From Afifella aestuarii (GTDB lineage Bacteria; Pseudomonadota; Alphaproteobacteria; Rhizobiales; Afifellaceae): 64,000 bases of DNA. Positions 1 to 64,000 of this stretch are shown one piece after another. A program made the position numbers and the translations under genes. Every line of letters starts with the position of its first letter. Position 1 is the first letter of the stretch. Below the pieces are notes generated by a model, which was given only the letters and a program-made list of their open reading frames with translations, was not told the origin of the DNA and searched no databases. The DNA is taken from assembly GCF_004023665.1 (NCBI RefSeq), contig NZ_SAUF01000002.1, forward strand, positions 868,001-932,000, in the 5' to 3' direction.

Positions 1-176
1 TCTCCAATTGGCTGGCGCCGTCTTTCGGCGAGCGTCTGCGCCTTGCCTATGACGCCGATCAGATCGATGCGCTCGCCGCCGACCGGGCGGAGCGCTGGAA
101 GCGCTTGTCCGAGGCGAGCTTTTTGAGCGACGACGAAAAGCGCGAGGCGCTGGGTTACGGGCCGCTCGAGGCGTGA
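1..176 (+). CDS. GTA portal protein, C-terminal fragment (g3)
   Basis: Reading from base 3, the last 57 codons of a gene that starts before the window end at TGA 174-176. The tail contains SEASFLSDDEKREALGYGP, a pattern typical of the C-terminus of HK97-type and GTA portal proteins. The portal is the dodecameric ring at the capsid vertex through which DNA is packaged and the tail attaches. The call rests on this tail and on the GTA head and tail genes that resume at 2100 in canonical order. The next GTA gene is not adjacent: two non-GTA genes intervene. Confidence 0.8.
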   Translation, partial: SNWLAPSFGERLRLAYDADQIDALAADRAERWKRLSEASFLSDDEKREALGYGPLEA

Positions 177-182
177 CGGTTG

Positions 183-1022
183 TCAGGCCTTCATCAGGGC
201 GAGGCCGCAGGCGATGCAGGCGGCCGAGATCCAGCGCCAGCGGCTGACGGGTTCGCGCAGGACGAAGGCGGCGATGAGCGCGGCAAAGAGGATGCTCGAT
301 TCGCGCAGTGCGGCGACGAGCGCGATCGGCGCCTGGGTGAACGCCCAGACCGCGATCCAATAAGAGCCGAGCGACATCGCCCCGGCGGCGACGCCGCTTT
401 TCCAGGCGGGCCGGAGGCCGACGAAGGCGGCGCGGCCATGCCGGAGGGCGATGAAGGCCGTGAGGAGAGCGGTATCGCCGATGACCATCCACAGGACGAA
501 GCCGGACGCTGTGCCGGCGACGCGCGCGCCGAGCCCGTCGAGAAGCGTGTAGCTTGCGGTGAAGCCGGCCGTGCCGAGGGCGAAGAAGAGGGCATGCCCG
601 TCCATGCGGCCGGAGGTGGAGCCCTTCGCCGCCATCAGGAGAATCCCGGCCGAGATGGCGCCGATGGCGACCAGAGCGGACGGCGCAAAGGTGGCATCGA
701 GAAACAGGACGGAGATGACCGTGACGAAGATCGGCGCGGCGCCGCGGGCGAGCGGATAGGCCTGGCTGAGATCGGCGCGCGCATAGGCTTCGATGAGAAA
801 GAGCTTGTAGCCCGCATGAAGGGCGGCCGCAGCCACGATCATCGGCACGGCGGCAGCCGCCGGCCGGTCGACGAAGGGCAGCGCGACAGCGGCGATCGCC
901 GCCTGCGCGATGGCGAGGAGCAGGATCGTGGAGACACGGTCGAGCCCGACCTTCACCACGGAATTCCATCCGGCATGGAGAAGGGCGGCGAGGATGACCG
1001 CGGCGAAGACGTGATTGTCCAT
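183..1022 (-). CDS. EamA/DMT-family transporter
   Basis: 279 residues, almost wholly hydrophobic, forming about ten membrane segments in two EamA repeats (roughly residues 5-135 and 145-278). The second repeat has the typical RESSILFAALIAAFVLREP segment. Such inner-membrane proteins export or import metabolites; the substrate cannot be told. It is transcribed away from the LysR gene at 1161, an arrangement very common for EamA/LysR pairs, and its stop lies only 7 bases from the portal stop on the opposite strand. It is foreign to the GTA cluster that surrounds it. Confidence 0.9.
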   Translation of the reverse strand: MDNHVFAAVILAALLHAGWNSVVKVGLDRVSTILLLAIAQAAIAAVALPFVDRPAAAAVPMIVAAAALHAGYKLFLIEAYARADLSQAYPLARGAAPIFVTVISVLFLDATFAPSALVAIGAISAGILLMAAKGSTSGRMDGHALFFALGTAGFTASYTLLDGLGARVAGTASGFVLWMVIGDTALLTAFIALRHGRAAFVGLRPAWKSGVAAGAMSLGSYWIAVWAFTQAPIALVAALRESSILFAALIAAFVLREPVSRWRWISAACIACGLALMKA

Positions 1023-1108
1023 GCAGGCTTTCCAGGAGAGGGTCAGGTGGCTGGTCTGCGGCGGCAGGCAGCGCGGCGCGATGTGTCTTTTCCTCTTCTG
1101 GGTGATTG

Positions 1109-1126
1109 CGTTTTTTCAGAAAAACG
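1109..1126. promoter_or_regulatory. Palindrome between eamA and lysR, candidate LysR operator
   Basis: CGTTTTT (1109-1115) and AAAAACG (1120-1126) form a perfect 7-bp inverted repeat with a 4-base centre, in the 138-bp gap between the divergent genes. LysR proteins bind dyads of this size containing T-N11-A. That this one is bound by the adjacent LysR protein is inference. Confidence 0.45.
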
Positions 1127-1160
1127 ATGATTCCTGGCGCGTGATGTGAGGAAAACGCAC

Positions 1161-2042
1161 ATGAAGCGCGGCGCTCTTCCGCTCAATGCCCTGCGCGCCT
1201 TCGAGGCGACGATGCGGCACGGCCAGATGCGGCTTGCCGCCGACGAGCTCGGCGTGACGCATGGCGCTGTCAGCCGCCAGGTGCGGCTTTTGGAGGAGAT
1301 CCTGCAGGTTCCGCTGTTCGAGGGGCCGCGCAACAAGCTGATGCCGACGCAGACGGCGCTGGAGCTCGAGCCGGCCCTGACGGAAGCCTTCGACGGCATC
1401 GAGGTGGCGGTCGCCCGCGCCATGCAGCGTGAGAGCCGGTTTCTCGACGTGTCGTGTACGGGGACGCTCGCTATGCGCTGGCTGATCCCGCGGCTCGTCG
1501 ATTTCCAGACGGCGCATCCGAAGATCGAGGTGCGGCTGACCGGCGAGTACGGGCCGGTGGATTTCTCCCGCCATCGTTTCGACGTGGCGATCCGCGTCGG
1601 CCGCGCGCCCTGGGGCGATGCGGAGGTGACGGAGCTGTTTGCCGAGGCGGCCGGTCCGGTGGTGAGTCCGAAATGTGCCGCGAGCGTCGATCTTGATGGG
1701 CCGGAGATGCTTCACGCGCTGCCGGCGCTGCATACCAAGACGCGGCCGGCGGCCTGGGCGGACTGGTGCCGGGGACAGGATTTGCCACCGCCGGCGGGCG
1801 GCCGTGTCTTCGAGCATTTTTATTTCCTGCTCGAAGCCGCGACGGCCGGGCTCGGCGTGGCGATCGCGCCGGAAGTGCTGGTGCGCGACGATGTGGCGGC
1901 GGGGCGGCTCTTGGCGCCCTTCGGCTTCGCCCCGACGGGGCAGGCCTATGTCGCACTGAGGCCGCGCCGACCGAACCGCGACGCGCAGCTCTTCATCGCA
2001 TGGCTGGAAGACGCGGCGATGGCGCCCGGTACGCCAGGCTGA
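1161..2042 (+). CDS. LysR-family transcriptional regulator (GcvA/AmpR-like)
   Basis: 293 residues from ATG 1161, chosen because a TGAGG ribosome site lies 9 bases upstream; an in-frame GTG at 1146 would overlap that site. The N-terminal winged helix-turn-helix (about residues 7-65, LNALRAFEATMRHGQM onward) has the variant typical of the GcvA/AmpR branch. It is followed by a periplasmic-binding-like effector domain (about 90-290). It probably controls the divergent EamA gene. Only 57 bases separate its stop from the GTA gene g3.5, so read-through from its promoter could feed the downstream GTA genes. Confidence 0.92.
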   Translation: MKRGALPLNALRAFEATMRHGQMRLAADELGVTHGAVSRQVRLLEEILQVPLFEGPRNKLMPTQTALELEPALTEAFDGIEVAVARAMQRESRFLDVSCTGTLAMRWLIPRLVDFQTAHPKIEVRLTGEYGPVDFSRHRFDVAIRVGRAPWGDAEVTELFAEAAGPVVSPKCAASVDLDGPEMLHALPALHTKTRPAAWADWCRGQDLPPPAGGRVFEHFYFLLEAATAGLGVAIAPEVLVRDDVAAGRLLAPFGFAPTGQAYVALRPRRPNRDAQLFIAWLEDAAMAPGTPG

Positions 2043-2099
2043 TCCGGCGCTCGCCGGTTCTCCGGCTGGGCGAACATGACAGGAAGCGAAGGGGTGACG

Positions 2100-2288
2100 A
2101 TGCCTGAGCTCACCAAGACCTTCGCCGAGCGGGGCGATCTGGCGCATCTCGCGCTCTTTCTGTGGGCGTCGGGCGCTTCCGGGCTTCTCGTCTGGAGCCT
2201 GCGCGAGCTCGCCGCCTCCAACCGGCGTTTCAACGATTTCGTCAAGGAGATCGCGCAGCTGAACCGGCTGTTCCGCGACCATTCCTGA
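2100..2288 (+). CDS. GTA head formation protein g3.5-like
   Basis: 62 residues from ATG 2100, favoured over an in-frame ATG at 2076 because GAAGGGG lies just upstream. One hydrophobic segment (HLALFLWASGASGLLVWSL) is followed by a charged helical tail. Size, membrane segment and position between portal and prohead protease match the small g3.5 gene (rcc01685 type) of Rhodobacter-like GTAs. Its molecular role is not well defined. Confidence 0.7.
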   Translation: MPELTKTFAERGDLAHLALFLWASGASGLLVWSLRELAASNRRFNDFVKEIAQLNRLFRDHS

Positions 2289-2303
2289 ACCTTCGAGGCC
2301 AAG

Positions 2304-2471
2304 ATGAAGAGACTTTGGAACGCGCTGTTGCCGGCGCGAACGGACCATCGCGCCGTCTTTTCGGAATTCGCCGTCAGGCTTCTGGGGGCGATCGCCGAGC
2401 AGAGATTCGCGCGCCACGGAAACGGCGCGGCCGGCGAGACAGGCAGGCCGCGCTTCCGGGTGGTGCGATGA
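2304..2471 (+). CDS. Small basic protein within GTA cluster, unrecognised
   Basis: 55 residues beginning MKRLWNALLPARTDHRAVF, rich in Arg, with no membrane segment. It fills the gap between g3.5 and the prohead protease. Its TGA overlaps the protease ATG in an ATGA arrangement (2468-2471), which suggests translational coupling and argues that it is a real gene. I do not recognise the family. Confidence 0.5.
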   Translation: MKRLWNALLPARTDHRAVFSEFAVRLLGAIAEQRFARHGNGAAGETGRPRFRVVR

Positions 2472-3094
2472 GGGCGCTCGCCCGGCACGGGCCGGCCATC
2501 CTCCCCGCCACCGCGGCCTTGCGCGAAAGCCTGCAGGAGATCGGCGCCGATGGGCGGTTTTCCGGCTATGCGAGCCTTTTCGGCCGGCGCGATCTGGCCG
2601 GCGACATGGTCATGCCGGGCGCCTTTGCGAGATCCCTGGGAGCGCGCGGGGCAGCCGGCATCCGCATGCTCTTCCAGCACGATCCGGCCGAGCCGATCGG
2701 CGTGTGGGAAGAGATCGCCGAGGATCGGCGCGGGCTTTTCGTGCGTGGGCGGCTGACGCTCGGCGTGGCGCGGGCGCGCGACGTCCACGCGCTGTTGAAG
2801 GCGGGCGGGCTCGACGGGCTGTCGATCGGCTACCGCACGCTGCGCGGCCGCAAGGACCGGCGGGCCGGAATCCGCCGCCTCTACGAGATCGACCTCTGGG
2901 AGGTCTCGATCGTCACCTTTCCGATGCTGACGGAGGCACGCATCGCCTCCGTCAAGGCAAGCGAGGCGGGTCTTTCCGCAAGGTTTTTGGACGCCGCGCG
3001 GCGCCTGACACCCGCGCGGCCGAAAGCTGCTGGGCCGAAAGCTGTTGGGTCGAAAGCTGCCCGGATTGCCGGCGGAAGACCGGCCTTTTCTTGA
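2468..3094 (+). CDS. GTA prohead protease (g4), HK97 family
   Basis: 208 residues from ATG 2468. The region FSGYASLFGRRDLAGDMVMPGAF, the LFQHDPAEPIG segment with the catalytic His, and the GLSIGYR segment with the catalytic Ser are hallmarks of the HK97/U35 prohead protease fold. It cleaves capsid scaffold segments during head maturation. It lies directly before the capsid gene, as in phages and GTAs. The C-terminal 40 residues are low-complexity and contain a short tandem repeat. Note for frames: an ATG in the overlapping upstream frame at 2162 is not part of this gene. Confidence 0.93.
   Translation: MRALARHGPAILPATAALRESLQEIGADGRFSGYASLFGRRDLAGDMVMPGAFARSLGARGAAGIRMLFQHDPAEPIGVWEEIAEDRRGLFVRGRLTLGVARARDVHALLKAGGLDGLSIGYRTLRGRKDRRAGIRRLYEIDLWEVSIVTFPMLTEARIASVKASEAGLSARFLDAARRLTPARPKAAGPKAVGSKAARIAGGRPAFS
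3021..3065 (+). repeat. Three 15-bp tandem repeats in prohead protease C-terminus
   Basis: The unit CGAAAGCTGCTGGGC is repeated as CGAAAGCTGTTGGGT and CGAAAGCTGCCCGGA, encoding successive KAAGP, KAVGS and KAAR-type units near the protein's end. In-frame repeats of this kind change copy number readily. Confidence 0.8.
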
Positions 3095-3117
3095 AGACGC
3101 GAAACCAAGAGGACGAA

Positions 3118-4443
3118 ATGACGATGTCTGCCCGAACGGCCGAGCTGCGCCCGGCGCTGGAAAACAAGATGCATGGCGATTGCCTTGTCGAGACCAAGGC
3201 GGGGCCGACGCCTGAAGTGGGCGCCGCCTTCGACGAATTCATGAACGCCTTCGAGGCCTTCAAGGAGGCGAATGACGAGCGGCTCGGCGAGATCGAGCGG
3301 CGGCTCACCTCCGACGTCGTCACCGAGGAAAAGGTGGCGCGCCTCAACGATGTGCTCGACCGGCAGGAAAGGGCGATCGAACGCCTGACGATCGAGGGCC
3401 GGCGGCCGCGGCTTGCGGGCGGCACCGGGGCCGAGCCGCGTCTGGAGCGCGCCGGCGCCGATCTCTCCGGCCATGGCGCGGCCTTCTCGCGCTATCTGCG
3501 GGCGGGCGAGACCGCGGCTCTTGCACGGCTCGAGCGAAAGGCGATGGCGATCGGCACCTCCGACGGCGCCGATGGCGGCTATCTGGTGCCCGACGAGACG
3601 GAAGCGGAGATCGGCCGCAGGCTTGCCGAAGTGTCGCCGATCCGGGCGATTGCGAGCACGATCACCGTTTCGGGCAGCCTCTACAAGAAGCCCTTTGCGG
3701 TGAGCGGGCCGGCGACCGGCTGGGTTGGCGAGACGGATGCGCGGCCCGAAACCGACACGCCGGTTCTCGATGCGCTCGAATATCCGGTGATGGAGCTTTA
3801 TGCGATGCCCGCGGCGACGGGTGCGCTTCTCGACGATGCGATCGTCGATCTCTCCGCCTGGCTGGCCGGCGAGGTCGACCAGGCCTTTGCCGAACAGGAG
3901 AGTGCGGCCTTCGTCAAAGGCGACGGCAACAAGAAGCCGACGGGATTTCTCGCCGTGCCGAATGTTGCCGAAAGCGCCTGGGAATGGGGCAAGCTCGGCA
4001 CGCTTTCGACCGGGGTTTCCGGCGGCTTTCCGGCCGACATGCCGAGCGATCTTCTCATTGACCTCGTCTATGCGCTGAAGGCCGGCTACCGCCAGAACGC
4101 CCATTTCGTCATGAACCGGCGTACCGAGGCGGCAATCCGCAAACTGAAGGACGCCGATGGCAATTATGTCTGGGCGCCGCCGGTCGGGCTCGGCAGCCGC
4201 GCCACGATCATGAATTTCCCGGTCGTGGACGCCGAAGACATGCCCGACATCGCCGCAGGCTCTCTGTCGATCGCTTTCGGTGATTTTTCGCGCGGCTATC
4301 TGATCGTCGATCGCCAGGGCATCCGCATCCTGCGCGATCCCTATTCGGCCAAGCCCTACGTGCTTTTTTACACCACGAAACGGGTCGGCGGCGGGGTTCT
4401 CAATTTTGAAGCGATCAAACTTGTCAAGTTTAGCGCAAGCTAG
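3118..4443 (+). CDS. GTA major capsid protein (g5), HK97 fold
   Basis: 441 residues from ATG 3118, which has AGAGG five bases upstream; the open frame extends further 5' but without support. The N-terminal third (to about residue 130) is charged and coiled-coil-like, the scaffolding delta domain removed by the prohead protease. The remainder has the HK97 capsid fold (GGYLVPDETEAEI, then FVKGDGNKKPTGFL, and VGGGVLNFEAIKLVKF at the end). It forms the DNA-containing head. It is followed by an intrinsic terminator, consistent with capsid being made in excess of downstream proteins. Confidence 0.95.
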   Translation: MTMSARTAELRPALENKMHGDCLVETKAGPTPEVGAAFDEFMNAFEAFKEANDERLGEIERRLTSDVVTEEKVARLNDVLDRQERAIERLTIEGRRPRLAGGTGAEPRLERAGADLSGHGAAFSRYLRAGETAALARLERKAMAIGTSDGADGGYLVPDETEAEIGRRLAEVSPIRAIASTITVSGSLYKKPFAVSGPATGWVGETDARPETDTPVLDALEYPVMELYAMPAATGALLDDAIVDLSAWLAGEVDQAFAEQESAAFVKGDGNKKPTGFLAVPNVAESAWEWGKLGTLSTGVSGGFPADMPSDLLIDLVYALKAGYRQNAHFVMNRRTEAAIRKLKDADGNYVWAPPVGLGSRATIMNFPVVDAEDMPDIAAGSLSIAFGDFSRGYLIVDRQGIRILRDPYSAKPYVLFYTTKRVGGGVLNFEAIKLVKFSAS

Positions 4444-4456
4444 GCGTGCGAAGACA

Positions 4457-4488
4457 AGGTCGTCACCGACCTGAGGGTGCTGCCCTCA
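4457..4488 (+). other. Two small hairpins after the capsid gene
   Basis: AGGTCG (4457-4462) pairs with CGACCT (4467-4472) around a 4-base loop. TGAGGG (4472-4477) pairs with CCCTCA (4483-4488) around a 5-base loop. They share base 4472, so they are probably alternative or adjacent. They sit 13 bases after the capsid stop and may protect the capsid mRNA 3' end. Confidence 0.55.
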
Positions 4489-4541
4489 TGTGATCCGGGG
4501 TCCCGCTCCTGCACCCCCATCCTCCGACGGGGCCCCGGCCT

Positions 4542-4574
4542 GCGGCCTGCCTTCGGGCAGGCCGCTCCTTTTTT
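4542..4574 (+). terminator. Intrinsic terminator between GTA capsid and g6
   Basis: GCGGCCTGCC (4542-4551) and GGCAGGCCGC (4556-4565) form a perfect 10-bp stem closed by a stable TTCG tetraloop, followed by TCC and six Ts (4569-4574). This is the clearest rho-independent terminator in the window, and it lies inside the GTA operon, 14 bases before the g6 start codon. Confidence 0.88.
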
Positions 4575-4588
4575 CCCCAAGGTGACAT

Positions 4589-5143
4589 ATGCAACGCATT
4601 CTTCTGGAAGGCCCGGAGGTGGAGCCCGTGTCGCTCGCCGAGGCGAAGGCGCATCTGCGCGTCGAGCACGAGGCCGAAGACGAACTCATCTCCGCTTATC
4701 TTGTCGCCGCACGCGTAGCGCTCGAAGGCGATCTCCGAAAAGTTCTGATTGCCCAGGCATGGCGGCTGGTCCTGACGGAACGGCCGCAAGCCGGACGTCT
4801 GCGCCTGCCGATCCGCCCGCTCCTGTCGGTGGATCGGGCGCGGCTTAAGACGGCTTCAGGCGAAAGGCTCCTCGAAGAGGATGAGATTTCGCTTGGGAGC
4901 ACGGCGGAGGAGCTCCGGCTCGACACGCGGCTTTGGGGAATGATCCGCCTCGAAATCGACGTCACCGCGGGGTTCGGCGAGACCGCAGCCGAGGTGCCGG
5001 CGCCCCTGCGCCAGGCGATCCTGTTGCGTGCCGCCCATTGGTACGAGCATCGCGGCGCGGCCCTCGAGGCGGATGGGCCCGGCGCGCTGCCGGCGGGCTA
5101 CGAGCGGCTGATTGCGCCGTTTCGCGAGGTGGTGCCGGTATGA
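4589..5143 (+). CDS. GTA head-tail connector/adaptor (g6)
   Basis: 184 residues opening MQRILLEGPEVEPVSLAEAK, the usual start of gp6-like and phiE125 gp8-like connector proteins (LAEAKAHLRV...DELI...Y). It binds the portal ring and forms the neck. A GGTGA ribosome site precedes the ATG. It overlaps g7 by ATGA (5140-5143). It is the first gene after the internal terminator, so its expression depends on read-through or on an internal promoter that I cannot place. Confidence 0.9.
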   Translation: MQRILLEGPEVEPVSLAEAKAHLRVEHEAEDELISAYLVAARVALEGDLRKVLIAQAWRLVLTERPQAGRLRLPIRPLLSVDRARLKTASGERLLEEDEISLGSTAEELRLDTRLWGMIRLEIDVTAGFGETAAEVPAPLRQAILLRAAHWYEHRGAALEADGPGALPAGYERLIAPFREVVPV

Positions 5144-5517
5144 GCGCGGCGCGCCGACGGTCGAGGCAGTCCGGAATGCGAGCTGTGACGCGACCCGTGA
5201 CGAGGCCGGGCCGGCTTTCCCAGCGCATGGTCTGGGAACGGCCGGTGACCGCCCCCGACGGGCTCGGCGGCGAGAGCCTTAACTATCTGCCGATCGGGCA
5301 TGTCTGGGCCGATCTCCGCCCCGGGACGGCGCGCGACGTGGCGCTCGGCGAAGGGCGGGTCGGCGCGGTGACACATGAGATTTTCGTGCGGCGCGAGGTG
5401 GGGCTTCTGGCCGGTGACCGGCTGCGGCTCGGTGCGCGGATGTTTCTCTGCGTCATCTGCCACGACCCCGACGCGAGCGGCCGCTTCACCCGCGCCGAAG
5501 CCGTGGAGGAAGTGTGA
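5140..5517 (+). CDS. GTA head-tail stopper/adaptor (g7)
   Basis: 125 residues from ATG 5140, overlapping the g6 stop. The stretch RLSQRMVWERPVTAPDGLGG and the later TARDVALGEGRVGAVTHEIF followed by GDRLRLGARMFLC match phage head-tail joining proteins (SPP1 gp16/HK97 gp10 class). It closes the portal channel after packaging. The N-terminal 30 residues are unusually basic. Confidence 0.88.
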   Translation: MSAARRRSRQSGMRAVTRPVTRPGRLSQRMVWERPVTAPDGLGGESLNYLPIGHVWADLRPGTARDVALGEGRVGAVTHEIFVRREVGLLAGDRLRLGARMFLCVICHDPDASGRFTRAEAVEEV

Positions 5518-5930
5518 TGGGCGCCGAAGAGGCCCTGCAGCGGGCGATTTATGAACGGCTTGCGGGCGATGCGGCGCTGACCGCCCTGATCGGCGCCGAC
5601 AAGGTCTTCGATCATGTGCCGCGGAATATGAGCGCGCCTTACGTGCATCTCGGCGAGATGGAGGTGACGCCCGTGGCCGCCGGCAGCGGTGCGGAGACGA
5701 AGCTCGTCGAGATTATCTTTTCGCTCGTCGCCTTTTCGCGCGGTCGCGGCCGCCGCGAGACGCTCGGGCTTGCTGCGGCTTTGCGCGATTTGCTGCATGA
5801 CGCCGATTTCGCGCTCGCCGGCTTCACGCTCGTCGGCTGCCGCTTCGTCCAGATGAAGACGAGCGGCGCCGGCGAGGCGAGCGGCCGGCGGGCGGTGCTG
5901 AAATTTCGCGCGGTGGTGGAGGAGGCGTGA
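5517..5930 (+). CDS. GTA tail terminator (g8), DUF3168
   Basis: 137 residues from ATG 5517, which overlaps the g7 stop (TGATG) and has GGAGGA six bases upstream; the preceding GTG at 5514 is in frame but less likely. The sequence AIYERLAGDAALTALIGA...VFDHVP and later FSRGRGRRETLGLAAALRD is typical of DUF3168 tail-completion proteins that cap the tail tube at the head interface. Confidence 0.88.
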   Translation: MGAEEALQRAIYERLAGDAALTALIGADKVFDHVPRNMSAPYVHLGEMEVTPVAAGSGAETKLVEIIFSLVAFSRGRGRRETLGLAAALRDLLHDADFALAGFTLVGCRFVQMKTSGAGEASGRRAVLKFRAVVEEA

Positions 5931-6072
5931 GGGCGCCGGCACTGGCGAAACGCGCGGACCTCTCCACAAACAGACATCCGGGCGAGCGGGCAGAGAAAGG
6001 CCTGACCGCAACCATCGCGCGATAGACGCCCCCATTGGCGTCTGGGCCGCCCAATCAGCGGGAGAACCCATC

Positions 6073-6480
6073 ATGAGTGCCCAGAAAGGCAAGGACCTGC
6101 TCCTGAAACTGGAGCGGGACGGACAATTCGTGACTGTCGCCGGGCTTCGCGCCAGGCGGATTTCGTTCAACCAGGCGAGCGTCGACATCACCAATACCGA
6201 TTCCGCCGGGCGCTGGCGCGAGCTCTTGGAGGGCGCGGGCGTGAAACGGGCCGGGCTTTCCGGCTCCGGCGTGTTTCGCGACCAGGCGAGCGACGCGACG
6301 ATCCGCGAGATCTTCTTTGCCGGCACGATCGTCGCCTGGCAGGTGGTGATCCCGGATTTCGGCACGGTGACGGGCCCGTTTCAGGTGACGGGGCTTGAAT
6401 ATTCCGGCGAGCATGACGGCGAGGTCGCCTACGATCTGGCGCTGGAATCGGCCGGCGAACTCGCCTTTGCGGCGTTGTGA
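6073..6480 (+). CDS. GTA major tail protein (g9)
   Basis: 135 residues beginning MSAQKGKDLLLKLERDG. The ITNTDSAGRWRELLEGAGVK segment is diagnostic of the phage/GTA major tail tube protein. It polymerises into the tail tube. The 142-bp gap before it (5931-6072) holds no gene; within it AGACGCC (6024-6030) and GGCGTCT (6037-6043) form a 7-bp hairpin without a T run. GGGAG precedes the start. Confidence 0.92.
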   Translation: MSAQKGKDLLLKLERDGQFVTVAGLRARRISFNQASVDITNTDSAGRWRELLEGAGVKRAGLSGSGVFRDQASDATIREIFFAGTIVAWQVVIPDFGTVTGPFQVTGLEYSGEHDGEVAYDLALESAGELAFAAL

Positions 6481-6492
6481 GCGGAGGCGGAG

Positions 6493-6858
6493 ATGGCGAA
6501 TTTCCATCGCGGCGAGATCGATGCGGTGCTCGGCGGCGAGACGCGCAGGCTCTGTTTGACGCTCGGTGCGCTCGCCGAGCTCGAAGCCGCCTTCAAGGCC
6601 GACGATCTGGTGGCGCTTGCCGCGCGCTTCGAGACGGGCCGGCTGTCGGCCCGCGATCTCATCCGCATCCTGGGTGCGGGTCTGAGAGGCGCGGGCGAAG
6701 CGATCTCCGACGACGAGGTGGCGGTGTTGCGGTCGGACGGGGGTGCGGCCGGCTTTGCCAGGATCGCGGCGGAGCTTTTGCGGGCGACGTTCGGTGGGTC
6801 GCAGGGGGACCATGGAGGTTCCGGCGCTCCGGGGGATCCCCCAAAAAACCCTCTTTAG
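6493..6858 (+). CDS. GTA tail assembly chaperone, short form (g10, GTA-gp10)
   Basis: 121 residues from ATG 6493, with GGAGGCGGAG just upstream. The pattern GEIDAVLGGETRRLCLTLGALAELEAAF is the GTA-gp10 signature. The gene lies between major tail protein and tape measure, where phages place the chaperone that coats the tape measure during tail assembly. It stops at TAG 6856-6858, seven bases after an in-frame A AAA AAC slippery heptamer. A share of ribosomes shifting -1 there would make the longer g10-g10.1 product. Confidence 0.92.
   Translation: MANFHRGEIDAVLGGETRRLCLTLGALAELEAAFKADDLVALAARFETGRLSARDLIRILGAGLRGAGEAISDDEVAVLRSDGGAAGFARIAAELLRATFGGSQGDHGGSGAPGDPPKNPL
6843..6849 (+). promoter_or_regulatory. 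Probable -1 ribosomal frameshift site, A AAA AAC
   Basis: In the g10 frame the codons are CCA AAA AAC CCT CTT TAG (6841-6858). The bases A AAA AAC at 6843-6849 are phased exactly as the canonical X XXY YYZ heptamer. Slipping back one base continues as CCC TCT TTA GCC into the g10.1 frame. The 12-bp palindrome GGGGGATCCCCC (6831-6842) abuts the site upstream. A 5-bp stem, AAGGC/GCCTT (6877-6881/6888-6892), lies 27 bases downstream. The role of these flanks is inference. Confidence 0.8.
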
Positions 6859-7070
6859 CCGCGGGCGGTGCGAGAGAAGGCGCAAAAGCCTTTCCCTGGC
6901 AGGAGGCGATCGCCTTCGGCCTTGCCGTTCTGCGGCTTTCTCCTCGCGATTTCTGGGCGATGACGCCGCGCGAGTTTTCGGCCTGCCGCACGGCTTTGTG
7001 CGGGGCAGGCAAGACGCCGCTCACAGCGGGTGAGCTTGCACAGCTGATGGCGCGCTTTCCCGATCGGTAG
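6849..7070 (+). CDS. GTA tail assembly chaperone extension (g10.1), made by -1 frameshift from g10
   Basis: This frame encodes WQEAIAFGLAVLRLSPRDFW followed by AMTPREFSA and ends at TAG 7068-7070. It matches the small g10.1/DUF2376-type tail chaperone of GTAs. From 6477 to ATG 6960 the frame contains no ATG, GTG or TTG codon except the GTG at 6477, which overlaps the end of g9. The conserved core therefore has no usable start of its own. The simplest reading is a g10-g10.1 fusion of 192 residues made by the -1 shift at 6843-6849, as with lambda gpG/gpGT. Confidence 0.82.
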   Translation, partial: PSLAAGGAREGAKAFPWQEAIAFGLAVLRLSPRDFWAMTPREFSACRTALCGAGKTPLTAGELAQLMARFPDR

Positions 7071-7073
7071 GAC

Positions 7074-7664
7074 ATGATGGCAGACGATTTCGATTTCGGC
7101 TCGGACGAGTTGTCCGGGAGCGCTGAGGCACTGTCGGCGACGCTCGGCGACCTTCAGCATCTGGCGGACAGGTTCGGGCGCTCCATGACGAGCGCCTTCC
7201 GCCAGGCGGCAGTGGAGGGACGACGCTTCGACAGCGTGTTGAAAAGCCTGGCGCTCGGGCTGTCGCGCCGTGCCCTCAATGCCGCGCTCGCGCCGATCGC
7301 GGGCGGGCTGTCCGGCGCGCTTACTTCTGTGTTCGGATCGTTTTTGGGCGGTTTCGGCCAAGGCGGGGTGTTTGCGGGCGGCAAGGTCACCCCCTTTGCT
7401 TCGGGCGGGGTCGTTGCCGCGCCGAGCTATTTTCAGACGGGCAGCGGCATCGGCCTGATGGGGGAGGCGGGGGCGGAGGCGATCCTGCCCTTGCGGCGCG
7501 GCGCCGACGGCAGGCTCGGTGTTGCAGCCGCGGGCGCCGGGGGGCCGCCCCTCCACGTCACCTTCAACGTGACGACGCAAGATGCGGCGAGCTTCCGCCG
7601 GTCCGAAGCCGAAATGACGGCGATGCTGGCGCGTGCCGTGTCGCGCGGCCGGCGGGGGCTGTGA
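7074..7664 (+). CDS. GTA tape measure protein (g11), short
   Basis: 196 residues, starting two or five bases after the chaperone (ATG 7074 or 7077). It has a helical N-terminal half (LGDLQHLADRFGRSMTSAFR), a Gly/Ala-rich hydrophobic centre and the GVVAAPSYFQTGSG...LMGEAGAEAILPL motif found at the C-terminus of phage tape measure proteins. It is far shorter than phage tape measures, which fits the short tails of GTAs. It sets tail length and may help DNA cross the membrane. Confidence 0.88.
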   Translation: MMADDFDFGSDELSGSAEALSATLGDLQHLADRFGRSMTSAFRQAAVEGRRFDSVLKSLALGLSRRALNAALAPIAGGLSGALTSVFGSFLGGFGQGGVFAGGKVTPFASGGVVAAPSYFQTGSGIGLMGEAGAEAILPLRRGADGRLGVAAAGAGGPPLHVTFNVTTQDAASFRRSEAEMTAMLARAVSRGRRGL

Positions 7665-7670
7665 GCCGTC

Positions 7671-8312
7671 ATGTCCGCGGGCTTTCACGAGGTTTCGTTT
7701 CCGCTGGCGCTCGCCTTCGGTTCGTCCGGCGGACCGGAGCGGCGCACCGAGGTGGTGACGCTCGCCTCCGGGCGTGAGGAACGCAACCAGCGCTGGGCCG
7801 ATTCCAGGCGCCGCTACAATGTCGGCTCGGGCGTGCGTTCGCGCGCCGATATGGAACGGCTGATCGCTTTTTTCGAAGAACGACGCGGCCGGCTCTATGG
7901 CTTTCGCTTCCGCGACCGCAGTGATTTTTCCTCCGCGCCGGCACCGGCCGAGCCAGGCCCCTTCGATCAGCGGATCGGCACGGGCGATGGCGCGAACGCG
8001 GAATTTGTCCTCGTGAAGCGCTACGGCGACGGGCTCGCCCCGTGGCTGCGCACGATCGAAAAGCCTGTGGCGGGCACCATCCGCGTTGCGGTCGGCGGGG
8101 TGGAGAAGGGGGCGGGAGCATTCTCGCTCGACGCCGCCACCGGGCGCATCGCCTTTTCCTCCGGCCATGTGCCTGCGGCGGGAGCGGCGGTCACCGCCGG
8201 CTTCCTCTTCGACGTTCCGGTGCGCTTCGACACCGACCGCCTCGACATCGATCTTGCCGCCTTCGAGGCGGGCGAGGCGCCTTCCGTCCCGATTGTGGAG
8301 ATCAAGCCGTGA
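7671..8312 (+). CDS. GTA distal tail protein (g12), DUF2460
   Basis: 213 residues. The opening GFHEVSFPLALAFGSSGGPERRT followed by RNQRWADSRRRYNVGSG and GRLYGFRFRD is diagnostic of DUF2460 (TIGR02217). It forms the ring joining tail tube and baseplate. It overlaps g13 by GTGA (8309-8312). Confidence 0.94.
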   Translation: MSAGFHEVSFPLALAFGSSGGPERRTEVVTLASGREERNQRWADSRRRYNVGSGVRSRADMERLIAFFEERRGRLYGFRFRDRSDFSSAPAPAEPGPFDQRIGTGDGANAEFVLVKRYGDGLAPWLRTIEKPVAGTIRVAVGGVEKGAGAFSLDAATGRIAFSSGHVPAAGAAVTAGFLFDVPVRFDTDRLDIDLAAFEAGEAPSVPIVEIKP

Positions 8313-9208
8313 AGGATTTTTCCGCTGCGCTGACCGCGCATCTTGAAGCGGGCGTCACGAGCCTTTGCGCCTGCTGGACGCTGATCCGCGCCGACGGGGT
8401 GAGGTTCGGTTTCACCGATCACGACCGCACACTCGTCTTCGGCGGGGTGACCTATGAGCCGCAGAACGGGCTGACGGCTTCGGGCGGCGTCGCCCATGCG
8501 GGACTGGAAGTCGGCGGCCTCGATGTTGCCGGGGCGCTGAGTTCGGACAGGCTGTCGGAGGAGGATCTCCTCGCCGGGCTCTATGACAATGCCCGAGTCG
8601 AGATGTGGCTCGTCAATTGGGGCGCGCCCGCGATGCGCCATCTGATGCGCATCGCCTCGATCGGCGAGGTGACGCGCGAGGACCATGCCTTCAAGGCCGA
8701 ACTGCGCGGGCTCGCGCACGCGCTCGACCAGGAGAGCGGCCGGCTTTTCGCGCATCTCTGCGACGCCGATCTCGGCGATGGCCGCTGCCGCGTCGATCTT
8801 GCGGCTCTGCGCGTCGAGGCGGTCGTGACGGCGACGGATGGGGTGGGCTGGATCGAGGCCGGCGGGCCTGGCGCAGAGGATGGCAGCCTGGCGCGAGGGC
8901 TTTTGACGTTTCTCTCCGGCGCCAACGAGGGCCGCGCCATCGAAGTGGCGCGTCATGCTGTCGAGGGAACGGCACACCGCATGACGCTCTGGCAGAAGAT
9001 GGAACGGCCGATCACTGTCGGCGACCGGGTTGCGGTGACGCCCGGCTGCGACAAGCGCCTTGCGACCTGCCGCGGACGCTTCGGCAATACGCTCAATTTC
9101 CGCGGCTTTCCGCATATGCCGGGTAACGATTTCGTCTGGTCGGTGGCAAGCGGCGGCGAGGTCAGCACCACGACGCCCTTCATCGGGCGCCCGGGCCCAA
9201 ACGAATGA
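8309..9208 (+). CDS. GTA hub protein (g13), DUF2163
   Basis: 299 residues from GTG 8309, whose bases overlap the g12 stop. It has GFTDHDRTLVFGGVTY, then FAHLCDADLGDGRC and PGCDKRLATCRGRFGNTLNF, all DUF2163 (TIGR02218) hallmarks. The conserved cysteines in the last two motifs suggest a metal or iron-sulfur site, known in RcGTA hub proteins. The protein sits at the tail tip. Confidence 0.93.
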   Translation: MKDFSAALTAHLEAGVTSLCACWTLIRADGVRFGFTDHDRTLVFGGVTYEPQNGLTASGGVAHAGLEVGGLDVAGALSSDRLSEEDLLAGLYDNARVEMWLVNWGAPAMRHLMRIASIGEVTREDHAFKAELRGLAHALDQESGRLFAHLCDADLGDGRCRVDLAALRVEAVVTATDGVGWIEAGGPGAEDGSLARGLLTFLSGANEGRAIEVARHAVEGTAHRMTLWQKMERPITVGDRVAVTPGCDKRLATCRGRFGNTLNFRGFPHMPGNDFVWSVASGGEVSTTTPFIGRPGPNE

Positions 9209-9233
9209 GGACCGAACGGGGAGGGGCCGGCGC

Positions 9234-9683
9234 ATGGAAAAGGTGACGCGTGCGGCGATCGTGTGCGCGGCAAGGCGCTGGATCGGCACGCCCTATCGCC
9301 ATCAGGCCGCCCTGCGCGGCGTCGGTGCCGATTGCCTCGGCCTCGTGCGTGGCGTGTGGTGCGAGATTTATGGCGAAGAGGCCGAGATGCCGCCTGCCTA
9401 TACGCCCGACTGGGCCGAGGCGCGGGGCGAAGAAACGCTGAGAGACGCCGCGCGCCGGCATCTCTGCGAGATCGAGATTTCAGCGGCGCGGGCCGGCGAT
9501 GTGCTCCTCTTCCGCTGGCGAAGGGGGCTGCCGGCAAAGCATGCCGCGATCCTTACCGGCGAGACGACGATGATCCACGCGCATGAAGGGGCGGCGGTGG
9601 CCGAAGTGGCGCTGGTGCCCGGCTGGCGGCGGCGCATCGCCTATGCCTTCGCGTTTCCGGATGTCGGAGGGGAGGAGGGCTGA
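9234..9683 (+). CDS. GTA cell-wall peptidase (g14), NlpC/P60
   Basis: 149 residues from ATG 9234, preceded by GGGGAGGGG. The NlpC/P60 catalytic cysteine is in GADCLGL (Cys34) and the catalytic His in KHAAILT near residue 104. It trims peptidoglycan so that GTA DNA can enter the recipient. Its stop overlaps the g15 ATG (TGATG). Confidence 0.93.
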   Translation: MEKVTRAAIVCAARRWIGTPYRHQAALRGVGADCLGLVRGVWCEIYGEEAEMPPAYTPDWAEARGEETLRDAARRHLCEIEISAARAGDVLLFRWRRGLPAKHAAILTGETTMIHAHEGAAVAEVALVPGWRRRIAYAFAFPDVGGEEG

Positions 9684-12600
9684 TGGCGACGCTTCTGTTG
9701 AGCGCGGCGGGCGCGAGCCTTGGCGGCATTTTCGGTGGGGTGGGGGCGATCGCCGGACGCGCGCTCGGCGCGCTTGCGGGCTATGCGATCGATCGCAGCG
9801 TATTTTCCACCGAGCGCAAGGCGGAGGGCGCGCGGCTTTCCGACCTGACCGTGCAGAGTTCGACCGAAGGTGCCCCGATCCCGCGCGTCTATGGCCGCGT
9901 GCGTCTGGCCGGCCAGGTGATCTGGGCGACGGATTTCGAGGAAGTCGCGACGACCGACACGCAGCGCGCGGGCGGCAAGGGCGGCGGCAGCAAGGTGACG
10001 ACGACCACCTACAGCTACTTCGCCAATTTTGCCGTGGCGCTGTGCGAAGGCGAGGTGGCGCATATCGGCAGGATCTGGGCGGACGGAAAGCCGCTCGATC
10101 CCTCACTCGTCACCTTGCGCATCTATAAGGGCAGCGAGGACCAATTGCCCGATCCTTTGATTGCCGCGCATGAGGAGGAGCCGCCGGCCTATCGTGGCAC
10201 CGCCTATGTCGTCTTCGAGCGTCTGGCGCTGGCAGAATTCGGCAATCGCATTCCGCAGCTCTCATTCGAGATTTTGCGCCCCGTCGGCAGCATCGAAAAG
10301 GATATCCGCGCCGTCTGCATGATCCCCGGCGCGGGCGAGTTCGTCTACGACACCGCGCTTCGCCTCAGTGAGGGCGATCCCGGCACCTATGCCACCGCCA
10401 ACACCTTTGCCCGCCGCGAGGAGGCGGATTTCGAGACCTCGCTCGACGAGCTCATGGATCTCTGCCCGCGGCTTGAATGGGTGACGCTGGTCGTCGCCTG
10501 GTTCGGCAACGATCTGCGCGCACCTGAATGCCTGATCCAGCCGATGGTCGACGATGCCCATAAGCGGATCTCCGGCGGCGACTGGTCGGTGGCGGGGCTT
10601 ACCCGCGGCGAGGCGGAGGTCGTCTCCTATATCGACGGACGGGCGGCCTATGGCGGCACGCCGAGCGACGAGACGGTCATCAGGGCGATCCGCGAACTGA
10701 AGGCGCGCGGCCTGAAGGTGGCGCTTCTGCCCTTCGTGCTGATGGATGTCGCGGCGGACAATGCGCTTCCCGATCCGAGAAGCGGCGAGGCGGGGCAGCC
10801 GCCCTATCCCTGGCGCGGGCGCATCACGCTGTCGGTAGCGCCGGGTCGTGCCGGTTCGCCCGACAAGAGCGCGGCGGCGGCAGACGAGATCGCGGATTTT
10901 CTGGGCGAGGCGTCGCTTGGCCAGTTTTCGGTGGGCGCCGGGGGTGTTTCTTATTCCGGGCCGACGGATTGGCGCTATCGCCGCTTCATCCTGCACAATG
11001 CGCATCTGGCGAAGGCGGCGGGCGGGGTCGACGCGTTTCTCGTCGGCTCGGAAATGGTGGCGCTGAGCCAGATCCGCGGGCAGGGGAACCGCTATCCCTT
11101 CGTCGAGGCGCTGGGCGTGCTGCGTGGCGAATGCCGGCAGGTTCTGGGGGCGGCGACAAGGATCTCCTATGCGGCCGACTGGTCGGAATATTTCGGTCAT
11201 CAGCCGGCGGATGGCTCCGGCGACGTCTTCTTCCATCTCGACCCGTTCTGGGCGGAGGCCGATTTCGTCGGCATCGACATTTACTGGCCGCTCGCCGACT
11301 GGCGCGACGAGCCGGGCCATGCCGACGAGGCGGCGGGGAGGTCGATCTACCGCTGCGATTATCTGCGCAAGAACCTCGCGGCCGGCGAAGGCTTCGACTG
11401 GTATTATGCCTCCGACGAGGACCGGAAGGCACAGCGGCGCAGCAGGGTCACCGACGGGACGGCGGGAAAGCCCTGGGTGTTTCGCTTCAAGGACATCGAG
11501 AGCTGGTGGGAAAACCGGCATTACGACCGGCCCGGCGGCGTGGAACAGGCGACGCCGACGGCCTGGGTGCCGTTGTCGAAACCGATCTGGTTCACCGAAT
11601 TCGGCTGTCCGGCCGTCGATAAGGGCGCGAACCAGCCGAACGTTTTTTACGATCCAAAATCCTCGGAAGGCGCGCTGCCGCATTTTTCCGCCGGCGAGCG
11701 CGATGATCTGATCCAGCGGCGCACCATCGAGGCGCTTCTGTCCGCCTATGACCCGAGCCATGCCGATTATGCGGGGATGAACCGGGATGGGCCGAACGGT
11801 CCGATGGTCGATCCGGCGCATCTCACACTGTGGACCTGGGATGCGCGGCCCTATCCCTGGTTTCCCGCGCTCGAGGATGTCTGGGGCGATGCGCCGAACT
11901 GGCGGTTCGGACACTGGCTCAACGGTCGGCTCGGCGCCATGGACCTTGCCCGTCTGATCGAGGCGGTGCTGTCGGATCACGGTTTCGATGCGGCGGAAGT
12001 TGTCGATGTGCACGGGCTCGTCGAGGGGTTCGTCGTCGGCGAGCGGTCATCGGCACGCGCGACGCTCGAACCGCTTTTGTCCGCCTATGGTGTCGATGCG
12101 GCGGATGCCGGCACGACAATCCGCTTTCGCGGGCGCGCGCGGCCGCTTGATGCGAGCCTGTCGGACACGCGGCTCGTCGATGCGGCCGATGCGCCGCTGA
12201 CCACGCGGCGGCGGGCGCAGGAGACGGAGCTTGCCGCGGAAGTGGCACTGCGCACTCTGTCTCCCGACAACGATTACCGCATGGCGGCGGCGCATTCGCG
12301 CCGGCTCGCCGGGGGAAGCCGGCGCGTCCTGACGCTCGATCTGCCGATCGTGGCGCGCGATGCGGAGGCCGAAGCGCTCGCCGAGGCGATGCTCGCCGAT
12401 CTGTGGCGGGGGCGTGAGGAGATCTCCTTCGCGCTGCCGCCGAGTTGTTCCGCGCTCGATGCGGGCGATGCGGTGCGGCTCACCCTGGAGGGGCGTTCGG
12501 ACACGTTTCTGGTGACGCGGATTGCCGATGGCGAGGCACGTGAGGTGGAGGCGCGGCGGGTGACGTTGCGGCGGAAGGCGATGGTGCCGGCCACGCCGAC

Positions 12601-13573
12601 CCCGCCGGGGGTCGTGACGCCGCCGGCCTATGGTCCGCCGCTCGTCCATGTGATGGAGCTGCCGGCGCCGGCCGATGGCGAAAAGGCGCATCAGCCGCGG
12701 CTGGCGGCCTTCGCCGAGCCATGGCCCGGCACGCTCGCCGTCTATCAGGGAGAGGCGGGGGGCGGTTTTTCCTTTTTCTCGACGATTGCGACCCGTGCCA
12801 CCTGCGGCCGGCTGGTGACGGCTCTGAGGCCCGGCCCGCTCGGCCGTTTCGACCGAGCCAATACGCCGGAGGTGACGCTCTATGGCGGGGCGCTCGCCTC
12901 GCTGCCGGAGATCGATGTGCTGGCGGGCGGCAATCTCGCGGCGGTCAAAGCCGACGACGGGAGCTGGGAAGTTTTGCAATTCACCACGGCCGAGCTGATC
13001 GGGACCCGCCGCTATCGTCTCGCCCGGCTGTTGCGCGGGCAGGGCGGCAGCGAGACCGCGATGGCGGCGGGTGCGAGCGCCGGCAATGCTTTCGTGCTGT
13101 TGAACGACGCCGTTTCCGTCCTGCCGATGGGGCTCGATGCGATCGGGCGGGACAAGCGCCTGCGCATCGGGCCGATCGCCGAAAGCCATGCCGCGGCGAG
13201 TTTCGTCGAGATCGCCGTCACGCCCGAGGGGCGGGGGCTGAAGCCGGCGAGCCCGGTGCATCTGCGGGCAAGGCGCGTTTCGGCGACGGGCGATGTGTCG
13301 CTGTCCTGGATCCGGCGCACGCGCTTTGGCGGCGATAGCTGGGCACTCGCCGACGTGCCGCTCAACGAGACACGCGAAGCCTATCGTCTGGAGATTTTGG
13401 ACGGCGGTGCCGTGCGGCGCGAGGTGGAAACGGCAGGTCCGGGCTTTGCCTATACCGCCGCCGCGCAGCTCGCCGATTTCGGCGCTTTGCCGGAGGTGCT
13501 GACCGTGCGTGTCGCACAGCTCTCGGAGATGATCGGGCCGGGCTTTGCGGCCGAGGCGACGCTTCGCCTCTGA
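9683..13573 (+). CDS. GTA megatron/tail fibre host-specificity protein (g15)
   Basis: 1296 residues, the largest gene here. The N-terminus (LGGIFGGVGAIAGRALGALAG...PIPRVYGRVRLAGQVIW) is the phage tail tip-attachment type. A GTA TIM-barrel-like region follows at about 430-740 (for example SYAADWSEYFGHQ and FTEFGCPAVDKGANQPN), then the putative phage tail (rcc01698-like) domain in the last 500 residues. The protein closes the baseplate and probably binds the recipient surface. Length and order match RcGTA g15. Confidence 0.95.
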   Translation: MATLLLSAAGASLGGIFGGVGAIAGRALGALAGYAIDRSVFSTERKAEGARLSDLTVQSSTEGAPIPRVYGRVRLAGQVIWATDFEEVATTDTQRAGGKGGGSKVTTTTYSYFANFAVALCEGEVAHIGRIWADGKPLDPSLVTLRIYKGSEDQLPDPLIAAHEEEPPAYRGTAYVVFERLALAEFGNRIPQLSFEILRPVGSIEKDIRAVCMIPGAGEFVYDTALRLSEGDPGTYATANTFARREEADFETSLDELMDLCPRLEWVTLVVAWFGNDLRAPECLIQPMVDDAHKRISGGDWSVAGLTRGEAEVVSYIDGRAAYGGTPSDETVIRAIRELKARGLKVALLPFVLMDVAADNALPDPRSGEAGQPPYPWRGRITLSVAPGRAGSPDKSAAAADEIADFLGEASLGQFSVGAGGVSYSGPTDWRYRRFILHNAHLAKAAGGVDAFLVGSEMVALSQIRGQGNRYPFVEALGVLRGECRQVLGAATRISYAADWSEYFGHQPADGSGDVFFHLDPFWAEADFVGIDIYWPLADWRDEPGHADEAAGRSIYRCDYLRKNLAAGEGFDWYYASDEDRKAQRRSRVTDGTAGKPWVFRFKDIESWWENRHYDRPGGVEQATPTAWVPLSKPIWFTEFGCPAVDKGANQPNVFYDPKSSEGALPHFSAGERDDLIQRRTIEALLSAYDPSHADYAGMNRDGPNGPMVDPAHLTLWTWDARPYPWFPALEDVWGDAPNWRFGHWLNGRLGAMDLARLIEAVLSDHGFDAAEVVDVHGLVEGFVVGERSSARATLEPLLSAYGVDAADAGTTIRFRGRARPLDASLSDTRLVDAADAPLTTRRRAQETELAAEVALRTLSPDNDYRMAAAHSRRLAGGSRRVLTLDLPIVARDAEAEALAEAMLADLWRGREEISFALPPSCSALDAGDAVRLTLEGRSDTFLVTRIADGEAREVEARRVTLRRKAMVPATPTPPGVVTPPAYGPPLVHVMELPAPADGEKAHQPRLAAFAEPWPGTLAVYQGEAGGGFSFFSTIATRATCGRLVTALRPGPLGRFDRANTPEVTLYGGALASLPEIDVLAGGNLAAVKADDGSWEVLQFTTAELIGTRRYRLARLLRGQGGSETAMAAGASAGNAFVLLNDAVSVLPMGLDAIGRDKRLRIGPIAESHAAASFVEIAVTPEGRGLKPASPVHLRARRVSATGDVSLSWIRRTRFGGDSWALADVPLNETREAYRLEILDGGAVRREVETAGPGFAYTAAAQLADFGALPEVLTVRVAQLSEMIGPGFAAEATLRL

Positions 13574-13624
13574 CGGGCGGCGGCGCCGAGACAAGGCTTT
13601 TCAAATACAGAGAGGGAGAGCGGC

Positions 13625-14443
13625 ATGATCGCCGTCAAGGACATGCGGACGATTGCGGGCGCGAGGGCGCGCGCCGGCATTCTGGAAGGCGTGGCCGAGG
13701 GGCTTGCCCGGCACGGCAAGGCTTTCGGGCTCGACCGGCCGGAGATGCTCGCCGCGTTTCTGGCGCAGATCGGCCATGAGAGCGGGCGCTTTCGCTATCT
13801 GGAAGAGATCTGGGGGCCGACGGCCGCGCAGCGGCGCTACGATATCCGCGCCGATCTCGGCAACACACCGGAGACGGACGGCGACGGCTATCGCTACCGC
13901 GGCCGCGGGCTCATCCAGGTGACGGGGCGGGCGAACGTTGCGGCCTTCTCGGTTTGGGCGAAAGAACGTTTTGCCGATGCTCCGGATTTTTTGGCCAAGC
14001 CGAACCGCCTGGCGGCCTTTCCATGGGCCTTCGTGTCGGCGCTCTGGTACTGGGAGAGCCGCGATCTCGGCCGGCTTGCCGCGGTGGGCGATCTGATCGG
14101 CCTGACGCGGGCGGTCAATGGCGGGACGAACGGCCTCGCCGACCGGCGGCGCCTTTATGTGCGCGCCGCGCTCGTCCTCCTCGGCCAGGAGCTGACGAAG
14201 GGCGCGGTGAAACGCTTTCAGGCCGCCCGCGGCCTCACCCCCGACGACATCGCCGGCGCGAAGACGCTTCACGAGCTGCATGTTGCGCTCTCCGAACTGC
14301 CGGCGCTGAAGGCGGGCGCCGCGATGCGCCCGGCGCCTCAGGCGGGCCGCGCTGGTCCGCCCTGGGGCCTGATCTTTCTCACACTTTGCGTCCTGGCCGC
14401 TCTCGCAGCAGCCATTTTTCTGTCTGGAGGAAAAATCTCATGA
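13625..14443 (+). CDS. GH19-type endolysin with peptidoglycan-binding-like and membrane segments
   Basis: 272 residues. HESGRFRYLEEIWGPT, YRYRGRGLIQVTGR and the WYWESRDL region are the chitinase/lysozyme GH19 core (about 20-195), with the likely catalytic Glu in HESG. A short helical region (RFQAARGLTPDDIAGAKTLHEL) resembles peptidoglycan-binding domain 1. A single membrane helix (LIFLTLCVLAALAAAIFL) ends the protein. It follows g15 by 51 bases and overlaps the holin-like gene by ATGA, which suggests a lysis pair that releases GTA particles. Confidence 0.85.
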   Translation: MIAVKDMRTIAGARARAGILEGVAEGLARHGKAFGLDRPEMLAAFLAQIGHESGRFRYLEEIWGPTAAQRRYDIRADLGNTPETDGDGYRYRGRGLIQVTGRANVAAFSVWAKERFADAPDFLAKPNRLAAFPWAFVSALWYWESRDLGRLAAVGDLIGLTRAVNGGTNGLADRRRLYVRAALVLLGQELTKGAVKRFQAARGLTPDDIAGAKTLHELHVALSELPALKAGAAMRPAPQAGRAGPPWGLIFLTLCVLAALAAAIFLSGGKIS

Positions 14444-14640
14444 CCACGGTGACCCAGCCGACGCTCCTGCCGACCAACAAGCTGACCGCGGCGACGTTTG
14501 CCGCCTCGCTCGCCAATCTCGCCCAGCTTCTCGTGGCGCGGCATTTTCCCGAATTCGCCGATCCTGAGATCTGGGCCCCGCTCGCCCCGGCGCTGGCGCT
14601 GATCGTCGGTTATTTCGTGAAGGACCGGCCGAATGTGTGA
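14440..14640 (+). CDS. Holin-like small membrane protein
   Basis: 66 residues from ATG 14440, with GGAGG nine bases upstream and an ATGA overlap with the endolysin. A Thr/Ala-rich N-terminal half (NKLTAATFAASLANLAQLL) is followed by one hydrophobic helix ending in GYFVKDRP. Proteins of this plan sit beside endolysins in many phages of Proteobacteria. Holin function is inferred from context and topology, not proven by sequence. Confidence 0.55.
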   Translation: MTTVTQPTLLPTNKLTAATFAASLANLAQLLVARHFPEFADPEIWAPLAPALALIVGYFVKDRPNV

Positions 14641-14652
14641 GGGGGGAACACG

Positions 14653-15014
14653 TCAGTCATTGGAGGGCAGGTTGCCGATCGCGAGGTGATGTCGGGGCGC
14701 CATCCTTTCGTGCAGCACTCGCAAGATGATGGTGCCGGTTGACCCGTCGGAGAGAGCCCCGACCTTGAAATAGAGGCAATGTGCGGCGCCGTGGCGCCGA
14801 CCCGCTGCAAGGGCGAGGGGGAAGAAGCGGACGTCTTCGCCACATCTGAACGATCGAGAGTGCCAGGCCCAACGGGATCTCCGGCGATGCGCTCAATCCC
14901 CTTCCTGATAATGCCTGCGTAAGCTTCGGTTTGTTTTGGCCCGAAGAGCGTCAGCGTTTCCTGGAGAATGGCTTGGACGTCGTTCTCAGCAAGAAGCGTA
15001 AGCTCGTAGTTCAT
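14653..15014 (-). pseudogene. parE: parE-like toxin gene with frameshift
   Basis: The frame from ATG 15014 gives MNYELTLLAENDVQAILQE, a typical RelE/ParE start, up to about residue 58. The rest of the ParE domain (FFPLALAAGRRHGAAHCLYF, then TIILRVLHERM) continues in another frame and ends at 14653. One base appears to be missing near 14835-14845 (TGTGGCGAAGAC, where one more G restores the frame). The unshifted frame runs on to 14610 with unrelated sequence. ParE poisons DNA gyrase; this copy should be inactive unless the gap is a sequencing error. Confidence 0.78.
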
Positions 15015-15277
15015 CCACTCGTGTTGCCTGCGAGTATGTCCGACAGGATGTCATCGACCGTTTTCTTGGAGAAACGGCCGGCCTCGGCCTCTTCAAGTCC
15101 GCGTGCGATTTCCCGTCTCAGGGTGAGGAGCTTTTCTTCCTCTGCGGCCTTCTCGTGCTGCAGCAACAAGAGCGCGTCCTGCACGACGTCACTCGACGAG
15201 GTGTAGCCGCCCTTCGCCACTTCGCCCTCGAGGAAGTCGGCAAGGTCGGGGCGCAAGTTGACGGTCACAGTCGTCAT
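15011..15277 (-). CDS. parD: ParD-like antitoxin
   Basis: 88 residues beginning MTTVTVNLRPDLADFLEGEV, with SSSDVVQDALLLL, the ribbon-helix-helix DNA-binding plan of ParD. The acidic C-terminal half binds the toxin. It overlaps parE by ATGA (15011-15014), antitoxin first, the usual order. GGAGA precedes the ATG. It remains intact although its toxin is broken. Confidence 0.9.
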   Translation of the reverse strand: MTTVTVNLRPDLADFLEGEVAKGGYTSSSDVVQDALLLLQHEKAAEEEKLLTLRREIARGLEEAEAGRFSKKTVDDILSDILAGNTSG

Positions 15278-15294
15278 CGCGGGTCTCCAATCAA

Positions 15295-15329
15295 CGATCT
15301 AAAGATCGGGGCGCCACAGTTTTTGTCAA
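15295..15329 (-). promoter_or_regulatory. parDE promoter with overlapping palindromic operator
   Basis: On the minus strand a consensus TTGACA -35 lies at 15329-15324. The palindrome CGATCTAAAGATCG (15295-15308) covers the expected -10 region 17 bases later (ATCTTT) and ends 18 bases before the parD start. A ribbon-helix-helix antitoxin bound there would repress its own operon, the standard arrangement. Binding itself is inference. Confidence 0.65.
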
Positions 15330-15624
15330 CGGCGGCCGAAGATCGACGGGCGTATGCGTGGATCATGATGGCGCTTGCGGCCGTTTGAAGCCATATGCAA
15401 CATACAGCCGATGGCAAGTTTGTCCTCGCCATCGGCAAAGGTGAGGCGCTTGATGTCATCAACAACGACGAAGTTCAGCCAGAAAGATTTCCGGCGTGGC
15501 GTCGACGATATTTTGACGTTGGGTCCAATCCGCAATGCACTGCGCGAACTTTTGCATGCGAGGCGCAGCGGTAAAAAGACTGGTTCAGCCGGCGATATGG
15601 CCTCTCGCGGCAATGTGAGCGCTT
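15330..15624. other. Gene-free lower-GC stretch upstream of parDE, possible decayed gene
   Basis: 295 bases without a convincing gene. A minus-strand frame (15613-15326) contains FWLNFVVVDDIKRLTFADGE, which looks protein-like, but has no ribosome site or recognisable domain. Base composition is visibly less GC-rich than the flanks. It may be the remnant of a gene acquired with parDE. Confidence 0.4.
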
Positions 15625-16065
15625 ATGACGAACGAGCTTCCCGAAAGGCCGGATAGCTCGAACCGCAAGGGCGAGGAAGGCGGGTCGCGGGCCGGCGACC
15701 GCTACCTCGCGATCGGCAGTCTTCATCTCCACGGCAACGACCTGGCCGAATTGCGGAAGATTGCCAGCGAGAACCCTGCGCTTGCCGAAAAGATCGTGGA
15801 TCAGAGAGACAGGGAAGACGCCCGGGCGAATGCGAGTTATCGCTTCGGCATCGTGGCATCCCTCATTTTGATCGCGATGGCGCTCTCTTCCTTGACTTTC
15901 ATTCTCGTCTGGGCAGGGCTGCTCGCGACGATCGGTCTGGCGCTCGCGACGCTTGCGATTGCCGTTCTGATCCGAGTGGTCCTTACGGGAGAATGGTCCG
16001 AGACGAGCTGGTTCGGCAGGGTGGTCAACGCTCTGGCGCGCATGCTCGGTTCAGCAAGCGAATGA
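15625..16065 (+). CDS. Small two-helix membrane protein, DUF2335-like
   Basis: 146 residues. A polar N-terminal half includes LAELRKIASENPALAEKIVDQRDRED, resembling the segment before the membrane helices of DUF2335 proteins. Two adjacent membrane helices follow (about 75-93 and 95-115), then a short amphipathic tail. Function is unknown. It stands alone between the toxin-antitoxin remnant and the feu operon. Confidence 0.6.
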   Translation: MTNELPERPDSSNRKGEEGGSRAGDRYLAIGSLHLHGNDLAELRKIASENPALAEKIVDQRDREDARANASYRFGIVASLILIAMALSSLTFILVWAGLLATIGLALATLAIAVLIRVVLTGEWSETSWFGRVVNALARMLGSASE

Positions 16066-16141
16066 CACAAAAGGGCGGGCGGGTAGCAATGGCTTTGCCC
16101 GGGACGATTTGTGTCGCGGCCTTTCCCCAGAAACTCTCCCC

Positions 16142-16159
16142 CATTCAGCCCGCATTCAG
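16142..16159 (+). promoter_or_regulatory. Direct repeats of CATTCAG with 11-bp period, candidate FeuP site
   Basis: CATTCAG occurs at 16142-16148 and 16153-16159, embedded in longer matching sequence (CATTCAGCC each time). An 11-bp period places both on one face of the helix, the classic layout for OmpR/PhoB-type dimers. The repeats lie 23 bases before the feuN-like gene. Autoregulation by FeuP is inference. Confidence 0.55.
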
Positions 16160-16181
16160 CCGCTCGTGTTATGAGACAGGC

Positions 16182-16457
16182 ATGATGATGTTGCGCCCCT
16201 TCCTGTCGGTCTTCGCCCTTCTCCTGTCGCTTCTGGTGGCCGGGGAGGCGGCTGCTGCCTGTCTTGGCCCCGGCGAGGCGCGCCAGGTGGTGGCGTCCGG
16301 CCAGGCCGTGCCGCTGTCGCAGGCGCTCCGGCGTGCCGGCATTTCCGGCGAGGTCGTCGACGTCAAATTGTGCGAGGCGGGCGGCGGCTATGTCTATCAG
16401 GCCTCCGTGCTCGGCCCGGACGGAAGGCTCCAGCGCGTCAACATTCCGGCGCGTTAG
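16182..16457 (+). CDS. feuN: FeuN-like small periplasmic inhibitor of the sensor kinase
   Basis: About 91 residues; the start could be any of the ATGs at 16182, 16185 or 16188, the last having the best spacing from AGACAGG. A signal peptide (LRPFLSVFALLLSLLVAG...AAA) is followed by a small PepSY-like domain with LCEAGGGYVYQ and two cysteines. FeuN of Sinorhizobium is a small periplasmic protein encoded next to feuP that restrains FeuQ. Size, signal, fold and place match, so the symbol is offered on context plus similarity of plan. Confidence 0.7.
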   Translation: MMMLRPFLSVFALLLSLLVAGEAAAACLGPGEARQVVASGQAVPLSQALRRAGISGEVVDVKLCEAGGGYVYQASVLGPDGRLQRVNIPAR

Positions 16458-16625
16458 GCAAAGAGATAGTCTTTCGAAGACGAATCGCAGCCGATGAACA
16501 TTGGCCGACGAACACGGGCCGACGAACCCGGGCCGGAGAACACGGAACGGCGAAAAAGGCCGGTCAAAAGAGGCGGCCGATAGCGGGCGACAAATCCCGA
16601 GCAGAGACGAAAGGCGAAGGCTCTC

Positions 16626-17312
16626 ATGCGCATTTTGGTCGTGGAGGACGACGAGAATCTGAACCGTCAGATGGTGAGCGCGCTCACCGAGCAGGGTTAT
16701 GCGGTCGATGCCGCGCTCGACGGTGAGGACGGCCATTTTCTCGGCGAGACGGAGCCCTACGACGCCGTGATTCTCGATCTCGGCCTGCCGCAGATGGATG
16801 GGCTGTCGGTTCTGGAAGCCTGGCGCCGCGAGGGGCGCACCATGCCCGTCCTCATCCTGACGGCGCGCGACCGCTGGTCCGACAAGGTGCAGGGGATCGA
16901 CGCCGGCGCCGACGATTATGTCGCCAAGCCCTTCCATATGGAGGAGGTTCTGGCGCGCGTGCGCGCGCTCGTGCGACGCGCCGCCGGCCATGCCTCGAAC
17001 GACCTCACCGCCGGGCCCGTGCGCCTCGATCTGAGGGCGAGCCGCGTGACGGTCGACGGCAATCCGGTGAAGCTCACCTCGCACGAATACAAGGTGCTCG
17101 AATATCTCATGCACCATCGCGGCAAGACGATCTCGCGCACGGAGCTGACGGAGCATCTTTACGATCAGGATTTCGATCGCGATTCCAACACGATCGAAGT
17201 TTTTGTCGGACGTCTCAGAAAGAAGCTCGGCATCGATCTGATCGAGACGGTGCGCGGGCTCGGCTACCGCATCGATCCGCCGGGAGGCGAGACCGACGGC
17301 GCCGATGCTTGA
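16626..17312 (+). CDS. feuP: FeuP-like OmpR-family response regulator
   Basis: 228 residues. The receiver domain (1-120) has acidic EDD at 7-9, phospho-acceptor Asp51 and the Lys of DDYVAKPF. A winged-helix output domain (about 130-225) ends in NTIEVFVGRLRKKLG and ETVRGLGYRI. The sequence closely fits FeuP, which in rhizobia controls cyclic glucan export and responses to low osmolarity. It overlaps feuQ by 8 bases. The 168-bp gap after feuN contains imperfect GGCCGACGAACACGG repeats. Confidence 0.85.
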   Translation: MRILVVEDDENLNRQMVSALTEQGYAVDAALDGEDGHFLGETEPYDAVILDLGLPQMDGLSVLEAWRREGRTMPVLILTARDRWSDKVQGIDAGADDYVAKPFHMEEVLARVRALVRRAAGHASNDLTAGPVRLDLRASRVTVDGNPVKLTSHEYKVLEYLMHHRGKTISRTELTEHLYDQDFDRDSNTIEVFVGRLRKKLGIDLIETVRGLGYRIDPPGGETDGADA

Positions 17313-18723
17313 GCGGCTGCATCCACGAAGCTGGGGGCTCAGGCGCAGCACGTCCGAGGGGCAGGGCTCGCTCAGCCTGCGGCTCGCCATCATCGCGGCG
17401 GCCGGCACGACGGTCGCGCTGCTTCTCGCCGCCATTCTCTTCATTTCGCTTTTTCGCGACAGCCTGCAGCGCAGTTTCGATTTCCGCCTGGTGGCGCTGC
17501 ACAAGGCGCTCGTCGGCGCCGTCGTCGCCTCGGGCGAGGGGCCGAACGAAACGCAGGTGGCGCTCGGCGAGCCGCGCTTTTCCCTGCCGCAATCGGGCTG
17601 GTACTGGCAGATCCGCGATATGGAGACGGGCGCGGTTCTGACCGCCTCGCCGTCGCTCTTCGGTGATCATCTCGCCGTCGACGATCTGCCCGACCCGGAC
17701 GGGCGGCCGCGCCGCCTTTCTTTCGAGGGGCCCGGGGGACGCGGCCTCAGAGCCGTGGAACGCCAGATCACCAAGCCGGACGGCAAGCGCCTTGCGGTGC
17801 TGGTGGCCGGCGATGCCCGCGGCGTGGCGCGCGACATTTCCAGATTCACCACCATCGTGGCGATTACGCTCGGCATCTTCGGACTGCTTCTCGCGATCGG
17901 CGCAGCCGTCCTGATTCGCTTCGGGCTTCGACCCTTGCGCGACGTGCGCGCCGCCTTGCAGGAGGTCCGGCGCGGCGAACGCGTCAGCCTCGGCGGCCAG
18001 TGGCCCGACGAAATCGCCCCGCTTGCCGAAGATCTCGATGCGCTCATCCTCTCCAATCGCGAGATCGTGGAACGGGCCCGCCGCCATGTCGGCAATCTTG
18101 CGCATGCTCTGAAGACCCCGCTCGCCATTCTGCAGAACGAGGCGGAGGCGGGCGAGGGCGAGCTTGCCGACCGCGTCGGCCGTCAGGTGGAGGTGATGCG
18201 CGGCCAGATCGGCCATCATCTCGACCGGGCCCGCATCGCCGCGCAGACGAACGTCATCGGCGCCATGACGCCGGTGGCGCCCGTGGTGGAGGCCCTGGCG
18301 CGCGTCATGCAGAAGGTGCATGGCCGCGACCGTCCGCTCGAGATCAGCGTGCATTGTCCGGCAACGCTCGTCTTCCGGGGCGAGAAGCAGGATCTCGAAG
18401 AGATGGTCGGAAACCTCCTCGACAATGCCTGCAAATGGGCGGGCTCTGAGGTGACGCTCTCGTGCCTGCCCGCCGGTGACGGCAATGCGCGGCGCGCGCG
18501 GCTCATGATCACCGATGACGGGCCGGGGCTCGCGCCGGACGAGCGTAAGAAAGTGCTGGCCCGCGGCATGCGCCTCGACGAGACGAAGCCGGGCTCCGGT
18601 CTCGGCCTGTCGATCGTGGACGAACTCGCCCGCATCTATGGTGGCGCTTTGACCTTGGAGGCGGCGCCGGAAGGGGGCCTGAAGGCCGTGCTCGACCTGC
18701 CGGTGGCGGAAAAGAACGGATAG
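17305..18723 (+). CDS. feuQ: FeuQ-like sensor histidine kinase
   Basis: 472 residues. Two membrane helices (about 26-50 and 185-210) flank a periplasmic sensor domain (LPQSGWYWQIRD). A HAMP linker, an H-box (GNLAHALKTPLAILQNE, His near 264) and an ATPase domain with N (NLLDNACKW), G1 (DDGPGL) and G2 (GSGLGLSI) boxes follow. This is the PhoQ-like architecture. It presumably phosphorylates the FeuP-like partner and is restrained by the FeuN-like protein in the periplasm. Confidence 0.88.
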   Translation: MLERLHPRSWGLRRSTSEGQGSLSLRLAIIAAAGTTVALLLAAILFISLFRDSLQRSFDFRLVALHKALVGAVVASGEGPNETQVALGEPRFSLPQSGWYWQIRDMETGAVLTASPSLFGDHLAVDDLPDPDGRPRRLSFEGPGGRGLRAVERQITKPDGKRLAVLVAGDARGVARDISRFTTIVAITLGIFGLLLAIGAAVLIRFGLRPLRDVRAALQEVRRGERVSLGGQWPDEIAPLAEDLDALILSNREIVERARRHVGNLAHALKTPLAILQNEAEAGEGELADRVGRQVEVMRGQIGHHLDRARIAAQTNVIGAMTPVAPVVEALARVMQKVHGRDRPLEISVHCPATLVFRGEKQDLEEMVGNLLDNACKWAGSEVTLSCLPAGDGNARRARLMITDDGPGLAPDERKKVLARGMRLDETKPGSGLGLSIVDELARIYGGALTLEAAPEGGLKAVLDLPVAEKNG

Positions 18724-18850
18724 GCCGTCGGAACGTCTGCTCCTTGAAAGGTGAAGAGGCCTCCGACCGCAATTTTGCCATGCTGCTCTGGAACCGGTTC
18801 GCTCGATCTGCCATGGATTGGCCGAGGGGTTTTTTCGAGAGGATTGTTCA

Positions 18851-19327
18851 ATGAGACTTGCAGTGACGAGTGCCGCGATCGGTGCTCTGTTTCTCACCGC
18901 TTGCCAGACCGAGCCCGGGGGGATGGGGCAGCGCGAAGGCATCGGGACCCTCGGCGGTGCCGTGGTCGGTGGCGTTCTCGGCAACCAGATCGGCCATGGT
19001 TCGGGTCGTGTTGCGGCAACCGCGATCGGCGCACTCGCCGGCGGCCTGATCGGCAACCGCGTCGGCGCGAATATGGACCAGCAGGCCCGTCAGCAGGCGC
19101 TTGCCGCCGAATACCAGGCGCTCGAATACGGTGCGCCGGGCCGTCCGGTTCAGTGGCAGGCGAGCTCTGGCAATTACCGCGGCGAAATCGTTCCGGGACA
19201 GACCTACCAGATCAATTCCGTCGATTGCCGCGACTATGCGCACACGATCTATATCGAAGGCTCGCCGCAGGTGGCCCGCGGCACGGCCTGCCGTCAGCCG
19301 GACGGCACCTGGCGTCCGGTGAGCTGA
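18851..19327 (+). CDS. Glycine-zipper outer-membrane lipoprotein (17 kDa antigen-like)
   Basis: 158 residues from ATG 18851. The lipobox is LTAC (Cys18). A glycine-zipper 2TM region follows (GTLGGAVVGGVLGNQIG, then GALAGGLIGNRVG). The C-terminal domain ends CRQPDGTWRPVS, as in RT0821/Lpp0805-type surface lipoproteins. It is probably anchored in the outer membrane. It follows feuQ by 127 bases and has its own AGGA site. Confidence 0.88.
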   Translation: MRLAVTSAAIGALFLTACQTEPGGMGQREGIGTLGGAVVGGVLGNQIGHGSGRVAATAIGALAGGLIGNRVGANMDQQARQQALAAEYQALEYGAPGRPVQWQASSGNYRGEIVPGQTYQINSVDCRDYAHTIYIEGSPQVARGTACRQPDGTWRPVS

Positions 19328-19352
19328 GCTCGGTAGCGTTCTTTGTGATCCC

Positions 19353-19377
19353 AGGCCGCGGTGTTGTGCCGCGGCCT
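19353..19377. terminator. Terminator-like hairpin after the lipoprotein gene
   Basis: AGGCCGCGG (19353-19361) and CCGCGGCCT (19369-19377) form a perfect 9-bp stem with a 7-base loop, 26 bases after the stop. No T run follows on the plus strand, so it may act as an mRNA-stabilising or rho-assisted end. Confidence 0.6.
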
Positions 19378-19495
19378 GAAAAAGTGACCTGCCGCGAGGT
19401 TCTTGGGCATCCTATCTAGACGAAAGCGTGTTCGTCGCATTGTGACCCGGGCTTTGGACGGGTACATCTAGCCCAAGTTAAGAGCTTGAGATCTC

Positions 19496-20749
19496 ATGCT
19501 TCTCTGGTTGGCGATTGCAATCTTCACGGTCATCGCTGTTCTGGCCGTCGTTGTTCCTCTCCTGCGGGAGGGAAAACCCGTCGATTCGCGCGAAAACTAT
19601 GATGCGGCAGTTTACCGCCGACAGCTCGACGAGCTCGAGCGCGATCGCGAGGCTGGCCGGATCGGGCCTGAAGAGGCCGAAGCGGCGCGGGCCGAGATCG
19701 GCCGCCGTCTGATCGCTGCGGATCGCCGCGAGGCGGCGCGCACGGCCACCGCCGGTGGCGGCTTCCGGCGCGCGGCGACGGCTGCCGTCGCACTCGTCGG
19801 CATCCCGCTCATCGGCCTCGGGCTTTATCTCGCGCAGGGCTCTCCGGGCCTGCCCGACGAGCCCTTGCAGGCGCGTCTCGGCGATGCGCCGGACAGCAAG
19901 AACATTTCGCTTCTCGTCGGACGCGTGGAAGACCATCTGGCGCGCAATCCCGACGATGCGCGCGGCTGGGAGGTGCTGGCGCCCGTCTATTCGCGTCTCG
20001 GCCGCCCGGTCGACGCCGCCCGCGCCTATCGCAACGTGATCCGCCTCGGCGGCTCCACGCCCGCGCGGCAGACGGCGCTCGGCGAAGCGCTCGTCATGGC
20101 CTCCGGCGGCATCGTCACCGACGAAGCGCGCAAAGCTTTTGAAGCCTCCGCCGAATCGGGTGCCGAGCTCGACAGCGATACGGCCAAGGCCCGTTTCTAT
20201 CTGGCTCTCGCCATGGAGCAGGAAGGCGACAACGAGGGCGCGACGACCGCCTTGCACGCGCTTCTCGACGACGCGCCCGTCGATGCCGCCTGGCGTCCGG
20301 CGATCGAAGAGACGGTGGCGCGCATCGAGAGGGCGGAGAAGGACACGGCAGCAGCCCTTTTCGCCAAGCCGAACAAGCCGGCGCTCGGGCCTTTGCGCGA
20401 GAACGCGCCTAGCGCGCGGGCCGGCGCGGATGCGCCGCCTGCTGCGACGCCCGCGCGCGGGCCGAGCCAGGAGGAAATGGATGCCGCCGGCGCCATGGCT
20501 CCTGAAGATCGCATGGCAATGATCGAGGGGATGGTCGACAATCTGGCCGATCGTCTCGAGAAGAAGCCCGACGATGCGGATGGCTGGCTGCAGCTCGTCC
20601 GCTCCTACGCCGTGCTCGGACGGCGTGAAGATGCCGCCGAGGCCGCACGCACGGCCCTTGCGTCGGTCTCCGACACGGAGAAGCGGCGTGAAATCGCTCA
20701 GCTCGCCCAGGACCTGCGTCTCCCGGGCATGGAGGAGATGACGCAATGA
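19496..20749 (+). CDS. ccmI: Cytochrome c biogenesis protein CcmI/CycH
   Basis: 417 residues. Two membrane helices (about 2-20 and 90-110) are separated by the cytoplasmic loop [21 protein letters not shown], the CcmI signature. TPR-like helices fill the periplasmic part (about 135-400). It holds apocytochrome c for haem attachment by CcmF/CcmH. First gene of the cycHJKL operon; its stop overlaps ccmE by ATGA. A Pro/Ala-rich linker lies near 300-325. Confidence 0.93.
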
Positions 20750-21198
20750 CCCGCAAACAACGCCGTTTGTCGCTCATTGCCGGAGCCGGATTGGTGCTTG
20801 CGAGCGCCGTCGGCCTGGTGGCCTATGCACTCAACGACCAGATCGTCTTCTTCTACGCGCCGAGCGAACTCGCCGAAAAGAACATCGCCCCGGGTTCGCG
20901 CATCCGGCTCGGCGGCCTTGTCGCCGAAGGGTCGGTGAAGCGTGAGAAGGACGGCGAAGTCTTCTTCTCCATCACCGATACGGCGCAGGTCGTGCCGGTC
21001 ATGTATCGCGGCATTCTGCCGGACCTGTTCCGCGAAGGGCAGGGCGTCGTGGCCGAAGGCCGGATGGAGCCCGATGGCAGCTTCCATGCCGACAGCGTGC
21101 TGGCCAAGCATGATGAGAATTACATGCCGCGCGAGGTCGCCGATTCCCTGAAATCGCAGGGCCTGTGGAAGCATAACCAAGAGACAGCGACGCAGTGA
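20746..21198 (+). CDS. ccmE: Haem chaperone CcmE/CycJ
   Basis: 150 residues. An N-terminal membrane anchor ([20 protein letters not shown]) precedes an OB-fold domain. His122 in [10 protein letters not shown] is the residue that binds haem covalently. It ferries haem from the CcmC side to CcmF in the periplasm. It overlaps the genes on both sides, so it is probably co-translated with them. Confidence 0.96.
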
Positions 21199-23201
21199 TG
21201 TCTTCGATGTCTGGCTTTTCGATCGCTGAACTCGGCCATTACGCGCTCGTTCTGGCGTTGGCGCTGTCGCTCATTCAGTCGACGGTGCCGCTGTGGGGCG
21301 CTTCGGCGCGCGACAACCGGCTGATGCGGGTGGGCACGGTCTCGACCCTCATCGGCTTTCTGTATGTGGCCTTTGCCTTCGGCGCGCTCACCGTCGCCTA
21401 TGTGAATTCCGATTTCTCCGTGGCGAATGTCTGGGAGAACTCGCATTCGGCGAAGCCGCTTCTGTTCAAGATTTCCGGTGTGTGGGGCAATCACGAAGGC
21501 TCCATGATGCTGTGGGTCCTGATCCTGTCGCTCTTCGGAGCGCTGGTGGCGGCCTTCGGCGGCAATCTGCCGGTGACCTTGAAGGCGCGCGTGCTCGCCG
21601 TGCAGGGCTGGGTCGCGACGGCGTTCTTGCTCTTCATCCTGACCACTTCGAACCCGTTCCTGCGCCTGACGCCGGCGCCGGGCGAGGGGCGCGATCTCAA
21701 CCCGATCCTGCAGGATGTCGGCCTCGCCATTCATCCGCCGCTTCTCTATCTCGGCTATGTCGGCTTCTCGATCGTCTTTTCGTTCGCCGCGGCCGCGCTC
21801 ATCGAAGGCCGCGTCGATGCGGCCTGGGCGCGCTGGGTCAGGCCCTGGACGCTGATGGCCTGGATCTTCCTGACGCTCGGCATCGCCATGGGCTCCTACT
21901 GGGCCTATTACGAGCTCGGCTGGGGCGGCTGGTGGTTCTGGGATCCTGTCGAGAACGCTTCCTTCATGCCGTGGCTGGCGGGAACCGCTCTTCTGCATTC
22001 GGCGATCGTCATGGAGAAGCGGGGCGCCCTCAAGATCTGGACGATCCTGCTGGCGATCCTCACCTTCTCGCTGTCGCTGCTCGGCACGTTTCTGGTGCGC
22101 TCCGGCGTGCTCACCTCGGTGCACGCCTTCGCGACGGACCCGACGCGCGGCGTCTTCATCCTGGCAATCCTGGTGCTCTTCATCGGCGGGTCGCTGGCGC
22201 TTTTCGCCTGGCGGGCGCCAGAGCTGAAACAGGGCGGCCTGTTCGCGCCGATCAGCCGTGAGGGCGCGCTTCTCTACAACAATCTCTTCCTGGTGGCGGC
22301 AACGGCGACGGTCTTCGCCGGCACGCTTTATCCGCTCGTTCTGGAAGCGCTCACCAAGGACAAGATTTCGGTGGGGGCGCCGTTCTACAACATCACCTTC
22401 GCGCCTCTGATGGTGCCGGTGCTTCTGGCCGTCCCCTTCGGGCCGATGCTCGCCTGGAAGCGCGGCGATCTCGCTGCGGCCGCACAACGCTTGCTCTTCG
22501 CCATGGTGCTGGCCGTCGTGGCGTTCGTGGCGACCTTGATCATAGAGGGCGTGCAGCATCCGCTGGCGCCTGTCGGGATCGGTCTCGGCATCTGGCTGAT
22601 CGCCGGCGCCGCCAACGAGATCATCGATCGCTCCGGCATCGGGCGCATGCCGCTGAAGACCTCCTGGGCGCGCTTTACGGGCATGCCGCGGACGGCCTTT
22701 GCGACGGCGCTCGCCCATGCCGGCCTCGGCGTGACCGTGATCGGCATCGTCGCCACGACGACCTATCAGACCGAGACGATCGTTTCCGTAAAGCCCGGAG
22801 AATCTCTGGAAACCGGCGGCTACACGCTGACCTATCAGGATTACGTGCCGCATACGGAGAACAATTACCGCGAGGAGCTCTACCGCTTCGTCGTGTCCCG
22901 CAACGGTGAGGCTCTTCTCGCCATGGCGCCGGCGAAACGCTTCTATTCCACGCGTCAGATGTCGACCACGGAAGCGGCGATCAAGACCTTCTGGTTCTCG
23001 CAGCTTTACGTGTCGATCGGCGATCAGCACGATGACGGCTCGCTCACCGTGCGCGCCTACTACAAGCCGCTCGTCACCTTCATCTGGCTGGGTGCGGTTT
23101 TGATGGCGATCGGCGGGACGGTGTCCCTCTCTGACCGGCGCTTCCGCATCGGTGTCGCCAAACCCGCACGCGCCAAGCGTCTGCAGGAGGCAAAGGCGTG
23201 A
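21198..23201 (+). CDS. ccmF: Cytochrome c haem lyase subunit CcmF/CycK
   Basis: 667 residues from ATG 21198, overlapping the ccmE stop; an in-frame GTG at 21195 is the alternative. About fifteen membrane helices. The haem-handling WWD domain is seen as GGWWFWDPVENASFMPWL near residue 240, with conserved His residues around it. It ligates haem to the CXXCH motif of apocytochromes together with CcmH. Full family length. Confidence 0.96.
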   Translation: MSSMSGFSIAELGHYALVLALALSLIQSTVPLWGASARDNRLMRVGTVSTLIGFLYVAFAFGALTVAYVNSDFSVANVWENSHSAKPLLFKISGVWGNHEGSMMLWVLILSLFGALVAAFGGNLPVTLKARVLAVQGWVATAFLLFILTTSNPFLRLTPAPGEGRDLNPILQDVGLAIHPPLLYLGYVGFSIVFSFAAAALIEGRVDAAWARWVRPWTLMAWIFLTLGIAMGSYWAYYELGWGGWWFWDPVENASFMPWLAGTALLHSAIVMEKRGALKIWTILLAILTFSLSLLGTFLVRSGVLTSVHAFATDPTRGVFILAILVLFIGGSLALFAWRAPELKQGGLFAPISREGALLYNNLFLVAATATVFAGTLYPLVLEALTKDKISVGAPFYNITFAPLMVPVLLAVPFGPMLAWKRGDLAAAAQRLLFAMVLAVVAFVATLIIEGVQHPLAPVGIGLGIWLIAGAANEIIDRSGIGRMPLKTSWARFTGMPRTAFATALAHAGLGVTVIGIVATTTYQTETIVSVKPGESLETGGYTLTYQDYVPHTENNYREELYRFVVSRNGEALLAMAPAKRFYSTRQMSTTEAAIKTFWFSQLYVSIGDQHDDGSLTVRAYYKPLVTFIWLGAVLMAIGGTVSLSDRRFRIGVAKPARAKRLQEAKA

Positions 23202-23698
23202 AACGCTTCTTGATCGCGCTTGCTCTTACGGCGCTGCTTCTTCCCGCAGGAGGAGCGCTGCAAAGGGGCGGCGGCTTCGACCTCGTCTCGCAGGCCTGGG
23301 CGGTCGAGCCCGACGAGATGCTGAAGGATCCGAAGCTGGAGGCGCGCGCGCGCGACCTTTCCGAACATCTGCGCTGCCTCGTCTGCCAGAACGAATCGAT
23401 CGACGATTCCAACGCCGACCTCGCCAAGGATCTGCGCCTTCTCGTGCGCGAGCGCATCAAGGCCGGCGACACCGACGAAGAGGTGAAGAAGTTCCTGGTC
23501 GACCGCTACGGCGAGTTCGTGCTGCTGCGACCCGTGCTCGACTGGAAGAATCTGATCCTGTGGGCGGCGCCGGTGATCGTGCTTCTGATCGGCGGCATCG
23601 CGCTCTTCATCCGCTTCCGCGGAACGGGCGTCCTATCGGAATCGAAGCTCTCCGCCTCCGAGGAGCGAGCGCTCGCCGATATTTTGAAGAAGTACTAG
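23198..23698 (+). CDS. ccmH: Cytochrome c biogenesis thiol protein CcmH/CycL
   Basis: 166 residues from GTG 23198 (GTGA overlap with ccmF). A signal helix is followed by the LRCLVCQNESI motif (Cys60 and Cys63), which reduces apocytochrome cysteines, then EVKKFLVDRYGEFVLLRP and a C-terminal membrane helix. Short CcmH as in rhizobia, where CcmI is separate. Last gene of the operon. Confidence 0.96.
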   Translation: MKRFLIALALTALLLPAGGALQRGGGFDLVSQAWAVEPDEMLKDPKLEARARDLSEHLRCLVCQNESIDDSNADLAKDLRLLVRERIKAGDTDEEVKKFLVDRYGEFVLLRPVLDWKNLILWAAPVIVLLIGGIALFIRFRGTGVLSESKLSASEERALADILKKY

Positions 23699-23911
23699 AG
23701 CCACTGTACCTCCATCGTCTGGAAAGCGCCTGAGGCTCTTGTGGGCGGTCATTGCTCCGCGGCAAGTGTGGCCCGCGGGTCGCAGGGCGCTTTGAAAGCT
23801 TCCGGCCAGCCGCAGCAGTTGCAACAAGGACGCCCGCTGCCTTGCCGGGAGATCGCGGATCGATCAGAACTGCGATCGATTCCCGTGTTTCGCCAGCCGC
23901 AATGGGCCTCC

Positions 23912-24889
23912 ATGACCAAGCCCTGCCTCAGTCTCGTCATCCCGATGCACAACGAGGAAGAGTGCCTGGACGGACTCTTTCGACGTCTTGAATCCGTGTT
24001 GGGCGAGCTTGGCATCTCCTACGAAATCGTCTGCGTCGACGACGGCAGCCGCGACCGGACGCTGGCGGCCCTGATCGAGCGGCAGAAACACGCGCCCTAT
24101 CTGCGGGTGATCGACCTCTCGCGCAATTTCGGCAAGGAGGCGGCGCTGACCGCCGGCCTCGACGCCTCGCGGGGCGATTGCGTGATTCCGATCGATGCTG
24201 ATCTGCAGGACCCGCCGGAGCTCATCGGCCGCATGCTGGAGAAGTGGCGAGAGGGCTACGAGGTCGTCAACGCCGTGCGCTCCGAGCGCCAGACCGATAC
24301 GCCGATGAAGAGGTGGACGGCGGGCCTGTTCTACTGGTCGGCGAACAAGCTCTCGGAAATCGAGATCCCGCCGAATGTTGGCGATTTCCGGCTCATGGAC
24401 CGCAAAGTGGTCGATGCCATCTGCGCGCTGCCGGAGCGCAGCCGCTTCAACAAGGGGCTGTTCGCCTGGGTCGGTTTCCGGCAGGCCAGCATCGAGTATT
24501 CCCGCGAGGCGCGCTTTGCCGGCGAGACCAAGTGGAAATACTGGCGGCTGTGGAATTTTGCCCTCGACGGCATCACCTCCTTCAGCTCGGTGCCATTGCG
24601 CATCTGGAGCTATCTGGGCGGAGCGATCGCGGGACTTGCGATCGTCTATGCCATCATCGTCGTCGTGCGCACGATGCTCTTCGGTCGTGATGTGCCGGGC
24701 TATCCGTCCCTGATCGTCGCCATCATGTTCTTCAACGGCCTCACCATGCTGAGCCTTGGCGCGATCGGCGAATATCTCTCCCGCATCTTCATCGAGGCGA
24801 AGCAGCGCCCGCTCTACATCGTCCGCAAGATCTACGAGCCGGATGCTGAGCCCGACGAGGCGACGCGGCAGGGCGAGGTCGGGGCGTGA
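23912..24889 (+). CDS. Polyprenyl-phosphate glycosyltransferase, GT2 (GtrB/DPM1-like)
   Basis: 325 residues from ATG 23912; the longer open frame upstream lacks protein-like sequence. The GT2 domain has LVIPMHNEEE, VDDGSRDRT and the IDADLQDPPE metal site, with KRWTAGLFYWSANKLS further on. Two C-terminal membrane helices (about 235-260 and 272-295) complete the GtrB plan. It likely moves a sugar from a nucleotide to undecaprenyl phosphate. It overlaps the next gene by GTGA. The 213-bp gap before it has an 8-bp inverted repeat (23723-23730/23786-23793) and no gene. Confidence 0.9.
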   Translation: MTKPCLSLVIPMHNEEECLDGLFRRLESVLGELGISYEIVCVDDGSRDRTLAALIERQKHAPYLRVIDLSRNFGKEAALTAGLDASRGDCVIPIDADLQDPPELIGRMLEKWREGYEVVNAVRSERQTDTPMKRWTAGLFYWSANKLSEIEIPPNVGDFRLMDRKVVDAICALPERSRFNKGLFAWVGFRQASIEYSREARFAGETKWKYWRLWNFALDGITSFSSVPLRIWSYLGGAIAGLAIVYAIIVVVRTMLFGRDVPGYPSLIVAIMFFNGLTMLSLGAIGEYLSRIFIEAKQRPLYIVRKIYEPDAEPDEATRQGEVGA

Positions 24890-26997
24890 CGTCTCGGATT
24901 CGCGTCCCGGCGGCGCTTTTTCTTCTGCTCTGCATTCTGTCGGTGGGCATCGCCTTTGCCTGGGCCAAGTCGCTTTACTCGTTCCAGTTCGGCGATCAGG
25001 CGCTGTTTCACAATTTCGCGCGCTGGATCAACCACGGCGAAATCTACATTCGCGACTTCATCCATTTTCGCACGCCGGGCACTTACTATTATCTGGCGCT
25101 GGGGCAGCGGCTTTTCGGCGAGACGTTTCGTGCGACCTCGTTTGCGATCCTGCTGGAACCCTATCTGTTTCAGATCGCGGCGAGTTTCGCTTTGGCGCTG
25201 GCCGCCACGCGCGCCCTTCTCGGGCGCGCCTCCTTCGCGATCGCTGTTTTCGTCGCCGCAACCTTCCTCTTCCTGACGCCGATCTTCCAGCTGCGTACGG
25301 CCATTCCGGCACTGGCGCTTGCCGCCTATCTCATGACGATGGGTGGGGACAGGCCGCGCGCGGATCGGGCTTGGAGCCTCGCCGCCGGCGTCCTTCTCGG
25401 CCTCAGCTATTGGGTCGGCCAGGAAGTCTTCATTCTTCTCGCCTGGGTGATTTTCTGGGTCGAGCTCGCCGCGCGCAAGGAGCCCTTTGGAGAACGGGTA
25501 CGGCGCCTTGTGTGGATCGCCGGCAGCAGTTTTGTCGTCGTGGCGGGAGGCATTGGAGCGCTGGTGCTGCAGGGCATGCCGGTCGGCGAATATCTCTATT
25601 ACACGTCGATCTACGCGCTCTTCATCCAGCCCGCCGGGATGGACCTGCCGTTCCCGCCCTTCGCGATCGAGAATTTCGTCTATTACGTCTTCTTCCTCGA
25701 GATCGCGCTGATCGGAGCTCTGTTCGTTTTAAGCGGCGTCTTCGCCGAGCCCGCCGCAATCGCGTTCTCGAGCTACGCGATCCTGCGGTTGGTCTCCGCC
25801 CTCGGGCGTTCCGATTATCTCCATCTCGTCTTTTCGATCTCCGAACTCGTCGTTCTGACGCCGATCGCCATCGCCATGATCTGGGCGAGGCGGGGGGAGG
25901 TGGCTCGCGCGATCGATCGGCGCGCGCCGCGGCACCTGATCGAGGCTCTCCTCGTCGCGCTTGCGATCCTCATTCTCTTCGCTGCCGCGATCTCGACCTC
26001 CTCCCGGGTGCTGCTTCTGGCGCCGCCGCTTTTGTGTCTCGGCGCGCGGATGGAAGGTTCGCCCGCGAATGAACCGGGAGGCGCATCCTCGGGCCTGACG
26101 AACCTCGTCGCCGGGGTGCTCGGATTGGGCGCGATGGTTGCGGTCTTCTATCCGAATTCGACGGCGGCGTTTCGCTTCGGTACCGACGCGCTCTTTTACT
26201 CCGTGCCGTCGCGTCCCCTCATCGGCGGCGTTCAATTTGGTCCGGACCAGGACCAGGAGCTGAAGGGGGTCGAGGCCTTCTTCGAGGAGCATCGCCCTCA
26301 GCGCATTTTCAGCTACCCGATCCGGCCGATCTATTATGCCTTCGCGCCCGAGCACGCGACGCGGCTCACCTATCTCGAGCCGCAGACGACGGAGGCGGAA
26401 GTCGCCGGCCTGATCAGCGATCTCGAGATCGCGCCCGCCGATGTGATCGTGCAGGATGTCGGCCAGATGCTGCGGGCGAGGCCCGTGCTTTATCCGCTCG
26501 CCGACTATATCGCCTCCAATTACCGCACCGCGCATGTCAACCGAGAGGGCAGGCTTCTGGAGCTGCGGCTGCCGCGCGATGAGATGCGCCCAACGATGCG
26601 TCTGATGGACCGCTATCGTCAGCTCGCCGGAGAGAACGGTGGCCGGGTCGGATTTCGGGCGATCGATGGCGCCGGGAACCGTGCCGGGGCCGGCGGTGGT
26701 GACAATGAAGCGAGATTGGTTCTGGAGGCCAAGGGTCGGATTTCTCATCGCCTGGCGGTCGCCGACGACTGGGTCTTCACGACCGCGCTCCTGGAATGTG
26801 CAGACTGCGCCCGTCAGGCGGACGTGGAACTCATGCGCGGCGAGAAGGTGACGCGCATGCGCCTGAGCGCGGGCGCGGCGGCCGACACGATCCCCATGCC
26901 CGCGGGAACGGGGCCGGTGACGGTGATCTTTCAGCCGAACGTCGACGGCAAAAGAGCCGCCTGGATCGATCCTCGCTTCGAAGGGCCGGTGAAGTGA
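24886..26997 (+). CDS. Polytopic membrane protein, probable GT-C type glycosyltransferase
   Basis: 703 residues from GTG 24886. About ten to twelve membrane helices span residues 8-400. An early periplasmic loop has DQALFHNFARWINHGEIY and RDFIHFRTPGTYYY, like the first acidic loop of GT-C enzymes. A soluble C-terminal part (about 430-700) carries a beta-rich tail. Between a GtrB-like and a GtrA-like gene it is probably the transferase that uses the lipid-linked sugar. I recognise no named family, so acceptor and sugar are unknown. Confidence 0.6.
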   Translation: MTSRIRVPAALFLLLCILSVGIAFAWAKSLYSFQFGDQALFHNFARWINHGEIYIRDFIHFRTPGTYYYLALGQRLFGETFRATSFAILLEPYLFQIAASFALALAATRALLGRASFAIAVFVAATFLFLTPIFQLRTAIPALALAAYLMTMGGDRPRADRAWSLAAGVLLGLSYWVGQEVFILLAWVIFWVELAARKEPFGERVRRLVWIAGSSFVVVAGGIGALVLQGMPVGEYLYYTSIYALFIQPAGMDLPFPPFAIENFVYYVFFLEIALIGALFVLSGVFAEPAAIAFSSYAILRLVSALGRSDYLHLVFSISELVVLTPIAIAMIWARRGEVARAIDRRAPRHLIEALLVALAILILFAAAISTSSRVLLLAPPLLCLGARMEGSPANEPGGASSGLTNLVAGVLGLGAMVAVFYPNSTAAFRFGTDALFYSVPSRPLIGGVQFGPDQDQELKGVEAFFEEHRPQRIFSYPIRPIYYAFAPEHATRLTYLEPQTTEAEVAGLISDLEIAPADVIVQDVGQMLRARPVLYPLADYIASNYRTAHVNREGRLLELRLPRDEMRPTMRLMDRYRQLAGENGGRVGFRAIDGAGNRAGAGGGDNEARLVLEAKGRISHRLAVADDWVFTTALLECADCARQADVELMRGEKVTRMRLSAGAAADTIPMPAGTGPVTVIFQPNVDGKRAAWIDPRFEGPVK

Positions 26998-27013
26998 CGG
27001 CGGGGAGGGGCGC

Positions 27014-27451
27014 GTGAAGCGGCTGCAACCGCGCCTCGATGCGCTCGTCGCGCGTCTGCCCCTGACGGCCGTGCAGTATCTGAAGTTCGGCATCGTAGGC
27101 GGCCTGGCAACGGCCTTTCACAGCGTCCTCTTCGTCCTCTTCATCGAGGTGTTCGGTGCCGAGCCGATGCTCGCCAATACGCTCGCCTTCGCCTGTGCCG
27201 TGGTCGTCTCATACCTCGGCAATTACCGCTGGACCTTCGGCGCGACCCGACGGAGCTGGGCGAGTTTTCTGAAATTCGCCGTCGTCAGCCTGATCGGCTT
27301 TGCGCTCAACAGTCTGGCGATCTTCATCATCGTCGAGGCGATGGCGCTGTCCTATCTCTGGGTTCTGCCGTTCATGGTCGGGATCGTGCCGATCGTGGTC
27401 TTTGCGCTCAACCGCGGCTGGACTTTTGGTGAGGCGCGGCGCGTCGGCTGA
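27014..27451 (+). CDS. GtrA-family flippase-like protein
   Basis: 145 residues from GTG 27014, with GGGGAGGGG upstream. Four membrane helices; YLKFGIVGGLATAFHSVLF and YLGNYRWTFGA are GtrA family hallmarks, repeated in part near the end (ALNRGWTFGE). Such proteins are thought to flip undecaprenyl-linked sugars. With the two preceding genes it forms a three-gene Gtr-like glycosylation unit. Confidence 0.92.
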   Translation: MKRLQPRLDALVARLPLTAVQYLKFGIVGGLATAFHSVLFVLFIEVFGAEPMLANTLAFACAVVVSYLGNYRWTFGATRRSWASFLKFAVVSLIGFALNSLAIFIIVEAMALSYLWVLPFMVGIVPIVVFALNRGWTFGEARRVG

Positions 27452-27628
27452 AGGGCAACGCGGCCCGGATAATGCGGGCGCGCAGGCTGCGGCGGCAGAT
27501 GCGATCCCGGCGGATCTTCTCCGGATTACGAAGTTTTAATTCCAAGGTCACTGCGCGGTAAGCCGGGCTCACCTATCTGTGAGCGTGCAGCAGGACCTCA
27601 TTGCCCCTGTCCCCTGCTGCGGCCTCCA

Positions 27629-27660
27629 GTCCGCTCCGCGCGCCCCCCCGCGGAGCGGAC
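27629..27660 (+). promoter_or_regulatory. 12-bp perfect hairpin in the degP leader
   Basis: GTCCGCTCCGCG (27629-27640) and CGCGGAGCGGAC (27649-27660) pair perfectly around an 8-base C-rich loop. The stem ends 30 bases before the degP ATG and 16 before its GGAG site. A smaller hairpin, GCTCAC/GTGAGC (27568-27573/27580-27585), lies upstream. No T run follows, so a leader or regulatory structure is more likely than a terminator. Confidence 0.6.
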
Positions 27661-27690
27661 ACCGAGTTAACGCCCTGGAGAACGAGCAAT

Positions 27691-29226
27691 ATGACGAACA
27701 ACAAGAACCGCGTTTCGACACTTGGAAAGTTCCGGAATGCGCTTCTCGCCAGCGCTGTGACGCTTGGCGTAGCGGGTGTGGCTGCCTCCGGCGCCATCCT
27801 GTCCGACACGCAGCCGGTCCGCGCCGAGCAGGTGCAGGTTCAAAACCAAGGTCCGGCCGATTTCACCGGTCTCGTGGAGAAGGTGAAGCCCGCCGTCGTG
27901 AGCGTGCGTGTGAAATCCGAAGTCAATCCCGTGACGTTCCAAGGCGATGGTCGCCACTTTTCTATGCCGGATCTGCCCGACGACAATCCCTTGAACGAAT
28001 TCTTCAAGCGCTTCGGCCCGCGCGGCTTCGACTTTGACGACAACGACCGCGGACGCAGCCCCCACCATCGCAATCATCCGCGCTTTGGCATGAGCCAGGG
28101 TTCCGGCTTCTTCATTTCGCAGGACGGCTACATCGTCACCAACGACCATGTCGTCGAGGACGGCTCCGAAGTGACCGTCGTCATGGAAGACGGCAAGGAG
28201 CTGCCGGCCAAGGTCGTGGGCGTCGATGAGCGCACCGACCTCGCCCTCCTCAAGGTCGACGGCGACAATTACACCTATGTGAACCTTTCCAAGGACGCGC
28301 CGAAGATCGGCCAGTGGGTCGTGGCGGTCGGCAACCCGTTCGGGCTTGGCGGCACCGTGACGGCGGGCATCGTGTCCGCAGACGGACGTGACATCGGCGC
28401 CGGCCCCTATGACGATTTCATCCAGATCGACGCGCCGGTGAACCGCGGCAATTCCGGTGGCCCGACCTTCAACATGAAGGGTGAGGTCGTCGGCGTGAAC
28501 ACGGCCATCTTCTCGCCCTCCGGCGGCAATGTCGGCATCGCCTTCGCCATTCCGGCGAATGTCGTGACCGACGTCGTCTCCGAGCTGCGCAAGGACGGCG
28601 CGGTGACCCGCGGCTGGCTCGGCGTGCAGATTCAGCCGGTGACGGAAGATATCGCCGAAGGCCTCGGCATCTCCTCCACCGAGGGCGCGCTCGTGGCCGA
28701 CCCGCAGGATGGCGGCCCGGCCAAGCAGGCGGGTATCCAGGCCGGTGACATCATCACGCAAGTCGACGGCAACAAGGTCGACGGCCCGCGTGAACTCGCC
28801 CGCATGATCGCCGCCTACGATCCGGACACCAAGGTCGAGTTGACGGTTCTGCGCGACGGTCGCGAGCGGACGATCGATGTCGAGCTCGGCAAGCTCGGCA
28901 AGCAGACGGCGTCTGCCGACAGCCACGACAGCGGCGACCAGGCCGCGCCGACGAGCCTTGAGGGCCTCGGTCTTGCGGTCGAGCCCAACCAGGACGGCGA
29001 CGGCGTCATGGTCATCGGCGTCGACAGCGGTTCGGCGGCCGATCAGAAGGGCTTCGAGGAAGGCGATGTGATCGTGCGCGCCGGCGGCAAGGCCGTGCGC
29101 GACGGCTCCGATCTCGAAAACCAGATTGCTGCGGTGAAAGAGCAGGGCCGCAAGGCGGTGCTCATGCAGGTCGAGCGCAACGGCAATTCGCGCTTCGTGG
29201 CTCTGCCGACCGACGACCAGGGCTGA
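27691..29226 (+). CDS. degP: Periplasmic serine protease DegP/HtrA
   Basis: 511 residues from ATG 27691, with GGAG upstream; the open frame extends 5' through the leader hairpin but is not coding. An N-terminal export signal is followed by the trypsin-like domain with His in TNDHVV (near 152), Asp in ERTDLALL (near 182) and Ser in NRGNSGGPT (near 255), then two PDZ domains (about 300-400 and 415-505). It degrades or refolds damaged envelope proteins. An Asp/His-rich insert precedes the active site (DDNDRGRSPHHRNHP). Confidence 0.96.
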   Translation: MTNNKNRVSTLGKFRNALLASAVTLGVAGVAASGAILSDTQPVRAEQVQVQNQGPADFTGLVEKVKPAVVSVRVKSEVNPVTFQGDGRHFSMPDLPDDNPLNEFFKRFGPRGFDFDDNDRGRSPHHRNHPRFGMSQGSGFFISQDGYIVTNDHVVEDGSEVTVVMEDGKELPAKVVGVDERTDLALLKVDGDNYTYVNLSKDAPKIGQWVVAVGNPFGLGGTVTAGIVSADGRDIGAGPYDDFIQIDAPVNRGNSGGPTFNMKGEVVGVNTAIFSPSGGNVGIAFAIPANVVTDVVSELRKDGAVTRGWLGVQIQPVTEDIAEGLGISSTEGALVADPQDGGPAKQAGIQAGDIITQVDGNKVDGPRELARMIAAYDPDTKVELTVLRDGRERTIDVELGKLGKQTASADSHDSGDQAAPTSLEGLGLAVEPNQDGDGVMVIGVDSGSAADQKGFEEGDVIVRAGGKAVRDGSDLENQIAAVKEQGRKAVLMQVERNGNSRFVALPTDDQG

Positions 29227-29314
29227 CGATAAGAAGCGGGGCCTCCTCTCCGGCCCCTACTTCAGAAACGGCCTTTCGGCGGTTAAAGTCGCCCCCACCG
29301 CCGGCCGTCCGGAG

Positions 29315-29342
29315 CGGCGGATCGCAGCGCGATCCGCCGTTT
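29315..29342 (+). terminator. Terminator-like hairpin between degP and the response regulator
   Basis: CGGCGGATCGC (29315-29325) pairs perfectly with GCGATCCGCCG (29329-29339) around a 3-base loop, followed by TTT. A weaker GGGGCC/GGCCCC hairpin lies just after degP. These separate degP from the downstream two-component genes or attenuate read-through. Confidence 0.6.
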
Positions 29343-29386
29343 CGCGTCTCAGCCCCACCAAGGAGACGGAAAGGAAGCTCCCTCTC

Positions 29387-30064
29387 ATGCGTATTCTCGT
29401 CATCGAAGACGATCAGGAAACGGCCGCCTATCTCGTCAAGGCGCTGAACGAGGCCGGCCATGTCGCCGACCATGCAAGCGACGGCGACGAAGGCTATGCC
29501 ATGGCCTCGCACGAGAATTACGACGTGCTCGTGGTCGACCGGATGCTGCCGAAACGCGACGGGCTCTCCGTGATTTCGGAACTGCGGGAGGAGGAAAACC
29601 GCACGCCCGTGCTGATCCTCTCGGCGCTCGGCCAGGTCGACGATCGGGTGAAGGGGCTGCGCTCCGGCGGCGACGATTATCTGGCCAAGCCCTACGCCTT
29701 TTCAGAGCTTCTGGCGCGTATCGAGGTGCTGGCGCGGCGCAATACGCCGAACGAGGCGGAAACCCGCTACCGGGTCGCCGATCTCGAGCTCGACCGTCTG
29801 GCACGCACCGTGACGCGCGGCGGCGAGACGATCCTGCTGCAGCCGCGCGAATTCCGGCTTCTGGAATATCTGATGAAGAACGCCGGTACGGTCGTGACCC
29901 GCACCATGCTCTTGGAGAATGTCTGGGATTATCACTTCGATCCTCAGACCAACGTGATCGACGTGCACATGTCGCGCCTGCGCGGCAAGATCGACAAGAA
30001 CTTCGAAAAGCAGCTCCTGCATACGGTGCGCGGCGCCGGCTACGTCATCCGCGACGATGGCTAA
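29387..30064 (+). CDS. OmpR-family response regulator
   Basis: 225 residues. Receiver with EDD at 7-9, phospho-acceptor Asp51 and the Lys of DDYLAKPYAF; winged-helix output domain ending NVIDVHMSRLRGKID and HTVRGAGYVI, the CusR/QseB-like type. It overlaps the kinase gene by 8 bases. Its place after degP suggests an envelope-related role, but the stimulus is unknown. Confidence 0.92.
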   Translation: MRILVIEDDQETAAYLVKALNEAGHVADHASDGDEGYAMASHENYDVLVVDRMLPKRDGLSVISELREEENRTPVLILSALGQVDDRVKGLRSGGDDYLAKPYAFSELLARIEVLARRNTPNEAETRYRVADLELDRLARTVTRGGETILLQPREFRLLEYLMKNAGTVVTRTMLLENVWDYHFDPQTNVIDVHMSRLRGKIDKNFEKQLLHTVRGAGYVIRDDG

Positions 30065-31547
30065 ACGGTCTCCCGCGGGCAAGGCCGGCGGCCGGCTGCG
30101 CCTACTGCGCACCACGGCCTTCAAGCTCGCCGCCGTCTATCTCGCCGTCTTCACGATCTTCGCCGCCTTCCTCATCTTCTACATCGCCAAGAACACGACG
30201 CAGCTGTTGACGACGCAGCTCGCCGAGGCGGTGGATCAGGAAACGCGCGAGCTCGCCCGCCAGTACGAGGTGGGGGGCTTGAGCCGCGTCGCCCGCATCA
30301 TCGACCGGCACAGCCGCCAGCCGGGCGCGAGCCTCTATCTCGTCACCGATCCGGACGGAGACATCATCGTCGGCAACGTGGCCGCGGTGCCCCCGGAAGT
30401 GCTGACGCGCCCGGATTCCGATCTCCATCCGATCCCCTATCGCCGGCTGGAGGAGGACACGAGCGCCGACCATGTGGCGCTGGTGCGCGTCTTTGCGCTG
30501 CCCGGCGGTTTCCGGCTTCTCGTCGGCCGCGACATCGGTGAACGGCAGCGTTTCGTGGCGATCATCCGCCAGGCGCTGATCCTGACCGTCGGGTTGATGG
30601 TGGTGCTCGGGCTCGCGAGCTGGCTGTTCGTGTCGCGACGCGTCCTGAAACGCATCGATTCCATCTCCGCAACGAGCCGGCAGATCATGACCGGCGATCT
30701 GTCGGGGCGTCTGGAAGTGACGGGGACGGGCGATGAGTTCGACCGCCTGGCGCTCAGCCTCAACACCATGCTGGCGCGCATCGAAGCCTTGATGGTCGGG
30801 CTGAAACAGGTCTCCGACAACATCGCCCATGACCTCAAGACGCCGCTGACGCGCATGCGCAACCGCGTCGAGACGGCGCTGGCGCATCCCGATGACGGCG
30901 GTCGCGAGGCGCTGGTGACGACGCTCGAAGACGCCGACCAGCTGATCAGAACCTTCGATGCTTTGCTGATGATTGCGCGCACCGAGGCGGGCTCGTCGGG
31001 GCTTGCCTTCGGCGAGATCGACGGCAGTGCCGTCGTCGCCGACGTGGTGGAGCTTTACGAGCCTCTCGCCGAAGATGCGGGCGTTTCTCTGAGTGCGGAC
31101 CTGCCGGAGGAGCCGGTGATGCTCTACGGCAACCGCGAGCTTCTGAGCCAGGCGCTCGCGAACCTCGTCGACAATGCCATCAAGCATGCCGGCGAGGTGG
31201 TGGAAGATGCGCATGTGACGATCGGCCTGACGCGCGGGAAGGAGGGTGTGGAGCTTTCCGTCGCCGACAACGGGCCGGGCATTCCGGAGGCTGACCGCCC
31301 GCGCGTCATCGAGCGCTTCGTGCGTCTCGACGAAAGCCGCACGCGCCCGGGCTTCGGCCTCGGCCTCGCCCTCGTTGCGGCCGTGACGAAACTGCATCAT
31401 GGCGAGCTGAGGTTGGAAGATGCCGCGCCAGGCCTTAGAGCTGTCCTGGCCCTGCCCAACGAAAGAGCGCTCACCGATGACGCAAAAAGCTCTGAGGCAA
31501 AGGATCAAGCCGCTGCCGCCGTCTCCGGAGGCGGAAAAGGCGCTTGA
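30057..31547 (+). CDS. Sensor histidine kinase, EnvZ/CusS-like
   Basis: 496 residues. Membrane helices near 20-42 and 175-197 enclose a periplasmic domain; HAMP follows. The H-box is SDNIAHDLKTPLTRMRNR (His258). N (NLVDNAIKHA), G1 (DNGPGI) and G2 (GFGLGLAL) boxes complete the kinase. Partner of the preceding regulator. Its 3' end overlaps glnE by 71 bases in another frame; the last 25 residues are low-complexity and may be dispensable. Confidence 0.92.
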   Translation: MAKRSPAGKAGGRLRLLRTTAFKLAAVYLAVFTIFAAFLIFYIAKNTTQLLTTQLAEAVDQETRELARQYEVGGLSRVARIIDRHSRQPGASLYLVTDPDGDIIVGNVAAVPPEVLTRPDSDLHPIPYRRLEEDTSADHVALVRVFALPGGFRLLVGRDIGERQRFVAIIRQALILTVGLMVVLGLASWLFVSRRVLKRIDSISATSRQIMTGDLSGRLEVTGTGDEFDRLALSLNTMLARIEALMVGLKQVSDNIAHDLKTPLTRMRNRVETALAHPDDGGREALVTTLEDADQLIRTFDALLMIARTEAGSSGLAFGEIDGSAVVADVVELYEPLAEDAGVSLSADLPEEPVMLYGNRELLSQALANLVDNAIKHAGEVVEDAHVTIGLTRGKEGVELSVADNGPGIPEADRPRVIERFVRLDESRTRPGFGLGLALVAAVTKLHHGELRLEDAAPGLRAVLALPNERALTDDAKSSEAKDQAAAAVSGGGKGA

Positions 31548-34482
31548 GCGCCTCGCCCATGCCGCCGGACGCCAGGAGAAGGAGGCAGCGCTTCAGGCGC
31601 TCCTCGCCGATGACGCGCTGAAAGCCTTCCTGGGGACGAGCCTCGGCGATTGTCCCTATCTCCTCGATCTGGCGACAAAGGATATCGACCGGCTCGCCGA
31701 GATCATCGGGGCGGCGCCGGAGGTTTTGCTTCAGGAGACGACGGCCGCTCTCGCGGATCTGGAGCCGGCGGATGAGAAGGCGCTGATGGCGGCGCTGCGG
31801 CAGGCGAAGCAGAAGGTCGCGCTGACGCTGGGCCTTGCCGATCTCGGCGGTGCGCTGGAGCTTGAAGGTGTCGTCGGCGCTTTGTCCGATTTCGCCGATC
31901 AGGCGATCGACACCGCGCTCGCCTTTCTCCTGCGCGAGGCCGAAAGGCAGGGCAAATGGCAGGGGGGCGGGCCGCGCGATTGTGGCCTCGTCGTGCTCGC
32001 CATGGGCAAACAGGGCGCGCACGAGCTCAATTATTCCTCCGACATCGATCTGATCGTGCTCTTCGATCCGCAGACGCCGGGGCCGGCGGAGGGTGTCGAA
32101 CGCTCCGTCTTCTGGGTCAGGATCGTGCGCCGGCTCGTCTCGCTCCTGCAGGAGCGGACCGCCGACGGCTATGTCTTCCGCGTCGATTTGAGACTTCGTC
32201 CCGATCCGGGGGCGACGCCCGTCGCGCTGTCGATCCCGGGCGCGCTCTCCTATTACGAGAGCATGGGCCAGAACTGGGAGCGGGCCGCGCTCATCAAGGC
32301 GCGGCCGGCCGCCGGCGACAGGAAGGTGGGCGAGGACTTTCTGCGCGAGCTCGGCCCCTATATCTGGCGCAAGCATCTCGACTTCGCCGCGATCGCCGAC
32401 ATCCATTCGATCAAGCGGCAGGTGCATATCCATCGCGGCCACGCCAAGGTGCGGGTCGCCGGCCACGATCTGAAGCGCGGGCGGGGCGGCATTCGCGATA
32501 TCGAGCTTTTCGCCCAGACGCAGCAATTGATCGCCGGCGGCCGCGACGCCGATCTGCGCGGCCTGCGCACACGCGATGTGCTCGCAAAACTCGCCGAAAA
32601 GGGCTGGATCACCGGCGCGGAAGCCGCCGAGCTCGACCGCGCCTATGTGTTTTTGCGCGGCGTCGAGCATCGGCTGCAGATGGTGCGCGACGAGCAGACG
32701 CAGACCCTGCCGCAAGACGGGGAGGGGCTTCAGCGCATCGCCAGGCTCTGCGGCTTTGCCGAGCTTGAGGATTTCGAGACGGAGCTTCTGAAACATCTCA
32801 ACGCCGTCGCCGCGCGCTATCAGGAGCTGTTCGAGGAGGCGGCGCCGCTGTCGACAGAACTCGGCAATCTCGTCTTCACGGGCGGCGACGACGATCCAGG
32901 CACGCTTGAAACCTTGTCTCACCTCGGCTTCCGGCAGCCGGCGAACGTGACGGAGACCGTGCGCGCCTGGCATTTCGGCCGCTATCAGGCGACGCGGTCG
33001 ACAACCGCACGCGAAAGGCTGACGGAGTTCACGCCGGCCCTTCTCGCCGCCCTTGCCGAGACGCCGGATCCGGATGCGGCCTTCCGCGCCTTCGATGCCG
33101 TGGTGCGCAAATTGCCGGCGGGCGTGCCGCTGTTTTCGCTGCTGGCCGCCAATCCGGGCCTGCTCGAGCTTCTGGCGCTGGTGCTCGGCGCCTCGCCGAT
33201 GCTGGCGGAAACGCTCGCCAAGCGGCCGCATGTCATCGACATTTTGACCGACCCGGAATTGCTGGCCGAGCCGATCGGACGCAAGGCGCTCGACGGGCAG
33301 CTTCGCACGAGCCTGGCCGATGCGCGCAGCTACGAGGATCGGCTCGACCGGGCGCGGATCTTTGCGCGCGAGATGCGCTTTCTGATCGGCGTGAAAGTGC
33401 TCGCGGGCGCGATGGATGCGCCGGAAGCCGGCAGCGCCTTTGCCGATCTCGCCGAGACGGTGATCACGGAGCTGTTCGTGGCGACGCGGCGGGAATTCGC
33501 CCGCCGCCATGGCGAGGTGCCGGGAGGCGATGTGGCGCTTCTCGCCATGGGTCGGCTCGGCAGCCGCGAGATGACGGCGACCTCCGATCTCGACCTCATC
33601 GTCGTCTACGATTTCGCCGCCGACGCGAAGGAATCCGACGGCGAGAAGCCGCTCGCGCCGAGCCAGTATTACACGCGGCTGACGCAGCGCTTCGTGACGG
33701 CGCTCTCCGCGCAGACGGCGGAAGGCGCGGCCTATGAAGTGGATCTGCGGCTGCGCCCCTCGGGACGTGCCGGGCCGCTGGCGACGCCGTTTTCGGGCTT
33801 TGAACGCTATCAGAGGGAAGAGGCCTGGACCTGGGAGCATATGGCGCTGTGCCGGGCGCGCTGCATTTTTGCCGAAGGCGACCTTGGAACGCGTGTCGAG
33901 ACGGTGATTTCCGAGGTGCTCGCGACCCGGCGCGAGGACGAAAAGCTCAGGGACGCCATCGCCTCCATGTATGACCGCGTGCAGGCGGCCAAAGGCGGCA
34001 CGTCGCGCTGGCAGCTGAAGACGGTGCCCGGCGGGCTGACGGCGCTCGAATTCCTGGCGCAGTATCTGATCCTGGCCGGACGGGCGGCCCCGCAGCCGGC
34101 GCCGCCTCACCGCATCTTCGAAAGCCTGCACGATGCAGGGGACGAAGAGCGGGGCAATGCGGGGGAAGACGGGACGTGGAAGGTGCTGGCCAAAGCCTCG
34201 CGCCTGCAGGCGGCTTTGCTGCAGGGGCTCCGGCTTATCGGCGAAGATGCGGCACGCGATCCGGATGCGACGGCGGAGGGCACGAAGCGTCTGCTCTTGC
34301 GGCTCGCCACGCAGGCGGAGATCGTCGCCGAAGCTGGCGATCTGCCGCCGAGCCAGGTGATGAGCGATTTCGACGGGCTGATTGCGCGCCTCGATCAGGC
34401 GCAGGCCGAGGTGCACAAGATCTTCGACGCGATTTTGCGCCGGGAGGGCTCTCAGGCGGCTGACGAGGGCGACGGCGCCTGA
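31477..34482 (+). CDS. glnE: Bifunctional glutamine synthetase adenylyltransferase/deadenylylase
   Basis: 1001 residues from ATG 31477. Two nucleotidyltransferase domains are evident: GKQGAHELNYSSDIDLIVLF near residue 180 (deadenylylase) and GRLGSREMTATSDLDLIVVY near 690 (adenylylase), separated by the regulatory helical region. It tunes glutamine synthetase to nitrogen status with PII input. The chosen ATG lies inside the kinase gene; no better downstream start keeps full family length. Confidence 0.95.
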   Translation: MTQKALRQRIKPLPPSPEAEKALERLAHAAGRQEKEAALQALLADDALKAFLGTSLGDCPYLLDLATKDIDRLAEIIGAAPEVLLQETTAALADLEPADEKALMAALRQAKQKVALTLGLADLGGALELEGVVGALSDFADQAIDTALAFLLREAERQGKWQGGGPRDCGLVVLAMGKQGAHELNYSSDIDLIVLFDPQTPGPAEGVERSVFWVRIVRRLVSLLQERTADGYVFRVDLRLRPDPGATPVALSIPGALSYYESMGQNWERAALIKARPAAGDRKVGEDFLRELGPYIWRKHLDFAAIADIHSIKRQVHIHRGHAKVRVAGHDLKRGRGGIRDIELFAQTQQLIAGGRDADLRGLRTRDVLAKLAEKGWITGAEAAELDRAYVFLRGVEHRLQMVRDEQTQTLPQDGEGLQRIARLCGFAELEDFETELLKHLNAVAARYQELFEEAAPLSTELGNLVFTGGDDDPGTLETLSHLGFRQPANVTETVRAWHFGRYQATRSTTARERLTEFTPALLAALAETPDPDAAFRAFDAVVRKLPAGVPLFSLLAANPGLLELLALVLGASPMLAETLAKRPHVIDILTDPELLAEPIGRKALDGQLRTSLADARSYEDRLDRARIFAREMRFLIGVKVLAGAMDAPEAGSAFADLAETVITELFVATRREFARRHGEVPGGDVALLAMGRLGSREMTATSDLDLIVVYDFAADAKESDGEKPLAPSQYYTRLTQRFVTALSAQTAEGAAYEVDLRLRPSGRAGPLATPFSGFERYQREEAWTWEHMALCRARCIFAEGDLGTRVETVISEVLATRREDEKLRDAIASMYDRVQAAKGGTSRWQLKTVPGGLTALEFLAQYLILAGRAAPQPAPPHRIFESLHDAGDEERGNAGEDGTWKVLAKASRLQAALLQGLRLIGEDAARDPDATAEGTKRLLLRLATQAEIVAEAGDLPPSQVMSDFDGLIARLDQAQAEVHKIFDAILRREGSQAADEGDGA

Positions 34483-34499
34483 AAGCGAGACCTGACCTG

Positions 34500-34532
34500 A
34501 AAAAGAAGGCGGCGCCGGGGGTGAGCGCCGCC
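34500..34532 (-). terminator. Intrinsic terminator of petA
   Basis: GGCGGCGC (34508-34515) and GCGCCGCC (34525-34532) form an 8-bp stem. On the minus strand it is followed by TTCTTTTTC (complement of 34499-34507). It ends petA transcription just 8 bases after the stop codon and also faces the convergent glnE. Confidence 0.78.
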
Positions 34533-34539
34533 CAAGCCG

Positions 34540-35109
34540 TCAGCCGATCTTGATCGTCGTGTCGTCGACGAAATTGTTGATCGGAATATCCATGTTGCGG
34601 GGCGCCGGCCCATGACGGATGCGCCCGGCCGTGTCGTAGACGGAGCCGTGGCAGGCGCAGAACCAGCCGCCGAACTCACCCGCTTCACCGGTCGGCACGC
34701 AGCCGAGATGGGTGCAGATGCCGATCATGACGAGGAATTCTTCGCGGCCCGCCGGGCTGCGGTTTTCCATCGTCGCCGGGGCGCCGGCTTCGAGGTTTTC
34801 ATTGCGTGCCACCGGGTCCTTCAGGTCCGAAAGCGGCGTGTCGCGCGCTGCCGCCACCTCTTCCGGGGTGCGGTAGCGGATGAAGACCGGTTTGCCGCGC
34901 CACATGACGGTGATCGACTGGCCGGCTTCCATGCCGGACACGTCGACCTGGATGGAGCCCAGCGCGAGTGCCGAACTGTCGGGGTTCATTTGGTCGATGA
35001 ACGGCCAGGCGAGGCCGCCGACAGCCGCGACCGTCATGGCGCCGGTCGCGACGACGATGAAGTCGCGTCGCGTAGGCTCGCCGCCTCCGCTCGTTACAGC
35101 TGCGGTCAT
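34540..35109 (-). CDS. petA: Rieske iron-sulfur subunit of cytochrome bc1 complex
   Basis: 189 residues. A twin-arginine type start (TRRDFIVVATGAMTVAAVGGLAW) provides the single membrane helix. The cluster-binding motifs are CTHLGC and CACHGS, with the two His ligands. It passes electrons from ubiquinol to cytochrome c1. The usual downstream petB and petC genes are absent: a terminator follows the stop and the next gene is glnE on the other strand. Confidence 0.96.
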   Translation of the reverse strand: MTAAVTSGGGEPTRRDFIVVATGAMTVAAVGGLAWPFIDQMNPDSSALALGSIQVDVSGMEAGQSITVMWRGKPVFIRYRTPEEVAAARDTPLSDLKDPVARNENLEAGAPATMENRSPAGREEFLVMIGICTHLGCVPTGEAGEFGGWFCACHGSVYDTAGRIRHGPAPRNMDIPINNFVDDTTIKIG

Positions 35110-35240
35110 GGAATTTGCTCCCTTGCCGATAAAAAGGACGCCGGCCCTTCGGAGAGCGTGTCAACGACGGAGTGGGGACGAGGTCGTGTCGGTACAGCCG
35201 CCGCCGCAGGCCATCCGTTGGTCCGGCAAATTCAATGTAG

Positions 35241-35252
35241 GTGAGCGCTCAC
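35241..35252. promoter_or_regulatory. Perfect 12-bp palindrome upstream of petA
   Basis: GTGAGCGCTCAC is a complete dyad 132 bases upstream of the petA start and 20 bases downstream of the LysR stop. It resembles operators of dimeric repressors, but I cannot name the protein. Confidence 0.4.
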
Positions 35253-35271
35253 GACCGCAGAAATAGTAATA

Positions 35272-36186
35272 TCAGAGGGGCATACTCAGCTTTTGCGAGG
35301 GTCTCCCGGAAGGCTGAGGCAAAGCACTGCGCGCGACGTCGAGAAGGCCGGTGAGAAGTGCGTTCTGGGGTTTTCTGTCCGCGTAGACGAGACGCTGCGC
35401 CGCCCGGCCTTCCATATCAGACAGCCAGGAGATACCCGGCGTTTCGGCCGAGCAGGCGGAGATGTGGAGAAAGCCGCCGGCCATGCCGCCGGCGATGAGC
35501 TCCCGCGCGGTCTTTTCGGGGACCGTGCCGGCGATCGCCTGCGGATGGATGCCGCGCCGCTCTAGGATCGCCTCGGCGAGCCTGCGGCACTGGGTGCCGG
35601 GCGGCGGCAGAAGCCAGGGCGTTTCGGAGAGTGTGTCGCTGTCGGCGCCGGCGAGCCGTTCCTCCCAGGCGCTCGGGATCGCGGCGCGCACCACGATCGT
35701 GTCGATTTCCACGGCGGCAAGCCCGGCTTCGAGATCGGGCTCTGTGGAGACGCAGCCGGCCATAAGCTCGCCGGAGCGAATGCGCTCCAGGATCTCCGCC
35801 GAGGAGGCCTCGCAGATGTCGAGCCGGGTGAGGGGATGCGCCAGCGCCATGCCGGCGATGAGGCCTGCCAGCCGATGCTCGCAGGCGCAGGGCGAGATGC
35901 CGAGGCTGATGACGCCCTTGAGGGTGCCGCCGAGAGAGCGGCCGTGATCGAGGAATTCGGCGCGGGCTTTGATGACCGCACGCGCGCGCACCAGCATTTC
36001 GGCGCCTGCCGCCGTGAGCCGCATGCCCTGCGAGGAACGCTCGAAGAGGGCAAAGCCCAACTCTTCCTCAAGCTGCTTGATATGCGCGCTGACAGCGGGC
36101 TGGCTGGTGGCGAGGTGCTCGGCCGCGCGCGAGATCGAACCGGTCTCGGCAACGCCGACGAGGCTGCGCAAATGGTGAAATTCCAA
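35272..36186 (-). CDS. LysR-family transcriptional regulator (CysB/Nac-like plan)
   Basis: 304 residues. The helix-turn-helix is at about 1-60 (MEFHHLRSLVGVAETGSIS, then ATSQPAVSAHIKQLEEELG). The effector domain (about 90-290) has an early PCACEHR and a later HISACSAETPG, giving several cysteines that could make it redox-sensitive; that is only a suggestion. It is transcribed toward petA with a 162-bp gap. Target unknown. Confidence 0.9.
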   Translation of the reverse strand: MEFHHLRSLVGVAETGSISRAAEHLATSQPAVSAHIKQLEEELGFALFERSSQGMRLTAAGAEMLVRARAVIKARAEFLDHGRSLGGTLKGVISLGISPCACEHRLAGLIAGMALAHPLTRLDICEASSAEILERIRSGELMAGCVSTEPDLEAGLAAVEIDTIVVRAAIPSAWEERLAGADSDTLSETPWLLPPPGTQCRRLAEAILERRGIHPQAIAGTVPEKTARELIAGGMAGGFLHISACSAETPGISWLSDMEGRAAQRLVYADRKPQNALLTGLLDVARSALPQPSGRPSQKLSMPL

Positions 36187-36305
36187 CGGCCTGCCTTGCT
36201 GCTGCGGGGATCACATAATGCAACCTGCATATAAGGATCGCGGCCGCAGGATTAAGCCGTGATCGGCGGGCGGAACGTCGCGGGCGGGAGCGCCGTGCCG
36301 GATGC

Positions 36306-38639
36306 TCAGGCAGCGTTCGCCGCCTGCTGGTGCAGCGGCAGGGACAGCGTAACGCGTGTGCCGACGCCTTCGGAGGAATCGATGCGCATATCGCCGCCGT
36401 GCAGCTGCACGATCGACTGGGTGATGGCGAGGCCGAGACCTGAACCCTTGTGGTCGCGGGTCATCTGGCGGGCCACCTGCTCGAAGGGCCGGCCCAGCCG
36501 CTCGAGAGCCTTTTTCGGAATGCCGATGCCAGTATCTTCAACGGCGATCAGCGCTTCGCCGCCGCGCCTGCGGGCGCTGATCTTCACCTTGCCGTCGGCG
36601 GGCGTGAATTTGACGCCGTTGGAGACGACGGCGAGGAGCGCCTGACGCAGAGCCTTGCGGTCGGCATCGAGCCGGAAGTCCTTCTCCACCTCCAGACGGA
36701 TGTCGATGTTGTTTTCGGCGGCTTCCTTGCCGAGGCTCGCGACCACCTCTTCGGCGAGTTCGGCAAGATCGACCTCGCTCGGATCGAGGGAGATGTGGCC
36801 CGATTCCAGCCGCGTCATGTCGAGGATGTCGGAGATGACGCTGAGGAGATAGCCGCCGGAATCGCGGATATCGGCGCAGTATTCTTCGTACTTTTCGTTC
36901 CCGAGCGGGCCGAAGGCGCCCGATTGCATCATCTCCGAAAAGCCGATGATGGCATTGAGCGGCGTTCTGAGCTCGTGGCTGACATTGGCCATGAATTCCG
37001 ATTTGACGCGGGAGAGCTCCTCGGCGTGCTCCTTTTCGAGCGCGTATTTCTCCGCGAGTTCGACGAGCTGCTGCGCCTGCTTTTCGAGCTGCTGGCGCGA
37101 GCCGCGAAGGTCGGCGACGGTGGCCGTCAGCTTGCGCTCGTTCTCCAGAAGCTGGGCTTCATGCTGCTTCAAGGCGGTGATGTCGGTGCCGACGGAGACG
37201 AAGCCGCCATCCTTGGTGCGCCGTTCGTTGATCTGCAGCCAGCGCCCGTCCTCGATGCGCGCTTCGACGGAGCGACCGCCGAGCTGCGGGCTTTCGGCGG
37301 CGGGCAGGAGGCTTGCGAATTGCGGGCGCCGTCCGCTCGCCACGACGTCGGCATAGGCGGTGCCCGGCCGTACCAGATTGTCCGGGAGCTGGTAGAGCTC
37401 CTGATATTTGGAATTGCACAGGACGAGGCGGTTGGATGCGTCCCACAAGACGAAAGCTTCCGAAATCGCCTCAACCGCATCGTGCAGACGAAGATCGGCG
37501 GTGCGGGAGGCTTCCGCGGCGAGCTTCGATTCCGTCACGTCGACGGCGATGCCGATCCAATGCGGCCCGTCGGCATCGCGCACGACCTCGCCGCGCACCC
37601 GAACCCAGATCCAGCGGCCGGATTCGTGGCGCATGCGGAATTCGCGGTCGATCTGCGCGCCCTCGGCCTGGATGAGGGCGTTCGCCATTTCGATGAGATC
37701 GCCGTCTTCCGGATGGATGCGCGACGACACATCCCCGGCGGAGAGGAGGTTGTTGATCGCGGGCAGGCCGACGATGTCGTACATCGAGGGCGACCAGAAG
37801 ATCGCCCCGCGCGACAGATCCCAGTCCCACAGCCCCGAACGGCCGCGCATCAGCGCCATATGCACGCGGTTCTGGGTTTCGCTGTAGATGTAATCGGCCT
37901 CTTCCGCCCGCGTCGTCTGCGCCTGATAGGCAAAGCCCAAGATCGACAGGATGATCGAGGTGCCGACGAAGACCGTGGCCTCACGGGACACGTTGCTGCG
38001 CCAGTTGGCGAAGACGGCGGACAGCGGCTGGTAGACGGCGACGGAGCCGGTCGCCTCGCCGATATGATGGACGGTGGCGAGCACGTCGTTGCCGTCCGGC
38101 AGGCGGATGGAGAGGACGCCTGCGCGCTCGCCGAGCGTGGTGAGCGGCTGGCCGGGACCGAGAAGATCATCGAGCGAGCGGCCGACGAGTTCGACCGCAT
38201 AAGGATCGACGGCAACGATCTTGCCGAGCGGATCGGCGAGCACGGTGACGCGGCCGGAATCCTCCGCGCCGGGCGGCAGAGCGTTGGCGAGGATGCCGTG
38301 ATAGGTCTCCGACATCGCCGTTGCCGGCATCTGCCCGCGCATCTCTTCGAGATTGGTGGCGATCGAGCTTGCGAGGAGGCCGAGCGTCAGCTTGGCGCGG
38401 TTTTCAATGTCGCCCCGCGCATCGCTCAACACCACGATCCGCATCATTCCGAGCGTCACGATGAAGAGGACGATGAGGAACGGGATGAGGCGGCGGATCA
38501 GCGGCTCCGCTCGCACCAGCCGCGCATAGGCAGGGTGGATGAAGAGGCGCGCATGGCCCGCCAGCGCTTGCCGGTCGAGGCGTCTTACGTTGGGTAGACG
38601 CCTGAACGCGGACGCGATGGCTTGATGAGCCCGCGCCAT
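36306..38639 (-). CDS. Membrane PAS-domain sensor histidine kinase
   Basis: 777 residues from ATG 38639, with GGAGG eight bases upstream. A membrane helix near 50-70 and another near 230-250 flank an extracytoplasmic domain. Two PAS domains follow (about 270-390 with ESGRWIWVRVRGEVV, and 395-510 with WDASNRLVLCNSKYQELY), then a coiled coil. The kinase core has SHELRTPLNAIIGFSEMMQSG (His near 555), N, G1 (VEDTGIGI) and G2 (GSGLGLAI) boxes. It resembles the PdhS/DivJ type that acts on DivK in Rhizobiales, but no partner is encoded nearby. Confidence 0.9.
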   Translation of the reverse strand: MARAHQAIASAFRRLPNVRRLDRQALAGHARLFIHPAYARLVRAEPLIRRLIPFLIVLFIVTLGMMRIVVLSDARGDIENRAKLTLGLLASSIATNLEEMRGQMPATAMSETYHGILANALPPGAEDSGRVTVLADPLGKIVAVDPYAVELVGRSLDDLLGPGQPLTTLGERAGVLSIRLPDGNDVLATVHHIGEATGSVAVYQPLSAVFANWRSNVSREATVFVGTSIILSILGFAYQAQTTRAEEADYIYSETQNRVHMALMRGRSGLWDWDLSRGAIFWSPSMYDIVGLPAINNLLSAGDVSSRIHPEDGDLIEMANALIQAEGAQIDREFRMRHESGRWIWVRVRGEVVRDADGPHWIGIAVDVTESKLAAEASRTADLRLHDAVEAISEAFVLWDASNRLVLCNSKYQELYQLPDNLVRPGTAYADVVASGRRPQFASLLPAAESPQLGGRSVEARIEDGRWLQINERRTKDGGFVSVGTDITALKQHEAQLLENERKLTATVADLRGSRQQLEKQAQQLVELAEKYALEKEHAEELSRVKSEFMANVSHELRTPLNAIIGFSEMMQSGAFGPLGNEKYEEYCADIRDSGGYLLSVISDILDMTRLESGHISLDPSEVDLAELAEEVVASLGKEAAENNIDIRLEVEKDFRLDADRKALRQALLAVVSNGVKFTPADGKVKISARRRGGEALIAVEDTGIGIPKKALERLGRPFEQVARQMTRDHKGSGLGLAITQSIVQLHGGDMRIDSSEGVGTRVTLSLPLHQQAANAA

Positions 38640-38651
38640 GCAGAACCTCCA

Positions 38652-38682
38652 GTGATTTGGGGCAGCCGCACCCCCGAATCAC
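38652..38682 (-). other. Hairpin between pepN and the PAS kinase gene
   Basis: GTGATT (38652-38657) and GGGG (38659-38662) pair with CCCC (38672-38675) and AATCAC (38677-38682), with one mismatch. A second hairpin, AATCTGA/TCAGATT (38691-38697/38703-38709), adjoins it. Both lie in the 96-bp gap between the two minus-strand genes. They may terminate pepN or attenuate kinase expression. Confidence 0.5.
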
Positions 38683-38735
38683 CTCATTTGAATCTGACCG
38701 AATCAGATTGTCCAGACCCGCAGGGAGATCGGCTC

Positions 38736-41429
38736 CTACCCCAGCGTGCGAATGACGATATCGGCCACGTCCGTGGAGAGGTCCGGACGGTCGGCGAGCG
38801 CCCGCAAGGCGGCCTCCGCATGCGTTCGGCGCCCCGGTTCGAGCAGCCCGTAGCTGCGGAAGCAGGTGGCGAGCCGCGAGGCGACGGACGGATTGCTCTT
38901 GTCGAGATCGGCGATCGCATTGGCGAGGAAATGATAGCCGGCGCCGTCTGGACGGTTGAAGGCCGTCGGATTGCCGGCCCCGAAGGTGCGCACCAGCGAA
39001 TAGACCCGGTTCGGCGTCTTCCAGGAGAACGCCGGATTTTGGGTGAGCCCCTCGACCTTTTTCAGCGTCTCGTGGCCGGGCTGCATCGCCTGCACGGCGA
39101 ACCATTTGTCGAGGACGAGAGGATTGTCGCGGTAGCGCTCGAAGAAGGCGTCGAGCGCGGCCGAGGCGCCGGTGAGGTCCTCGTGCACGAGAAGCCTCAG
39201 CGCCGCGAGACGCTCGGTGAGGTTGGTCGCCGTCTCGAAGGATTTGCGCACCTGCGCGCCTTCGTCCTGTCCGCGCGCCTTGCCGGCGGCGATCTGATAG
39301 CGCCAGGCGGCGAAGGTGAGGGCGCGGCGCCCGGCATTGTCGGCATCGGGCGAATAGGCCGGCATTGCCGGTTCGCGCTTGGCCGCCTCGACGATGCGCT
39401 CGGCCGACTTCTCGCCGATGAAGCCGGCAAGCGCCTGCCGCGTCTCGTAGACGATGTCGGGATCGACATCCTTGGCGATCAACTGGGCGATCTCGTTTTC
39501 CGACGGCAAGGCGAGGGCGAGCGCCCGGAAGGCCGGGTCGAAATCGGTGTTCTCGGCAAGTTCCGCGAAGGCCGCCGCAAGCCTTGGATCGAAGGATGCG
39601 GTGCCGCCGCTCGACAGCGCCTGATAGCCTGAGAGGGTTGCCCGGCGGGCGAGGCTCTGCAGCGCCTCCCAGCGGTTGAAGGCGTCAGTGTCCTGGCGTG
39701 CCAGGAAGAAGAGGTCGTCGTCGGTGAGATCCGCCTCGAGATGCACGGGCGCCGAAAATCCACGCAGCACCGACGGGACGGCTTCGGCACGCACGCCGCG
39801 GAAGGTGAGGTTCACTTCCTTCTCGGTGAGAAGAATGAGACCGCGCCCGAGCGCCTCCTTGCCGCCATCGCCGAGGCCGGCCGGGGCATCGACGTCCTCC
39901 CAGGAGAGATCCTGACCGTCGGGGCCGACGAGACCGAAGGACAGCGGGATGAGCTGCGGCTCTTTCGGCTTGTTGTCCGGCGTCTGCGGCAGCTCCTGGG
40001 CAAGGCTGAGAGAGAGCGTTTCGCTCTGCGCATCATAAGCGTGGCGGAGCGTCACTTTCGGCGTGCCGGCCTGGTGGTACCAGAGCGAGAACTGGGTGAG
40101 ATCTCTGCCGGTCGCATCGGCAAAGCACGCGATGAAATCTTCGATGGTGACGGCGCCGCCATCATGGCGCTCGAAATAAAGGTCCATGCCGGCGCGGAAG
40201 CCTTCATCGCCCAGGACGAGCTTCAGCATGCGGCAGATTTCGGCGCCCTTTTCATAGACGGTCGCCGTGTAGAAGTTGTTGATCTCGCGGTAGGCGGTCG
40301 GGCGCACCGGATGGGCGAGCGGGCCGGCATCTTCCGGGAGTTGCGCCTGGCGCAGGCCGATCACGTCGGAGATCCGTTTCACCGGGCGCGAACGCATGTC
40401 GGAGGAGAATTCCTGGTCGCGGAAGACGGTCAGGCCTTCCTTGAGGCAGAGCTGGAACCAGTCGCGGCAGGTGATGCGGTCGCCGGTCCAGTTGTGGAAA
40501 TATTCGTGCGCGATCACGCCTTCGACATGGGCGTAATCCATGTCCGTTCCGGTCTCTGCATCGACGAGGACGTATTTGTCGTTGAAGACGTTGAGACCTT
40601 TGTTCTCCATCGCGCCCATGTTGAAATCGGACACGGCGACGATGTTGAAGACGTCGAGATCGTATTCGCGTCCGAAGACTTCCTCGTCCCAGCGCATAGA
40701 GCGCTTCAACGCATCCATGGCGTAGCGGCAGCGCTCTTCCTTGCCGTGCTCGCAAAAGATGCCGAGGCGCACGCGCCGGCCGGATGCGGTGACGAATTCG
40801 TCGTGGATGGAGCCGAGGTCGCCGGCGACGAGGGCGAAGAGATAGGACGGCTTCGGAAACGGGTCGTGCCAGACGGCATAATGGCGGTCGGTGCCTTCCA
40901 CCGGGCCGCTTTGGATGAGATTGCCGTTGGAGAGCATGATGGGCGTCGCCGCCCGCGGCGCTTCCATGCGCACGGTGTAGACGGCGAGCACGTCGGGCCG
41001 GTCGTAGAAATAGGTGATGCGACGGAAGCCTTCCGCCTCGCATTGCGTCGTGTAGACGCCGCTCGAGCGATAAAGCCCCATCAGGGCCGTGTTGTTCTCC
41101 GGATCGATCTCGGTGACGATCTTGAGCGTGAAGGGCTCGTGCGGCGGTGTGGAGAGCGTGAAGCGGTCGGGCGTCGCTTCGTATTCGTCGGCGCTGAGCG
41201 TGCGGCCATCGACGAAGACCTGCTTCAGTTTCAGCCCGTCGCCATTGAGAACGAGAGGTGGCTGCTTGGCTTCAGCATCTGAGGACTCGCGGCGACGAAG
41301 CGCCAAAGAAGCGGTGACCTGGGTCGCCGTCGGATCGAGGCGGAAATCGAGATCGACGGTGTCGATGGCGTAATCGGTCGGTCGGTAATCTTCGAGCCGC
41401 ACCACTGCGGCGCCCTCACGTTGCATCAT
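38736..41429 (-). CDS. pepN: Aminopeptidase N (M1 family)
   Basis: 897 residues from ATG 41429; the next codon (41426) is also ATG and is better spaced from AAGGAG. The open frame runs further upstream without similarity. The GAMENKGLNVFN motif lies near 270 and the zinc site HEYFHNWTG with the downstream Glu in LKEGLTVFRDQEF near 307-330. It removes N-terminal residues from peptides in the cytoplasm. Family-typical length. Confidence 0.95.
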   Translation of the reverse strand: MMQREGAAVVRLEDYRPTDYAIDTVDLDFRLDPTATQVTASLALRRRESSDAEAKQPPLVLNGDGLKLKQVFVDGRTLSADEYEATPDRFTLSTPPHEPFTLKIVTEIDPENNTALMGLYRSSGVYTTQCEAEGFRRITYFYDRPDVLAVYTVRMEAPRAATPIMLSNGNLIQSGPVEGTDRHYAVWHDPFPKPSYLFALVAGDLGSIHDEFVTASGRRVRLGIFCEHGKEERCRYAMDALKRSMRWDEEVFGREYDLDVFNIVAVSDFNMGAMENKGLNVFNDKYVLVDAETGTDMDYAHVEGVIAHEYFHNWTGDRITCRDWFQLCLKEGLTVFRDQEFSSDMRSRPVKRISDVIGLRQAQLPEDAGPLAHPVRPTAYREINNFYTATVYEKGAEICRMLKLVLGDEGFRAGMDLYFERHDGGAVTIEDFIACFADATGRDLTQFSLWYHQAGTPKVTLRHAYDAQSETLSLSLAQELPQTPDNKPKEPQLIPLSFGLVGPDGQDLSWEDVDAPAGLGDGGKEALGRGLILLTEKEVNLTFRGVRAEAVPSVLRGFSAPVHLEADLTDDDLFFLARQDTDAFNRWEALQSLARRATLSGYQALSSGGTASFDPRLAAAFAELAENTDFDPAFRALALALPSENEIAQLIAKDVDPDIVYETRQALAGFIGEKSAERIVEAAKREPAMPAYSPDADNAGRRALTFAAWRYQIAAGKARGQDEGAQVRKSFETATNLTERLAALRLLVHEDLTGASAALDAFFERYRDNPLVLDKWFAVQAMQPGHETLKKVEGLTQNPAFSWKTPNRVYSLVRTFGAGNPTAFNRPDGAGYHFLANAIADLDKSNPSVASRLATCFRSYGLLEPGRRTHAEAALRALADRPDLSTDVADIVIRTLG

Positions 41430-41617
41430 AGGCTCCTTGCATCTCGTTGCCGATGTAGAGGTGAAATGAGCCGACGAAAAGGCAGGAAACCGCGGTTTGC
41501 CTGCGATTTCGCGGAATTTGCTGCGCCTTTTCCGGCTTTCGCCCTTGCCGGCCTCTCTGCAATCGTCCATGCCGCGGCAAAAGTCTCCTTCCGTTCATAG
41601 CCGAGCCTCGGACCGCC

Positions 41618-42184
41618 ATGAAGAAACCGCTGCCAGAAATCGTCGAACGTCGCCGCGTCTATGACGGCTGGAACCGGATGGACGAACTGACGGTGACGGG
41701 GCTCTCGTCAGAGGTGCACAAGCGCGAAGTCATCGACCATGGCGATGCGGCGAGCCTGCTTCCCTACGATGCCGAACGCCGGACAGTTCTTCTCGTCCGG
41801 CAATGGCGCGCGCCGCTCGCCGAGCGCCCCGAAGGCGGCTTCATCATGGAGGCCTGCGCCGGGATCATCGATCCGGGCGAGACGCCCGAGCAAGCGGCCC
41901 TGCGCGAGGCGGAAGAAGAGCTCGGCGTGACGCTCGGCAAGGCCGAACATGTCGCAAGCGTCTATCCGGCTCCCGGCTGTCTCACGGAACTCGCGCATCT
42001 CTTTCTGGCGCCCTATCGGCCCGAGGACCGCAAGAACGCAGGTGGCGGCAAGGACGAGGAAGGCGAGGCGATCGAGGTCGTGGAGATCTCCTTCGATCGG
42101 CTTTTCGCTCTCGTGCGGGAAGCGGGGATCAACGACGCCAAAACGCTGATCCTGGCTCAGGCGCTGCTTTTACGCGGTCTGTGA
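41618..42184 (+). CDS. Nudix hydrolase (NudK/ADP-ribose pyrophosphatase-like)
   Basis: 188 residues. The Nudix box is complete: GIIDPGETPEQAALREAEEE then LGV, at about 85-108. N- and C-terminal parts match the NudK/YffH group that hydrolyses GDP-sugars or ADP-ribose. It is divergent from pepN with a 188-bp gap and has no coupling to the next gene. Confidence 0.92.
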   Translation: MKKPLPEIVERRRVYDGWNRMDELTVTGLSSEVHKREVIDHGDAASLLPYDAERRTVLLVRQWRAPLAERPEGGFIMEACAGIIDPGETPEQAALREAEEELGVTLGKAEHVASVYPAPGCLTELAHLFLAPYRPEDRKNAGGGKDEEGEAIEVVEISFDRLFALVREAGINDAKTLILAQALLLRGL

Positions 42185-42229
42185 CACCTCGTCCTCTTGC
42201 GAGGCAGCAAACTTTTTCAAGCGTGCAAT

Positions 42230-42254
42230 TGAACCGAACAGGTTCCTGCGCGTT
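42230..42254 (+). promoter_or_regulatory. EcfG-like general stress promoter, weak match
   Basis: TGAAC (42230-42234), 16 bases, then CGTT (42251-42254) fits the alphaproteobacterial EcfG pattern GGAAC-N16/17-CGTT with one mismatch. It lies 48 bases before the DUF1328 start. The palindrome GCGCCAATTGGCGC lies between them. DUF1328 genes are often stress-induced, which supports the reading. Confidence 0.4.
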
Positions 42255-42301
42255 ATCTGTCCCGAAAGCGCCAATTGGCGCAGTAGACAGGAGAGTTTGT
42301 C

Positions 42302-42472
42302 ATGCTCGGTTGGGCATTAACCTTTCTCGTGATCGCGCTGATTGCTGCGGTTCTTGGATTTGGTGGTATTGCCGGCACGGCTGTGGGCATTGCCAAGATT
42401 ATCTTCTTCGTCGCCGTGGTCCTCTTCCTTATCTCGGCCATCTTCGGCGGCATCCGCGGGCGTCGCATCTGA
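42302..42472 (+). CDS. Small membrane protein DUF1328 (YtjA family)
   Basis: 56 residues, [20 protein letters not shown] onward, with two membrane helices and a basic GGIRGRRI tail, exactly the DUF1328 pattern. AGGAGA precedes the ATG. Function is unknown; family members are linked to stress responses. Confidence 0.93.
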
Positions 42473-42721
42473 CGCTCGCCTGAGCCAAATCTCCCGCTCG
42501 GGATCTTCGCCAAGATCCTCAGATCGGGGCGGAAAACCAGACAGGTCGCTGCCGGCAAAACGGCGGCGGCCTTTTTCTTTGTCTCTCACTTTTGTGCGTC
42601 GGCCTTGGTTTGAGGTTCGGCAAAGCTCTGCGGACATCGCCGAAAGGCCCCTTTGCGCTTGCGATCCGTGCACGCTATCAGGCCCGCACGCGCCTTGAGC
42701 GCGATCCTGACGGAGAAGCAT

Positions 42722-43657
42722 ATGTCCGAGCCCCAAGCGCGCCCCAAAGCTCACATCATCGACGGCAAGGTGATCGCACCGCAGACGATCGACAAGGTGA
42801 AGGCGGCGCGCGAAAAGCTCGAAGCGGAAACTGGCGTGAAGCCGGGACTTGCGGTCGTCATCGTCGGTGAGGATCCGGCAAGCCAGGTCTATGTCCGCAA
42901 CAAGGGTCTGAAGGCGGAGGAATGCGGTTTCCATTCCGAGACGCATCGCCTGCCGGAGGCAACGAGCGAGGCCGAGCTTCTCGCCTTGATCACGCGGCTC
43001 AATGCCGATCCGAAGATCCACGGCATCCTGGCGCAGCTTCCCCTGCCGAAGCATATTTCAGAGAAGGCGGTGATCGCCGCCATCGATCCTGACAAGGATG
43101 TCGACGGGCTTTCGCCGATCAATGTCGGCCGTCTCGTGTCGGGCTCGGCCGATGAAGCGCTCGTGTCCTGCACGCCGGCCGGCTGTCTCGTCATGGCGAA
43201 ATCGGTCACGCCCGATCTAAGCGGGCTCAATGCCGTCGTCGTCGGGCGCTCCAACATCGTCGGCAAGCCGGTGGCGCATTTGCTTCTGGCGGAGAACTGC
43301 ACGGTGACGATCGCCCATTCTCGGACGCGCGATCTGCCCTCTGTCTGCCGCTCCGCCGATATTCTGGTCGCGGCCGTCGGGCGGCCGAAGATGATCAAGG
43401 GCGATTGGGTTAAGCCGGGCGCGACCGTCATCGATGTCGGCATCAACCGCATTCCCGCACCAGAGAAGGGCGAGGGCAAGACGCGGCTCGTCGGCGATGT
43501 CGATTTCGACGAGGCCGCGGACGTCGCTGGCGCCATTACGCCGGTGCCGGGCGGCGTCGGGCTGATGACGATCGCCATGCTGATGGCGAATACCGTGATC
43601 GCGGCATCGAGGAAGGCGGGACGCCCGGAGATCGGGGCGGGAATCTTTCAGGGCTGA
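42722..43657 (+). CDS. folD: Methylene-THF dehydrogenase/methenyl-THF cyclohydrolase FolD
   Basis: 311 residues from ATG 42722. The catalytic Lys lies in [13 protein letters not shown]. Substrate motifs [10 protein letters not shown] and DKDVDGL, and the cofactor motif [13 protein letters not shown], are all present, ending in [16 protein letters not shown]. It interconverts 5,10-methylene- and 10-formyl-THF. With the formate-THF ligase at 57842 it provides both ends of the formyl-THF pathway in this window. Slightly long at both ends. Confidence 0.96.
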
Positions 43658-43679
43658 GCCTGCCGCGACGGCGGGCCGT

Positions 43680-44390
43680 ATGGCCGTGGCCGCCGGCCTT
43701 CTCTATTTTCCGGAGATGACCGATTTCATCCCTGGCCGTCAAAGCACGAGCCCCGTGGCCGCGGGCGACAAACGCCTCGACACGCGCTCGTTCCACAAGA
43801 ACCATGTGCCGATCCGCGCGGCGCTGACGCCGTTTCTGGAGACGCGCTCAGGCGATGTTCTGGAAGTCGGCTCCGGCTCCGGCCAGCATGTCGTGGGCTT
43901 CGCCAAAGCCTTTCCGCATCTCACCTTCTGGCCGTCCGACAGAGAGCCCATGCACCGGGCGAGCATTGCCGCCTGGGCGGCGCTCGACCCGCAGCCCAAT
44001 CTGCGCGACGTCGTCGATCTCAATCTCTGCGAGACCTGGCGGCTCGGCGAAGAGGGCGGTGCGACGGGGCGGCCGCCGGCGAAGCTTGCTGCCATCCTCA
44101 CCATCAACATCCTGCATGTGACACCTTTCGCCGTGTCGGGACATCTGATGGCGGGGGCAGGCCGTTATCTCGCCGATGACGGCCTGCTCTTCATCTACGG
44201 CCCGTTCGCCCATGACGGTGCGATGAGCGAAAGCAATGCCGAGTTCGACGCGCAATTGCGGGCGGCGAACCCGGAATGGGGCCTGCGCGACGTGCAGGCG
44301 CTCTGCGTCCTTGCCGGCGCGAACGGGTTGAAGCCGCTCGACAAGATCGAGATGCCGGCGAACAACCACATTCTGGTCTACGGGCGCTGA
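43680..44390 (+). CDS. SAM-dependent methyltransferase-like protein, DUF938
   Basis: 236 residues from ATG 43680; ATG 43716 would give 224. The SAM-binding motif is VLEVGSGSGQHVVGFAKAFP, preceded by SFHKNHVPIRAALTPFL, as in DUF938. The C-terminus MPANNHILVYGR is also typical. Activity and substrate are not established for the family. It follows folD by 22 bases, so it may share its transcript. Confidence 0.88.
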   Translation: MAVAAGLLYFPEMTDFIPGRQSTSPVAAGDKRLDTRSFHKNHVPIRAALTPFLETRSGDVLEVGSGSGQHVVGFAKAFPHLTFWPSDREPMHRASIAAWAALDPQPNLRDVVDLNLCETWRLGEEGGATGRPPAKLAAILTINILHVTPFAVSGHLMAGAGRYLADDGLLFIYGPFAHDGAMSESNAEFDAQLRAANPEWGLRDVQALCVLAGANGLKPLDKIEMPANNHILVYGR

Positions 44391-44405
44391 GCCAGGCGAG
44401 CTCTC

Positions 44406-45344
44406 CTAGAAGCGCTGCCTGGCGAGAAGCGCGATCGTCTCCATGACCTCGCCGACGGCATCGACGACGCCGCCGAGCTCCATGAAACCATGGACCTGCC
44501 CGGGGAAATGCCGGTGCAGGACTTCGACGCCGGCATCGCGGAGCTTTTGCGCATAGGCCGCGCCGTCATCGAGCAGGGGATCGTGACCGCCGGTGACGAT
44601 GAGGGCTGGCGGCAGGCCGTGATGGTCTTCGGCAAGAAGCGGCGAGGCGCGCCAATCAAGGCCTGCCTCGGCATCGGGCAGGTAGTTGCGGACGAGCGCG
44701 ATCATGTCTTCAAGCGTGATCGGCGGCGCCTTGGCATTGGTGATGCGCGAGGGGCGCGAATTGGAGGCTTCGCTGTTGTCGGTCGCAGGATAGAGAAGCA
44801 CCTGGAAGGCGAGCTTCGGCGTGTCTTCGCGAAGCGCGAGCGTCGTGACGGCGGCAAGGCTGCCGCCGGCGCTGTCGCCTGCGATGGCAATCCGGTTCGC
44901 ATCGATGCCGAGCTCGCCGGCATGGGCGCCGATCCAGCGCGTGGCGGCGATCGCATCCTCAGGGCCCGCCGGAAACGGGTTTTCCGGGGCGAGGCGATAA
45001 TCGACGGAAACGATCCGGCAGCGGGCGGTATCGGCCATGCGCCGGCAGAGGGTGTCGGCCGTGTCGAGCGTGCCGAGCACCCAGCCGCCGCCATGCAGAT
45101 AGATGATCGCGGGTCCGGTCTCGTCGACGCCGTGAGGCGTGTAGAGCCTGAGCCTGATCGGCCCGGCCGGCCCGTCGGCCGCCACGTCTCTCACCTCCGC
45201 CATATCGATGATCGGGCCGCCGAATGTGTGCTGCAGCACGCCCTGGGTGGCGCGCATCTCCGCGACACTCATTGTGTGCAGAGGCGGCCCGCCGGCCTTT
45301 GCCATGCGTTGGAGCACTTTTTCGACTTGCGGATCGATGGGCAT
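44406..45344 (-). CDS. Alpha/beta hydrolase, HSL-type esterase
   Basis: 312 residues. The oxyanion motif HGGGW, nucleophile GDSAGGS, the late Asp in GGHDPLLDDG and the His of FPGQVHGF define the hormone-sensitive-lipase group. It hydrolyses short-chain esters; physiological substrate unknown. It converges with the methyltransferase gene (15-base gap). Confidence 0.93.
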   Translation of the reverse strand: MPIDPQVEKVLQRMAKAGGPPLHTMSVAEMRATQGVLQHTFGGPIIDMAEVRDVAADGPAGPIRLRLYTPHGVDETGPAIIYLHGGGWVLGTLDTADTLCRRMADTARCRIVSVDYRLAPENPFPAGPEDAIAATRWIGAHAGELGIDANRIAIAGDSAGGSLAAVTTLALREDTPKLAFQVLLYPATDNSEASNSRPSRITNAKAPPITLEDMIALVRNYLPDAEAGLDWRASPLLAEDHHGLPPALIVTGGHDPLLDDGAAYAQKLRDAGVEVLHRHFPGQVHGFMELGGVVDAVGEVMETIALLARQRF

Positions 45345-45497
45345 GTTCGTCCTTTCCTGTCTGCCGACGCGCCTGGCGCAGAGGCGCTGCCTCTGGCTGC
45401 CGAGCGTCGGCTGTCAGGTCGGATTTAGGTGGGTTCCGGAGCGCCGCGAGGAAAAACCCGGCCCGGCATAGGAGATGACCGGCGAGCGCATGGGCCG

Positions 45498-45521
45498 TGG
45501 CGGCGGATCGATCCGCCGCCA
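45498..45521. terminator. 24-base perfect palindrome after the PhoD-like gene
   Basis: Bases 45498-45509 (TGGCGGCGGATC) are the exact reverse complement of 45510-45521. It begins 3 bases beyond the minus-strand stop and lies between that gene and the promoter region of the esterase gene. Without a T run it is best seen as a transcript end structure; an operator role is also possible. Confidence 0.5.
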
Positions 45522-45524
45522 GCC

Positions 45525-47006
45525 TCAGATGACGAGCTTTTCCGTCGGCCCGGATTCAAGCTCCCACCAGGCTTCCCAGGCGCCGTGTCGACGGGCGAGC
45601 CTCAGATAGTTTCGTTCCGCCGTGTAGATCGTGCTCTTGCCGGGGAGAGGCAGGAGTTTGATCGGATGCTGCTTCAAGGGGGCGGAGCCGAAGCTTGCAA
45701 GCGCGCCGAGGGTGGCTGCATAGGCTTTCGGCGGCGGCGGGTGGGTGATGCCGGAGGCGACGAGCTGATGGAGGTCGCCGGTATCGGAGGCGAGCGTGCC
45801 GCGGGTGGCGAGATGGATCTCGCCGGAAAGAACCGTGAGGCGCGTATCGTCCCGCTCATGCGCGGCAAGAAGCGTGCGCAGGAACTTGCACCATTCCTCG
45901 CGATGCGTGCGGCTTTGCCACTGATCGCGCAGATCGTCCTCGTATTTCTCCGCGATCGGCGTGATCCGCATCACCGCCTCGATCAGCGACAGACGAGGTC
46001 CGAGAGCCGGCACGCTCGACAACAGAAGGATGCGGCCGTCTTCGGCGTCGGCGAGCGCGGTTGCGAGCGTGCGCCAGCCCGCCGGTCCCATGATCCGGTC
46101 GCGCCGTCGCTCCGAGCGCAGATCGGGCGCGACCAGTGTCAGCCCCGGCATGTCGACGCGCCAGGTGAGCGAGGTGCCGGAGGGGTCGAGACAGGTTTCG
46201 GGCAAGGCCCCTTCGACGGCGCCCATCTGGAAGAGCAGGAAGTGCTCGCGTGCCACCGCGAAGACGGCGTTGCCGACGGGTGAATCGAGTTTCTTGTCCG
46301 GAAGCGAGCCCCAGCCGTCGCAGATGTCGTGGTCGTCCCACATGGCGAGCGAGGGGACGCGGCAGAGAATGTCGGCAATAGCCGGCTGGCCGTAGAGCTC
46401 GAGATAACGCTGCAACAAAACCCGGCGCAGGGCGGCGACGACCTCCGGCACTTCCGCGCCGGAATTGGAGCCCGGATCGCCGCGATCGCGGCCCCATTCG
46501 CGCGTCAGCGGATGCGCTTGGAGGATCTCGTCGGCATAGATCTGGTCGCCGCCATGCAGAAGAAGATGCAGCGGCTCTCGCGCATGCGCCGCGTCGAGGC
46601 GCGCCCAGAGGACATTGCGGCTTTCCTCCGGCCGTTCCCGGTCGCCCTCCTCCTGGCCGTTGCAGGAGACGAAGGCGACCGCGAGATCGCCGTCATAAGC
46701 GGTGTTGACGACATAACGCGTGCCTTCGAGCTCGTACCAGGCGGCTTTCTGCACGTCGGCGCCGGTCGGCAAGGTGAAGGTGTAGCGCAGCGCGAGGAGG
46801 CCATAGCGCGACAGGAGAAGCTCCGGCTCGACCGCACCGTTGCGTGTGACGAGGTTCGGAAGCTCCGGCATGAACGGGCGGATGAGGAGCACGGCGAGCC
46901 GCACGCGGTCCCCCTCCATACCGCGCAGGAAGAGAAGCGGCTTCAGCCGTCCGGCGAGGCGCTGCAATTCGGCATTGTCGGCCATGTCTGGGACGCGGCC
47001 GGTCAT
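45525..47006 (-). CDS. PhoD-like metallophosphatase
   Basis: 493 residues; ATG at 46985 is an alternative start. The metal-binding motifs HGGDQIYADE and MWDDHDICDGWGS, and a later LSGEIHLATRG, match the calcineurin-like PhoD/metallophosphatase fold. No signal peptide is visible, so it is probably cytoplasmic and not a classical alkaline phosphatase D. Substrate unknown. Confidence 0.85.
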   Translation of the reverse strand: MTGRVPDMADNAELQRLAGRLKPLLFLRGMEGDRVRLAVLLIRPFMPELPNLVTRNGAVEPELLLSRYGLLALRYTFTLPTGADVQKAAWYELEGTRYVVNTAYDGDLAVAFVSCNGQEEGDRERPEESRNVLWARLDAAHAREPLHLLLHGGDQIYADEILQAHPLTREWGRDRGDPGSNSGAEVPEVVAALRRVLLQRYLELYGQPAIADILCRVPSLAMWDDHDICDGWGSLPDKKLDSPVGNAVFAVAREHFLLFQMGAVEGALPETCLDPSGTSLTWRVDMPGLTLVAPDLRSERRRDRIMGPAGWRTLATALADAEDGRILLLSSVPALGPRLSLIEAVMRITPIAEKYEDDLRDQWQSRTHREEWCKFLRTLLAAHERDDTRLTVLSGEIHLATRGTLASDTGDLHQLVASGITHPPPPKAYAATLGALASFGSAPLKQHPIKLLPLPGKSTIYTAERNYLRLARRHGAWEAWWELESGPTEKLVI

Positions 47007-47164
47007 GGGGTGTCGTCTTTCGGCGCGCCTGTTTTCGGCGTGCCCGTCGCGCGGGCAGATGTCACGGACGAATCGAGCATGGAACCTCGGCGGCTACGCG
47101 GTGACCGTGGTAAAACGCTGCGTGCGCCTGTCAACGGCGCCATCGTCGCGCGGGAGCCCGATGC

Positions 47165-48310
47165 TCAGCCCAGAATGTCATAGGCCGTGCGCAGAAAGAT
47201 GCGCGCGCCGATGGCGATGAGATCGTCCGGGAAATCGTATTCGGGATCGTGCAGGGGCGGATGGGTCTCGCCGGCGCCGAGGAAGAGGAGGGCCGATTTC
47301 GCGCTCGCGCCGAAACGCCCGAAATCTTCCGAGGCGCGCATCGGCTCGCCGGGAGAATGGAAGATCCGCTCATGGTCGAGTGCCACGCGGAGATGCGCAA
47401 CCGCGTCGGGATCGTTGTCTGAGGCGAAGAAGACGTCCTCATAGGCGATGTCGAAGGAGAGGCCGAAAGCGCCTGCCATCTCCGCCACCAGCGCCTCGGC
47501 GCGGGCGACGAGCGCCTCCATGCGCGCGTCCTGAAGCGTGCGGAGCGTCGCAAAAATCTCCGCCTCGCCGGGAGCGATGCCGAAAGCCGGCTCGCCCATC
47601 GCCGCATGGGTGATGGTGACGAGCGAGAAATCCTCCACGAGCGCGCCGCCCGCCGCGAGAGCCGTCAGCTCCGGCATCAGCCGTGCGATGGCCGGCATCG
47701 GCGAGAGGCCGGTCTCGGGCTGCGAGGCATGTGCGGTGCGACCGGTGAGGGTGATCTTCATGCCCCGCGAGGCGCAGGCGGCGGCGCCGTCCTTCAGGGC
47801 GACATGGCCGAGGCGGAGACCCGGAAAATTGTGGAGCGCGAAGGCGAAGTCGGGCGCGATCTCGGCAAAGCGCGGATCGGCGAGGATGGCGGCCGCGCCC
47901 GCGCCTGTCTCTTCCGCCGGCTGGAAGAGGAGAATGACGCGGCCGCTTTCGGGGCGCCGGCAGGCAAGGCCGCGGGCGACGCCGGCAAGGATCGCCATAT
48001 GCCCGTCGTGCCCGCAAAGATGGCCCTTTCCGGAAATCTCCGAGCGGTGCGGCGCTTCCGTGCATTCCACGATCGGCAGTGCATCGAGCTCGCAGCGGAA
48101 CATGAGCGTAGGGCCGGGCCGGCCGGATTCATAGAAGGCCGCGAGCCCATGCCCGCCGAGCCCCCTCATGAGCCGGTCGGGTGTCGTCGGTTCAAGGAAG
48201 GCGGCGACTTCCGCGGCGGTCTTCTCCTCCTCGCCGGAGATTTCGGGGCGCTGGTGGAGTTTTCGCCGCCATTCCGTCAGTTCGACGATGTCGCGATTGG
48301 AGAGGGGCAT
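47165..48310 (-). CDS. M20-family amidohydrolase/aminoacylase
   Basis: 381 residues from ATG 48310, chosen because MPLSNRDIVELTEWRRKLHQ is the family's usual start; the open frame continues 64 codons further. Motifs include RPEISGEEEKTA, GHDGHMA (metal ligands), EETGAGA and TGRTAHASQPETG. Members deacylate N-acyl amino acids such as hippurate or indole-acetyl conjugates. It is divergent from the gene at 48462. Confidence 0.92.
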   Translation of the reverse strand: MPLSNRDIVELTEWRRKLHQRPEISGEEEKTAAEVAAFLEPTTPDRLMRGLGGHGLAAFYESGRPGPTLMFRCELDALPIVECTEAPHRSEISGKGHLCGHDGHMAILAGVARGLACRRPESGRVILLFQPAEETGAGAAAILADPRFAEIAPDFAFALHNFPGLRLGHVALKDGAAACASRGMKITLTGRTAHASQPETGLSPMPAIARLMPELTALAAGGALVEDFSLVTITHAAMGEPAFGIAPGEAEIFATLRTLQDARMEALVARAEALVAEMAGAFGLSFDIAYEDVFFASDNDPDAVAHLRVALDHERIFHSPGEPMRASEDFGRFGASAKSALLFLGAGETHPPLHDPEYDFPDDLIAIGARIFLRTAYDILG

Positions 48311-48394
48311 GGACGTGTCCGGAGGCTGAAAAAGACGAGGCGAGAGCGGCGGACGAGGGAACGTTGGAGACCCTCGCCCGTTCGGCGTGCCAGG

Positions 48395-48435
48395 GCGCAA
48401 GGTGGCACGACCCTTTGAGGCGTGCCACCTTGCGC
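48395..48435. repeat. 15-bp perfect inverted repeat in a divergent intergenic region
   Basis: GCGCAAGGTGGCACG (48395-48409) and CGTGCCACCTTGCGC (48421-48435) are exact reverse complements with an 11-base loop. It lies between the divergent starts at 48310 and 48462. GCGTGCC also occurs just outside at 48385-48391. It could be an operator, a leader hairpin or a short mobile palindrome. Confidence 0.7.
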
Positions 48436-48461
48436 GCATGAGAACAAGTTCGGAGATCAGA

Positions 48462-48893
48462 ATGAAGCCTGCCGCAGCCGCGACCTTTTTGAGCCTTTCC
48501 ATGGCGATGTTTCCGGCATGGGCGGCGGCCCAGTCGAACCTCAGCGGGGCGCATGAAGTCGGCGAACTGACGAGCGTTCAGGCGACGCTGGAGGACACGC
48601 CCGATTCCTCCCCGGCGACGCTTCGCGTGCGCGGCCTGATCACGGCGCCGGAGCCTTGCCAGGTCGCGACGGCGGAAGCGGTCGGAGAGGGGGAAAGCGA
48701 GACGGCGGGCATCGCCCGCGTCCTGAAGATTCGTGTGACGACGGCGCGTGCCTCCGAGGACCAGGCGTGCACGCAAAAACTCACCGATCTGCAGTTCCAG
48801 TTCACGCAGGAGGCGGGCTTGCGTGAATTCGAGGAGGTCGAGGTCATCTCCGACAGAGACATCGAGCGCGCTTTGGTCGAACTCGCCGAATAA
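48462..48893 (+). CDS. Secreted protein of unknown function
   Basis: 143 residues from ATG 48462, with CGGAG six bases upstream; ATG 48438 is in frame but overlaps the inverted repeat. A clear signal peptide (ATFLSLSMAMFPAWAAA) is followed by an acidic, mostly beta-like domain with two cysteines (EPCQVA and QACTQK). I do not recognise the family. It is probably periplasmic. Confidence 0.7.
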   Translation: MKPAAAATFLSLSMAMFPAWAAAQSNLSGAHEVGELTSVQATLEDTPDSSPATLRVRGLITAPEPCQVATAEAVGEGESETAGIARVLKIRVTTARASEDQACTQKLTDLQFQFTQEAGLREFEEVEVISDRDIERALVELAE

Positions 48894-48929
48894 GTCTGGC
48901 GCGCCGAATGGCCGGCGGACAGGTCGAAC

Positions 48930-48970
48930 TTGCGCCACTTTGCAAATCCGTATACTTTGCATTGCAGAGT
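48930..48970 (+). promoter_or_regulatory. Promoter and operator O1 of the winged-helix/uppS operon
   Basis: ACTTTGCA-T-TGCAGAGT (48954-48970) is a 17-bp dyad with one mismatch. An extra half-site ACTTTGCA lies exactly 17 bases upstream (48937-48944). A -10-like TATACT (48951-48956) overlaps the dyad, with TTGCGC (48930-48935) as a possible -35 at short spacing. The palindrome is therefore placed for repression of the gene at 48986. Confidence 0.65.
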
Positions 48971-48985
48971 TAATCGGAGCCGCTG

Positions 48986-49597
48986 GTGCGCGACCTTCAA
49001 AAGGCCCTCGCCGATATCGATGAGATCCGCAACCAGATGGCGGCGGCGACGGCGTTTCGTGGTTTTGGGCCGGGCGCGCTCGCCACGACCGGGGTGCTCG
49101 CCTTTTTTATGGCGGCGGCGCAGCAGGCTCTGATCGGCGCACCGCTTGCGAACCCCATCGCCTTTTTCGGCGGCTGGATCGCCACGGCCATGATTTCGGC
49201 AATCATCATCGGCGTGGAGATGGCGGTGCGAACCCGGCGCCATCATGCCGGGCTCGCCGACGCGATGCTCTACAATGCCGTGCAGCAATTTCTGCCGGCG
49301 GGCGCGGCGGGAGCGCTTCTGACGCTCGCCATCGCGCGCGTCGCGCCGCAGGCCCTGTGGATGCTGCCGGGCCTGTGGCTCGTCTTCGTCAGTCTCGGGG
49401 TCTTCGCCTCGGCACGGTCGCTGCCGCGCGGCATCCACCTCGCCGGTGTCTGGTATTTCGTTTCGGGCTTCGTCGTCTTGGCGCTTGCGAGCGAAGGCCC
49501 GCATCTGTCGCCCTGGATGATGGGTATTCCCTTTTCGGTCGGACAGGTGGCGATCGCCGCGATCCTCTATTTCGCGCCGGGAGAGGCCGATGGTTGA
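48986..49597 (+). CDS. Five- or six-helix membrane protein of unknown function
   Basis: 203 residues from GTG 48986, with CGGAG upstream. A soluble helical start (LQKALADIDEIRNQMAAATA) precedes hydrophobic helices at about 30-50, 57-77, 102-120, 123-142, 150-166 and 175-195. It ends overlapping the winged-helix gene by 8 bases, so the two are co-translated. I have no family name for it; the pairing with a winged-helix regulator suggests that it is controlled by it. Confidence 0.8.
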   Translation: MRDLQKALADIDEIRNQMAAATAFRGFGPGALATTGVLAFFMAAAQQALIGAPLANPIAFFGGWIATAMISAIIIGVEMAVRTRRHHAGLADAMLYNAVQQFLPAGAAGALLTLAIARVAPQALWMLPGLWLVFVSLGVFASARSLPRGIHLAGVWYFVSGFVVLALASEGPHLSPWMMGIPFSVGQVAIAAILYFAPGEADG

Positions 49598-50009
49598 GAC
49601 GAAGGGCACGTCCGCCCCGCCTGCTGCGCCCTATTCCTATGAAGGGCTCGACCGGGTGATCCATGAAAAGGCGCGGCTCGGCGTTCTGACCTCGCTCGCC
49701 ACGCATCCGAAAGGCCTTGCCTTCGCCGATCTCAGAAAACTCTGCGGGCTGACGGACGGCAATCTGAGCCGGCATTTGCAGGTGCTCGAAGAGGCGGGGC
49801 TCGTGCGTCTCGACAAGGGCTTCGAGGGTAAGCGCCCGCTCACCACCTGCCGCATGACGGGAGAGGGGCGCCGCCGTTTCGTGGAGTATCTCGCGGTTCT
49901 GGAGCGGGTCGTGCGCGATGCTGCGGGTGCGACGGGGGCTGCGGATGAGGAGAGAGAGCCCGTCGATGCCGAGGACGCGAAGGGGCGGCTTCGGCCAAAG
50001 CTCGCCTGA
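49590..50009 (+). CDS. Winged-helix transcriptional regulator
   Basis: 139 residues. The DNA-binding domain (about 20-95) has [17 protein letters not shown], then [20 protein letters not shown] as recognition helix, then the wing [17 protein letters not shown]. This is the winged helix (HTH_27/ArsR-like) group. An acidic low-complexity tail follows. Two matching 17-bp palindromes, before the first gene and at the start of the next, are its likely operators. Confidence 0.9.
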
Positions 50010-50030
50010 TTTCTCTTTTTTTGCCAGGAG

Positions 50031-50047
50031 GCTTTGTAATGCAAAGT
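50031..50047 (+). promoter_or_regulatory. Operator O2 overlapping the uppS start codon
   Basis: GCTTTGTA-A-TGCAAAGT is a 17-bp dyad with the same 8-1-8 architecture and near-identical half-sites as O1 (ACTTTGCA-T-TGCAGAGT). Its right half includes the T and G of the uppS ATG (50039-50041). It could give gene-specific control of the synthase inside the operon. Confidence 0.6.
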
Positions 50048-50760
50048 GATCGCGACGACAGACTTCATGTCGCCATCATCATGGACGGCAACGGACGATG
50101 GGCGACGGCGCGCGGCCTTCCCCGGAAAGTCGGCCACGAGGCTGGCATCGAGACGGTACGCCGGGTGGTGCGCGCCGCCCCTTCGGAAGGCATCGGCACG
50201 CTGACGCTCTACGCTTTTTCGAGCGACAATTGGCGCCGGCCGAAGGCGGAAGTGGCGGCGCTGATGCAGCTTCTGCGGCACTATCTCGCCGGCGAGGTGG
50301 ACGAACTCGTCGAAAACGGTGTCCGGCTCTCCGTGATCGGGCGGCGAGACCGGCTTCCCTTCGGGCTTGGCGCCGCGATATCGAGGGCGGAGCGGGCGAC
50401 GGCGGCGGGCCGAAAACTCCATTTGCGCATCGCCTTCGATTATTCCGCCCGCTGGGCGATCGCCGAGGCCGCAAGAAACTGCGCCGCAGCGGGCGACATC
50501 TCCGAGGAAGCGATCGCGAGCCGAATGTCGGGAGCCGCAGCATCGCCCGACGTCGATCTCCTTTTGCGCACCGGCGGCGAAAACGCTTAAGCGATTTTCT
50601 CCTCTGGGAATGCGCCTATGCCGAACTCGCCTTCACCGGGGTGATGTGGCCCGATTTTGCGGCCGGCGATCTCGCCGAGACCGTCGCTGCCTTCCATCGC
50701 CGCGAGCGCCGCTTCGGAGGCCTGCCGGGTGAGGCGGTCGAAGACCGCTCCGCCGCCTGA
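50039..50760 (+). pseudogene. uppS: Undecaprenyl diphosphate synthase paralogue, frameshifted
   Basis: From ATG 50039 (AGGAG eight bases upstream) the frame gives [20 protein letters not shown] (catalytic Asp16) and [11 protein letters not shown], then breaks at [10 protein letters not shown] and TAA 50588-50590. One base is missing in the A run of GGCGAAAACGC (about 50578-50585). An added A, or a -1 shift, restores [20 protein letters not shown] to a stop at 50758-50760. The lost part includes the substrate-binding RTGGExRLSNFLLW motif, so the short product should be inactive. The enzyme makes the lipid carrier for cell-wall sugars; the essential copy usually lies beside frr and cdsA. Confidence 0.85.
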
Positions 50761-50905
50761 AATCCGTACATTTCGCGAGCCGACATTCTCGCCGCGCGTG
50801 CCCGCGTGCCTCACAGAGATTACGGCGTGTCGCGGAAGAGCCATGATCGCGCGATGACGCGCCCTAAGCTCATCTTTGAGGATCGGGACTTCAAGGGAGC
50901 GGGGA

Positions 50906-53422
50906 ATGCGGGACAAAGCGCGCGTGGTGGTGATCGGGGGCGGCGTCGTGGGCGTTGCGACCCTCTATCACCTGGCGAAAAAGGGCTGGTCGGATGTCGT
51001 TCTGGTGGAGCGGCGCGAGCTCACCTCCGGCTCCACCTGGCACGCCGCCGGCCTCCTGCCGCTCTTCAACATGAGCTACTCGGTCGGCCAGATCCACAAA
51101 TACTCCGTGCGCTTCTACCAGGAGCTGGCGGAAGAGACCGGCATGGATACCGGCTTCCGCAAAGTCTCCAATGTGCGTCTTGCGCGCACCAGGGACCGCT
51201 GGGACGAATATCAATATTATGCGGGCGTGGCGCGCACGATCGGCGTCAACGTCGTCGAGATGACGCCCGAGGAGATCAAGGAGCGCTGGCCCTACGTCGA
51301 CACCGACGGGATCCTGGGCGCCATCGCCCATCCCGATGACGGCTATATCCAGCCGGCCGATCTGACGCAGGCGCTCGCCCGCGGGGCCCGCAATCTGGGC
51401 GCTGAGATCAACCGCTACACGACCGTTTTGGGACTCGAGCAGCAGCCGGACCATTCCTGGATCGTGAAGACCGACAAGGGCGACATCCACGCCGAGCATG
51501 TCGTTTCCGCCACGGGCAATTTCGTGCGCAAGACCGGCGAGATGGTGGGTCTCGAAATCCCCGTCATCCCGGTGGAGCACCAGTATATCGTGACGGAGCC
51601 CATCCCCGCGATCCAGGAATTCCGCCGGAGCGGCGGCGCCGAACTCTGCGTTTTGAGAGAATCCGATTCCTCCTGGTATATGCGCGAGGAGGCGGGCGGC
51701 CTTCTGCTTGGACCTTACGAGAAAGGCGCGCCGGTCTGCTATGTCGAGGGACCCGATCCCGATTCCGAATACGAGCTCTTCCAGGAAGATCTCGACCGGC
51801 TGATGCCGCATGTGGAAACGGCGATCACGCGCGTGCCCTATTTCGGCGAGGTCGGCGTGAAGAAGGTCTATAACGGCGCCATCGCCTATACGCCTGACGG
51901 CTCGCCGATGGTGGGTCCGGCCTGGGATCTGAAGAATTTCTGGCTGAACGAGGGGCATTCCTTTGGCGTGACGGCGGCGGGCGGTGCCGGCTGGCAGCTC
52001 GCCGAATGGATCGTCGAAGGTGAACCCTCGCTCGATCTGACCGGCGTCGATCCGCGCCGCTTCGGCCCCTATGCCTCACGCGGCTATCTCAAGGCGAAGA
52101 ACGAAGAGGCTTACGCCAACGTCTTCACCATGCACTATCCCGACGAGGAGCGGGCGGCGGGCCGGCCCCTGAAGACCGCGCCGTGCTATTCGCGCATGGC
52201 CGATCTCGGGGCGGTCTTCGGCTCCGTCTATGGCTGGGAGCGGCCGAACTGGTTTGCGCCGGCAGGCTATGAAGTGCCGGCCGAAGAGCTCGACGTCGAC
52301 GACACGCTGACGAACGACAACCATCCGCCCGCCGACCATACGGGAAAGATCCGTGAGCGCTGGTCCTTCCGCCGCTCCAATTATTTCCCCTTCGTCGGCG
52401 AAGAGGTGAAGAATGTTACGAACGGCGTCGGCGTGCTCGACATGTCGGCCTTCGCCAAGATCGAGGTCTGGGGACCGGGCGCGCGTGCCTGGCTCGAGAC
52501 GATTTTTGCCAACCGCATTCCGAAGAAACGTGGGCGCATCGCGCTCTGCCATCTCCTGACGCCGTCTGGTGGCGTGCGCTCCGAATTCACCGTCTACGAA
52601 TGGGCGAAGGACCGCTTCTATCTCGTCTCCGCGGGCGCCTATGAGCGCCACGACCACGATGTTTTGATGAAGCTCGCGCCGATGGACGGGACGGTCCGTC
52701 TGCGTCCCATCACGACGCAGATGGGGGTTCTGGTCGTCGCCGGCCCGCGCTCGCGCGAGCTTTTGCAGAAACTCACCGATGCGGATCTCTCCAACGCCGC
52801 CTTCCCGTGGCTGTCGGGTCGCTTCGTCAATATCGGCATTGCCCAGGCGCATGCGCTGCGCGTCAATTTCGTCGGCGAGCTCGGCTGGGAGCTGCATCAT
52901 CCGATCGAGATGCAGAACACGATCTTCGACCTTCTTATGCGGGCGGGCGAAGAATTCGGCATCAAGCCCTTTGGCATCCGCGCGATGGATACGATGCGGC
53001 TCGAAAAGAGCTACCGGCTCATCCCGCGCGAGCTGTCGATCGAATACACCGCCTATGAGAGCGGCCTCGACCGCTTCGTGCATCCCAACAAGGGCCAGTT
53101 CATCGGCCGCGACCAGCTCGTGGAAGCGCGCGAGAAGGGCGACCGCTGGACCTTCGTGACGATGGAGGTGTCGGGCGTCACTGATGCCGATGCGCGAGGT
53201 TCCGAGCCGATCTTCAAGCCGGGAACCGACGAACTCGTCGGCCGCGCCACCTCCGGCGGCTATGGCTGGCGGCTTGGTGCCTCGCTGGCGCTTGCGATGG
53301 TCCGCCCCGAAGAGGCCGATCTCGGCGGCGAGCTGGAGATCCAGATTCTCGGCGAGCGCAAGCGTGTCACGATCATCGAGGAGAGCCCGTTCGACCCGAA
53401 CAATGAGAGATTGCGGGGATAG
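50906..53422 (+). CDS. FAD-dependent dimethylglycine/sarcosine dehydrogenase-like protein with GcvT domain
   Basis: 838 residues from ATG 50906, with GGGAG upstream. The FAD site is VVVIGGGVVGVATLYHLAKK; STWHAAG has the His (46) that usually binds FAD covalently. Order: DAO domain (about 7-380), FAO_M (about 385-440), aminomethyltransferase GCV_T (about 440-720) and its C-terminal barrel. Such enzymes demethylate N-methylglycines and pass formaldehyde units to THF. Exact substrate not settled. The last ten residues, FDPNNERLRG, reappear at the end of hicB. Confidence 0.92.
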   Translation: MRDKARVVVIGGGVVGVATLYHLAKKGWSDVVLVERRELTSGSTWHAAGLLPLFNMSYSVGQIHKYSVRFYQELAEETGMDTGFRKVSNVRLARTRDRWDEYQYYAGVARTIGVNVVEMTPEEIKERWPYVDTDGILGAIAHPDDGYIQPADLTQALARGARNLGAEINRYTTVLGLEQQPDHSWIVKTDKGDIHAEHVVSATGNFVRKTGEMVGLEIPVIPVEHQYIVTEPIPAIQEFRRSGGAELCVLRESDSSWYMREEAGGLLLGPYEKGAPVCYVEGPDPDSEYELFQEDLDRLMPHVETAITRVPYFGEVGVKKVYNGAIAYTPDGSPMVGPAWDLKNFWLNEGHSFGVTAAGGAGWQLAEWIVEGEPSLDLTGVDPRRFGPYASRGYLKAKNEEAYANVFTMHYPDEERAAGRPLKTAPCYSRMADLGAVFGSVYGWERPNWFAPAGYEVPAEELDVDDTLTNDNHPPADHTGKIRERWSFRRSNYFPFVGEEVKNVTNGVGVLDMSAFAKIEVWGPGARAWLETIFANRIPKKRGRIALCHLLTPSGGVRSEFTVYEWAKDRFYLVSAGAYERHDHDVLMKLAPMDGTVRLRPITTQMGVLVVAGPRSRELLQKLTDADLSNAAFPWLSGRFVNIGIAQAHALRVNFVGELGWELHHPIEMQNTIFDLLMRAGEEFGIKPFGIRAMDTMRLEKSYRLIPRELSIEYTAYESGLDRFVHPNKGQFIGRDQLVEAREKGDRWTFVTMEVSGVTDADARGSEPIFKPGTDELVGRATSGGYGWRLGASLALAMVRPEEADLGGELEIQILGERKRVTIIEESPFDPNNERLRG
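53388..53422 (+). repeat. 35-bp direct repeat, copy 1 (end of the flavoprotein gene)
   Basis: The last 35 bases of the gene match 53963-53997 at 30 of 35 positions. Within the ten shared codons plus stop all five differences are synonymous (GAC/GAT, AGA/AGG, TTG/CTC, CGG/AGG). Confidence 0.9.
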
Positions 53423-53450
53423 TCTGAGACACAATATATGATTGACTTGA

Positions 53451-53470
53451 GGTGATCTTCCGGCATCACC
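53451..53470 (+). promoter_or_regulatory. Candidate hicAB operator
   Basis: GGTGAT (53451-53456) and ATCACC (53465-53470) form a dyad with an 8-base centre, 7 bases before hicA. A -10-like TATATG lies at 53435-53440. Autoregulation by the antitoxin is usual for hicAB, but this HicB has no visible DNA-binding domain. Confidence 0.45.
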
Positions 53471-53477
53471 ATGGGGT

Positions 53478-53750
53478 ATGGTTCGGAAGAGGTCTCTGCT
53501 TGAGAAGATGAGAGCCAATCCGCGAGCGGATTGGCAGATGACGGATATTATGCGGGTTTGTGCGGAGCACGGGCTTGTCATTGTGCCTCCGACAAGTGGC
53601 AGTCACTACAAGATTTCTTCTCCTGCGCTACCTGATATCCTGACCGTGCCGGCAAGACGGCCGATAAAGCCCGTTTACATACGGCATCTGGTGAGCCTTT
53701 GTGATGCTCACCGGTATTGGTCTGCCAACAGGGAAAATGGGCATGACTGA
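53478..53750 (+). CDS. hicA: HicA-like mRNA interferase toxin
   Basis: 90 residues. The double-stranded-RNA-binding-like fold carries the catalytic His43 in TSGSHYKI, followed by LTVPARRPIKPVYIRHLVSL. It cleaves mRNA unless bound by HicB. No ribosome site is evident before the ATG. It overlaps hicB by 8 bases. Codon and base use look less GC-rich than neighbours, a sign of acquisition. Confidence 0.88.
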   Translation: MVRKRSLLEKMRANPRADWQMTDIMRVCAEHGLVIVPPTSGSHYKISSPALPDILTVPARRPIKPVYIRHLVSLCDAHRYWSANRENGHD

Positions 53751-53997
53751 CTACGCGATCGTGATTGCTCCCTTGTCGAACGAGGATGGAGGCGGCTTTG
53801 TCGGGCGTGTCCCTGATCTTCCAGGCTGCATGTCGGATGGCGCGAGCGCCGAAGAGGCGCTGAGGAACACGCAGCTGGCGATCGTGGAATGGATCGAGGA
53901 GTGCAGACGCCTAGGTCGCAGCTTGCCTGAGCCCGGGGCCGGTCGAAGCAATCTCACCGTGTCGTTCGATCCGAACAATGAGAGGCTCAGGGGATAG
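53743..53997 (+). CDS. hicB: HicB-like antitoxin with a borrowed C-terminus
   Basis: 84 residues from ATG 53743. The partial RNase H fold is typical: YAIVIAPLSNEDGGGFVGRV, PDLPGCMSDGASAEEALRN and IVEWIEECRRLGRSLPEP. No helix-turn-helix or ribbon-helix-helix follows. Instead it ends SFDPNNERLRG, the same last ten residues as the flavoprotein upstream, so its 3' end appears to be derived from a homologue of that gene. Confidence 0.88.
   Translation: MTDYAIVIAPLSNEDGGGFVGRVPDLPGCMSDGASAEEALRNTQLAIVEWIEECRRLGRSLPEPGAGRSNLTVSFDPNNERLRG
53963..53997 (+). repeat. 35-bp direct repeat, copy 2 (end of hicB)
   Basis: Partner of 53388-53422, same reading frame and stop. The two copies flank the 540 bases that contain hicAB. 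Confidence 0.9.
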
Positions 53998-54049
53998 GGC
54001 GGCGAAAGCGTCTTGCCGGGCTTTCTCGGGTGGCTGTAGAGAGGGCGCC

Positions 54050-54388
54050 ATGACCTTTCCGACCGCCCAGACGCCCCCCGAAGACTGCACCACGATGGAC
54101 GAGGTGCGCGCCGAGATCGACCGGCTGGACCGGATCCTCGTGACGCTCCTGGCCGAACGCCAGCGATACATCGAAGCCGCCGGGCGGATCAAACCGCGCG
54201 CCGATGAGGTTCGGCTGCCCTGGCGGATCGAGGATGTCGTCGCGAAGGTGCTTGCGGAAGCCCGCGCGCAAGGGCTCTCGGAGAAGATCGCCGAGCCGGT
54301 CTGGCGCGAACTGATCGATCGCTCGATCGACCATGAGCACGAGGTCTGGGACCGGCACCGGTCAGCGGCCGCGGAAAAGAGCTCCTAG
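54050..54388 (+). CDS. Chorismate mutase, AroQ type
   Basis: 112 residues from ATG 54050, with AGAGAGGG upstream. The helical AroQ core is seen in VRAEIDRLDRILVTLLAERQ, then YIEAAGRIK, R-W-R-I-E-D-V and VWRELIDRSIDHE, with the Arg and Lys residues that hold chorismate. It makes prephenate for Phe and Tyr, or acts as isochorismate-pyruvate lyase in relatives such as PchB; sequence alone does not decide. Cytoplasmic, no signal peptide. Confidence 0.88.
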   Translation: MTFPTAQTPPEDCTTMDEVRAEIDRLDRILVTLLAERQRYIEAAGRIKPRADEVRLPWRIEDVVAKVLAEARAQGLSEKIAEPVWRELIDRSIDHEHEVWDRHRSAAAEKSS

Positions 54389-54432
54389 AGCGCTTCTATC
54401 GGCCGCCGTATGCCGGCGACGCCGAGCCACCC

Positions 54433-55116
54433 TTAAGTCGAGCGCGAGGCGACCTCGTCGAGGTGATGGAGGAGGTCGGCCGGGTCTTCATAGACGCGGA
54501 GCGCGCCGGCGCGTTCGAGCTCGTTCTGCCCGTAGCCGCCGGAAAGAAGCCCGACGCCGAGTGCCCGGCAGCGCGCCGCCGCCAGCATGTCCCAGATGGA
54601 ATCGCCGACGACGATCGAGCGTTCGATCGGGACATCGAGACGGCGGGCGGCTTCCACGAAGAGATCCGGATCGGGCTTGGCGTGGCGCACCTGGTCGCGC
54701 GTGACGACGGTCGCTGTGTCGGGGTCGACGCCGAGCGCCTTCAAATTCGCACCGGCCGTCTCCATCCGCCCGCTGGTGGCGATCGCCCAGGGGAGGTTCT
54801 GCTCGCTCAAGGTCTTGAGAAGCTCCGAGGCGCCGGGCAGCGGCACGACCGAATGCACGAGGCGCTGATAGGCCTCCGCATGCAGAACGCGCAGCCGCTC
54901 GGCCATATCCGGGCCGACATCCTTGTCGATCTCGCGCAGGAGCTGGTGGGTGAAGAGCCCGCCGCTCATGCCGATCTTGCGGTGGATGCGCCAGACGGAA
55001 AGCGCAATGCCTTCATGGTCGAGCGCTTCGCGCCAGGCGAGAACGTGCTGATAGACGCTGTCGACGAGCGTGCCGTCGAGATCGAAGAGGAAGGCGTTGG
55101 ACAAGGAAATCTCCAT
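54433..55116 (-). CDS. HAD-superfamily phosphatase (beta-PGM/GPH-like)
   Basis: 227 residues from ATG 55116; the open frame upstream is proline-rich and unlikely to be translated. Motif I is FDLDGTLVDS, motif II is in PWAIATSGRMETA, motif III Lys in VRHAKPDPDLF, motif IV VVGDSIWDM. The alpha-helical cap after motif I places it with phosphoglycolate or sugar-phosphate phosphatases. Substrate unknown. Confidence 0.92.
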   Translation of the reverse strand: MEISLSNAFLFDLDGTLVDSVYQHVLAWREALDHEGIALSVWRIHRKIGMSGGLFTHQLLREIDKDVGPDMAERLRVLHAEAYQRLVHSVVPLPGASELLKTLSEQNLPWAIATSGRMETAGANLKALGVDPDTATVVTRDQVRHAKPDPDLFVEAARRLDVPIERSIVVGDSIWDMLAAARCRALGVGLLSGGYGQNELERAGALRVYEDPADLLHHLDEVASRST

Positions 55117-55308
55117 GCTGCGCTCGCTTGGGGGGAGGGGCGCTGCAGGGGAAAGAGGGCGATAAGCGATCACGTCAATCGGTCGGAGGCTCAGGCATTA
55201 GCAGCCATGCGCTGATCGACGCGAAAAGCAAGCGATTAACAACTTTAGGTTATAGCTGTTGATGCGTTCTGTCGACCGAACCAGAGTATTTGATGATTGG
55301 GGTTGTGC

Positions 55309-55701
55309 ATGCGATTTCTACATCTTTTGTCGGCGCTCGGCTTGGCGGCGTGCACATCGACGCAGTCGACGGTTCCAGGGCCGTCTGGTCAGCCAGTTCA
55401 TCAAGCAAAATGCTCCGGCTCTTCGGACGCCTGTCTAAGGAAAGCTGCTGCCACCTGCGGCGGACCTTACCAGGTTCTCGACAGCCATAGCAGCCGTGGT
55501 GGGCTCATCATCGATGATGGCTCCGGTATCATCAGCTGGTACTACCTGACATATCAATGCGGAAAGTCAGATGGACGAATGCCGAGGTTCGAATACCGCG
55601 GTGGCCCATCGATAAATGTGAATGCCGGCCCACCCCTTCGTATGCCGACTACCACGCAGTGTCAGAGGGTTGGGCACATGATCTCGTGCAGTTCGCTCTA
55701 G
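55309..55701 (+). CDS. Small lipoprotein of unknown function
   Basis: 130 residues from ATG 55309. The signal MRFLHLLSALGLAACTS has a lipobox with Cys15. The rest has six more cysteines (CSGSSDACLRKAAATCGG onward) and aromatic beta-like segments. Base composition is less GC-rich than the flanks. The 192-bp gap upstream (55117-55308) holds no gene. It is likely envelope-anchored; no family recognised. Confidence 0.65.
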   Translation: MRFLHLLSALGLAACTSTQSTVPGPSGQPVHQAKCSGSSDACLRKAAATCGGPYQVLDSHSSRGGLIIDDGSGIISWYYLTYQCGKSDGRMPRFEYRGGPSINVNAGPPLRMPTTTQCQRVGHMISCSSL

Positions 55702-55778
55702 GGGAGCCGTATTACACCTTGGCCGGGCAGCTTCCACTGACCCCCATCCGGCAAATGTGATTTGGACGGACGCGACCG

Positions 55779-56615
55779 ATGCCGGATGCTTCTTGCATGC
55801 GGCCTCGTCCGATCCTGTCTCTGTGCCTGACACTTGCGCTGGCCGGCGCGGGCATGCGGGCCTTTGCGGCCGAGGACACGCCCGTCGATCTCGAACTCGT
55901 GCTCGCCGTCGATGTTTCCTGGTCGATGGATTACGACGAGCAGGTGTTTCAGCGCGCGGGCTATGTCGCCGCCTTCCGCGATCCGGAGGTGATTGAAGCC
56001 ATCCGTTCCGGCGGCTGGGGGCGCATCGCCGTCACCTATGTCGAATGGGCGGGCTCGAGCCTGCAAGAGGTCATCGTGCCCTGGACCTTGATCGAAGATG
56101 CGCCCACCGCCCATGCCTTTGCGCACGCGCTCGATACGACGACGACCGGCCGCCTGCGCCGCACCTCCATCTCCGGTGCGCTCGGCTTTTCTTTCTCCGC
56201 CTTCGACGACAACGGCTATGCGGGGCTGCGCCGGGTGATCGACGTGTCCGGCGACGGACCCAACAATCAGGGCCTGCCGGTGACGGTGGAGCGCGACCGG
56301 CTCGTGGCCGCAGGGGTGATCATCAACGGCCTGCCGATCCTCCTGAAAGGGTCGAGCGGCCGCGGCTTCATGTCGATCCCGAACCTCGACGCCTATTACG
56401 AGGATTGCGTCATCGGCGGCACCGGCGCCTTCGCATTGCCAATCCGCGATGTCAGCGAGTTTTCGACGGCCATCCGCCAAAAACTGCTGTTGGAGATCGC
56501 CGATTACCGGCCGGCAAAGCCCTTTGTGCAGAAGGTGGAGGACGCTCCACGTGTCGATTGTATGATCGGCGAAAAAATGTGGATGCGCTGGCGGCGCATG
56601 AACGACGATTATTGA
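55779..56615 (+). CDS. DUF1194 secreted protein (von Willebrand A-like)
   Basis: 278 residues; ATG 55797 is an alternative start nearer the signal peptide (PRPILSLCLTLALAGAGMRAF). The domain has LAVDVSWSMD, a MIDAS-like DxSxS metal motif, then TSISGALGFSFSAFDDNGY and VSGDGPNNQG, the DUF1194 pattern. It probably binds a divalent metal in the periplasm. Function unknown. It converges with the regulator gene, 9 bases apart. Confidence 0.9.
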   Translation: MPDASCMRPRPILSLCLTLALAGAGMRAFAAEDTPVDLELVLAVDVSWSMDYDEQVFQRAGYVAAFRDPEVIEAIRSGGWGRIAVTYVEWAGSSLQEVIVPWTLIEDAPTAHAFAHALDTTTTGRLRRTSISGALGFSFSAFDDNGYAGLRRVIDVSGDGPNNQGLPVTVERDRLVAAGVIINGLPILLKGSSGRGFMSIPNLDAYYEDCVIGGTGAFALPIRDVSEFSTAIRQKLLLEIADYRPAKPFVQKVEDAPRVDCMIGEKMWMRWRRMNDDY

Positions 56616-56624
56616 GGCGACGGG

Positions 56625-57662
56625 CTACGCCATCGGCTTCTCGCGCCCCTGGCGTTCCTGTTGCGGCGAGCGGCCGTAGAGCTCGCGGTAGCATTTGGAA
56701 AAATGCGAGGCGGAGACGAAGCCGCAGGCGACGGCCACTTCTACGATCGGCACGTCCGACTGGATGAGGAGATGGCGCGCGCGGTCGAGCCGGATTTCCA
56801 GATAATAGCGCGCCGGGGAGCGCCCGAGATTGCGCCGGAAGAGCCGCTCGATCTGGCGCCGCGACAGGCCGGCGTAACGGGCGATGTCGAGCAGAGACAG
56901 GGGCTCGGCGACGTTCGCTTCCATCAACTCGATGATGAAGAGAAGTTTCGAGTTCTGCAGGCCGAGGCGGGCGCGCAAAGGCAGGCGCTGGCGGTCCTGC
57001 GAGCCGCGCATGCGGTCCGTCAGAGCCTGTTCGCAGACCTTGGTGACGGTGGTGTCGCCGAGATCGATGCCGATGCGATGCAGCATCATGTCGAGCGCAG
57101 CCGTGCCGCCGGCGCAGGTGGAGATGTTGTCGTCGACTTCGAAGAGATCGGCGTAGGCTTCGGCTTCCGGAAACCGCTCCTGGAAGGCGGGCAGCGATTC
57201 CCAATGGATGGCGCAGCGCTTGCCGTCGAGGAGGCCGGCATCGGCGAGCACCCAGGCGCCGGTGTCGAGGGCACCGATGCCGATTTTTTGGCGGTGGAGC
57301 GTGCCGAGCCAGCTGTTGAGCTCGCGGTTGTGGAAACGCTCCACGCCGAGCGAGCCGCAGACGAAGACGAAGTCCGGACGGTCGTCCGTGCGCGCCCGCT
57401 CCTTCGCTTCCTTGAGCGACATGTCGGCATTCACCGCAATGCCGTTGGAGGCCGCAACGGGGGTGCCGTCGAGCGTGATGACGCTCCATCGGTAAGGGGC
57501 GTGGCCGCTCATCCGGTTGGCGATGCGCAGGGGCTCGACCGCCATCGCGAAGGCGAGCATCGTAAAGTTCGGCAGCAGGAAAAAGGCGTAGTGATGCGTC
57601 CGGGACGCCGGTGAGACAGGCTTGTTCGGCTTTTCTTTCACCGACGGTCCGTGCAATGGCAC
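56625..57662 (-). CDS. GlxA/GbdR-like AraC-family regulator
   Basis: 345 residues. An N-terminal DJ-1/PfpI-like domain (about 24-195, [20 protein letters not shown], then [16 protein letters not shown]) is followed by a double helix-turn-helix AraC domain (about 235-335, [18 protein letters not shown], then [17 protein letters not shown]). This is the GbdR/CdhR group that senses glycine betaine, dimethylglycine or carnitine and activates their catabolism. Nearby one-carbon genes fit, though target promoters are not shown. Confidence 0.9.
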
Positions 57663-57841
57663 CTCCCACCGACCGATCAGGTCGAGCGCCTATGTCGCAA
57701 ACGGGCCATTGGCCCAGATTGGAAACGCTAGTAGGTCTTTGCTCGCGTGACAATGGCATGACGCGCCCGCCGGCGGCTTTCCTTGCTTTTGAGGCAAAGC
57801 CGTTTCGATCAAACGAGGCAGACAGGCAAAGGGGAAGACTT

Positions 57842-59512
57842 TTGAAGAGCGACATCGAGATTGCGCGGGCGGCTGCGCGCCGGCCAATCTGGGAAATCGG
57901 CGAAGGGCTTGGTATTCCGGCAGAATTTCTGGAGCCCTACGGCAACGACAAGGCCAAGGTCGCCACCCCTTTCATCGAATCCTTGCACGAGCGGCCAGAC
58001 GGTAAGCTCATTCTCGTGACCGCCATCAGCCCGACGCCGGCCGGCGAAGGCAAGACGACGACCACCGTCGGCCTCGGCGACGGCATCAATCGCATCGGCA
58101 AGAAGGCTGTGATCTGCCTGCGCGAGCCCTCGCTCGGACCCTGCTTCGGCGTGAAGGGCGGCGCGGCCGGCGGCGGCTATGCGCAGATCGTGCCGATGGA
58201 AGACATCAACCTGCATTTTACAGGTGATTTCCACGCGATCTCGACCGCTCACAATCTGCTGGCGGCGATGATCGACAACCACATCCATTGGGGCAACGAG
58301 CAGGATCTCGATCCGCGCCGGGTCACCTGGCGGCGCGTCATGGACATGAACGACCGGGCGCTGCGCGACATCGTCTGTTCGCTGGGCGGCGTGGCGAACG
58401 GCTATCCGCGCGAGACGGGCTTCGACATTACCGTCGCCTCGGAAGTCATGGCCATTCTCTGCCTGGCGGAGGATCTGGAGGATCTGGAGCGCCGGCTCGG
58501 CAACATCATCGTCGGCTATCGCCGCGACAAGAGCGCGGTGACGGCGCGCGACCTGAAGGCCGACGGGGCGATGGCGACGCTCCTGAAGCAGGCGGTGAAG
58601 CCCAATCTGGTGCAGACGCTGGAGAACAACCCGGCCTTCGTGCATGGCGGACCGTTCGCCAACATCGCCCATGGCTGCAATTCCGTCATCGCCACCAAGA
58701 CGGCGTTGAAACTCGCCGATTACGTGGTGACGGAAGCGGGCTTCGGGGCCGATCTCGGTGCCGAAAAGTTCTTCGACATCAAGTGCCGGATGGCGGGATT
58801 GAAGCCCGATGCGGTGGTGCTGGTTGCGACCATCAAGGCCTTGAAGATGAACGGCGGCGTGGCGAAGGAAGATCTGGGCCGCGAAGATGTGGCAGCGGTG
58901 GAACGCGGCTGCGCCAATCTCGGTCGGCATCTTGAGAATATCGGTCAGTTCGGCGTGCCGGCGGTCGTCGCGATCAACCATTTCACCAGCGATACCAAGG
59001 CCGAGATCGATTGCGTCAAAGCCTATGTGGGAGAGCTCGGCGCCAAGGCGATCGTCGCCCGGCACTGGGAAGAGGGGTCGGCCGGCATCGAGGATCTGGC
59101 GCGCGAGGCGGTGATGCTCGCCGACAGCGGCACGGCGGATTTTTCGCCGCTCTATCAGGACGACCTCTCGCTCTTCAAGAAGATGGAGGCGGTGGTGCGG
59201 CGCATCTATCGCGGCGCGCATGTCGCTGCGAGCGAGACGGTTCTGGCGCAGCTTGCCGAGTGGGAGGAGAAGGGTTTCGGCCATCTTCCCGTCTGCATGG
59301 CGAAGACGCAGTATTCCTTCTCCACCGATCCGCATCGGCGCGGCGCGCCGGCGGGTCATACCGTCCCCGTGCGCGAGGTGCGGCTGTCGGCCGGCGCAGG
59401 CTTCGTCGTCGCCATCTGCGGGGAGATCATGACCATGCCAGGCCTGCCGAAGGAGCCGGCGGCAGAAAAGATCCGCCTGAACGCAGAAGGGTTGATCGAA
59501 GGTCTCTTTTGA
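57842..59512 (+). CDS. fhs: Formate-tetrahydrofolate ligase
   Basis: 556 residues from TTG 57842, chosen because [11 protein letters not shown] is the family's normal start and AAGGGGA lies just upstream; ATG 57758 would add 28 atypical residues. ATP-binding [10 protein letters not shown], then [31 protein letters not shown] and NNHIHWGN are all family hallmarks. It makes 10-formyl-THF from formate and ATP. Divergent from the GbdR-like gene with a 179-bp gap that must carry both promoters. Confidence 0.96.
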
Positions 59513-59595
59513 AGCTTTTAAAGCGGCTGGTGCGGACACCGCACCAGCCACAAGGAAGAACGACAAGAAACGATCATCTCAGGGAAGGAAACAGC

Positions 59596-60354
59596 ATGGC
59601 GGAAGCCGCAAAGATCGCACTCGTCACCGGCGCCGGGTCCGGCATCGGCAGGGAAACCGCTTCGGCCTTTTTGATGGCGGGCTGGAAGGTCGTGCTGACC
59701 GGCCGGCGCGAGGCGCCCTTGAAGGAAACGGTTGCGCTTGCGGAAGCCGACGAGGGGGATGCGCTGGTCGTGCCGGCCGATGTCGCGGATCCGCAATCCG
59801 TCGATGCCTTGTTCGGGAAGATCGAGGAGGCTTACGGCCGGCTCGATCTTCTCTTCAACAATGCCGGGGCAAACACGCCGGGCGCGCCGATCGACGAGAT
59901 TCCGGTCGCAGAATGGAAGAAGGTCGTCGACATCAATCTGACCGGCTCCTTCCTGTGCGCACGTGGTGCCTTCGCCCTGATGCGGCGGCAGAAGCCGCAG
60001 GGCGGCCGCATCATCAACAACGGCTCGATTTCGGCCTATGCGCCGCGGCCGGGCAGCGTGCCTTATACCGCGTCGAAGCACGCGATCACGGGTCTGACCA
60101 AAACGCTCGCTCTCGACGGGCGGCCCTTCGACATCGCCTGCGGCCAGATCGATATCGGCAATGCGGGAACCGATATGGCGGCGGCCCAGGCAAAGGGGGT
60201 GCCCCAGGCGAACGGCAGCGTCGCCGTCGAGCCGCTCATGGATGCGCGCGAGGTGGCGGATGCCGTCCTGCACATGGCGTCGCTGCCTCTGTCCAGCAAC
60301 ATCCTCTTCATGACGGTGATGGCGACCAAGATGCCGTTCGTCGGCCGCGGCTGA
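59596..60354 (+). CDS. Short-chain dehydrogenase/reductase
   Basis: 252 residues from ATG 59596, with GGAAGG upstream. The Rossmann motif is [17 protein letters not shown] follows, and the catalytic Ser and YTASK lie near 145-160. Classical NAD(P)-dependent SDR of the 3-ketoacyl reductase-like type. It follows fhs by 83 bases and may share its transcript. Substrate unknown. Confidence 0.92.
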
Positions 60355-60417
60355 CAGCGGCCATCGGGCGTCTTCGGAGCGAACGCGCACTGTTCGGCAG
60401 TCCTCACTGAACTTTCC

Positions 60418-60442
60418 CTGGTCCCGGCTGTGTCGGGGCCAG
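60418..60442. terminator. Hairpin between convergent SDR and sulfotransferase genes
   Basis: CTGGTCCCG (60418-60426) pairs with CGGGGCCAG (60434-60442), one G-T wobble, 7-base loop. It sits centrally in the 136-bp convergent gap and can end both transcripts. Confidence 0.55.
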
Positions 60443-60490
60443 AGAGGACGCGCGTGGCCCCTCCCGGATGACGGCGTCAGGCGCGGAGGC

Positions 60491-62140
60491 TCAGGCCGCG
60501 CGCGCACCGGCCTTTGTTTCGGAAAGCGCGGCTTTCAGCGGCTCGAGATAGGCTTCGTAGGCGCGCCAGGCTTCGACGCGCCTGGTATGCACGGGCTCCC
60601 GCACCTGCGCATGCGAGGCAGTCTGCGTGAGGCGCTTGCTTTCGTGGAAGGCAAGGCAGCGCGGATCCCAGGGGAGGCCGGCCGCATCGACGAGCTTCGG
60701 CGCGGCGTTTTCCGGATCTCCGACGAGCTCTTCATAGCGGCATTCGAACACCGTCTGCGGCAGCACCGTCGTGACGTGCGCGGTGAGCTCTTCATAGAGC
60801 CCATAATAGCGCCCGAGCGTAGTGAGATCGCGCCGATAGGCGTGCCAGTCCCCGAGATCGGTGGTGAAGCAGGAAAAGCAGGTCGCCATCGGATCGCGCC
60901 TGGCGTGAATGAAGCGCGCCTTGGGGAAGAGAAGGGCGATCAGCCAGAGATGCAGGAAATTGTGCGGCGTCTTGTCGGTGATGCGCGCCGCAGGTCCCGC
61001 GATCTGTTTGAGCCGCTCCAGGTAGAGGGGCGCGATGCGCGACAGCTGTGCCCCATCGAGACTGTGCAGATGTGCGGCGAGCTTTTCTGGCGGCACGGCG
61101 TTGCGCTCTCGCGTGAAGCGGATGCCGAGTTCGGAGACCGCGCGCTGAAAGAAGGGGAGCTCGCCTGCAGCCGCCGCCTGCGGATGCGCGGTGACGATCT
61201 GCTCCATGAGGCTGGTGCCCGAGCGCGGCATGCCGAAGATCAGAACCGGCACCTCGCTGTCGTGGCCGATGCTGCGGCGCTCTGAGAAGAAGTCGGGCGT
61301 CACCGCCTCTTTGAAGGCCGCCACCATCTCGGCGAAATAGCCGAGATCGAATTCCGGCAGCAGGGCATTGCCGGCGGTCGCATGGGCGAAGGATTTCTCT
61401 TCCCGCTTCAGCCGTCGGTCGAGGCCGGAAAGGCCGAAATGCAGCATCCGCCGTTCGACCTTTGGATGCTTTGCGTCCTCGGCCATCGCTTCGATGTCGG
61501 CATATTCCGGCGGTTCGGCCTCAAAGCGGCCGGCTTCCAGCAGGCCGGCATAGACGACGGGGCGTCTGTCGCCAGAGGCGAGCATGTCCCGGTAGAGTTT
61601 TTCGGCGTCGGCATTGCGTCCGCGATAGAGCACAAGGCCCGCGAGCCTGAGCTTTGCCGTCGGGTCGCGCGGATTGAGCTCGGCCGCCCGGCGCAGCATC
61701 TCTTCCGCCTTGTCGGCGTCGCCGGCGCGCAGATAGGCGCTGCCGAGGGCAGACAGAAGCGCCGGCGCCTTGGGCGCGAGCGAAACCGCCTCCTTGAGCT
61801 GGCGGAGGGCGGAACTGATATCGCCGCTTTCCAGATAGGCGAGGCCGAGAAGATGGCGCGGTTCGGGCTCCTTGCGTTTGGCGGCGACGGCCGTCTTCAG
61901 CGGTTCGATCGCGTCGGCCGGGCGGCCGACCCCGAGGAAGATGCGCCCGATCGCAAAATTGATCTGTGCGTCCCGAGGCAAAAGCGTCTGGGCCTGACGA
62001 TAATGGGCGAGTGCCGCATCGAGCCGTCCGGCGCGCTCAAAGCCTGCACCTTTGGCAACGATGGAGGCGGCCATGGCACGCTTTTCCTCCGGCGAGCGCC
62101 GCTGCTTGCCGTCGGCCGAATGCGAATTGTCGTGGGTCAT
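60491..62140 (-). CDS. TPR-repeat sulfotransferase
   Basis: 549 residues. Five or so TPR units fill about 25-200 (AALAHYRQAQTLLPRDAQIN, AEEMLRRAAELNPRDP). The sulfotransferase domain (about 295-520) has the PAPS-binding PVLIFGMPRSGTSLMEQIV loop and the later FIHARRDPM segment. Such proteins sulfate peptides, glycans or small molecules. No signal peptide, so cytoplasmic. It reads alone on the minus strand. Confidence 0.9.
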   Translation of the reverse strand: MTHDNSHSADGKQRRSPEEKRAMAASIVAKGAGFERAGRLDAALAHYRQAQTLLPRDAQINFAIGRIFLGVGRPADAIEPLKTAVAAKRKEPEPRHLLGLAYLESGDISSALRQLKEAVSLAPKAPALLSALGSAYLRAGDADKAEEMLRRAAELNPRDPTAKLRLAGLVLYRGRNADAEKLYRDMLASGDRRPVVYAGLLEAGRFEAEPPEYADIEAMAEDAKHPKVERRMLHFGLSGLDRRLKREEKSFAHATAGNALLPEFDLGYFAEMVAAFKEAVTPDFFSERRSIGHDSEVPVLIFGMPRSGTSLMEQIVTAHPQAAAAGELPFFQRAVSELGIRFTRERNAVPPEKLAAHLHSLDGAQLSRIAPLYLERLKQIAGPAARITDKTPHNFLHLWLIALLFPKARFIHARRDPMATCFSCFTTDLGDWHAYRRDLTTLGRYYGLYEELTAHVTTVLPQTVFECRYEELVGDPENAAPKLVDAAGLPWDPRCLAFHESKRLTQTASHAQVREPVHTRRVEAWRAYEAYLEPLKAALSETKAGARAA

Positions 62141-62253
62141 GGATGTATGAAGATGAATCCCGGCATGCTTGTCAATCGACGGGTGGGAAGCCGCACGGGC
62201 TTTTTGGAAACCGTGCGTTTCCCTTCAGAAATAGTGATGGCGCCGGGGCCGGC

Positions 62254-63801
62254 TCAGTCCGCGGCGACCATCCCACCGCCGCCCATATGCTGCGGTTTGC
62301 GCATGAAGAGGATGAGCGGGAGCACAGCGAGCGTGATCAACATCATCAGTTTGAAGTCGTCGATATAGGCGATCATCATGGCCTGCTGGTTGATGCTCTG
62401 GCTAAGGACGGCGATCGCCGTCTCGCGGCTCGCCCCGAGCGAACTCGCCGCCTGATCGAGCATCGGGTTGAACGGCGTGATATGCGCGCCGAGTTCGGCG
62501 TGGTTGATCTGGACGTTGTGGGCGAGCACCGTCGTGACGACGGAAATGCCGACGCTCGAGCCGATATTGCGCAACAGACTGAAGAGGCTGGCGCCATCCG
62601 TGCGGAAGCGCGGCTCCAGGGTCGCGAAGGCGACGGTGGAGAGAGGCACCATGACGAGCCCGAGCCCCAATCCCTGGATGATGCCGCTCGAGATGAGCAG
62701 ATGGTTGTCCATCAGCGGGGTGAAGCTGCTCATCTGATGCAGCGAATACGCGGTGAGGCACAGGCCGCAGAAGATCAGGATGCGCGGATCGACCCGCTGC
62801 ACGAGCCGTCCGACGACGATCATGGAGATCATCGTACCGACGCCGCGGGGGGCCAGAACGAGACCTGTCGTCACCACCGGATAACCCATGATGTTCTGCA
62901 GCATCGGCGGCAGAAGGGCGAGGGCGGCGAGCAGGATCATGCCGACCATGAAGATCAGCACGAGGCCGGTGACGAGATTGCGGTCCTTGAAGATCTTGAG
63001 GTCGAGGAACGGATGCTCCGTGCTCAGGGCGTGGATGATGAAAATCCACAGGCCGGAGATCGTCAGGCCGAGTTCGATCCAGATTTCGGGCGAAGAGAAC
63101 CATTCCACCTGTTCGCCGCGGTCGAGCAGCATCTGAAGAGCGCCGATGGCGATGGCGAGCATCGCAAAGCCGAAGAAATCGAAGCCGCGATGCCGGCGCT
63201 CCGTATCCGGGAGAAAGACCAGCATGCCGATGAAGGCGACGATGCCCACGGGCAGGTTGACGAAAAACACCCAGCGCCAGTCGAAGGTGTCCGTGAGCCA
63301 GCCTCCGAGCGTCGGGCCGATGATCGGGCCGATCATGATGCCGGCGCCCCAGATCGCCATCGCCTGGCCGTGCTTCTCCTTCGGATTGATGTCGAGGAGC
63401 ACCGCCTGTGAGAGCGGCACGAGGGCAGCGCCGCACAATCCCTGTAGGACGCGGAAGACGACCATCATTTCGAGGCTGGTCGAGAGACCGCAGAGCATGG
63501 AGGTGGCCGTGAAGCCGACGACGCTGCCGAGAAACAGCTCGCGCGTGCCGTAGCGATCCGACAGCCAGCCGGTGACCGGCGTCATGATCGCGGCGGCGAC
63601 GATGTACGAGGTCAAGACCCAGGTGACCTGATCCTGCGTCGCCCCGAGGCTGCCGCGCATGGACGGCAACGCCACGTTGGCGATGGTCGTGTCGAGGATC
63701 TGCATGATCGTCGCCAGCATGATGAACACCGTCACCATGGGGCGATTGATCTCGCGCGGCGCCGCAGGGGCCGCCGCGTCCTGGGTCGTGGAAGTGGCCA
63801 T
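62254..63801 (-). CDS. emrB: EmrB-type MFS drug efflux transporter (DHA2, 14 TM)
   Basis: 515 residues with about fourteen membrane helices. ATIMQILDTTIANVALPSM in helix 1, the WVLTSYIVAAAIMTPVTGWL segment and LSDRYGTRELF are the EmrB/QacA signatures. Proton-driven export across the inner membrane. It starts two bases after the EmrA-like gene, so both form one operon for a tripartite pump with an outer-membrane channel. Confidence 0.93.
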   Translation of the reverse strand: MATSTTQDAAAPAAPREINRPMVTVFIMLATIMQILDTTIANVALPSMRGSLGATQDQVTWVLTSYIVAAAIMTPVTGWLSDRYGTRELFLGSVVGFTATSMLCGLSTSLEMMVVFRVLQGLCGAALVPLSQAVLLDINPKEKHGQAMAIWGAGIMIGPIIGPTLGGWLTDTFDWRWVFFVNLPVGIVAFIGMLVFLPDTERRHRGFDFFGFAMLAIAIGALQMLLDRGEQVEWFSSPEIWIELGLTISGLWIFIIHALSTEHPFLDLKIFKDRNLVTGLVLIFMVGMILLAALALLPPMLQNIMGYPVVTTGLVLAPRGVGTMISMIVVGRLVQRVDPRILIFCGLCLTAYSLHQMSSFTPLMDNHLLISSGIIQGLGLGLVMVPLSTVAFATLEPRFRTDGASLFSLLRNIGSSVGISVVTTVLAHNVQINHAELGAHITPFNPMLDQAASSLGASRETAIAVLSQSINQQAMMIAYIDDFKLMMLITLAVLPLILFMRKPQHMGGGGMVAAD

Positions 63802-63803
63802 GG

Positions 63804-64000
63804 TCAGTGCTGCGTCACACCCTGGGCCGCGACCGTCTCATGCGCCTGGGCCGTGGTGGTGGGAAAATCGAAGCCGAGAAAGGCGAGGCCTTTTTCGACG
63901 AACTCTGGCAGTTCCGGCGAGCGGCCGGTATCGACGGTGGCGCTGACGCTCATGCCGGTGCGCAGGGGGACGTCTTTCGGCAGATCGGCGATTGCGATGC
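63804..64000 (-). CDS. emrA: EmrA/HlyD-type membrane fusion protein, C-terminal fragment
   Basis: The last 64 codons of a gene that begins beyond the window. IADLPKDVPLRTGMSVSATVDTG is the conserved C-terminal beta domain of HlyD/EmrA adaptors. It links the EmrB transporter to an outer-membrane channel across the periplasm. Confidence 0.85.
   Translation of the reverse strand, partial: IAIADLPKDVPLRTGMSVSATVDTGRSPELPEFVEKGLAFLGFDFPTTTAQAHETVAAQGVTQH

Follow-up and report, generated by a model that had tools for sequence, protein, structure and literature searches.

The -1 ribosomal frameshift in tail assembly chaperone genes of the lambda gpG/gpGT type was reportedly described by Xu, Hendrix and Duda in 2004. 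Frameshifting of this type in tail chaperones has been reviewed (PMC5009743), and phages of Rhodobacter capsulatus have also been reported to carry -1 frameshifts in their tail genes (PMC4882933, PMC8601537). The corresponding genes of the GTA of R. capsulatus (RcGTA), g10 and g10.1 (g10.5 in one paper), are described as separate genes, "tail chaperone 1" and "tail chaperone 2" (PMC11409702), and a Wolbachia GTA paper dealing with frameshifting concerns a +1 candidate in a hydrolase (PMC10299305). The earlier note on this DNA knew of no report of frameshifting in GTAs, and none was found for GTA tail chaperones in the open-access literature. A frameshift fusion of these proteins is apparently unreported so far, and the same recoding is already known from viruses, namely phages. 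The rules of slippage have been measured in E. coli, where motifs with UUN or AAN are more shift-prone than those with CCN or GGN and where cognate A-site re-pairing (ZZN to ZZZ) is favoured; the stimulation of bacterial -1 frameshifting by an upstream Shine-Dalgarno (SD)-like sequence has been described as well (PMC4066793).

The window analysed here is a stretch of 64,000 nucleotides from Afifella aestuarii. It contains a GTA head-tail cluster in which capsid, tail completion protein, g9, g10, g10.1, g11, DUF2460 and baseplate hub proteins are recognisable, whereas the portal gene lies just upstream (G000:C2:867163-868155) and reaches into the window with its last part, bases 1-155. The gene order is that of GTAs and the tape measure is short, scoring below the cut-off of the RcGTA_tape model, so that the cluster is of the RcGTA type. 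An EamA-family transporter (183-1022, minus strand) and a LysR regulator (1146-2042, plus strand) interrupt the cluster after the portal gene, which ends at about 155, and before the small gene that precedes the prohead protease. Directly downstream of the cluster, the segment 14610-15277 (minus strand) holds a ParD-family antitoxin ORF, whose neighbour reads like a ParE toxin, with no Pfam match at 0.001. The features on which the following discussion depends are:

6073..6480, plus strand: g9, major tail (tube) protein (PF06199, 4.8e-46; TIGR02126, 2.4e-33; PHROG 1407, major tail protein).
6493..6858, plus strand: g10, tail assembly chaperone 1, 121 aa, zero-frame product (PF11836 "Phage_TAC_11, GTA-gp10", 1.1e-30).
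6814..6819, plus strand: GGAGGT, SD-like sequence, candidate upstream stimulator, weak in the window (from the sequence).
6843..6849, plus strand: A_AAA_AAC heptamer in -1 phase, probable genus-level extension (present in G000, the window's genome, and in G001 and G002; absent in the congener G004).
6846..6852, plus strand: A_AAC_CCT heptamer in -1 phase, most likely slippery site (window's family and other families).
6856..6858, plus strand: TAG, stop codon of g10 (from the sequence).
6849..7070, plus strand: g10.1, tail assembly chaperone 2 domain, 73 aa, in the -1 frame only (PF09550 "Phage_TAC_6", 9.8e-18; TIGR02216, rcc01693 family, 3.5e-17).
7074..7664, plus strand: g11, short GTA-type tape measure, 196 aa (NF058675 RcGTA_tape, 2e-48, 165 bits against a cut-off of 220 bits).

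Thus, g10 and g10.1 are placed between the major tail protein g9 and the tape measure g11. Judged by family and fold, both belong to tail-assembly-chaperone families. In BFVD, viral tail assembly chaperones are similar to the AlphaFold model of g10 (pLDDT 88), with a best E of 3.6e-4; a fold search of the PDB returned no match, and profile matches to TAL effectors were dismissed as chance.

In the phase of g10, positions 6841-6858 read CCA AAA AAC CCT CTT TAG. Direct reading of the sequence confirms what the earlier note had claimed for the end of this gene, including the heptamer A_AAA_AAC in X_XXY_YYZ phase. This heptamer stands six bases (CCTCTT) before the TAG at 6856 and is overlapped by a second phased heptamer, A_AAC_CCT, which the note had overlooked. 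The frame of g10.1 is open from 6477 to 7070 and, again as the note had claimed, its GTG at 6477 is followed by no other ATG, GTG or TTG until 6960, within the conserved FWAMTPREF segment. The rarer table-11 start codons of this frame fall either inside g10 (CTG 6552) or inside the g10.1 domain (ATC 6909 and CTG 6930), and none of any kind occurs in the window between the slip site and that domain. The second ORF accordingly lies in the -1 frame, overlaps the end of the first and has no start of its own, which is the lambda G/GT configuration. The fusion predicted from it is 192 aa long and runs through ...PPKN-PSLAAGG.... Both heptamers would yield the identical peptide (PKNPSL), so that they are inseparable by mass spectrometry. 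A heptamer scan of the open frames of the GTA cluster other than g4, g7/g8 and g14 found a single other strong in-phase heptamer, GGGAAAG at 11464 in g15, probably there by chance.

The reading that we prefer, with a probability of roughly 0.88, is that g10 and g10.1 form one recoded locus expressed by a programmed -1 frameshift, most likely at A_AAC_CCT. Most ribosomes would stop at the TAG at 6856 and release the 121-aa chaperone g10, and a minority would move back by one base on A_AAA_AAC_CCT (6843-6852), most probably on its A_AAC_CCT part, and read on through g10.1 to make the 192-aa fusion. By analogy with lambda gpG/gpGT, the excess of g10 would coat the tape measure g11, and the g10.1 domain of the fusion would recruit the tube protein g9, chaperone roles that the two domain identities support. 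The phase of the site, the missing starts and the identity of both domains are observed in the window, and conservation and the association with SD-like motifs in a comparison across species; slippage in cells, its level, the heptamer used and the chaperone roles are inferred.

For this comparison, we looked for PF09550 in genomes from the family, order and class of the window and in four additional samples at family level; 11 named genome records and 120 extra stretches were added. A first set of 196 loci, 179 of which had the -1 arrangement, was enlarged and deduplicated to 271 distinct alphaproteobacterial g10/g10.1 junctions in the -1 arrangement. A start codon for g10.1 (ATG, GTG or TTG) is present between the two domains in 167 of these and absent from 104. 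Strong heptamers occur in the correct phase in 82 of the 104 no-start junctions, against 5 and 8 in the two wrong phases, and against 6.1 ± 2.4 (maximum 13) in 200 codon shuffles of the same linkers. Since the shuffles take no account of the constraint on the encoded PFPW motif, the excess of the CCCTTTC class may be overstated. Strong heptamers (CCCTTT, AAACCC, GGGAAA, AAAAAA and CCCAAA) were defined after the first sample had been seen; the count of any phased X_XXY_YYZ heptamer, 90 of 104 against 10 and 10 in the other phases, is independent of that choice. The surveyed loci are related, and such counts are not independent of one another. The no-start loci with a strong heptamer come from 19 of the 46 coded families. 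The alignment of many junctions that the earlier note had proposed as a check thus clearly favours frameshifting, and its -1 reading gains comparative support.

The strong heptamer is missing from 22 of the 104 no-start loci. In the first sample, 13 of 19 no-start loci of this kind carried an in-phase C_CCT tetramer (other phases 2 and 2; 7.2 ± 1.7 expected), which leaves the remainder unexplained. The tetramer is frequent in the linkers of heptamer-less no-start junctions of families f28, f42 and f52 (e.g., L083, L143, L174, L193 and L129), where it is possibly a minimal tRNA-Pro slip site. Of the 15 loci with g10.1 in the +1 or the 0 frame, 14 provide it with a separate start. In L089 (f11), g10.1 is in the +1 frame without a start codon, with CGCCCTTGA at the g10 stop, an arrangement for which a sequencing error or a different solution is possible. 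The tail of g10, from the end of its domain to the stop, has a median length of 64.5 nt in no-start loci versus 18 nt in start loci, which fits with the length that the linker of a fusion needs. The ORF after g10.1, followed in the 69 loci whose downstream sequence was long enough, is mostly about 160-240 aa in start and no-start groups alike, the size of a short GTA tape measure. In a few of them it is much longer or shorter, and some prophages may be among the surveyed loci.

The motifs enriched in no-start loci agree broadly with the rules measured in E. coli. CCCTTT was observed 51 times versus 3.6 expected, AAACCC 20 versus 0.79, GGGAAA 13 versus 1.3 and AAAAAA 4 versus 0.2, and TTTCCC, which lies largely within the stretch coding for PFPW, 15 versus 1.7. 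Heptamers made only of G and C are not enriched (GGGCCC 1 versus 8.9 expected, CCCGGG 4 versus 7.2, GGGGGG 4 versus 6.5), and given those rules they work as an internal control. The same rules also weigh against the proposed sites to some degree, because CCN heptamers shift less in E. coli than those with AAN or UUN (PMC4066793). The base that follows AAACCC is T in 16 cases, C in 3 and G in 1. At the conserved FPW motif, the one usable result on TTT and TTC codons is a contrast (26/29 versus 4/19, Fisher 2e-6) that is confounded by relatedness; the plain codon test was dropped because TTT is also common in start loci, where no slip is expected (47 of 62).

Furthermore, an SD-like motif stands 5-23 nt upstream of the slip site in 73 of the 82 no-start loci with a strong heptamer (27.6 ± 4.4 expected), with no enrichment at 24-42 nt (16 versus 27.2 expected). 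In the window, the GGAGGT is located about 24 nt before A_AAA_AAC and 27 nt before A_AAC_CCT, farther upstream than is typical. A downstream stem-loop was rejected as the stimulator, since the window shows no unusual fold (z -0.14) and 80 loci together give no signal (median z -0.18).

The earlier note had named A_AAA_AAC as the slip site. Its phase is correct, as claimed, but within the window's family (f1) this heptamer is restricted to the closest relatives, namely the window and two of the three sampled congeners (G001 and G002), whereas A_AAC_CCT is found in all 7 g10/g10.1 junctions of the family. The third congener, G004, reads CCG AAA AAC CCT and thus combines G_AAA_AAC with A_AAC_CCT. 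Among the congeners, AAAAACCCTC and TAGCCGC are invariant in an otherwise variable linker, whose indels are multiples of three. Outside f1, AAACCCT or AAACCCC reappears in further families, and named Aurantimonas and Rhizobium genomes have it as well. Because of its presence throughout f1 and its recurrence elsewhere, A_AAC_CCT is more likely the ancestral site and A_AAA_AAC a genus-level extension, whose extra adenines may strengthen A_AAC_CCT. That the frameshift happens at A_AAA_AAC, with AAACCCT being incidental, would be consistent with the phase of the former, with its proven activity in one enterobacterial IS cluster (PMC4066793), with the excess of AAAAAA heptamers in no-start loci and with the shared fusion peptide; it is nevertheless somewhat unlikely in view of the distribution in f1 and of the fact that each of the four AAAAAA loci carries AAACCC too. 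The mutant proposed in the earlier note, AAAAAAC changed to AAGAAAC, is ill suited as a test, as it leaves AAACCCT intact and could give a false negative. Two loci of f34, L136 and L156, have overlapping phased heptamers, A_AAC_CCT and C_CCT_TTC, at one site (AAACCCTTTC).

The remaining explanations do without a frameshift. One is re-initiation, whether independent or coupled, at a rare start codon close to the end of g10. For this gene pair it is made plausible by the ATGA, GTGA or TTGA overlaps of many relatives, including L002 of the window's own family, which has a TTG overlap (AAACCCTTGA). However, it is improbable here: the window offers no table-11 start between the slip site and the g10.1 domain, wrong-phase heptamers are scarce in the survey, and relatives of TTGA loci lack the TTG yet keep the heptamer (L010, AAACCCCTGA, beside L158, AAACCCTTGA). 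Even the TTGA loci have CCCT in phase, in 20 of 24 versus 8.1 expected. Transcriptional slippage on the A6 run at 6843-6848, giving a mixed mRNA population, is less probable again and was rejected, since the runs are too short and not conserved: known transcriptional slippage needs runs longer than A6, and the sites of relatives (AAACCCT, CCCTTTC and GGGAAAG) contain homopolymers of 3 only. Least credible of all is that the -1 frame represents a long separate gene starting at the GTG at 6477, or that g10.1 is a decaying remnant. The frame is indeed open from that GTG, which overlaps the g9 stop, but its upstream part is Arg-rich and unconserved, and in L002, L003, L005 and L006 it is interrupted by in-frame stops about 52-148 nt upstream of the g10 stop, so that the long ORF was discarded; as for decay, the g10.1 domain is conserved and open across 271 loci. 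An assembly error was rejected as well, the arrangement being common to the congeners and to more than 80 other loci.

The frameshift junction is not a general property of GTAs. Most other -1 junctions have an ATGA, GTGA or TTGA start-stop overlap, and a start codon overlaps or lies near the g10 stop in about 60% of the junctions examined. Families f6 and f16 have start-stop overlaps nearly throughout, mostly ATGA in f6 and mostly GTGA in f16, without a heptamer; in f34, f20, f12 and the greater part of f2 and f11, nearly every junction lacks a start and has a heptamer. Separate g10.1 starts and no strong heptamer characterise all 22 distinct junctions of f74 and all 27 of f64; because the f74 sample spans 149 genera, we infer f74 to be Rhodobacteraceae, to which R. 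capsulatus with its RcGTA belongs. On a tree of g10 plus g10.1, rough because the proteins are short, 28 changes are required to account for the no-start-plus-heptamer state, and well supported branches force no fewer than 8 of them, which suggests that recoding and start-stop overlap have interconverted repeatedly.

Since CCCT is in phase in most TTGA loci and sisters keep AAACCC without a TTG, some TTGA junctions may be sites of slippage at C_CCT_TGA instead of TTG starts. A broader and tentative proposal, somewhat short of even odds, is that alphaproteobacterial GTAs repeatedly switch between recoding and overlap, often via tRNA-Pro slippage on C_CCU, including slippage at the C_CCU_UGA stop of lineages in which this stop is overlapped by an apparent TTG start. 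If true, many junctions annotated with a "separate start" in the window's order would in fact be sites of frameshifting. Of the GTA-like records in the phage collection, the closest, L198 (MW091529.1) and L199 (MW462191.1), were deposited as "Bacteriophage sp." and look like GTA clusters with neighbouring efflux or regulator genes. Each has AAACCCTTGA at the junction, and the annotated g10.1 begins downstream of the slip site in both, in MW091529 inside the conserved domain.

Judged from sequence, many alphaproteobacterial GTA-type clusters share this arrangement. With it, the recoding event that is best conserved among tailed phages would extend to GTAs, which are maintained by their hosts and not by their own replication. 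A tuned slip site with an SD-like motif, kept in many families, implies continued selection on the stoichiometry of tail assembly and therefore functional GTA particles. The frameshift junction can also account for annotations in which g10.1 is absent or cut short. Close relatives manage with a normal start codon, so that the group provides a natural experiment to test whether tail assembly requires a covalent fusion and a fixed ratio.

Compared with RcGTA, the genes are homologous, in the order g9-g10-g10.1-g11 and of the same Pfam families, but the junctions of the inferred Rhodobacteraceae differ in having their own g10.1 start and no strong heptamer. Siphophages of R. capsulatus have a -1 frameshift in tail assembly chaperone genes, reported for the phages and not for the GTA. 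With dnaX and IS-type frameshifting the surveyed group shares an SD-like sequence upstream of the slippery motif, within 5-23 nt at the 73 sites counted above, whereas the gene and the motifs are others and no downstream stem-loop was found. Unlike lambda gpG/gpGT, the element is a domesticated GTA, Pro/Phe or Asn/Pro codon pairs (C_CCT_TTC, A_AAC_CCT) make up the majority of the sites, sister lineages initiate the same gene pair separately, and no conserved downstream structure was seen. Like lambda, the junction lies between tube protein and tape measure, has its X_XXY_YYZ site close to where the first ORF ends, and would shift in the -1 direction to give a short chaperone and an extended fusion; some relatives even use lambda's own heptamer, G_GGA_AAG (GGGAAAG), right before the stop.
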